From Parcubacteria group bacterium (lineage in GTDB: Bacteria; Patescibacteriota; Minisyncoccia; Phycocordibacterales; Zambryskibacteraceae), in NCBI GenBank assembly GCA_028286805.1, contig JAQBQW010000028.1:1-33791 (forward strand): a stretch of DNA of 33,791 bases, read 5' to 3'. Both the position numbers and the translations under genes were made by a program. The first letter of the stretch is position 1; the number at the start of each line of letters is the position of its first letter. The notes below the pieces were generated by a model. The model saw only the letters and a list, made by a program, of their open reading frames with translations. It was not told the origin of the DNA and ran no database searches. Positions 1-33,791 of this stretch are shown one piece after another.

Positions 1-1586
1 GCCGCGTCTCGAGCTACCGCAAAGAGTTTGTGTGGTCCGTCTGGTACGCCAGTTAAAGCCCAGGTCGTGGTGGTTGAAGTAATATTGGTACCAACTTTTT
101 CAGTATTCAAAGCTCTTCCGTTAGACCAAAACTGAACACCGATTACACCTCCTCCAACATCCGAAGATGTTGCAGTAATATTTAATGAACTTCCTGTAAT
201 CGTCGCGCCATTGAGCGGTGAAGAAATTGATATCACCGGAGCTGTAATATCTTGAAGCACCATTGTGAACGTAATGGTGTAGTCACTTGTGTTCGCATTA
301 GACGTTCCATCTATACATCGAACGTAATAAGTGTGTGAACCAGCAGAAAGTCCGGTTAGATTTTGCGAATGAGATGTTCCTCCTGTCGTAGAAAATGTGT
401 TTGCAATTGAAGCGTACGAAGTGCTTGCAACGGTTCCATATTTACACGTCGCATTTTCGTCCGTGGTAACAGACAGTGTGGCATCCAATGGATTTGTGGT
501 AACCGTTCCTGTTGGAGAACCGTTTGAAAGGACAGGGGGCAGGATGTCCGTGGAAGTTGTGGTGCCATACACTGTGGAAGATTTTGCGGACTGATTCCCC
601 TGTTCGTCTGTGGCTGAAATCGCGTATCCATACACAGTGTTTCCTGTGAGCGTGGTATCTGAATATGAAAGAGTTCCCGCTGTCGAAGATCCCACTCCGG
701 TAGATGGCGTACAACTTACACCAGTACATCTAAAAATATTGTAGTAGCTTACCCACTCGTTATCAGTGGAAGACGCCCATGAAAGAGATGCTCGCGTTGG
801 AGTCGCCGGAACAACGGCAAAGGATGACGGAACAGATGGAGCAGTGACATCAACAACCGCAGAATAAAATGATGCGAAACTCGCACCCCATCCGGTTGCA
901 GTACTGAATGTCCATGTCGGCGAATATGATCCCGAAGTTGAAGATGCAACTTGATATGCAGCATTCAATGTTACTCCTCCGGTATTTGGCGGGGTCACCA
1001 AGGTATACCCGGATGGAAGAGCGTTTATCGTTCCCGCTTTTCTTACTGCACTAATCAAGAGAACTTGTTTTCCGGAGACCGGAGTAATGGTTCCCGGTGC
1101 AGGCGTTGTCGAGAAGCCGGAATTTTCAGCAACTGGTCCCATGATGGTTCCAGATATTTTTATACCACTCCATTCTTGAATTGCACCTCCTGGAACGGCT
1201 GCGCTGGAACCGGTGTGGTTTATAGTGGCAACAGTACCCGCTCCCGAACCAACAATTCCATACCAAATGTCGACGGCCGCTGTAGTACTTGAAACAACCG
1301 CTCTATTCCACACCACTCCTGTTTGAGAAATAGTTGAAACTCCAAATGCTGTGGTGTTAATTGCTTCTTCGAATGTAAGAACGTTTCCACTTACCGGTGT
1401 ACCAGAAAGAGTAATGGTGTACACGGGATCGTTTACAACCGCAAAACCGGTCGCCTGCTGAATGGGGGCTGTAGAAATTGCAGCGTCAGCATGTTGTATA
1501 AAAAAAAGAGAGGATGAAAAAAGGAAACAGATAACAATAAAAAAATTCCTGAATGAATTCTTAACGTCTAAGGAGCATATACTCAT
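1..1586 (-). CDS. Secreted/surface protein with Ig-like/FN3 repeats, 3' end truncated by the window edge
   Basis: Open minus frame from ATG at 1586 to the edge (MSICSLDVKNSFRNFFIVICFLFSSSLFFIQHADA...), hydrophobic N-terminus. Contains an FN3-like segment (VPSSFAVVPATPTRASLSWASSTDNEWVSYYNIFRC) and a repeat DENATCKYGT...YYVRC shared with the 1839-aa protein. Missing from the ORF track because it has no stop in the window. Confidence 0.85.
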   Translation of the reverse strand, partial: MSICSLDVKNSFRNFFIVICFLFSSSLFFIQHADAAISTAPIQQATGFAVVNDPVYTITLSGTPVSGNVLTFEEAINTTAFGVSTISQTGVVWNRAVVSSTTAAVDIWYGIVGSGAGTVATINHTGSSAAVPGGAIQEWSGIKISGTIMGPVAENSGFSTTPAPGTITPVSGKQVLLISAVRKAGTINALPSGYTLVTPPNTGGVTLNAAYQVASSTSGSYSPTWTFSTATGWGASFASFYSAVVDVTAPSVPSSFAVVPATPTRASLSWASSTDNEWVSYYNIFRCTGVSCTPSTGVGSSTAGTLSYSDTTLTGNTVYGYAISATDEQGNQSAKSSTVYGTTTSTDILPPVLSNGSPTGTVTTNPLDATLSVTTDENATCKYGTVASTSYASIANTFSTTGGTSHSQNLTGLSAGSHTYYVRCIDGTSNANTSDYTITFTMVLQDITAPVISISSPLNGATITGSSLNITATSSDVGGGVIGVQFWSNGRALNTEKVGTNITSTTTTWALTGVPDGPHKLFAVARDA

Positions 1587-1603
1587 AAAATTCTATGAGT
1601 ATA
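1578..1603. repeat. Perfect inverted repeat covering the start codon of the left-edge surface protein
   Basis: TATACTCATA-AAATTC-TATGAGTATA; the flanking a1577/t1604 extends it to 11 bp. Confidence 0.85.
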
Positions 1604-1615
1604 TTGTACCAAAAT

Positions 1616-3280
1616 TTATTGGCTAACTATATGTGAATTGAGGTATTCGCGAGTTCCTTTTCCGTCGATTGTAGGGACTTTTTTTCCTGGATTGAACATA
1701 TACGCAGGATCAAATATTTCTTTGGTTCTTTTAAATAAGTCGATTGCATCATTTGAATACATGAAATTCAAGTATGGAGTGCGTACAATACCGTCATTAT
1801 GCTCTGCAGTTATCGACCCTTTGTACTCAGCAACAAGTTTATATACCTCATTTTCAATAGTATTTATCAAGGTTTTAGTATCTTTATCCTGCATTTTCAT
1901 CAATGGGATAATATGGAAGTTTCCGTTGCCGGCATGACCTGCAATAGTGTAAACCAAGTTGTGGCGATCCAATATCTCTCTCATACGCGGCAGAAACTCC
2001 GGCATGTACTTTGGATCGACAATGACGTCATCTATGAAAGGAGCTGTTCGGCTCCCCTGCACGTGCTTTCTGAGCAAATTGAAGCTTTCCCTTCTAATGG
2101 TCCAATACTTGTCTGATTCCTCCTGGCTACGCGTTTCCCTCTCGATAAAGTTAAAGTGCGAAATTCTCTTTTTTAAATTTTGAATCTTATTTTCAATCTC
2201 CGCCATATCGTTGCCCGCATATTCCACCAACACAACAAGTTTAGGTAATCCCTTTTCGCGCATCATCATGAATGCTTCCGGAATAAAGGAGAAAATTAAT
2301 TTCATAAAATGTTTTGGTCTGAGCGACTTCAACATTTCCGGAAAAAATTTAAACGCAAGTTTCAATGTCGAATCATCGTATGTTTCTACGGAATCTGGAT
2401 TGGTGGGAAGAATTTCATTTACCAATTCTGCAAGTTTTGTCAGATCGGGCAAAAAGATAACGAAAAGTTTAGACATCTTTTCAACGGGAACGAGTCTCAG
2501 TTTCATTTCAGTTACCAAACCGAGAGTACCCTGTGAACCGACCAGAAGGCGGTTGAGGTCAAAGACCTCTTCCCCGGTTTGGGCAGGCTGCCAGAGGTTC
2601 CAGAGATAATATCCGGCTGAGTTCTTGGAGACCTTTGGACGGGCTTCTTCCACTACCCTTTTATTGGCCGATACGAGGTTGGCGATATCCTTGTATATCT
2701 TTCCTTCAAAATCTTTCTGTGCCATCTTCACCTCAAGCTCATTTCGAGAAAGGGGCTTCACGACATATTCTTTTCCGTCTGCAAAAATTACTTTTGATTC
2801 GAGAATGAAATTTTCCATCTTGCCGTATCTGAGCGTCTTCTCCCCTGCGCTGTTGTTGCCGAACATTCCACCTAATGCATTCAAGCTTTTGGATGCTGTA
2901 TAGCAGGGCAAGAGAAGATTCTTTTCCAAAGTCTTGGGTTCAAAGTCTCTATAAAATACGCCGGGAGACACCACTGTTCCGGATTCTTTAATTTCACCAA
3001 TCGTATTCATATGCTTCATGACGTCGACGATAATCGAGTCATTCAGAGAGCCGCCGGACATGCAGGAACCGGCTGCGCGGATAGTGATGGAGAGGGTCGG
3101 ATCGTTCTTCTTGTTTTCTTCCACCCACTTCACCAAATTCCGAATATCCTCCGAATCCTTCGGATATACCACCAGTTTTGGACGGACTTCAAAAAGGGAT
3201 GCATCTATTGAATACTTTTTCAATGTTGCCTCATCGTCTGCAACTTCACCCTTAAAAAATGTTTGGATGGCTTCCTTCAC
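1616..3280 (-). CDS. FAD-linked oxidase (GlcD/D-lactate dehydrogenase-like), GTG start
   Basis: 554 aa; FAD-binding type 4 features (VVYPKDSEDIRNLVKWVEE, RAAGSCMSGGSLNDSIIVD, GGMFGNNSAGEKTLRYG) and C-terminal GHAGNGNFHIIPLM...EHNDGIVRTPYL. Confidence 0.85.
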   Translation of the reverse strand: MKEAIQTFFKGEVADDEATLKKYSIDASLFEVRPKLVVYPKDSEDIRNLVKWVEENKKNDPTLSITIRAAGSCMSGGSLNDSIIVDVMKHMNTIGEIKESGTVVSPGVFYRDFEPKTLEKNLLLPCYTASKSLNALGGMFGNNSAGEKTLRYGKMENFILESKVIFADGKEYVVKPLSRNELEVKMAQKDFEGKIYKDIANLVSANKRVVEEARPKVSKNSAGYYLWNLWQPAQTGEEVFDLNRLLVGSQGTLGLVTEMKLRLVPVEKMSKLFVIFLPDLTKLAELVNEILPTNPDSVETYDDSTLKLAFKFFPEMLKSLRPKHFMKLIFSFIPEAFMMMREKGLPKLVVLVEYAGNDMAEIENKIQNLKKRISHFNFIERETRSQEESDKYWTIRRESFNLLRKHVQGSRTAPFIDDVIVDPKYMPEFLPRMREILDRHNLVYTIAGHAGNGNFHIIPLMKMQDKDTKTLINTIENEVYKLVAEYKGSITAEHNDGIVRTPYLNFMYSNDAIDLFKRTKEIFDPAYMFNPGKKVPTIDGKGTREYLNSHIVSQ

Positions 3281-3282
3281 GG

Positions 3283-4143
3283 TTAGTTCATCTTATTAAA
3301 GACTTTTAATTTCTGAATGACCAGCTTCTTCATTTCCGCCACCCCTTCGGCCATAAACTTATAGGGAGCGAGTTCGTCCGAACTCATGCCTCTTTCGATT
3401 CCCTTTTTATACGCCTGGCGGAGTTCTGTGTTGATATGGACAATTCGAACTCCCGCATCTATCGCCGCCGAGACTTCTTCGTCCGTATTGCCGGAGGCTC
3501 CATGGAGCACCAAAGGAACGCTGACCGCCTTAGCAATTTCCTTGATTCTCTCGATATTGAGCTTTGGCTCTCCTGATTTGATGAGACCGTGGATGTTGCC
3601 CACTGAAGGAGCAAAGAGGTCTACGCATGTTTCTTTCACAAAGGTGACCGCATCTTCAGCAGTGGTCTGAGTTTCTTCGGATACTCCTTCGGGTATTTCA
3701 TCTCTGAGCATTGAACCTGTTCCGATAAATCCAAGTTCTCCTTCAACCAGCATGCCGGGAGATTTTTCTCTCGCGTACTGAACGACTTCTTTTGTCATCA
3801 TCACATTTTCAAAGAAAGGTTTTTCAGCGCCGTCGATAATAACAGAATCAAAGGTATTGTCGACCGCTTCTTTCGAAGCTTCAACAGAATAGGTGTGGTC
3901 CGCATTCAAAAAGACGGGAAGGCCTTTATCTTTCTCCGCCTGAACCAATACGCGTATTTCAGCAACTCCCAAAAAGCTTCTTTCTTTTTCCGAGACCCCG
4001 ATAATGACCGGAACACCGAGTTCCGTTGCTGCTTCCACCACTGCTTTTAATCCCTCTGAATCTGAAATATTAAAATGGCCGATAGCGACGTTCTTTTCTC
4101 CCGCCCAGTCTATGTATTCTTTAAGTGTTTTCATACCTTTCAT
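3283..4143 (-). CDS. fba: Class II fructose-bisphosphate aldolase
   Basis: FNISDSEGLKAVVEAATELGVPVIIGVSE, NADHTYS, VEGELGFIG, LVLHGASGN. Start is MKGMKTLKEY (4143) or MKTLKEY (4134); the ORF-track start at 4242 is too far upstream. Confidence 0.85.
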   Translation of the reverse strand: MKGMKTLKEYIDWAGEKNVAIGHFNISDSEGLKAVVEAATELGVPVIIGVSEKERSFLGVAEIRVLVQAEKDKGLPVFLNADHTYSVEASKEAVDNTFDSVIIDGAEKPFFENVMMTKEVVQYAREKSPGMLVEGELGFIGTGSMLRDEIPEGVSEETQTTAEDAVTFVKETCVDLFAPSVGNIHGLIKSGEPKLNIERIKEIAKAVSVPLVLHGASGNTDEEVSAAIDAGVRIVHINTELRQAYKKGIERGMSSDELAPYKFMAEGVAEMKKLVIQKLKVFNKMN

Positions 4144-4180
4144 TCTAACACGCGGGAAAGAGTCGTGATAGAATATCCAT

Positions 4181-5173
4181 ATGAATGAATTTGTGGCAAT
4201 TGGAGATACCGTCGTCGATGCTTTTATCAGACTCGGAGACAAAAGCCGCGCCCAAGTAACTGGGACCCCGGACAGCGCGGACTACCGGCTCTCCATTCCT
4301 TTTGCAGACAAGATACCCTACGAAGATGTGACCATCATTAATGGCGTCGGCAATGCCGCAAACGCAGCCGTATCCGCCTCCAGGCTCGGTCTCAAGACAG
4401 CCCTCATTACAAACCTCGGCAATGATCAATACGGTAAAGACTGCATTGAACATTTCAAAAAGAATGGGCTCGACACGCGTTTCGTCCAGATTCACGTTAA
4501 TAAAAAGACCTGCTATCATTTTGCTCTCTGGTATGGCGCCGAACGCACCATCCTCATCAAACACGAAGAATATCCATATACTCTTCCAGATGTCGGCTCT
4601 CCGAAATGGATATATTTCAGTTCTGTTAATCAGAAAGCCTTTCCGTATCACGAACATGTGGCTGAATTTATGGATAAACATCCTGAAATCAAGCTTACTT
4701 TCCAGCCGGGCAAAGGAGAGATTGCGATCGGCAAAGAAAAGCTTGCTCATTTGTATAGACGCGCGGACATAGTCTTCTGCAATGTTGAAGAAGCTGGGAA
4801 AATCCTCGGTATCGAGACGCTGGGTGTTCAGGAACTTTTGAAGCGCATGCATGCTCTCGGACCAAAAATGATGGTCATCACAGACGGACCCAAGGGAGCA
4901 TACGCATTCGACGGAACAGATATGTGGTTTGTACCACCCTATCCCGATTCCAAACCTCCCTTTGAACGTACTGGCGCGGGAGACGCATTTGCTTCAACAA
5001 CAGTGGCAGCTCTCGCTCTTGGCCACGATCTCCCTACCGCCCTTTCAATGGGAGCGACCAACTCAATGTCTGTTGTTCAATATGTTGGAGCCCAAGAAGG
5101 CCTCCTTTCTATGGACCAAATCAAAAAGCACCTCGCAGAGGCGCCTTCTGATTTCAAACCTCGTAAACTTTAG
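4181..5173 (+). CDS. PfkB/ribokinase-family carbohydrate kinase
   Basis: 330 aa; NGVGNAANAAVSASRLGLKTALITNLGNDQYG near the N-terminus and ERTGAGDAFAST (anion hole/catalytic Asp). Confidence 0.88.
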   Translation: MNEFVAIGDTVVDAFIRLGDKSRAQVTGTPDSADYRLSIPFADKIPYEDVTIINGVGNAANAAVSASRLGLKTALITNLGNDQYGKDCIEHFKKNGLDTRFVQIHVNKKTCYHFALWYGAERTILIKHEEYPYTLPDVGSPKWIYFSSVNQKAFPYHEHVAEFMDKHPEIKLTFQPGKGEIAIGKEKLAHLYRRADIVFCNVEEAGKILGIETLGVQELLKRMHALGPKMMVITDGPKGAYAFDGTDMWFVPPYPDSKPPFERTGAGDAFASTTVAALALGHDLPTALSMGATNSMSVVQYVGAQEGLLSMDQIKKHLAEAPSDFKPRKL

Positions 5174-7506
5174 AAATTACCGAGCTGTTTTCTGATTGAA
5201 TCAATCAATGCTTGAATTGCAGTGAGCGTATTGGCTGAATTCGGAGCGACGGTGATCGTCACGCTTCCTGTCGAAGATCCTGCTGAGTTTGAACATGTCA
5301 CAGAATACGATGTGGTGGTCTGTGGCCATACAGCTGTAGTACCACTCGTATTCTGAAATGTTGGAAGAGCGCTCGAACATGTTCCTGCCACTGCACCAGT
5401 TGCAGACCAGGTGATGATTGACTGACCCCCAGGTGCAACAGTGAGCGGACTTGCGCTAATGGTCATCACAGGTTTTGTACCGGCTACTGTCGGAGCTACT
5501 GTAACCGTCACGCTGCCAGAGGAAGCGCCTCCTAATCCGTTACAATTTATAGTGTATGTTGTTGTCTGAGTTGGAGAAACCGGAACATTTCCGCTTGCTC
5601 CGTTGTAATTTGCATTGTAGAGACTTGGAATAGAACATGATGAAGCGTTTGTTGCATTCCACGATAGCCACGTAGTTCCACCTCCTGCTGGAAGAGACGC
5701 TGGGCTTGCAGTAAAGGTAACGGCGGGAGACGGATTAACAACAGCAGCCGCAGAAACATTTACGGTAGCGCTTGTTGGATTGCTAGATCCGGCAGTATTT
5801 GAACAGGTCATTGTATACGTGAATGCACCGGCAGCGGTAAATGCAGGAAGGCTTGTAACCGTACCTCCGGTTGTACCGTCAGAAGAAAGATTGGTTTTAC
5901 CCTGTCCTCCCCATCCAGGACCGTTACCGGTAGAAGAACAATATGTTGGTGAGTTTATGGCCTTCCATGTAAGGACGGGTCTATCGCCGACCTGTGCAGT
6001 CGTATTGTTAAGAGAAAGCGTAACAAGAGGAGAAACCGCTTGGGCTGTACACGAAGCCGATGCAGATGCGGAAGCGGAATTCGAGAAATTATACGTATCT
6101 ACTCCTCCAACCACAGGCATTACCTGGTAGGAATAACTTGCTCCGGGAGTAAGGTTTGTATCAGTCCATGAGGTATTTGTGGTTGAAGTGACTGGTCCTC
6201 CGTTTCTATATATTTTATATGTTGAGGCGCCGGAAACCGAGGTCCAAGACAGGTTCATGTTTCCTCCGCAGGCATAGTTAGTGCTGACGGTAAGGACTGG
6301 GTTTACAGGAGCTTGAGTGGCGGTAAGGATATTGACCGTCGAAGGCTGGCTTGTGCCGTACGCATTTTTACATGTAAGGGTAAACAATCCAGTGCCGTAT
6401 GTAGTCAGCGAACCCGAGGTGGTCGTGTCTCCATATTTATATGGCTGTTCTGAATTGAGGAGTAAACACGAGGTTGCATTTGTCGATGACCAGTTAAGAT
6501 TTGTTGGTTGACCGACATTTACAGTCGTTGGTGAAGCTGTAATTTTTGCTGTAGGAACTTGGTTTCCGGCTCCTGTACTATTTGAAGGATTATTTGAAAG
6601 AGACGTCCATGTTACAACCATCCCCTTTGTGTCGTCTTTGTAGGAAGAATTCCAGCACTGAACTCCAATGGAAGCGTAGCTTACGAGAGCACCGTATCCG
6701 TCTTTCTGTCCGGCAGTATTGAAGGTTCTGGTTCCGGAAGTAGGCAGGTTTCTATTATCCCAAGTCGTACCATCCGTGAAAGTCAGTTTGGTCTGGCCAT
6801 ATGTATTGCAGTATGAAGCATTTTTAGAATCCCAGCTGAATGTAACCGAACTTACATTTCCTAAATCCAACTGCGGCTGCATATAACCGGTGGATGAATT
6901 ACCGTTTACGCGGACATTCACAACCGGTGCCGATATAACTGATTGTGTATCAACAGGATTAATTGGAGTGATGGGAACTACCAGAACAGGCGGTTTAAGT
7001 TGGGTTGTACCATTACATCCATACAACTGATTCAATTTCATTCGAGTGCTGACTCCCACGAATCCGTTGCCAGACGTAAGTCCGTTTGGAGCCAAGATAT
7101 CACTCGCATATTTCTGTTGGAAGCTTCGAACTGCAGCTTCGGTAGAAACGCCGAATACTGCGCCTGCAGCTTTTTCATCAGTAGTTATTGTAAATCCTTC
7201 TCGCTCGAGTGCTTTCTGCAGATTCTCAATCATGCTTGATTGTGCGGAAGTTTGTCCGTCACCTATTTTCAAATTCTGGGTAAAGGTGTAGCAGAAACCA
7301 GTATTATTTGTAACCGTAGGAAATGTACCCGTTGGAACGTATGTGGGAGGTGTAGTTTGAGTTCCATTCTGAAGAGCTGAAATCTGCTGTAATAAAATAT
7401 TTACCTGTGCTTGGAGCTCATCGATAGTGGTAAGAGCTTTTGCTGAAGGAATGGAAACGAATAACAGGCCAAGGGAAAGCAACAAACCGGCAAATAATTT
7501 TTTCAT
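5170..7506 (-). CDS. Secreted surface protein: N-terminal peptidoglycan-binding domain plus Ig-like repeats with paired Cys and one FN3-like domain
   Basis: 778 aa, signal peptide MKKLFAGLLLSLGLLFVSIPSAKA; PG_binding_1-like SMIENLQKALEREGFTITTDEKAAGAVFGVSTEAAVRSFQQKYASD; repeated WSATNA(S/T)SC...TYT(I/V)xC units. Confidence 0.85.
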   Translation of the reverse strand: MKKLFAGLLLSLGLLFVSIPSAKALTTIDELQAQVNILLQQISALQNGTQTTPPTYVPTGTFPTVTNNTGFCYTFTQNLKIGDGQTSAQSSMIENLQKALEREGFTITTDEKAAGAVFGVSTEAAVRSFQQKYASDILAPNGLTSGNGFVGVSTRMKLNQLYGCNGTTQLKPPVLVVPITPINPVDTQSVISAPVVNVRVNGNSSTGYMQPQLDLGNVSSVTFSWDSKNASYCNTYGQTKLTFTDGTTWDNRNLPTSGTRTFNTAGQKDGYGALVSYASIGVQCWNSSYKDDTKGMVVTWTSLSNNPSNSTGAGNQVPTAKITASPTTVNVGQPTNLNWSSTNATSCLLLNSEQPYKYGDTTTSGSLTTYGTGLFTLTCKNAYGTSQPSTVNILTATQAPVNPVLTVSTNYACGGNMNLSWTSVSGASTYKIYRNGGPVTSTTNTSWTDTNLTPGASYSYQVMPVVGGVDTYNFSNSASASASASCTAQAVSPLVTLSLNNTTAQVGDRPVLTWKAINSPTYCSSTGNGPGWGGQGKTNLSSDGTTGGTVTSLPAFTAAGAFTYTMTCSNTAGSSNPTSATVNVSAAAVVNPSPAVTFTASPASLPAGGGTTWLSWNATNASSCSIPSLYNANYNGASGNVPVSPTQTTTYTINCNGLGGASSGSVTVTVAPTVAGTKPVMTISASPLTVAPGGQSIITWSATGAVAGTCSSALPTFQNTSGTTAVWPQTTTSYSVTCSNSAGSSTGSVTITVAPNSANTLTAIQALIDSIRKQLGNF

Positions 7507-7577
7507 GAAATAATGTTATGTATAACTACCCTTAATAGTAACAACCCCCCACGATTACACCACAAAAGCTATCCCCA

Positions 7578-8570
7578 CTATTTTGAGAGCTCTTTTACGG
7601 CCTTGACGATGTCTTTCTCCCCCAGTCCGTAAAATTCTATAATCTCTGCGGGAGTCCCAGACTGCCCAAATCGATCATTCACTCCAATAAAACGAATAGG
7701 AACGGGGAAGTTGGATGCGAGACATTCTGCTACGGCACTTCCCATTCCTCCGTGAATCTGATGCTCTTCAACTGTTACTATTTTTCCCGCTCTTTTAGCC
7801 AGAGTAATAACTGCTTCTGTATCTAAAGGTTTAATCGTTGAAAGATTCATTACTTCAACCAGAGTTCCCTCCTTCTCTAAAGTCTTTGCTGCAAGCAAAG
7901 CTTTATGAAGCAGCGCACCGGTTGCGATAATGCCTACTTGAGGAGTTTTGTTCACGCTCGGAGACCACATAATCTGCGCTTTTCCGATTTCAAACGGAGT
8001 GTCAGGGGTAGTCATAACGGGAGTTTTTTCTCTCGCGAGACGGAGGTAGACCGGAGTACTTGTTTTTGATATGGCAACGGTAGCCTTTTTTGCTTCTACC
8101 GCATCGCAGGGAGAAATAACCACCATGTTTGGCATGACGCGTGTAATTGCAATGTCTTCAATGGCCTGATGAGTTCCTCCGTCTGGTCCCACAGACACTC
8201 CAGCGTGGCTGCCGACAATTTTTACTGGGCGATCATTATAAGCAATGGTAGTTCGAATCTGTTCCCAGTTTCTTCCTGGAGAAAACATCGAGTATGAGGT
8301 GATGAAAGGAATCTTCCCCATGGCCGCCATACCGGATGCAACCGATGCCATGTTCTGTTCAGCCACACCCATTTCCACAAATCTGTTTGGAAACTTTTCC
8401 TTGAACTTATCCATCTGAGTGGATTCGGTTAAGTCTGCACACAAACCAACCACTTGGGGGTTTTCTTCGGCAGCCTGCACCAACCCTTCTCCGAAACCTT
8501 TTCGGATGGGAACTTGTTCGACATCTGCATCGAATAGTTTTTCGTTTAGTTTTAAAAGAGGGTTAATCAT
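7578..8570 (-). CDS. Transketolase, C-terminal subunit
   Basis: Start MINPLLKLNEKLFD at 8570. LTESTQMDKFKEKFPNRFVEMGVAEQNMASVASGMA and SHAGVSVGPDGGTHQAIEDIA are typical of the transketolase Pyr domain. Confidence 0.92.
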   Translation of the reverse strand: MINPLLKLNEKLFDADVEQVPIRKGFGEGLVQAAEENPQVVGLCADLTESTQMDKFKEKFPNRFVEMGVAEQNMASVASGMAAMGKIPFITSYSMFSPGRNWEQIRTTIAYNDRPVKIVGSHAGVSVGPDGGTHQAIEDIAITRVMPNMVVISPCDAVEAKKATVAISKTSTPVYLRLAREKTPVMTTPDTPFEIGKAQIMWSPSVNKTPQVGIIATGALLHKALLAAKTLEKEGTLVEVMNLSTIKPLDTEAVITLAKRAGKIVTVEEHQIHGGMGSAVAECLASNFPVPIRFIGVNDRFGQSGTPAEIIEFYGLGEKDIVKAVKELSK

Positions 8571-9429
8571 TATGGTGTCCCTGTATCTTACCTCCCAAAG
8601 AACGCAATTCCTTAATCGCCATTTCCGCTTCAACCGGAGTTGGGGGTTTGCCGTGCCAGCGATAATCCTGTTCGAATTCTTTCACTCCTTTGCCCGGAAT
8701 TGTATGGGCAATGATAACGGTTGGTTTCTCATAAATAGTTTTGGCCATTTCAAATGCATCTGCGATTTCTTCTATATTGTGTCCGTCTATTTCGATGACG
8801 TGCCAATTAAACGCCCTCCATTTATCCGAAAGCGGTTCAAGGGGCATGATGGTTTCGGTATAGCCGTCGATCTGAATATTGTTTCGGTCCACCACAGCCA
8901 CCAAGTTATGCAGTTTATTTTTCCCTCCGAGCATCACCGCTTCCCAGGTTTGCCCTTCCTCCTGTTCCCCGTCAGACATCATGCAGTAGATGCGTCTTTT
9001 GTGATCCTGCGCATCCATTGAATCTGCAATGGCCATACCCACCGCCTGGGAAAGTCCGGAACCGAGGGGACCGGAAGACGTTTCAAGCATTGGTAGAAAT
9101 TCCCTGTGCGGATGGCCTTGGAGTCGCGAGCCGAACTTTCTTAACGTTTTTAGTTCTTCCACGGGGAAATATCCCGAATGCGCCATGGTGGAATAAAGGA
9201 CGGGGCAGATATGTCCGTTGGACAAAACAAGCATGTCTCGTTCCGGCCACGTTGGTTCCGTAGGACGATGATTCAGCGTATGAAAATAAAGGGTGGAGAA
9301 TATATCAGACATGCCGAGAGGTCCGGCGGTGTGGCCGGATCCAGCAGCAACTAACATATCAATAATTGAAAGGCGAATATCATTCGCCTTTTCTTCGATC
9401 ATTGTTTTCTTTTCTTCAGTAAGGTGCAT
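8563..9429 (-). CDS. Transketolase, N-terminal (TPP-binding) subunit
   Basis: GHTAGPLGMSDIFSTLYF, LETSSGPLGSGLSQAVGMA, MMSDGEQEEGQTWEA...VVDRNNIQIDG. Overlaps the C-terminal subunit start by 8 bp (ATGATTAA). Confidence 0.92.
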   Translation of the reverse strand: MHLTEEKKTMIEEKANDIRLSIIDMLVAAGSGHTAGPLGMSDIFSTLYFHTLNHRPTEPTWPERDMLVLSNGHICPVLYSTMAHSGYFPVEELKTLRKFGSRLQGHPHREFLPMLETSSGPLGSGLSQAVGMAIADSMDAQDHKRRIYCMMSDGEQEEGQTWEAVMLGGKNKLHNLVAVVDRNNIQIDGYTETIMPLEPLSDKWRAFNWHVIEIDGHNIEEIADAFEMAKTIYEKPTVIIAHTIPGKGVKEFEQDYRWHGKPPTPVEAEMAIKELRSLGGKIQGHHND

Positions 9430-9432
9430 TAT

Positions 9433-10134
9433 TTAAAGTTCTAGAAAATCGAAAAGGGAACCTTCGGGATCGCCGGATTCAAAGATGGCGGATCCAACAA
9501 TCAATCTTTCTGCTCCGGCTTCGATCAACTCTTCGGCGTGTTCGATGGTCACTCCTCCGTCTATCGCAATAATCGTATCTTCGTGCGTCTTCTTCAGCTC
9601 CCTTATTCTATCAAAAATAACCGGATTAAACGCCTGTCCCTGCGAACCAATTTTATCTATTGCCATGAGCTGAACGAAATCCGCTTCGAGAACGTGCGGT
9701 AATACGTTTTCTATCGGCGTGTCTATGTTGACGGCCAATCCTATTTCTACACTAACCATGGAGGCAGCTGAACCGAATCGCTGTCTCAAACTATTCAATA
9801 CCGTGCTGACCTCATCGTCCGATTCAAAAGATTCGATATGAACGATTATCCTTTCAGCCCCGGCTCGAATCCAATCTTCGGCAATATCTTCTGGGTGTCT
9901 TACCATTAAGTGCGCTTCAAAGCTCAAATCTTCCCAGAAAGGAAAACCTTCGACCTCGTGTGCTATTTTTAGAAATTCAGACGGGTCTCCTGCATACGGC
10001 CATGAGGAACGGTCTGTCAGAGTTTTGTCTTCGACATCAATATGCACCATGGGAATGTGCCCGATTACCATCTCGAGTTTTTCATGAAGGTCTAAAAAGT
10101 CTTCGGGAAGAATCGCCGGGATGATGCTCGTCAT
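9433..10134 (-). CDS. rpe: Ribulose-phosphate 3-epimerase
   Basis: IIPAILPEDFLDL, HIDVEDKTLTD, AHLMVRHPEDIAEDWIRAGAERIIVHIES, AIDGGVTIEHAEELIEAGAERLIVGSAIF. Confidence 0.88.
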   Translation of the reverse strand: MTSIIPAILPEDFLDLHEKLEMVIGHIPMVHIDVEDKTLTDRSSWPYAGDPSEFLKIAHEVEGFPFWEDLSFEAHLMVRHPEDIAEDWIRAGAERIIVHIESFESDDEVSTVLNSLRQRFGSAASMVSVEIGLAVNIDTPIENVLPHVLEADFVQLMAIDKIGSQGQAFNPVIFDRIRELKKTHEDTIIAIDGGVTIEHAEELIEAGAERLIVGSAIFESGDPEGSLFDFLEL

Positions 10135-10574
10135 AGATTGTTTATTTTATTGATTCTTCTGATGTGTCTTTCGTCTCCGGAAAAGGGGGTGTCGAGCCAT
10201 AACTTGATGGCGTGTTTCGCTTCGTTCTCGTTGATGAAGCCGGAACCCAAGGAAAGAACATTCGCATCATTATGCGTGCGGGATAGTTTTATAATACTGA
10301 GTTCTCCTCCATACCAAAGCGCTGCGCGAATTCCCTCCTGCTTGTTTGCAGACATTGCTTCCCCTTGTCCGGATTTTCCCAACACAATTCCTTTGGATTC
10401 GGGATCCGCAGAAACAGCTCTCGCCACCGCAGAAATAAAGTCCGGATAATCGTCTGTTTCGTCATAGACGAATGCACCCATGTCTTCGGCCGTATATCCA
10501 AGTTCGTGCAAGAAGGGGATCAACTTCCCTTTTAATTCGAACCCTGCATGATCAGACCCAATATAGATCTTCAT
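10131..10574 (-). CDS. rpiB: Ribose-5-phosphate isomerase B family protein
   Basis: MKIYIGSDHAGFELKGKLIPFLHELGY...DYPDFISAVARAV...GIVLGKSGQGEAMSANKQEGIRAAL...SRTHNDANVLSLGSGFI. Confidence 0.92.
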   Translation of the reverse strand: MKIYIGSDHAGFELKGKLIPFLHELGYTAEDMGAFVYDETDDYPDFISAVARAVSADPESKGIVLGKSGQGEAMSANKQEGIRAALWYGGELSIIKLSRTHNDANVLSLGSGFINENEAKHAIKLWLDTPFSGDERHIRRINKINNL

Positions 10575-10576
10575 AG

Positions 10577-11611
10577 TTATTGAATTGAAGCCCCAAGTTT
10601 TGACACATGATCCACAAGCGTATAGGTGTACCCCATTTCGTTGTCATACCACGCCATCACCTTAATCAGATTTCCTCCAATGACTTTTGTGAGAGAAAGA
10701 TCTGCAATCGAACCGTATCGTGAACCCAAGATATCGGTTGAAACCAATTCTTCTTCAGTAACCGAGAAAATGCCTTCCCACTTCTTATCTGCTGCAGCTT
10801 TCTTTAATGCGGCATTTACTTCTTCCACGGTCGTATTTCTTTCAGAGATGAATGTTATGTCCACAATAGATCCTGCAATCACCGGAACGCGGATTGAAAG
10901 ACCGTCAAAGAGTCCGGTGAGCTTTGGAAATGCTTTGGTCACGGCAATTGCCGCTCCCGTGGTAGAAGGAACTATGTTTTGCGCAGCAGCTCTTCCCTCT
11001 CTAAATCCTTTTTTAGACGGACCATCAATGAGCGCCTGGGTGGCAGTGTATCCGTGTACCGTATTCAATACTGCTTTTTGAATACCTACAGCCGCATCAA
11101 GGATAGCAATGAGAGGAGAACCTGCGTTTGTGGTACACGATGCATTTGAAGTGATCTGGCATGTAGCCAACTTATCTTCGTTCACTCCCATGAGGATGGT
11201 GGCACCTTCAATACCGGCAATCGGTTCATCTTTCATCGGCGCGGTCACCACAACTCGTTTTGCACCTGCATCGAGATGAACCTTGGCTTTTTCATACGAT
11301 GTAAACAATCCTGTAGATTCAACCACAATATCAATATTCAAATCTTTCCAAGGAAGTTTGGCCGGATCTTTTTCCTGAATAAACTTGATTTCATGCCCGT
11401 CGATAATAAGAGCGCTTTTATCCGCTGAAACTTTCACGTCTAAATCAGATTTGCCGTATACCGTATCGTATTTGAAAAGATAGGCAATATTTTCAATATC
11501 TCCCAAATCATTCATGGCAACAACATCCAATTCTGGATGTTCTTTAGCCAATTTATAAAACGCGCGTCCGATTCTGCCTGCGCCGTTAACGGCTACTCGT
11601 ATTGTTTTCAT
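10577..11611 (-). CDS. gap: Glyceraldehyde-3-phosphate dehydrogenase, type I
   Basis: VAVNGAGRIGRAFYKLA, SNASCTTNAGSPL catalytic Cys motif, VHGYTATQALIDGP, WYDNEMGYTYTLVD. Confidence 0.95.
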   Translation of the reverse strand: MKTIRVAVNGAGRIGRAFYKLAKEHPELDVVAMNDLGDIENIAYLFKYDTVYGKSDLDVKVSADKSALIIDGHEIKFIQEKDPAKLPWKDLNIDIVVESTGLFTSYEKAKVHLDAGAKRVVVTAPMKDEPIAGIEGATILMGVNEDKLATCQITSNASCTTNAGSPLIAILDAAVGIQKAVLNTVHGYTATQALIDGPSKKGFREGRAAAQNIVPSTTGAAIAVTKAFPKLTGLFDGLSIRVPVIAGSIVDITFISERNTTVEEVNAALKKAAADKKWEGIFSVTEEELVSTDILGSRYGSIADLSLTKVIGGNLIKVMAWYDNEMGYTYTLVDHVSKLGASIQ

Positions 11612-11623
11612 AAATCTAGTATA

Positions 11624-12637
11624 TCACGCAACAGTTTCTGTCTTCTCCTCCACTTTCTTGGCTGAAGCGTGTCCATCTACCTCATACGAAGTGTTTTGAG
11701 CCTCAAAGAAGTTCACCAATTCGAATACGTCTGTGGCGGTAGACATCCATTTTGCGGGGTTTGTCGCATTATAGTGCTTTGGCAATCCGAGCTCTTCGAG
11801 TCTTCTGTCTGCCACATACTGCACATATTGGTTCACATAATCCGCATTCAAACCAAGAATACCCTGGGGGAACAAATCCTTGTTGTATGCAGTTTCGAGA
11901 TCCACTCCATCGATAATAATCTGCTGGATTTCATTGGCGAATTCTTCGGTTAACAGTTCTTCGTTTTCTTCGAGAATGGTGTGAACGAGGTTAATGCCGA
12001 ATTTAAGATGGAGGGATTCATCTCGGATAACCCAGTTGATCATCGAACCGAAGTTTCGAAGCTGGTTTCTTTGTCGGAACGAAAGCGCCACCATGAAACC
12101 GGAATAGAACCAGATTCCTTCCATGACGATGTTTGTGGCAACCAAATTTCGGATGAAATCTTTCTTTCCTTCAACGCTTGAGATATCGAGGGTATCTTCG
12201 GTCATTCTCCTCATGTATCTATTGATGTAGTCTTCCTTGGCGGTCATTGAAGGAACATTCAAATGAAGATCGAAAATCTTTTCTTTGTCGAAAGGGAAAG
12301 TTTGAAGAACGTATTCGAAAGCAACGCAGTGGTTTGCTTCTTCCCACATCTGCTTTGCAAGATACAGATGGCATTCCGGGGACTTGAGATACGGGTAGAT
12401 TCCCAAAGCGATCGAACGGTTAACAATGAGTTCTGCAGGATTGAAGAACGCCATCAAAAACTTAACGGCGTGTTTTTCGTCTTCGGTCATATTCGCCCAG
12501 TCATCTAGATCTTCTTTCAGTGTGATTTCGTGCGGAAACCAGGTGTTTCGAACTGCTTGGTTGTACAAATCATATGCCCATTGGTACCTGATGGGGTGTA
12601 GGTTCATATCGTCCGGCGTGGCTTTTCCGATGAGCAT
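11624..12637 (-). CDS. nrdB: Ribonucleoside-diphosphate reductase beta subunit; residues fit tyrosine-less class Ic
   Basis: Ligand motifs PAELIVNRS, WEEANHCVAF, VMEGIWFYSGF, RDESLHLKFG. ORF can extend to TTG at 12664, but ATG at 12637 (MLIGKATPDD) is more likely. Confidence 0.93.
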   Translation of the reverse strand: MLIGKATPDDMNLHPIRYQWAYDLYNQAVRNTWFPHEITLKEDLDDWANMTEDEKHAVKFLMAFFNPAELIVNRSIALGIYPYLKSPECHLYLAKQMWEEANHCVAFEYVLQTFPFDKEKIFDLHLNVPSMTAKEDYINRYMRRMTEDTLDISSVEGKKDFIRNLVATNIVMEGIWFYSGFMVALSFRQRNQLRNFGSMINWVIRDESLHLKFGINLVHTILEENEELLTEEFANEIQQIIIDGVDLETAYNKDLFPQGILGLNADYVNQYVQYVADRRLEELGLPKHYNATNPAKWMSTATDVFELVNFFEAQNTSYEVDGHASAKKVEEKTETVA

Positions 12638-12654
12638 TGGGAATATTAAATTAA

Positions 12655-15267
12655 TTACTGGCAACTAATACATGCGTTTGCATCTGCAGGATCCTCCGGC
12701 ATATGGATGGTATATCCTCCTGAAGGAGCAGGCTTCTGAATCTGCGCGGTCATCTCGATCATTTCAACCGGTTCAACTCGCACTACAATACCAGATTCAA
12801 CGGGGATGGTAATAGGTGCAACTTCTTCAACAATGTGTTCAATTATTGGAACAGGTTCTTCTTTTATCGGTTCAGTTACGGAAGACAATCCCGCTACCGC
12901 TCCGAATCCTTTTCTTCCCATCTTTTGTGCCTTATTCACAGCCACGGTGGACTGTTCGGCGGTGTGACGAGGCTTCATATGGAGATAGTAGGTGGATTTC
13001 AAACCTTTCTTCCAAGCGGTTGAATAGAGGTCCATCATGACGTCCACATCTCGTGAATCGAGATAAATGTTTCGAGACAATGCCTGGTCAGTCCATTTCT
13101 GCGCCCGTGCGGCAACTTCAACATATGCGTACGGAGAAGTAGTAAACGAAGTTTTGTATATATCTTTGATGTGCTGGGGAATCTTGTCTATGTTGGTAAG
13201 GTCTCCTTGGTGCGCAATGATCTGTTCCTTTACTTCATCCCAGATACCTAGGTTGTTGAGATCTTTAACCAAGTTGTGGTTAAGATCAAGATATTTTCCG
13301 GAAAGAGTGTTTCGAGAGAATACCTGAGCAAATCGTCCGTCGATGCCGGGAACGGTTCCTGCAACGAGACCGATGGTTGCATTTGGAGCAACCGCCATAA
13401 GAGTGGCGTTTCTCATTCCCTTCTTCACTTTTTCTCGGAGGATATCCCAATTAAGGCCCTTGTGGTGGGAAACTTTGTCTACAGCAAGAGGGACTCCCCG
13501 TCTGTCTTCGAGTATTTCAAGAGTATCAATTGGAACCTGACCCTTGGACCAGCGTGATCCTTCAAAGTTTTTGTAGCTTCCTCGTTCCTGGGCAAGATTG
13601 GCGCTTTCGTCTATTGCCATGTATGAGACGAATTCAAAGATTCGGTCGGTAAAGTTATAAGCAGCTTCGGATTCATAAGCAATACCAATCTTTTCAAAAA
13701 CGTCTGCAAGTCCCATCACTCCGAGTCCTACTGCTCTGTTCTCTGAATCTGATTTTCTGGCCTCAGCAATAGGAAGAAGGTTGATATCGATCAAGTTATC
13801 GAGCTGGCGAATAGCGGAACGAACGGTTTCTTCGAGTTTCTGCCACTGAATCTCTTTGTTAATGATATGCGCGGCCAAGTTGAGCGATGCGAGGTTGCAT
13901 ACAGCGATATTGTCTTTATCCTGAGGCAAACAAATCTCTGTACACAAATTAGACATGTGAATCGTACCTGTATTGTTGTTCATAGCGCGGAGGTTGATCG
14001 GATCTTTCCACACTTGCCATGGATGAGAGGTTGTCTGCAAAGCAACGAGCATCTGACGATACAATTCTTTGGCTGGAACTTTCTTAAACATATACAATTT
14101 ACCCTCTTCTGCCATTTGGACGTACTCCATATATCTTTTAGAGAATACTTTTCCATACATTTCATTCAAATCCGGAGTTTCTGCAGGATCGAACATGTAC
14201 CAGTCTTCTCCAGTACCAACACGCTTCATAAACTCGTCTGAAATGAATGCTGCTGTATTTGCCGTGCGCATTCTCATGTAATCGTCTCCCGCATTATGTT
14301 TCCATTCGAGGAAATCAGGAAAATCATAGTGCCAGGTTTCCATGTAGAAACAAAGCGCTCCTCTTCGTTTGCCGGCACGCATGATGGCACGTATTGCCGT
14401 ATCCATAATCTTGGCAAAAGGAGTTGGGCCGGATGATACTCCGTTAGTAGATTTGAGCGGAGATCCGGATGCGCGAAGCTTAGTCAAAGAAACTCCCATA
14501 CCTCCCGAACCTTTGGAGAGCATCATGACGTCAGAAACGGATTTAGAAATATGCGCCATGTCATCATGGACTTCCATGAGGAAACAGTTGGCGAGGGCCG
14601 GACGAGTGGTACCCGCACCGAGGTTAACCGAACTGCCTGCGATATATTCCATGCGAGACATCTTGTCGTAGAAACGGATTGCGGCATCAGTTGGATTGGC
14701 TTCGTTGTACGAGAGTCCCATGGCAACGCGCATAAAGAAAATTTGAGGCGTTTCAACGTGATCCTGATTCTTGTTGGTCAACAAATAAAGTTCTGCCACC
14801 GTTGAGATGCCCGTGTACTGAAAAAGACCGTCTCGTTTGAGATCAAGAGCTGCAGCTAACATAGGAAGATCGAACTTTTCTCTCATTCGAACATCTAACC
14901 TGCCCTCGGCGATTCCTTCTTCGATGTATCGATTGAAATATTCTTTATGCTTAATATCCAGAGTATGAGGATCGTTGTCATAAGGCCCGAGAACCTTTTT
15001 GTATATTGTTTTCAAGAAAAGACGGGTGGCAATAGTGTCATATCCGAGGTCATCTTTAATGTTTTGAACGGCGGCAATAATAGTTGCCTGGTCCATCTGT
15101 TCTGTTGAAATGCCATCGTAGACTGTCAATCGAGTATCAGTGGCAACCTGCATCACTTTTGAGATCGGATCGGTAAGACCGAACGCTGCGCGTTCGATCG
15201 ATTTGTTGATCATATCCGCATTAAATTCCTCTTTTGTACCGTCTCTTCGTGTGATGTATGGACTCAT
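12655..15267 (-). CDS. nrdA: Class I ribonucleoside-diphosphate reductase alpha subunit with N-terminal ATP-cone
   Basis: ATP-cone ITRRDGTKEEFNADMINKSIERAAFG; ALANCFLMEVHDD; NLCTEICLP; AVCNLASLNL; APNATIGLVAGTVPGID; radical-relay YY in STYYLHMKPRHTAEQSTV; C-terminal CISCQ. Confidence 0.95.
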   Translation of the reverse strand: MSPYITRRDGTKEEFNADMINKSIERAAFGLTDPISKVMQVATDTRLTVYDGISTEQMDQATIIAAVQNIKDDLGYDTIATRLFLKTIYKKVLGPYDNDPHTLDIKHKEYFNRYIEEGIAEGRLDVRMREKFDLPMLAAALDLKRDGLFQYTGISTVAELYLLTNKNQDHVETPQIFFMRVAMGLSYNEANPTDAAIRFYDKMSRMEYIAGSSVNLGAGTTRPALANCFLMEVHDDMAHISKSVSDVMMLSKGSGGMGVSLTKLRASGSPLKSTNGVSSGPTPFAKIMDTAIRAIMRAGKRRGALCFYMETWHYDFPDFLEWKHNAGDDYMRMRTANTAAFISDEFMKRVGTGEDWYMFDPAETPDLNEMYGKVFSKRYMEYVQMAEEGKLYMFKKVPAKELYRQMLVALQTTSHPWQVWKDPINLRAMNNNTGTIHMSNLCTEICLPQDKDNIAVCNLASLNLAAHIINKEIQWQKLEETVRSAIRQLDNLIDINLLPIAEARKSDSENRAVGLGVMGLADVFEKIGIAYESEAAYNFTDRIFEFVSYMAIDESANLAQERGSYKNFEGSRWSKGQVPIDTLEILEDRRGVPLAVDKVSHHKGLNWDILREKVKKGMRNATLMAVAPNATIGLVAGTVPGIDGRFAQVFSRNTLSGKYLDLNHNLVKDLNNLGIWDEVKEQIIAHQGDLTNIDKIPQHIKDIYKTSFTTSPYAYVEVAARAQKWTDQALSRNIYLDSRDVDVMMDLYSTAWKKGLKSTYYLHMKPRHTAEQSTVAVNKAQKMGRKGFGAVAGLSSVTEPIKEEPVPIIEHIVEEVAPITIPVESGIVVRVEPVEMIEMTAQIQKPAPSGGYTIHMPEDPADANACISCQ

Positions 15268-15312
15268 ATTTTTTGTGCTTATTTCTTCATATTGTACGCA
15301 TTAAATACCTCA

Positions 15313-15332
15313 AAAAGTTGGGGATAACTTTT
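15313..15332. promoter_or_regulatory. Inverted repeat AAAAGTT-GGGGAT-AACTTTT upstream of nrdA, containing a DnaA-box-like TTATCCCCA
   Basis: Perfect 7-bp arms; the minus strand reads GTTATCCCCAAC, one mismatch from TTATCCACA. Confidence 0.4.
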
Positions 15333-15427
15333 CTTTTTGATTCAAAAAATAGAATGGAGAGAGTGTAAAGTCTTATCCGAAAACAGCCCTAAAAATAACA
15401 TCCAAAATCGACCGTGTCCTTTAAAAA

Positions 15428-15880
15428 TTAATGTCCGATAGAAAATTTTGAGCCAATGTTGATTCCATTTTTTAAAGCATATCCTGCGGGTATTTCGAGC
15501 ACGTATTGTGCGTCACTTTTTGGGTAAAAAACCTTCGGATATGTGTCTGGTGAAAGGGAGTTTTCTATACTTACCACTTCCCCATTATTGGCCCAAATGA
15601 TATCAATCGGAAACAGCATATCTTTCATCCAGAATCCTTGTTTTCCCGGAGTGGAAAATACGAACAGCATGCCTGTGCCGGAATCCAAAGAAGATCTTCC
15701 GCCCAAACCCTGCTGACGCAAAGATTCCGTATCGGCAATTTCAGCCAGAACTGAATTCCCTCCGATGTTTACGGTCGTTTGTTTATAGAGCAAGGGAACA
15801 TCAGCCGGCACATCTTTTTTATGGATTAAAACCAAAAAAATAAGAGCGAGAGCAGCTAAGCCCAACAGTAATTTTTTCAT
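15428..15880 (-). CDS. DUF192 family exported protein
   Basis: Signal/TM N-terminus; VLAEIADTESLRQQGLGGRSSLDSGTGMLFVFSTPGKQGFWMKDMLFPIDIIWANNGEVVSIE is characteristic of DUF192. Confidence 0.9.
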   Translation of the reverse strand: MKKLLLGLAALALIFLVLIHKKDVPADVPLLYKQTTVNIGGNSVLAEIADTESLRQQGLGGRSSLDSGTGMLFVFSTPGKQGFWMKDMLFPIDIIWANNGEVVSIENSLSPDTYPKVFYPKSDAQYVLEIPAGYALKNGINIGSKFSIGH

Positions 15881-15898
15881 GAACTAACTATACCTTAC

Positions 15899-18800
15899 TT
15901 AACGAATGTTCGATTGAATGAATGTTTGAGTTTTTGGACCGTAATATCCGACAGGAGGCGTGATACCGTACTTCACCTGGAATTCTGCCAGCGCAGTTTT
16001 GGTCAGAGGACCGAAATAATGCGTAATGCCATTTTTTACAAGCGCACGTGCAGCCGGACCTGCGTTCAATGTTGCAAGTAACTTCTGCAGATCGTAGACA
16101 TCATTTCCTTTTGCTCCTATTTCAAGATCTCTACCCGTTGATACCGGAACAGATGCTAAGACATCCAGCAATGACTGTGGAACCACAATTCCCAAAAGCT
16201 GGGCCTGGAGAATCAAACTTCTATTATTCTGAATCAAAAGAATTTGTTGGGCGGACAGCGATGTGTTCTGTGGCGTTACCGGAGAAGGAGAAGAAGCACT
16301 CGATGATGTTCTTCTCTTACCGCTTATTGATAATGTGAGCGCTCCGTTACCGCCGGCAGTGAAAGGCGGAAGGGTGAAAGTTACTATCTCGTCGCTTAGA
16401 TTGGCGTTGCCCAATTGATCCACACAGCGTATGTAGTATGTATATGTCGTGCTTGCCTGCAAGAAGTTCGCTCCGAAACTATGGCTCGTGCTTCCGGTAA
16501 ATATGAAGAGTCCGCTCATTGAAATATATGGAGTGCCCGCAGATGTGCTGTAACGGCATGTGGCATTCTCGTTCGTGGTTACATGAACGCTCACGCTCGC
16601 CACTCCGGCGGTCAATGTACCTGAAGGAGAGACACCGCTGATAACGGGAGGGGTTGTATCGCCCGCCCCGTTGGAAACGGTGACCGTTACGGCAGTGGAT
16701 GTTGCATAATTTCCCGCTCCGTCTCGAGCAACCGCAACCAGAGAATGGCTTCCATCGGTAGCCGAGGTGGTGTTCCATGTAATTCCATATGCGGATGAAG
16801 TGTCTTCTGTGCCCAAATTGGTTCCGTCGAGTTTAAACTGAACTCCAATTACTGATGTATTGTCTGAAGCAGTTGCGGACACAGCCACCGAAGAACCTGA
16901 CACCGTGGCTCCGTTTGTGGGAGCGGTCATCGATACAGTTGGAGGAGTCACATCTCCCCCGCTGCCAATGGTGAATGAAATAGTGTAGTCGGTCGGATTA
17001 ACAAACGAGTTTATATCCGAACATCGCACATAATACGAATGCGCTCCGACCGAAAGACCGGTCAAACCTTGGCTGTGACTAGTTCCTCCCGTAGACGAGA
17101 ACGTGGAAGCGATCGAAGCGTACGCGGTTCCCGGCACCGTTCCGTATTTACACGTTGCGTTTTCATCCGTTACTACAGTAAGCGTTGCAGAAGTTGTTGT
17201 TGAAATGACGCCTGCGGGACTTCCGCCGGATACTACCGGCGGAGCGAAGTCTCCAGTCAGTACCCCGGCGGTTTTTGCATTCAACGTCGTCATGTTTACT
17301 CCAATATCCGTACCGTCAGAAGCCGTATTGTGTCCTGGACTATTTGAGGCAAGACGGAAGTCTTGTCCGGCAAGGTTGACGAAGTTGACCGAGGAAATAC
17401 TTGCCAGGGCAACGTTTGTAGCGGGATACGAAGCATTGTTTGTAGATTGAATGAGGTTATTTAAGAATGTACCGCTTCCGGTGAATACACCGACTGACTG
17501 AGTACCTTCAGTCAGTCCGGGTGCTTTAACTCCATATGTCGCGCCGGCAATAAGGTTGTCATTTATTCTTGTATTACTATCCGGCATGCCAGCTGGTTCT
17601 ATGGCGAATCCAGAAGTTGTCGCAATAAAGGTATTGTGCTTGAACGTCATGTCGGTTTGACTATCGAAGAGAGTTAGTGCACTTCCCTTGTCTCCAATAT
17701 ACGGAGGAGTGTTGACGTTATATCCGAGGTTGTTTGCAAACAACATTTTCTGCGCAGGGATCATTAAGTTTTCTCCGTCGCCAGAATCAGAAGGGATTTT
17801 CAAAATTGCTCCAACGTTTCTAATGATGTTGTTAGTGAAGGTGATATTTGCAACGATCGTCGTTGTCGCACCTGCTCCCCCGGAATCCTGCTGGTTGTTT
17901 CCCTTGATGTTGACACCCGTTCCATCTTGGTTGGCATTCCAGTTTCCGTCTAGAATGTTTCCGTCGATAAGCATGCGCTGTGCAGTCTTCAACTCGAATA
18001 AGTTTTTAACATTCCACCAAGGCTGTCCGTCTGATCGGGAGAGTGCACAATATGTAGCATCTGTTCTCCATGATGCTGGCTTGTAAAGATAATTGTGTCT
18101 AAACTCGATATCAGAAGGTACCGCTCCAAGGATTGCAGGATCTCCTCCTCCAAAGTTCAAGTTTTCTCCGGATGCTTCAAGGAAGTTGTTCACAATCTTA
18201 TATGGACCGAAGGAATTTAATCCGTTGATTGCCTGAGCATCAAATCCACAGGTCTTAAAGTTTGATATGTACGAATCAACGACGGTTGTGGTGGCGCTGT
18301 TCATTGAAATTCCTCGACGATCCGAATCCGCATCATTGCCGTGAATATACATGCGGTCAAAAATCAAATCGTGTGGAAGATCCCCAAGAATACCGCTCGG
18401 ATTGCCGAATATATCTCGCGAACCTCCCGTATCAATCAGCTGGCCGTTGTAATTAAATTCATCAGCAACAAATCCGGTTGAAACCGCGGATGCCACTTCA
18501 ATTCCAATCATGCGAATATTATGTGTTTGAGCAACAGTTTGAATTGCGGGACCCGTATCGGTGGTAATAATTTTTGCCATGTGTGACGCAGAAGTTGAAC
18601 TGACGCGATTTCCTTCTGTTTCGAGTCCCGCCATATCAGAGGTTCGAATAGTGAGCCAGCCTGAGCCTGTGGTGATTTTTGGCAAGACAAACGGACCGCT
18701 GTATGTTTGTCCTGCGGTTAAGATAATTTCATCTCCGAGAGATGCTCGCGGAAGAATGTAGTAGAGAGCGGCGGTTGTAGTTGCATTCCACGTCACTCCT

Positions 18801-21418
18801 GTAACCGGTGTCGATGTGGCTGCGCTGTTGATCAGCACGCGAGGCAACTCGGGAACATATTCTGTATTTTGAATTGGATCGGTTGTACCGGTATCCGTTG
18901 AAGTGGCAGACGTTCTGCCTTGAGCGTCGATGGCAACCACTTGATACGTATATGTAGTTGAAGAAGCAAGAAGTTTATCCGTATACCAATATCTGCTTGC
19001 GATAGTCGTCGTAGCTAATACGCTGTTCCTGTAAAGGTTGTAATGAAGCGCGGAACCGATTGGCGACGTCGATTGATCCCATAACAAGTCGATAAATGTC
19101 GGAGATACTCCGGTTGCCATAAAATTACCAGGGGCTGATGGTGCGTTGTTTACAGTAACTGAGATTGCACTTGATGTTGCAAAATTTCCCGCCGCATCTC
19201 TCGCTACCGCCTTTAATGTATGAATTCCGTCAGAAGTGGTGGAGGTGTTCAAACTTTGAGACGAACTCGCCATGTTCGCACCGCCATGAAATCCGATGCT
19301 TGTGTTATCCAAAAAGAATTCTATTCCAACAACTCCGATGTTATCAGAAGATGTCGCGCTGATGGTGAATGTGCTAATTCCATAGACCGTCGAACTTGCA
19401 GCGGGAGAAGTCAGCGTGATCGAAGGAGGTGTGACATCTGCCGAAAGAATAGTAAATGAAATTGTGTAATCAGAAAGATTCGCATTGGAGAAGGCGTCGC
19501 GACAGCGGACATAATACGTGTAGACAGCAGGAGTAAGGCCGGTCAGGCTTTGACTGTGCGCTGTACCGCCCGTTGTAGAAAATGTGGAAGCGATCGAAGC
19601 GTATGCGGTTCCCGCCACCGTTCCGTATTTACACGTTGCATTTTCGTCTGTCGTTACAGCCAACGTTACCGCGGTAGTCGTTGAAGTAAATGTTCCGGAA
19701 GGAGATCCTGCAGAAATTGCTGGGGCAACCGTATCGGAAGCGGGCGTAGTAGTTGCAACAGTACTCGACAATGACGACTCATTTCCTGCAGCATCAAATG
19801 CAGAGACCGCATACCCGTAAACGGTACTTGTAGCAAGACCTGAGTTCGCATAAAAAATACTTGTCGTGGTGGCGATAGAAACTGTCGGAGTACATGCGCC
19901 GCCGGTACAGCGGTAAATATTGTAGTACGACACTCCGACCGCATCAGTCGAACTTGCCCATGCAAGATTTATCAATGTCGGAGAGGCCGGCGTTGCAGTG
20001 AGGCCGGTTGGAGTTGTCGGCGCCACAATATCTAAAAATTCGTCGGCTCCGATATCCCATGTTCCCGATCGGGTTTCGCCATCAATGTCGGTTGTAAACG
20101 GAAAGACGGCATCTGCTGCGAGGCTAGCTCCCTGATCTTTTGCTGATATATCGGTACCGAGCAAATGGTAGTTTGGGGTAGATGTGCTGACAAACAATAC
20201 CGTTTTAAGCGTCTTTGGGTTTGTGCCGTTAGAGGTACTGTCAGAGGAAAGGTTGTTCGTTCGAACGACCGTCGCGCTTCCGAAAGAATTGTAGTCATAA
20301 TCTCCGGCCGGATGTCCTGTGGAAAGGTTGTTTTTGATCCAATATGCACCGGCACTGGTAGTAGCATATCCTTCAACATATAACCCCTTGCTTGAAGAGG
20401 GTCCGGCCACCAAGGTGTTGTTATAGATATACGCCTTGCCGGAAAAGCTTTCCATTTTTATATTTACAAAAAATCCGTAAATAACGTTGTTCACAATTTT
20501 TACAACGTACACAGGAGGGGCGCTGCTCGTGTTAAAAACAACTCCTGCATTGGAAGCATCCACAGCGGTACCGGTTTTTTTCAAAACTGAATTCGTAATC
20601 ACCACCGAGGCATCAGTCGTTGCGTTTACCGCCGTCCAAATAGCATCGCCCTGCTCTCCTCCTCCAATCTGATTCCTATTATTTTCAATTTGAATTCCAT
20701 CAATGGTAATAAAAATTCTGTCCGGCAAAAGAAGCGTTCCGAAATAGTTGTTTGAAGTGACGTGATATTTTGTATCATCCCACACTCCGTTTGGTCTCTG
20801 CGATACTCCGACTTCAGTAGATAATCCCGGAGAAAACAAACGAATGTTTCGCGTCGCATCCGTTACCCAAGGCGTGCTCAATTGTCGCGTACCGAAATCA
20901 ACAATATCAACATCTCCGCTTGTTCCATTTCCATACAATGCAATGTTCCATTGCTGATCCGCTGTCACCAAGTTGAGACCGGTGGTGAATGTATCAAAAT
21001 TTCTGAGTCCGGAAGTAATGCCGGTGTTCTCAATTCCAGACACAACGTTTTGGAGAGAAGTATATGCACGGTAAATGGCCCAGTTCTGCATCGAGCTTGT
21101 GGTGGTCGAAAGCGAAGCTCCGGATGCTGTCACAAGAGAATAAACTGTCGAGCTGGTGCGTCCTGAAATAAATGCGATCGTGTCTGTGGCTGAAGCGGAA
21201 GCAAAGACAAGAGCATCTCCCACTCCAATATTTGTTGGTAGCGGAGAAGCAAACGTGGCAACAGATCCGGAAACAGTGAGCGCATTTGATCCTCCTATTG
21301 TCAGTGCTGATGACTTACCGGATGCAACAGAACGATAGATTGCCGACGCTGCAAAAACGTGATGAGACGAAAGTACGAAAAAAAGTAAGAAAACAAATCC
21401 AAAAAAAACTTTCTTCAT
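15899..21418 (-). CDS. 1839-aa surface protein: beta-helix segments, FN3 and Ig-like repeats, C-terminal peptidoglycan-binding domain
   Basis: Signal peptide MKKVFFGFVFLLFFVLSSHHVFA; beta-helix-like N/I-rich segments (e.g. HDLIFDRMYIHGNDADSDRRGISMNSATTTVVDSYISNF); three ENATC(K/R)Y repeats; C-terminal DLQKLLATLNAGPAARALVKNGITHYFGPLTKTALAEFQVKYGITPPVGYYGPKTQTFI. Confidence 0.88.
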   Translation of the reverse strand: MKKVFFGFVFLLFFVLSSHHVFAASAIYRSVASGKSSALTIGGSNALTVSGSVATFASPLPTNIGVGDALVFASASATDTIAFISGRTSSTVYSLVTASGASLSTTTSSMQNWAIYRAYTSLQNVVSGIENTGITSGLRNFDTFTTGLNLVTADQQWNIALYGNGTSGDVDIVDFGTRQLSTPWVTDATRNIRLFSPGLSTEVGVSQRPNGVWDDTKYHVTSNNYFGTLLLPDRIFITIDGIQIENNRNQIGGGEQGDAIWTAVNATTDASVVITNSVLKKTGTAVDASNAGVVFNTSSAPPVYVVKIVNNVIYGFFVNIKMESFSGKAYIYNNTLVAGPSSSKGLYVEGYATTSAGAYWIKNNLSTGHPAGDYDYNSFGSATVVRTNNLSSDSTSNGTNPKTLKTVLFVSTSTPNYHLLGTDISAKDQGASLAADAVFPFTTDIDGETRSGTWDIGADEFLDIVAPTTPTGLTATPASPTLINLAWASSTDAVGVSYYNIYRCTGGACTPTVSIATTTSIFYANSGLATSTVYGYAVSAFDAAGNESSLSSTVATTTPASDTVAPAISAGSPSGTFTSTTTAVTLAVTTDENATCKYGTVAGTAYASIASTFSTTGGTAHSQSLTGLTPAVYTYYVRCRDAFSNANLSDYTISFTILSADVTPPSITLTSPAASSTVYGISTFTISATSSDNIGVVGIEFFLDNTSIGFHGGANMASSSQSLNTSTTSDGIHTLKAVARDAAGNFATSSAISVTVNNAPSAPGNFMATGVSPTFIDLLWDQSTSPIGSALHYNLYRNSVLATTTIASRYWYTDKLLASSTTYTYQVVAIDAQGRTSATSTDTGTTDPIQNTEYVPELPRVLINSAATSTPVTGVTWNATTTAALYYILPRASLGDEIILTAGQTYSGPFVLPKITTGSGWLTIRTSDMAGLETEGNRVSSTSASHMAKIITTDTGPAIQTVAQTHNIRMIGIEVASAVSTGFVADEFNYNGQLIDTGGSRDIFGNPSGILGDLPHDLIFDRMYIHGNDADSDRRGISMNSATTTVVDSYISNFKTCGFDAQAINGLNSFGPYKIVNNFLEASGENLNFGGGDPAILGAVPSDIEFRHNYLYKPASWRTDATYCALSRSDGQPWWNVKNLFELKTAQRMLIDGNILDGNWNANQDGTGVNIKGNNQQDSGGAGATTTIVANITFTNNIIRNVGAILKIPSDSGDGENLMIPAQKMLFANNLGYNVNTPPYIGDKGSALTLFDSQTDMTFKHNTFIATTSGFAIEPAGMPDSNTRINDNLIAGATYGVKAPGLTEGTQSVGVFTGSGTFLNNLIQSTNNASYPATNVALASISSVNFVNLAGQDFRLASNSPGHNTASDGTDIGVNMTTLNAKTAGVLTGDFAPPVVSGGSPAGVISTTTSATLTVVTDENATCKYGTVPGTAYASIASTFSSTGGTSHSQGLTGLSVGAHSYYVRCSDINSFVNPTDYTISFTIGSGGDVTPPTVSMTAPTNGATVSGSSVAVSATASDNTSVIGVQFKLDGTNLGTEDTSSAYGITWNTTSATDGSHSLVAVARDGAGNYATSTAVTVTVSNGAGDTTPPVISGVSPSGTLTAGVASVSVHVTTNENATCRYSTSAGTPYISMSGLFIFTGSTSHSFGANFLQASTTYTYYIRCVDQLGNANLSDEIVTFTLPPFTAGGNGALTLSISGKRRTSSSASSPSPVTPQNTSLSAQQILLIQNNRSLILQAQLLGIVVPQSLLDVLASVPVSTGRDLEIGAKGNDVYDLQKLLATLNAGPAARALVKNGITHYFGPLTKTALAEFQVKYGITPPVGYYGPKTQTFIQSNIR

Positions 21419-21661
21419 TTACAATAATAATAGCATTCGATTCATTCACGGCCTATACAAAATATGGCTAATCAAATGACTATTTTGAAGAATTGGGGGT
21501 TTTTTAATTTAGACAAAAAATGATTAAGAAAATTATTTTTAAATTTTAAGATGCTAAATTTCAAATTTAAAATTGTAGTTAAAGGACATGATCTCTAACA
21601 TTTCTTTATAAACCTTAATAATCCATTAAAGTGAAATCATCATTATCTATAAATGTTTATA

Positions 21662-21690
21662 ACAAAAAACCTCCCGAAGGAGGCTTTTTG
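21662..21690 (-). terminator. Rho-independent terminator downstream of the RRM gene (near-symmetric, could act in both directions)
   Basis: Minus strand CAAAAAGCCTCC-TTCG-GGAGGTTTTTTG: 5-bp GC stem, UUCG loop, U-tract. Confidence 0.85.
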
Positions 21691-21719
21691 TTCTTTTCCC
21701 TCTTGCGAGAGAATTGAGA

Positions 21720-22007
21720 TTACATAGGACGTCGGTTGTCCATACGAGGAGCACGAGGTTCCAATGGACGAGCGATGTTGACGGTAAGCTTTCGACCTTC
21801 GAAATCCATACCGTTCCACATGTTGATAGCTGCATCTGCTTCTGCTTCTGAAGCCATTTCGACGAATCCGAAGCCTTTTGATCGGCCTGTCATACGATCG
21901 ATAATGATCGAAGCTGAAGTAACGTTACCTGCCTTCGCGAATGCTGCGCGGAGACCGTCTTCTGTCGTAGTATATGGAATACCACCGACATAGAGCTTTG
22001 TTTGCAT
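21720..22007 (-). CDS. RNA-binding protein with single RRM domain
   Basis: KLYVGGIPYTTTEDGLRAAFAKAGNVTSASIIIDRMTGRSKGFGFVEMAS (RNP2/RNP1 motifs), basic C-terminal tail. Confidence 0.93.
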   Translation of the reverse strand: MQTKLYVGGIPYTTTEDGLRAAFAKAGNVTSASIIIDRMTGRSKGFGFVEMASEAEADAAINMWNGMDFEGRKLTVNIARPLEPRAPRMDNRRPM

Positions 22008-22127
22008 ATATCTTGTGTGCCGGCCTTTAAGTTAATATGTAAGCGCCGGGCCATTCTCTTCACAACGTCCTTCGGAACAAACCGGAGAAAACATCTAAAC
22101 GAGAAACTTACATAGCCGTATTATCCC

Positions 22128-22505
22128 TTAATCCTGGCTTTTTTGCAAGTCGAGGCAGACTGAGTTGATACAGTACCTTTTTCCAGTAGAAGTGGGACCG
22201 TCATCGAATACGTGGCCTAAATGAGCTCCACAATGAGCGCATTCGACTTCAGTTCGATTCATACCCATTGAAGTATCCTGTTTGAGGACCACATTTTTGT
22301 TATTAACTGGGTTATCAAACGAAGGCCATCCAGTGCCTGAATCAAACTTGGCATCAGAGGCAAACAGTTCGTGTCCGCATGATTTGCAGACATACATGCC
22401 CTTGTCTTTGGTATGTACGTATTCGCCGCTAAATGGGGCCTCAGTGCCCTTTTCTCTCATTACTCGATACTCTTCGTCTGTGAGTTCTTTTTTTGGTGTA
22501 TTCAT
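22128..22505 (-). CDS. msrB: Peptide-methionine (R)-S-oxide reductase
   Basis: [22 protein letters not shown], zinc CKSCG and [16 protein letters not shown], catalytic [11 protein letters not shown]. Confidence 0.95.
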
Positions 22506-22580
22506 GACAGTAATTATAACTTTTATTGAAATAAAATGTAGGTGTGTGATTTTAAATTATTCCTGGAGGAATACTAAACA

Positions 22581-22778
22581 TTGATAACCATTAGTATGTT
22601 TTTGACGCATGTTAGCCGTATTTTAAAATTGGATGATTTTAAGTATTTTGATCGTTCTGCAAAAGAAGAAATTAATTTTAGGGATATTATCTATTCTGTT
22701 CTGAGTGGGCAATCCAAAACTGAAACTTTTTTGAAATCTACTATTTTAGTTATCCACAGCTCAGAAATTAGTTTCTGA
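22581..22778 (+). CDS. Possible small ORF, unknown function, low support
   Basis: 65 aa in an otherwise empty interval; TTG at 22581 with GGAGGA about 10 nt upstream. No recognisable motif; overlaps the Nudix 3' end. Confidence 0.2.
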   Translation: MITISMFLTHVSRILKLDDFKYFDRSAKEEINFRDIIYSVLSGQSKTETFLKSTILVIHSSEISF

Positions 22779-23225
22779 ATATTCGAAGTTTTTGATCTCA
22801 TTCCCCTCTTTGTTGAAATTCACCGTAACAAGAATTTGTTTGTTTTCCAAAACGATTGGAAGCCATTTTGCATCTGCTACCCACATTTCGGAATAGGGTA
22901 ATTCGTTTTTTGGAAACCATTTTGGATTCATCTCTTCCGTTTCTTCCGCATCTCCATTCCATTCTTTTAAAAGAAAAACATGACATTCGAATTTATGTTC
23001 GCCATCGAAATAAAAATTAACGACCGCTACTTGTTTCAAATCTTTTTCTTCTGCAATTAAATTTGATTCTTCTTTTAATTCTCTGACCGCTGCGGAAGAA
23101 ATATTTTCTGTCTCTTCAACTTTTCCTCCATATCCATTCCATTTGCCGGAACCGAATCCGCGTTTTTTCATGGCGAGTAATATCTGATCCTCTTTGACAC
23201 AGAATATAAGTGTGGTCTTTTTCAT
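22761..23225 (-). CDS. Nudix hydrolase (MutT/MTH1-like)
   Basis: From MKKTTLIFCVKEDQILLAMKKRGFGSGKWNGYGGKVEETENISSAAVRELKEESNL; Nudix box GX5EX7REUXEE present. Confidence 0.9.
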   Translation of the reverse strand: MKKTTLIFCVKEDQILLAMKKRGFGSGKWNGYGGKVEETENISSAAVRELKEESNLIAEEKDLKQVAVVNFYFDGEHKFECHVFLLKEWNGDAEETEEMNPKWFPKNELPYSEMWVADAKWLPIVLENKQILVTVNFNKEGNEIKNFEYSETNF

Positions 23226-23239
23226 GTTTATAATTATGC

Positions 23240-23258
23240 CACTATTTGAGAAATAGTG
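23240..23258. promoter_or_regulatory. Candidate operator: perfect dyad CACTATTT-GAG-AAATAGTG between divergent genes
   Basis: 8-bp perfect arms, 3-bp centre, inside the 51-bp Nudix/SemiSWEET intergenic space. Confidence 0.5.
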
Positions 23259-23276
23259 TAGTACTATTAATAGATC

Positions 23277-23546
23277 ATGAATCACCGAGATTCACATCAC
23301 CATATAATCGACAAGCTGGCAGTCGTGGTTGCCGTTTTGAGTGCGGTGGCATTGTACCCCCAGCTCTATTCCCTTTTGAAATACGGAGACGGAAAAGAAA
23401 CCCTGTCTGCGGTTTCGTTTGGATTAATTTTCGTGAACAACATTGTGTGGACCTGGTACGGGTATCACAGAAAAATGCTTCCCATTACTCTCTCTTCGAT
23501 TATTACGTGTATCGCTTCGGGTTGGATTCTTCTTTTGATAATCTAG
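23277..23546 (+). CDS. SemiSWEET/PQ-loop family small membrane protein
   Basis: 89 aa, three hydrophobic helices; VALYPQLYSLLK (PQ motif) and NNIVWTWYGY (N..W..YG). Confidence 0.8.
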   Translation: MNHRDSHHHIIDKLAVVVAVLSAVALYPQLYSLLKYGDGKETLSAVSFGLIFVNNIVWTWYGYHRKMLPITLSSIITCIASGWILLLII

Positions 23547-24247
23547 TTTGTTTCCGATAATTAAATAAAATAATCGCCATCCAGACGATTACTATTCCGT
23601 ATGCAATAAATGAACCGGTGCTTGTTAAAGAGCCCGTTCCCCCGCCTGCAACCACTAACGCTTTATCTCCGGAAATATATACCAGGATTCCCACCACGCT
23701 GTTCCAAAAAATTGAAGCTAAAACTGAATACGTAAAAAATGTTTTAAACGGCAACTGAATAATGCCTGCGGCAGTATCCGTTAGTGCGGCAAAGCTTGGA
23801 GACCAGTAACTGAGGACAATTGCTATTGGTCCCCTTTTCTGCAATCTCTCCCGGGCCCCCCTCGACGGCATTTGTCATCCCAAACTTAACCAGAAGGCGA
23901 TACCAGCCGTGCTTGCCCAGGAAATAATTCACCCCATGGCTAATAATTAAAGCCACCGTTGCTACGGTAATGACCAGCACTGCTTCATATGGGGTGTCCG
24001 AAGCAATCACTCCTATAAAGATAACGAACACGCCTGGGAAATAGTTCCCTATAAGAAGCATTCCCTCGAGGAGAGCACTGAAAAAGAGTACGGGCAGTCC
24101 GTATGTGTCGAATATCCCCTTGATCATGGGGGTAAGCTCCTCAATGGGAGGCAAATGAAATATCCTCCATCCTATGGATAGAGACAGGTACAGAGCGAGG
24201 CAGAGCAATGGAGCCGAGAACAACTTTAAATAGTGTTTAATTTTCAT
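23503..24247 (-). pseudogene. DedA/SNARE-associated (VTT-domain) membrane protein, split by a frameshift
   Basis: ORFs 23744..24247 and 23503..23871 form one DedA-like protein if one base is removed from the C6 run at 23856-23861 (...KFGMTNAVEGARERLQKRGPIAIVLSYWSPSFAALTDTAAGIIQ...). Confidence 0.7.
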
Positions 24248-24248
24248 A

Positions 24249-24788
24249 TTAAAACTTTAGAGGAATATCGATGAGTTTCTGATACGGTTCATCATTCTCT
24301 TTTTGATACACCCGAACGCTGTCTACCTGAAACGAAGGGATGGTATAAAATTCAAACTCCGCTTTCTTTTTCATTTCCTTCAATTCTTCGAGAGACATTC
24401 CTCCCCAGGTGGTTTCGCCGAGGGTGAGATGGGGATGGTATAGAGATCCTTCATAGAATTTCTTTTGTTCTTCTAAATCTAGATTCAAAAGAGTGACAAG
24501 CTTCATGTGAAGGTCTATGAGACCTTGGGAGAATTCCGGATTCAAGAACAGCACCCGATCTTCGAATCCATCCAAGCCGCTTAGTTTAATAGAGAATCTT
24601 GGATGGTTTCCTATTATGGTCATAACCTTGGCGAGCCAGGATTTGTCTTCGGTCAGACCATTTGGAGCTTTTAGGGTGATATGCGGCTCCGTGAAATACG
24701 GGACTTTGTTTGAAGGAAAGCTCTTTTGGAACCCTGCAATTCGTTCCTTGGTGGAGAGAGGAGGGACGATGCCGATGAAGAATTTCAT
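24249..24788 (-). CDS. 2H phosphoesterase / 2'-5' RNA ligase-like protein
   Basis: MKFFIGIVPPLSTKERI; two HxTx motifs, EPHITLKAP and HPHLTLGET. Confidence 0.85.
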   Translation of the reverse strand: MKFFIGIVPPLSTKERIAGFQKSFPSNKVPYFTEPHITLKAPNGLTEDKSWLAKVMTIIGNHPRFSIKLSGLDGFEDRVLFLNPEFSQGLIDLHMKLVTLLNLDLEEQKKFYEGSLYHPHLTLGETTWGGMSLEELKEMKKKAEFEFYTIPSFQVDSVRVYQKENDEPYQKLIDIPLKF

Positions 24789-24843
24789 TGCATAAACATA
24801 CTAGCACTATCTTTTAAGAAAAAAGAACGTCGAGACGTTCTTG

Positions 24844-25197
24844 CTATCTGCTACCCGGAGCCGGAAGGCCTTTCAATCGGGCGTATTCGAGATCGACCAT
24901 ATACACGTCTTTCAAACTTCCGTCCACACATTCGGCTGTACGCGGAGACAACTTGTATGTTAAAACCCGGACGCTGCAACGATGATTCCAGTCCGGATGC
25001 CAACACACCGTTATTTCTCCAGTGAAAGTCGCGTCTCCTTCCTTTGCTTTCGCCCGGAACTTTAGATCTCCACCCCATTCTTTTCCAAGCTCGACCGAGG
25101 ATTCATCGAGAGAAGTCTTTGGAAGGATGGCGTTGACACCGACGGCAAATGCCTTGCGGATGGTTTGGTAATGCCATTCGGATACAAGTTCTGACAT
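24844..25197 (-). CDS. Hypothetical protein
   Basis: From MSELVSEWHYQTIRKAFAVGVNAILPKTSLDESSVELGKEWGG...; ORF extends to 25248. No family recognised. Confidence 0.55.
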   Translation of the reverse strand: MSELVSEWHYQTIRKAFAVGVNAILPKTSLDESSVELGKEWGGDLKFRAKAKEGDATFTGEITVCWHPDWNHRCSVRVLTYKLSPRTAECVDGSLKDVYMVDLEYARLKGLPAPGSR

Positions 25198-25271
25198 GTT
25201 AACTCCGCTCGAGAGAGTTCGTGCTTCTATTCTTACGATACCATACACCCACTTAAGCCTTCAAATATTTG

Positions 25272-25358
25272 CGGAGGCGGAGAGATTTGAACTCTCGAGG
25301 CCCTTTCGAGCCTGCCACCTTTCCAAGGTGGTGGAATAAACCACTATCCGACGCCTCC
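25272..25358 (-). tRNA. tRNA-Ser(GGA), CCA not encoded
   Basis: Minus strand GGAGGCG...CCACC-TTGGAAA-GGTGG...GAGAG-TTCAAAT-CTCTC-CGCCTCC-G: acceptor, anticodon and T stems pair; long variable arm AGGCTC-GAAA-GGGCCT; anticodon GGA. Confidence 0.95.
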
Positions 25359-25391
25359 AGTGCTACAGAGAGTAGCAGATTTTAAGTGGAG

Positions 25392-26249
25392 CTACCACTT
25401 CCCACTCGCTCCCCCTCCTCCAGACATTCCTCCGCCAAATCCTCCGAATCCTCCACCTCCCCCAAACCCTCTTCCCCCTCCCATAAAGAAAGGCGGGAAC
25501 GGACCCTTTCCGTTTCCTCCGTGCCTCGACACAAGGAAATCAAAGAGGAGTCCGAGAGGAATTAATATAATGAGAGAAATGATTCCAATGGTTACTCCAA
25601 GGAAGATAAAGAGTGCAATGCCGACAACTCCTCCAATCACTCCTCCCAGCCACCATGATTTAGATCGTCCTAAATAACTTCCCAGTACAACAAGGAAGAA
25701 TATAAAAGGATACATTAACCGGCCAAGGAAAGAATAATCTCTTGTTTGGGGAGCTGTATATTCCGCGACAGGAAATTCTTTCGCAGCATCCTTTTCTAAC
25801 CGCTGCACTGCTCCAACCACTCCGGAATCATAATCTCCCGCTTGAAAAGCGGGAACAATCACTTCAGAGATAATATGCGCGCTTTCAATATCGGTAATGG
25901 CAGGTTCGAGTCCGTATCCAACTTCAATGCGCACTTCTTTTTCATTGGGAGCAATCAAAAGAAGCACTCCGTTGTCTTTCTTCTCTGTTCCGATTCCCCA
26001 TTCCTTGAATAGCTTCACCGCATACGTCTCGATGGTTTCTCCAGTAATGTCTGGAACGGTGGCAACGCTGATTTCGCTGGTTGTTTGTGCAGCAAAGGTG
26101 GTCAGTTCCGTGTTCAGAAACGTCACGGTCTCTGGTTTCAAGATACCGGCGAAATCATTCACGTATCCAGTTGGCTTGCCTGGAGAGGTATAGGCAAACA
26201 GCGCGAGAGGAAAAAGAAAGACGATAAGAGAAGCGCCAATCTTTTTCAT
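25392..26249 (-). CDS. TPM-domain (YgcG-like) membrane protein with Gly-rich C-terminus
   Basis: GYVNDFAGILKPETVTFLNTEL...WGIGTEKKDNGVLLLIAPNEKEVRIEVGYGLEPAITD, TM helices, GGGRGFGGGGGFGGFGGGMSGGGGASGKW tail. Confidence 0.9.
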   Translation of the reverse strand: MKKIGASLIVFLFPLALFAYTSPGKPTGYVNDFAGILKPETVTFLNTELTTFAAQTTSEISVATVPDITGETIETYAVKLFKEWGIGTEKKDNGVLLLIAPNEKEVRIEVGYGLEPAITDIESAHIISEVIVPAFQAGDYDSGVVGAVQRLEKDAAKEFPVAEYTAPQTRDYSFLGRLMYPFIFFLVVLGSYLGRSKSWWLGGVIGGVVGIALFIFLGVTIGIISLIILIPLGLLFDFLVSRHGGNGKGPFPPFFMGGGRGFGGGGGFGGFGGGMSGGGGASGKW

Positions 26250-26253
26250 AAGA

Positions 26254-26811
26254 TTATTCGAAGTTTACCGCAGGAGCTGTAGCTGCAGCTGCATCTGATT
26301 TGAAGTATGAACGGGTGTGGAATCCAAACATGCCTGCAATGAGATTGGCTGGGAAACGAGCGATGGTGGCATTGTAGTCTCCAATAATTTCATTGAATCT
26401 GTTTCGTTCAACGCTGATGCGATTCTCTGAACCCTCGAGAGAGGTGCTGAAATCACGAACAACAGCAGAGGAGGCTAAGGTTGGATAATTTTCTGTAATG
26501 ACGAGGAGTCTTCCGAGAGAAGATTCAAGGTTCGAAGCAGCGGCTGCTTTAGCGTCTGGAGTGGCTGCACCTGCATATTGGGTACGAGCTTGAGCGATTT
26601 CGCTGTAGATTTTATTTTCCTGGCTGTAGAATCCCTTAACGGTATTAACGAGGTTTGGGATCAAATCAAAGCGTCTCTGGTATACGGTTTCAACCTGTGC
26701 CCATTGAACATCTGCTGCTGTGGATTTGGTCACAACAGTGTTGTATGAAGAGTAAACCCAGATTCCCAAGAGAACGATGATACCGAGTGCAATAAGTAAT
26801 CCTTTTTTCAT
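26254..26811 (-). CDS. lemA: LemA family protein
   Basis: N-terminal TM; QVETVYQRRFDLIPNLVNTVKGFYSQE, LLVITENYPTLASS, ENRISVERNRFNEIIGDYNATIARFPANLIAGMFGF. Confidence 0.95.
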   Translation of the reverse strand: MKKGLLIALGIIVLLGIWVYSSYNTVVTKSTAADVQWAQVETVYQRRFDLIPNLVNTVKGFYSQENKIYSEIAQARTQYAGAATPDAKAAAASNLESSLGRLLVITENYPTLASSAVVRDFSTSLEGSENRISVERNRFNEIIGDYNATIARFPANLIAGMFGFHTRSYFKSDAAAATAPAVNFE

Positions 26812-26831
26812 ATGTGTATTTAGTTAATGAA

Positions 26832-26860
26832 ATAATAGTATCACAATTGACACGTTTCAA
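26832..26860 (-). promoter_or_regulatory. Sigma70-type promoter for lemA-ygcG
   Basis: Minus strand TTGAAA-N17-TATTAT, 20 nt before the lemA ATG. Confidence 0.65.
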
Positions 26861-26905
26861 TAAGAGGAGTAGTTTCAATCTTAGACCCTATTCTGGAGCT
26901 GCCGA

Positions 26906-27235
26906 ATGAAAGTTGGAGACAGCGTTCAAGTAGCTCTTATTCCGAATCCACGTGTCCCCAAACAGTGGATGCGGGAAAAAAGCGAAAATGGCCACCTCAT
27001 CTACAGGGTGGTCGTTGGAAACAGATCCAGATACAAACCAACTCAGTCTGGAGAGGTGTGGAGGGGAAAGATTACTCAAGTGTTTCATCCAACCGCCGAA
27101 AGAACGTACACCCTCGTCTTCATCAGGCTGATCGAAAAAATTCGAGATCCCGTTCCGCCTCCGGTCGTTACGATCCATACACCTGAACACCGTCGTCGTG
27201 CCGAGGCATCCGGATTTCGAAACAGTCGCAGCTAA
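26906..27235 (+). CDS. Small hypothetical protein, 109 aa
   Basis: MKVGDSVQVALIPNPRVPKQWMREKSENGHLIYRVVVGNRSRYKPTQSGEVWRGKITQVF...; GGAG about 8 nt upstream; followed by a terminator. Confidence 0.7.
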   Translation: MKVGDSVQVALIPNPRVPKQWMREKSENGHLIYRVVVGNRSRYKPTQSGEVWRGKITQVFHPTAERTYTLVFIRLIEKIRDPVPPPVVTIHTPEHRRRAEASGFRNSRS

Positions 27236-27240
27236 TCATT

Positions 27241-27270
27241 CCGTTCCGGAACTTCTCGGAGCGGATTTTT
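27241..27270 (+). terminator. Rho-independent terminator between converging orphan gene and groEL
   Basis: CCGTTCCG-GAACTTCT-CGGAGCGG (8-bp stem with one G-U) followed by ATTTTTC. Confidence 0.75.
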
Positions 27271-27273
27271 CTT

Positions 27274-29270
<1,997 letters not shown>

Positions 29271-29291
29271 AGTGATTGGTTAAGTGGCCGG

Positions 29292-29319
29292 ATTATAGCA
29301 GGAAAATGGGTTGATTCAA
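29292..29319 (-). promoter_or_regulatory. Sigma70-type promoter for groES-groEL
   Basis: Minus strand TTGAAT-N16-TATAAT, 21 nt before the groES start. Confidence 0.7.
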
Positions 29320-29335
29320 ACGAGGGTTTTTATTA

Positions 29336-29364
29336 TTGACTTTTATATATAATCATGCTATTAT
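29336..29364 (+). promoter_or_regulatory. Sigma70-type promoter for the orphan gene at 29470
   Basis: TTGACT-N17-TATTAT with optimal spacing. Confidence 0.75.
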
Positions 29365-29379
29365 TTAATCAGTTAATTC

Positions 29380-29443
29380 CCTGTCCGTACAGGATAGGTG
29401 GTCTCAAGAAATCGAGACATCGGCTGTTCCGTGCCAAACGGAA
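29380..29443 (+). promoter_or_regulatory. Structured 5' leader with three predicted hairpins
   Basis: CCTGT-CCGT-ACAGG (29380-29393); GTCTC-N8-GAGAC (29401-29418); TTCCGT-GCCAA-ACGGAA (29427-29443). Confidence 0.6.
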
Positions 29444-29469
29444 AAGATCATTCAAACAAGGAGGATACA

Positions 29470-29808
29470 GTGCCCACGCCCGAACAACACAACGTCATTG
29501 CAGGACCAACGAAAGAGCAGTTGAAGTCGGCTCTCTTCGAAGGAATCAACGGCGAATTGGGCCCCGGTGGACAAAACAGCGTCAAATTCACTCTCGGCGG
29601 GAAACGGGAAATCGTATTGCCCGTGAGGATCGAAAGCGTCTCACGCGAAGATGGTTCAGCCGAGAGTTGGCTCTACGAAGGATACGTTCCGTCCAACGAG
29701 TCAACTGCGCGATTCGGAGAACGCCAGCTACAAGCCGGCCGAGTCCAAGGGTACTACAGCACCAAGACCGGGACGGGTGACATGACCCTCACCTTTTCCT
29801 CCTTCTAA
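29470..29808 (+). CDS. Small orphan protein, 112 aa, GTG start
   Basis: AAGGAGG just upstream of GTG at 29470: MPTPEQHNVIAGPTKEQLKSALFEGINGELGPGGQNSVKFTLGGKREIVLPVRIESVSREDGSAESWLYEGYVPSNESTARFGERQLQAGRVQGYYSTKTGTGDMTLTFSSF. ORF-track starts at 29355/29398 fall in the leader or another frame. Confidence 0.8.
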   Translation: MPTPEQHNVIAGPTKEQLKSALFEGINGELGPGGQNSVKFTLGGKREIVLPVRIESVSREDGSAESWLYEGYVPSNESTARFGERQLQAGRVQGYYSTKTGTGDMTLTFSSF

Positions 29809-29815
29809 CAATCCA

Positions 29816-29850
29816 GGGCGACACGCAGCAATGCAGCGTGTCGCCCTTTC
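29816..29850 (+). terminator. Strong Rho-independent terminator after the orphan gene
   Basis: GGGCGACACGC-AGCAATGCA-GCGTGTCGCCC-TTTC: perfect 11-bp stem, short U-tract. Confidence 0.85.
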
Positions 29851-29853
29851 ACA

Positions 29854-29881
29854 TTGCTCAAAACATGTATTTTGATATACT
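29854..29881 (+). promoter_or_regulatory. Putative promoter for secG-SBP-rnj
   Basis: TTGCTC-N16-TATACT, 16 nt before ATG at 29898. Confidence 0.5.
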
Positions 29882-29897
29882 ATCCAAGTTACCTTTT

Positions 29898-30125
29898 ATG
29901 GCCCACATACTTCCATACATTCAGGTTGTTTTGGCACTCCTTCTTATAGGAAGCGTGCTTATGCAGCGTTCTGAAGCAGGGCTCGGCAGCGCTTTCGGCG
30001 GAGACGGCATGTCTTCCCAGCGCTATACGCGCCGCGGATTCGAAAAGACTCTCTTCACAGGCACCATTGTTATTGCAGTACTTTTTGCTGTAGCAACATT
30101 CGCCAGTCTCTTCTTGGGTCGTTAA
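29898..30125 (+). CDS. secG: Preprotein translocase subunit SecG
   Basis: MAHILPYIQVVLALLLIGSVLMQRSEAGLGSAFGGDGMSSQRYTRRGFEKTLFTGTIVIAVLFAVATFASLFLGR; two TM helices with the SecG loop. Confidence 0.92.
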   Translation: MAHILPYIQVVLALLLIGSVLMQRSEAGLGSAFGGDGMSSQRYTRRGFEKTLFTGTIVIAVLFAVATFASLFLGR

Positions 30126-30128
30126 TAC

Positions 30129-31883
30129 ATGACTTACTCATCTCTCCGAGCGCTTTTCGTGAAGCGTTTCGACATTCCTAAAGAGCCGTATCTACGGAAA
30201 GCCATCCGTTCCTTCACTATTGCTGAAAAAGCGGTATTTTATTTTTTCATAGCCGTTTTCGTTATTTCTGGCATCGCTCTTATCTGGAGGGTAAGCAATG
30301 CATTTCTTGTAGATGTGCCGATTCGGGGAGGAAGTTTAGTGGAAGGCGTGGTGGGAAACCCGCGATTCATTAATCCCGTTCTCGCCATTACCGATGCGGA
30401 CAAAAATCTTACAAATCTCGTCTATTCAGGATTGGTAAAACTAACATCCGATTTAAAAACTGAAAATGATTTAGCTGACAGCATTGCAGTCTCTGACGAC
30501 GGACTGATCTATACCGTCCACATTCGCACCAATGCCGTCTTTCATGACAACACTCCGGTCACAGCAGACGATGTGGTCTTCACCATTCAAAAAATTCAGA
30601 ATGTGGCATTAAAGAGCCCTCTCTTTAATGATTGGAGCGGGGTAACGATAAAAAAAGTGGATGATTCAACCATTTCTTTAACCCTGAAAAAACCCTACGC
30701 CCCTTTTATCAACAACCTCACCGTTGGTATTTTGCCAAAAGCCATATGGAAAAACGTTTCGGATGATGAATTTTCTTTCAGCCAATTCAATACCCTTCCA
30801 ATCGGTTCCGGTCCGTATCAGGTGGCAACGGTTGAAAGAGATTCCGGCGGTATTCCGAATTATTACGACTTGACCCCATTCGACAGGCATCTCGGAGGCG
30901 CTCCGTACATCGAAGATTTCATATTCAGATTTTATTCGAGCCAGAACGACCTTCTGAACGCATACGACAACGGCGAGGTGGAGAGCATGGCGGGCATTTC
31001 TCCCGAACAAGCGGTCGCTCTGCAGAAAAACGGAGACCGCGTGGTAACCGCGCCTCTCTCCAGAGTGTTCGGTGTATTTTTTAATCAAAACAAAAACAAA
31101 GCGCTCTTGAATGGCGCGGTGCGCGAAGCATTGGATCTTTCGGCTCCCAAAGACCAGATAGTCAATACCATTTTTAAAGGATACGCTTCAGCTATTGATG
31201 GCCCGCTTCCTCCAGGAGTCTTCCCTTGGTCTGGAAACCGTTCCACCACCACTCCACAGGAAATCAAAACACAGAGAGCGGTAGACCTTTTAAAGAAAGA
31301 CGGCTGGATAAAAAACTCCGCAGGATACTTGGAAAAAAAGACCAAGGATGCTACAATTCCTTTATCGTTTTCGATCTCTACTGGTGATGCTCCGGAACTC
31401 AAAGCCGTCGCGGATATGCTTGCAACTGCTTGGGGTGCTATCGGAGTAAAGGTGGATGTACTCGTATTTGAACCGGGAGATTTGAATCAAAACGTAATTA
31501 GACCGAGAACATTTGAAGCATTGTTGTTTGGAGAAGTGGTTGGGCAGGATCTGGATGTCTATCCGTTCTGGCATTCTTCCGAAAGGAACGATCCGGGATT
31601 GAATATCGCGCTGTATGTGAACTCGCGGGTAGATAAACTTCTTGAAAATGCGCGCATTACCCAAGACGCAGCAGAGAGAGAAGAAGACTACAGAGAGTTT
31701 GATCAGGAAATACGTGCGGACCATCCTGCAGTATTCTTGTACGCTCCGAGCTTCCTCTATGCCCTGCCTTCAAAAGTTCAGAACGCAAGTTTCGGCAGCC
31801 TCTCTACACCGCAAGAACGATTTGAAAGCATTGCCAAGTGGTATATCGAAACAAACAAAGTGTGGACAATCTTCGTGAAATAA
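30129..31883 (+). CDS. Peptide ABC transporter substrate-binding protein (SBP_bac_5), N-terminal TM anchor
   Basis: IRGGSLVEGVVGNPRFINPVLAITDADKNLTNLVYSGLVKL...DVVFTIQKIQ...LPIGSGPYQV...NQNKNKALLNGAVREALDLSAPKDQIV. Confidence 0.9.
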   Translation: MTYSSLRALFVKRFDIPKEPYLRKAIRSFTIAEKAVFYFFIAVFVISGIALIWRVSNAFLVDVPIRGGSLVEGVVGNPRFINPVLAITDADKNLTNLVYSGLVKLTSDLKTENDLADSIAVSDDGLIYTVHIRTNAVFHDNTPVTADDVVFTIQKIQNVALKSPLFNDWSGVTIKKVDDSTISLTLKKPYAPFINNLTVGILPKAIWKNVSDDEFSFSQFNTLPIGSGPYQVATVERDSGGIPNYYDLTPFDRHLGGAPYIEDFIFRFYSSQNDLLNAYDNGEVESMAGISPEQAVALQKNGDRVVTAPLSRVFGVFFNQNKNKALLNGAVREALDLSAPKDQIVNTIFKGYASAIDGPLPPGVFPWSGNRSTTTPQEIKTQRAVDLLKKDGWIKNSAGYLEKKTKDATIPLSFSISTGDAPELKAVADMLATAWGAIGVKVDVLVFEPGDLNQNVIRPRTFEALLFGEVVGQDLDVYPFWHSSERNDPGLNIALYVNSRVDKLLENARITQDAAEREEDYREFDQEIRADHPAVFLYAPSFLYALPSKVQNASFGSLSTPQERFESIAKWYIETNKVWTIFVK

Positions 31884-31907
31884 AATTATTACTATTACTC
31901 ACTCCCC

Positions 31908-33779
31908 ATGGATACAGCACCGATTCCCCAAGCCCCAGCGCCGCAGCCACAACCGCACGCACCAAGACGACCTTCCCGCAACTTTAACGACAGAGGCCCC
32001 CGTTCTCCGTTGATGACCAAATCGATCCGCGAGAAAGGCCGCAGACGAGACAACGACAGACCCATCGCTCAGAAAAAACCTCACGATATCATTCCCCCTC
32101 TGGGAGAAGGAAACATTCGCATTATCCCTTTAGGAGGAGTTGAGGAAGTCGGACGAAACATGACCGCCATCGAATACGCGGGAGATATCATTGTGGTCGA
32201 TGCCGGTATTTTGTTTACCGACTCGGACACTCCAGGAGTTGACTACATTCTCGCAAACACCAAATACCTCGAAGAGCGAAAGCACATGATCCGCGCTTTG
32301 GTTATTACCCACGGACACTTGGACCACATTGGAGGTATTCCTTATATCATTACAAAGATCGGCAACCCTCCCGTATATACGAGAGAGTTCGGTTCATACA
32401 TGATCCGCAAGCGCCAAGAAGAATTCCCACATCTTCCTCCCCTCGATATTAAAATTGTGGACGCTACGGACAAATCTGCCACTCCCCTTACTCCATTCCT
32501 TAAACTTCGCTTCTTCGGATTGACCCACTCGATTCCGGATTCCACTGGGGTTATCATCGAAACTCCTTTTGGAGATATCGTGAACACCGGAGACGTTCGT
32601 GTTGAAAACGAAAGCGGGGTAGTTGTTGATAGAGAAATCGAACAGTACAAAATGTTCAAGGACCGAAATACTCTTTTATTAACTATGGATTCCACCGGTA
32701 TCGAAAAGCCTGGATTCTCTCCTTCCGAAGCGCACATCCTAAAGAACATCGACAAACTCATTGCCGAAGCACCGGGACGCGTTATTATCGCTACCTTCGC
32801 TTCGCAGGTTGAACGCGTAGTTGAATTCATGAACATTGCAAGACGATACGGACGAAAAGTGTTGATTGAAGGACGCAGCATGAAAAACAACGTCGATATC
32901 ATCAAGCAATTGGATCTCGTGAACGTGGATCACATTGTTCCTGTAGACGACGCAGAGAAATATCCTCCAAACAAACTTCTGATGATCGCCACCGGCGGAC
33001 AGGGGGAAGAATTCTCCGCTCTCATGCGCATGTCCAACAACACACACAAGTTCATTAAATTGAATCGAACGGATATGGTTATCCTTTCTTCCTCGATCAT
33101 TCCAGGAAACGAAGGCGCCATTGCAAAATTGAAAGACAACCTCTTTAGACACGATTCGAAGATCATTACTTACCTCGATACGGACGTACATACTTCCGGA
33201 CACGGCAAGCGCGGGGAACTCGAATGGATCCACAGACAGATTCCGTATAAATTCTTTATGCCCGTACACGGACACCATTACATGTTGAAGCAGCATGCAG
33301 AACTTGCCCGTTCTCTTGGATGCCCAGCAGAAAACGTGGTTGTTCCAGACAACGGTTCGATCATTGAAATCAGGGATCAGGGACAAACTCTTGTTCGCTT
33401 GAAAGAGAAAGCTCCGTCGGAAGACGTTGTGGTTGAAGGATTCAGCGTTGGAGACATGTCTGAGGTTCTTATCAGAGACCGAAAGATGCTCGCCGGAGAA
33501 GGAATGTTTATCATCGTCGCCATGGTGGATAACAGAACAGGACGATTGAAGAAATCTCCGGATATTATCTCCCGCGGATTCGTCTACCTCAGAGAAAACC
33601 AGGATCTGTTGAACGAAGCCAGACACTTGATTAAGAAATCGATTGAATCCACAACTGTTGGAATGAATCCGATTAATTACGATTACGCTAAGAATGCAGT
33701 GAACGAAGATATCTCGCGATTCTTATTCCAAAAGACAGCGAAGAAACCGATTGTGATTCCGGTGATACTTTCTGTTTAA
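31908..33779 (+). CDS. rnj: Ribonuclease J
   Basis: IRIIPLGGVEEVGRNMTAIEY, THGHLDHIGGIPYI, NTGDVRVENE, ATGGQGEEFSALMRMSNNTHKFIKL, HTSGHGKRGEL, VHGHHYMLKQHAELA. Confidence 0.97.
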   Translation: MDTAPIPQAPAPQPQPHAPRRPSRNFNDRGPRSPLMTKSIREKGRRRDNDRPIAQKKPHDIIPPLGEGNIRIIPLGGVEEVGRNMTAIEYAGDIIVVDAGILFTDSDTPGVDYILANTKYLEERKHMIRALVITHGHLDHIGGIPYIITKIGNPPVYTREFGSYMIRKRQEEFPHLPPLDIKIVDATDKSATPLTPFLKLRFFGLTHSIPDSTGVIIETPFGDIVNTGDVRVENESGVVVDREIEQYKMFKDRNTLLLTMDSTGIEKPGFSPSEAHILKNIDKLIAEAPGRVIIATFASQVERVVEFMNIARRYGRKVLIEGRSMKNNVDIIKQLDLVNVDHIVPVDDAEKYPPNKLLMIATGGQGEEFSALMRMSNNTHKFIKLNRTDMVILSSSIIPGNEGAIAKLKDNLFRHDSKIITYLDTDVHTSGHGKRGELEWIHRQIPYKFFMPVHGHHYMLKQHAELARSLGCPAENVVVPDNGSIIEIRDQGQTLVRLKEKAPSEDVVVEGFSVGDMSEVLIRDRKMLAGEGMFIIVAMVDNRTGRLKKSPDIISRGFVYLRENQDLLNEARHLIKKSIESTTVGMNPINYDYAKNAVNEDISRFLFQKTAKKPIVIPVILSV

Positions 33780-33791
33780 TCTAAAAAATTA

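Follow-up and report, generated by a model that had tools for sequence, protein, structure and literature searches.

A tyrosine-less class I ribonucleotide reductase of a Parcubacteria genome, probably with a class Ic-like Mn/Fe oxidant, in a clade apart from Chlamydia R2c

The 33,791-nucleotide stretch of DNA analysed here (the window, contig JAQBQW010000028.1 of a Parcubacteria group bacterium) encodes a class I ribonucleotide reductase (RNR) whose radical-generating subunit R2 has no radical tyrosine at the usual position. This R2 almost certainly operates without a tyrosyl radical at that site and, because its ligand set is intact without the tyrosine, a metal-based oxidant is likely. Judging from the residues and the predicted fold, we put the probability that this oxidant is Mn/Fe, and that class Ic is an apt functional description, at about 0.7. 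As a taxonomic label, class Ic needs qualifying, because the protein belongs to a separate clade and carries Trp at the site of Chlamydia trachomatis Y222. Class Ic has so far been regarded as one compact cluster in which the Y222 relay is conserved; the clade described below adds another widespread tyrosine-less lineage, which has Trp in that place.

The enzyme is encoded by two genes, of which nrdB directly follows nrdA on the same strand:

11624-12637, minus strand: nrdB, R2, tyrosine-less class I radical-generating subunit (Pfam PF00268, E 1e-78; NCBIfam NF007186, 365.6 bits against a cut-off of 237; phmmer against PDB 1SYY, C. trachomatis R2, E 6.5e-75, 38% identity)
12655-15267, minus strand: nrdA, R1 catalytic subunit with an N-terminal ATP cone (PF02867, 4e-166; PF00317; PF03477; NF005101, 1195 bits)

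The nrdA product reads with the cysteines of NLCTE and AVCNL, a YY pair and a C-terminal CISCQ. A longer nrdB start is possible at TTG 12664 (open reading frame 11624-12664, minus strand), but ATG 12637 is probably the true start, as close relatives begin with MLIGKAS. Residues are numbered here from TTG 12664; counted from ATG 12637 each number is nine lower (E69, E100, H103, F107, E173, E207 and H210 for the six ligands and the radical-site Phe). Alignment with C. trachomatis (Ct) R2 placed the following residues:

12539-12541, minus strand: W42, conserved relay tryptophan (Ct W51, E. coli W48)
12431-12433, minus strand: E78, first metal ligand (Ct E89), Asp in class Ia/Ib
12338-12340, minus strand: E109, metal ligand (Ct E120)
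12329-12331, minus strand: H112, metal ligand (Ct H123)
12317-12319, minus strand: F116, radical-tyrosine position (Ct F127, E. coli Y122)
12119-12121, minus strand: E182, metal ligand (Ct E193)
12107-12109, minus strand: F186 (Ct F197), between the two metal sites, Ala in R2lox (PMC4118035)
12032-12034, minus strand: W211, replacing the activation-relay tyrosine Ct Y222
12017-12019, minus strand: E216, metal ligand (Ct E227)
12008-12010, minus strand: H219, metal ligand (Ct H230)
11684-11686, minus strand: Y327, subunit-interface tyrosine (Ct Y338, E. coli Y356)
11624-11674, minus strand: C-terminal tail past residue 330 and stop, unconserved in sequence and length, pLDDT <50

The six ligands and F116 align one-to-one with the published C. 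trachomatis ligands and F127, so that the ligand set proposed in an earlier, sequence-only reading of this DNA stands, together with its spacings of 31 (E78-E109) and 34 residues (E182-E216), its Glu rather than Asp as first ligand, and its Phe at the radical-tyrosine position (codon 12319-12317). In a second alignment, control R2s of the E. coli-type class Ia (L162), class Ib NrdF (L163, L168) and Pseudomonas aeruginosa type (L161) carry Asp at the first-ligand column and Tyr at the radical column, so a misalignment does not account for the Phe; the nrdB product has no tyrosine at the radical position. Nor is the pair a matter of chance, since F116 is kept in 91/91 sampled clade members and E78 in all 90 having that column. 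Glu is paired with Phe, and Asp with Tyr, in all aligned R2s except five distant Glu/Tyr proteins. A distant R2 type of Patescibacteria (L023, L072, L073, L154, L155) combines a Glu first ligand with a Tyr radical site and has Glu in place of Asp215; in one genome (G033) it adjoins an unusually short R1 open frame of 560 aa.

An AlphaFold2 model of the nrdB product, built from 28 sequences (pLDDT 88), has as its top PDB match the Mn(II)Fe(II) form of C. trachomatis NrdB (TM 0.88, rmsd 1.5), and the 13 best matches are all C. trachomatis NrdB, with class Ia R2s scoring far lower; the Mn/Fe enzyme is thus the closest solved relative both in sequence and in fold. With C. trachomatis R2c (1SYY, 4D8F, 4M1I) the protein shares the six ligands including four Glu, the radical-site Phe and the equivalents of F197, W51 and Y338; it differs in its identity of only 38%, its separate clade, the change of Y222 to Trp and the lack of a conserved LxW-type C-terminus. 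The R2 of PDB 6Y2N, which comes from Saccharopolyspora erythraea (PMC7467353), likewise has the Glu/Phe pair and the ligands and superimposes on the query with TM 0.85, but is only 34-35% identical and joins the Tyr-containing P. aeruginosa-type R2s (100/100). These P. aeruginosa-type proteins and patescibacterial Asp/Tyr R2s (L161, L003) are class I R2s of a neighbouring superclade, about 34-36% identical to the query, but unlike it they have Asp and Tyr at the diagnostic columns and an LxW-type C-terminus.

In a scan of species genomes, members of the query clade were found in Parcubacteria, Nomurabacteria, Staskawiczbacteria, Falkowbacteria, Kaiserbacteria and Saccharibacteria, and in many Actinomycetota (Demequina, Jiangella, Microbacteriaceae, Aeromicrobium, Mumia), and, at 45-47%, in Thermoflexus. 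The actinobacterial nrdAB genes share with the query an R2 about 60-66% identical, the Glu/Phe/Trp combination, an unconserved tail and an adjacent nrdA, but belong to aerobic, free-living bacteria whose genomes are larger. The model NF007186 (PRK09614.1-5, ribonucleotide-diphosphate reductase subunit beta) is also the top-scoring one for the members from Demequina and Thermoflexus, and is uninformative on radical residue or metal. F186 is invariant in the clade, and Trp211 is present in 90/90 members having that column. The same column in 35 Chlamydia-type Glu/Phe R2s holds Tyr in 21 and Phe in 14; Y222 of R2c, described as conserved among R2c and as the relay partner of W51 in reducing Mn(IV)/Fe(IV) (PMC4118035), is not conserved in the query. 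A Trp at this column also occurs in the patescibacterial Asp/Tyr R2s L059, L064, L065, L068, L070 and L071, and in a pelagiphage R2 (L167). Past residue 330 the clade shows no conservation, nor does it have the LxW-type end seen in the Chlamydia-type group, so its contact with R1 may differ.

In R2 trees computed after masking both trait columns, the query clade falls separately from a large clade that unites Chlamydia R2c, the S. erythraea type, the P. aeruginosa type and the patescibacterial Asp/Tyr R2s, and the R1 tree gives the same separation. A single clade of all Glu/Phe R2s was rejected (AU p 0.00015), mostly because the P. aeruginosa-type Asp/Tyr proteins are sister to the S. erythraea Glu/Phe group with support of 100/100; constraining the Chlamydia and S. 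erythraea types together gave p 0.0013. For the query clade constrained with the Chlamydia clade, the AU p was 0.045-0.049 with outgroups and 0.32 without outgroups and the P. aeruginosa type, and a strong claim that its Glu/Phe pair is independent from that of Chlamydia was dropped on these values. The Glu/Phe signature is thus homoplasious across R2 as a whole, and the marginal result for the query clade suggests that the pair may have arisen separately there. This picture, as drawn from the trees, departs from the tight cluster that tyrosine-less NrdB is said to form (PMC4390871). Since the pair switched more than once between Asp/Tyr and Glu/Phe, both residues jointly, it is better taken as a functional signature than as a marker for one subclass. 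In a larger R1 and R2 tree the Saccharibacteria and Actinomycetota each form one clade, so that intermingling of the two was rejected. Tropheryma whipplei has been listed as class Ic (PMC4009431).

Placement among the known subclasses gave a mixed answer. Class Ia/Ib is ruled out by the Glu and Phe, and NrdI, whose absence counts against class Ib-type activation, was not found in the window genome; class Ie, in which carboxylate ligands are lost and the Tyr is modified to DOPA, is ruled out by the presence of all ligands and a site without Tyr; profiles and residues together exclude class Ib, class Ie and R2lox. The suggestion that the enzyme is likely class Ic is borne out by the Glu/Phe pair, the six ligands, F186, W42, Y327, the fold and the nrdA partner, but not by phylogeny, which puts the protein in a deep clade of its own outside the Chlamydia-type clade, nor by the Trp in place of Y222.

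The R2 and the adjacent ATP-cone R1 would together form a working class I RNR. That the enzyme is functional is very probable, as it is the sole class I/II RNR found in the window genome, and searches gave a single class I/II R1 locus in 7 of the 12 actinobacterial clade isolates, including the closed Demequina sediminis genome. In the proposed mechanism the metal centre itself would hold the one-electron oxidant. The most likely form is the Mn(IV)/Fe(III) known from Chlamydia class Ic, given that the first ligand shell and F186 equal those in R2c. Tryptophan is redox-active, which makes a W42-W211 relay in activation a reasonable inference: the extra electron could pass through this Trp-Trp pair in place of Chlamydia W51/Y222. 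The oxidant would then travel via W42 and Y327 to the R1 YY pair and on to the R1 active-site cysteine. Formation of the cofactor would start from Mn(II)Fe(II) and use O2 or H2O2, both known as activators of the Mn/Fe cofactor of class Ic (PMC8463856). A review notes the difficulty of assigning metal sites a priori on the basis of sequence (PMC4118035), and an Nramp transporter, which was not found in the window genome, counts against Mn/Fe by its absence; Mn may enter by a route other than Nramp.

It is unlikely, though to be taken seriously, that the tyrosine-less R2 uses another metal oxidant, for example the Mn(IV)/Mn(III) of class Id, or Fe(III)/Fe(IV). The position of the query clade apart from Chlamydia R2c in both R2 and R1 trees would fit such a cofactor, as would the altered surroundings created by Trp at the Y222 site and by Trp185 beside F186. 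The first shell and F186 are nevertheless the same as in C. trachomatis R2c, the class Id structures are distant (6cwo and 6sf4 at E about 1e-14, against 6.5e-75 for the Chlamydia protein), and the missing NrdI also speaks against this reading. Far less probable is a protein radical on another residue, such as W211 or Y118, in the tyrosyl radical's stead. Both residues are invariant within the clade, but Y118 corresponds to Ct Y129, which is no known radical site, and Trp at the 211 column is found in some Tyr-containing R2s (the L059 group); no R2 is known to keep its resting radical on Trp.

We give almost no credence to the protein being an R2-like ligand-binding oxidase (R2lox) in place of an RNR subunit, even though R2lox also combines all-Glu carboxylates with a Mn/Fe centre (PMC4118035): R2lox models reach at most 85 bits against cut-offs of at least 194, the RNR-beta model reaches 366 bits, F186 stands where R2lox has Ala, and both the interface Tyr327 and an adjacent nrdA are present. 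Decay into a non-functional R2 after loss of the tyrosine, conceivable in a small genome of a presumed host-dependent organism, is just as implausible, given that the Phe is fixed in 91 homologues, including those of aerobic free-living bacteria with no other class I/II RNR found, and that the remaining functional residues are all intact. The clade offers a natural test for the outer-sphere residues that a Mn/Fe oxidant requires. Only tentatively, and on balance doubtfully, would we read it as a deep, separately evolved tyrosine-less class I lineage common to Patescibacteria and aerobic Actinomycetota, with a class Ic active site reached by convergence, activation through a two-tryptophan relay and R1 docking without a conserved LxW-type tail.

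In the window genome, which is 577 kb long and 97% complete, there is a single R2 and a single R1; NrdD was not found in it, and a class II search matched only its own R1. Because no class II or III RNR is detectable, dNTP synthesis in this organism probably needs O2 or H2O2, in keeping with the remark in the sequence-only reading that known class I enzymes are activated by O2 or peroxide. Superoxide dismutase (SOD) is present, as it is in 57/61 relatives, where it does not track RNR type, and a COX1 search found no heme-copper oxidase in the window genome; the RNR fits O2 or peroxide exposure better than strict anaerobiosis. Among 61 genomes of the order, R2 was found in 24 and a class II (RTPR-like, B12-type) RNR in 37, with both in 4, neither in 4 and NrdD in 0/61. 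This near mutual exclusion of class I and class II (Fisher p 1.2e-8, indicative only, as related genomes are non-independent) suggests that a genome of this order has an RNR of one kind or the other, oxygen-activated or independent of oxygen. It indicates that some ultra-small, probably fermentative Patescibacteria have an oxygen-activated RNR while relatives have the B12-type; such an enzyme would make DNA synthesis in these bacteria dependent on meeting O2 or peroxide. Across 384 phylum genomes R2 occurs in 52, of which 20 are query-type, 11 Chlamydia-type Glu/Phe, 8 Asp/Tyr of the same superclade and 13 others. Within the library covered, a literature search found no paper on RNR subclasses in Patescibacteria.

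Where relatives lack class I RNR, they have a divergent RTPR-like class II enzyme of about 780 aa (L156, 953-3301, minus strand; L157, 409-2793, plus strand), scoring under the NCBIfam cut-off of 340 bits. Two genomes of the window's family (G013 and G014, 93 and 100% complete) have no detected class I, II or III RNR and may rely on imported deoxynucleotides or on a very divergent RNR. Elsewhere in the window, sugar-phosphate genes lie downstream of nrdAB (3283-11611, minus strand: GAPDH, rpiB, rpe, transketolase and class II fructose-bisphosphate aldolase), the transketolase being split into two overlapping genes (8563-9429 and 7578-8633). A cpn60/TCP-1 family chaperonin gene of 550 aa is found at 27274-28926 (minus strand), and the product of 15899-21418 (minus strand), 1839 aa long, has bacterial Ig-like domains, ends in a peptidoglycan-binding domain and is likely a surface protein.
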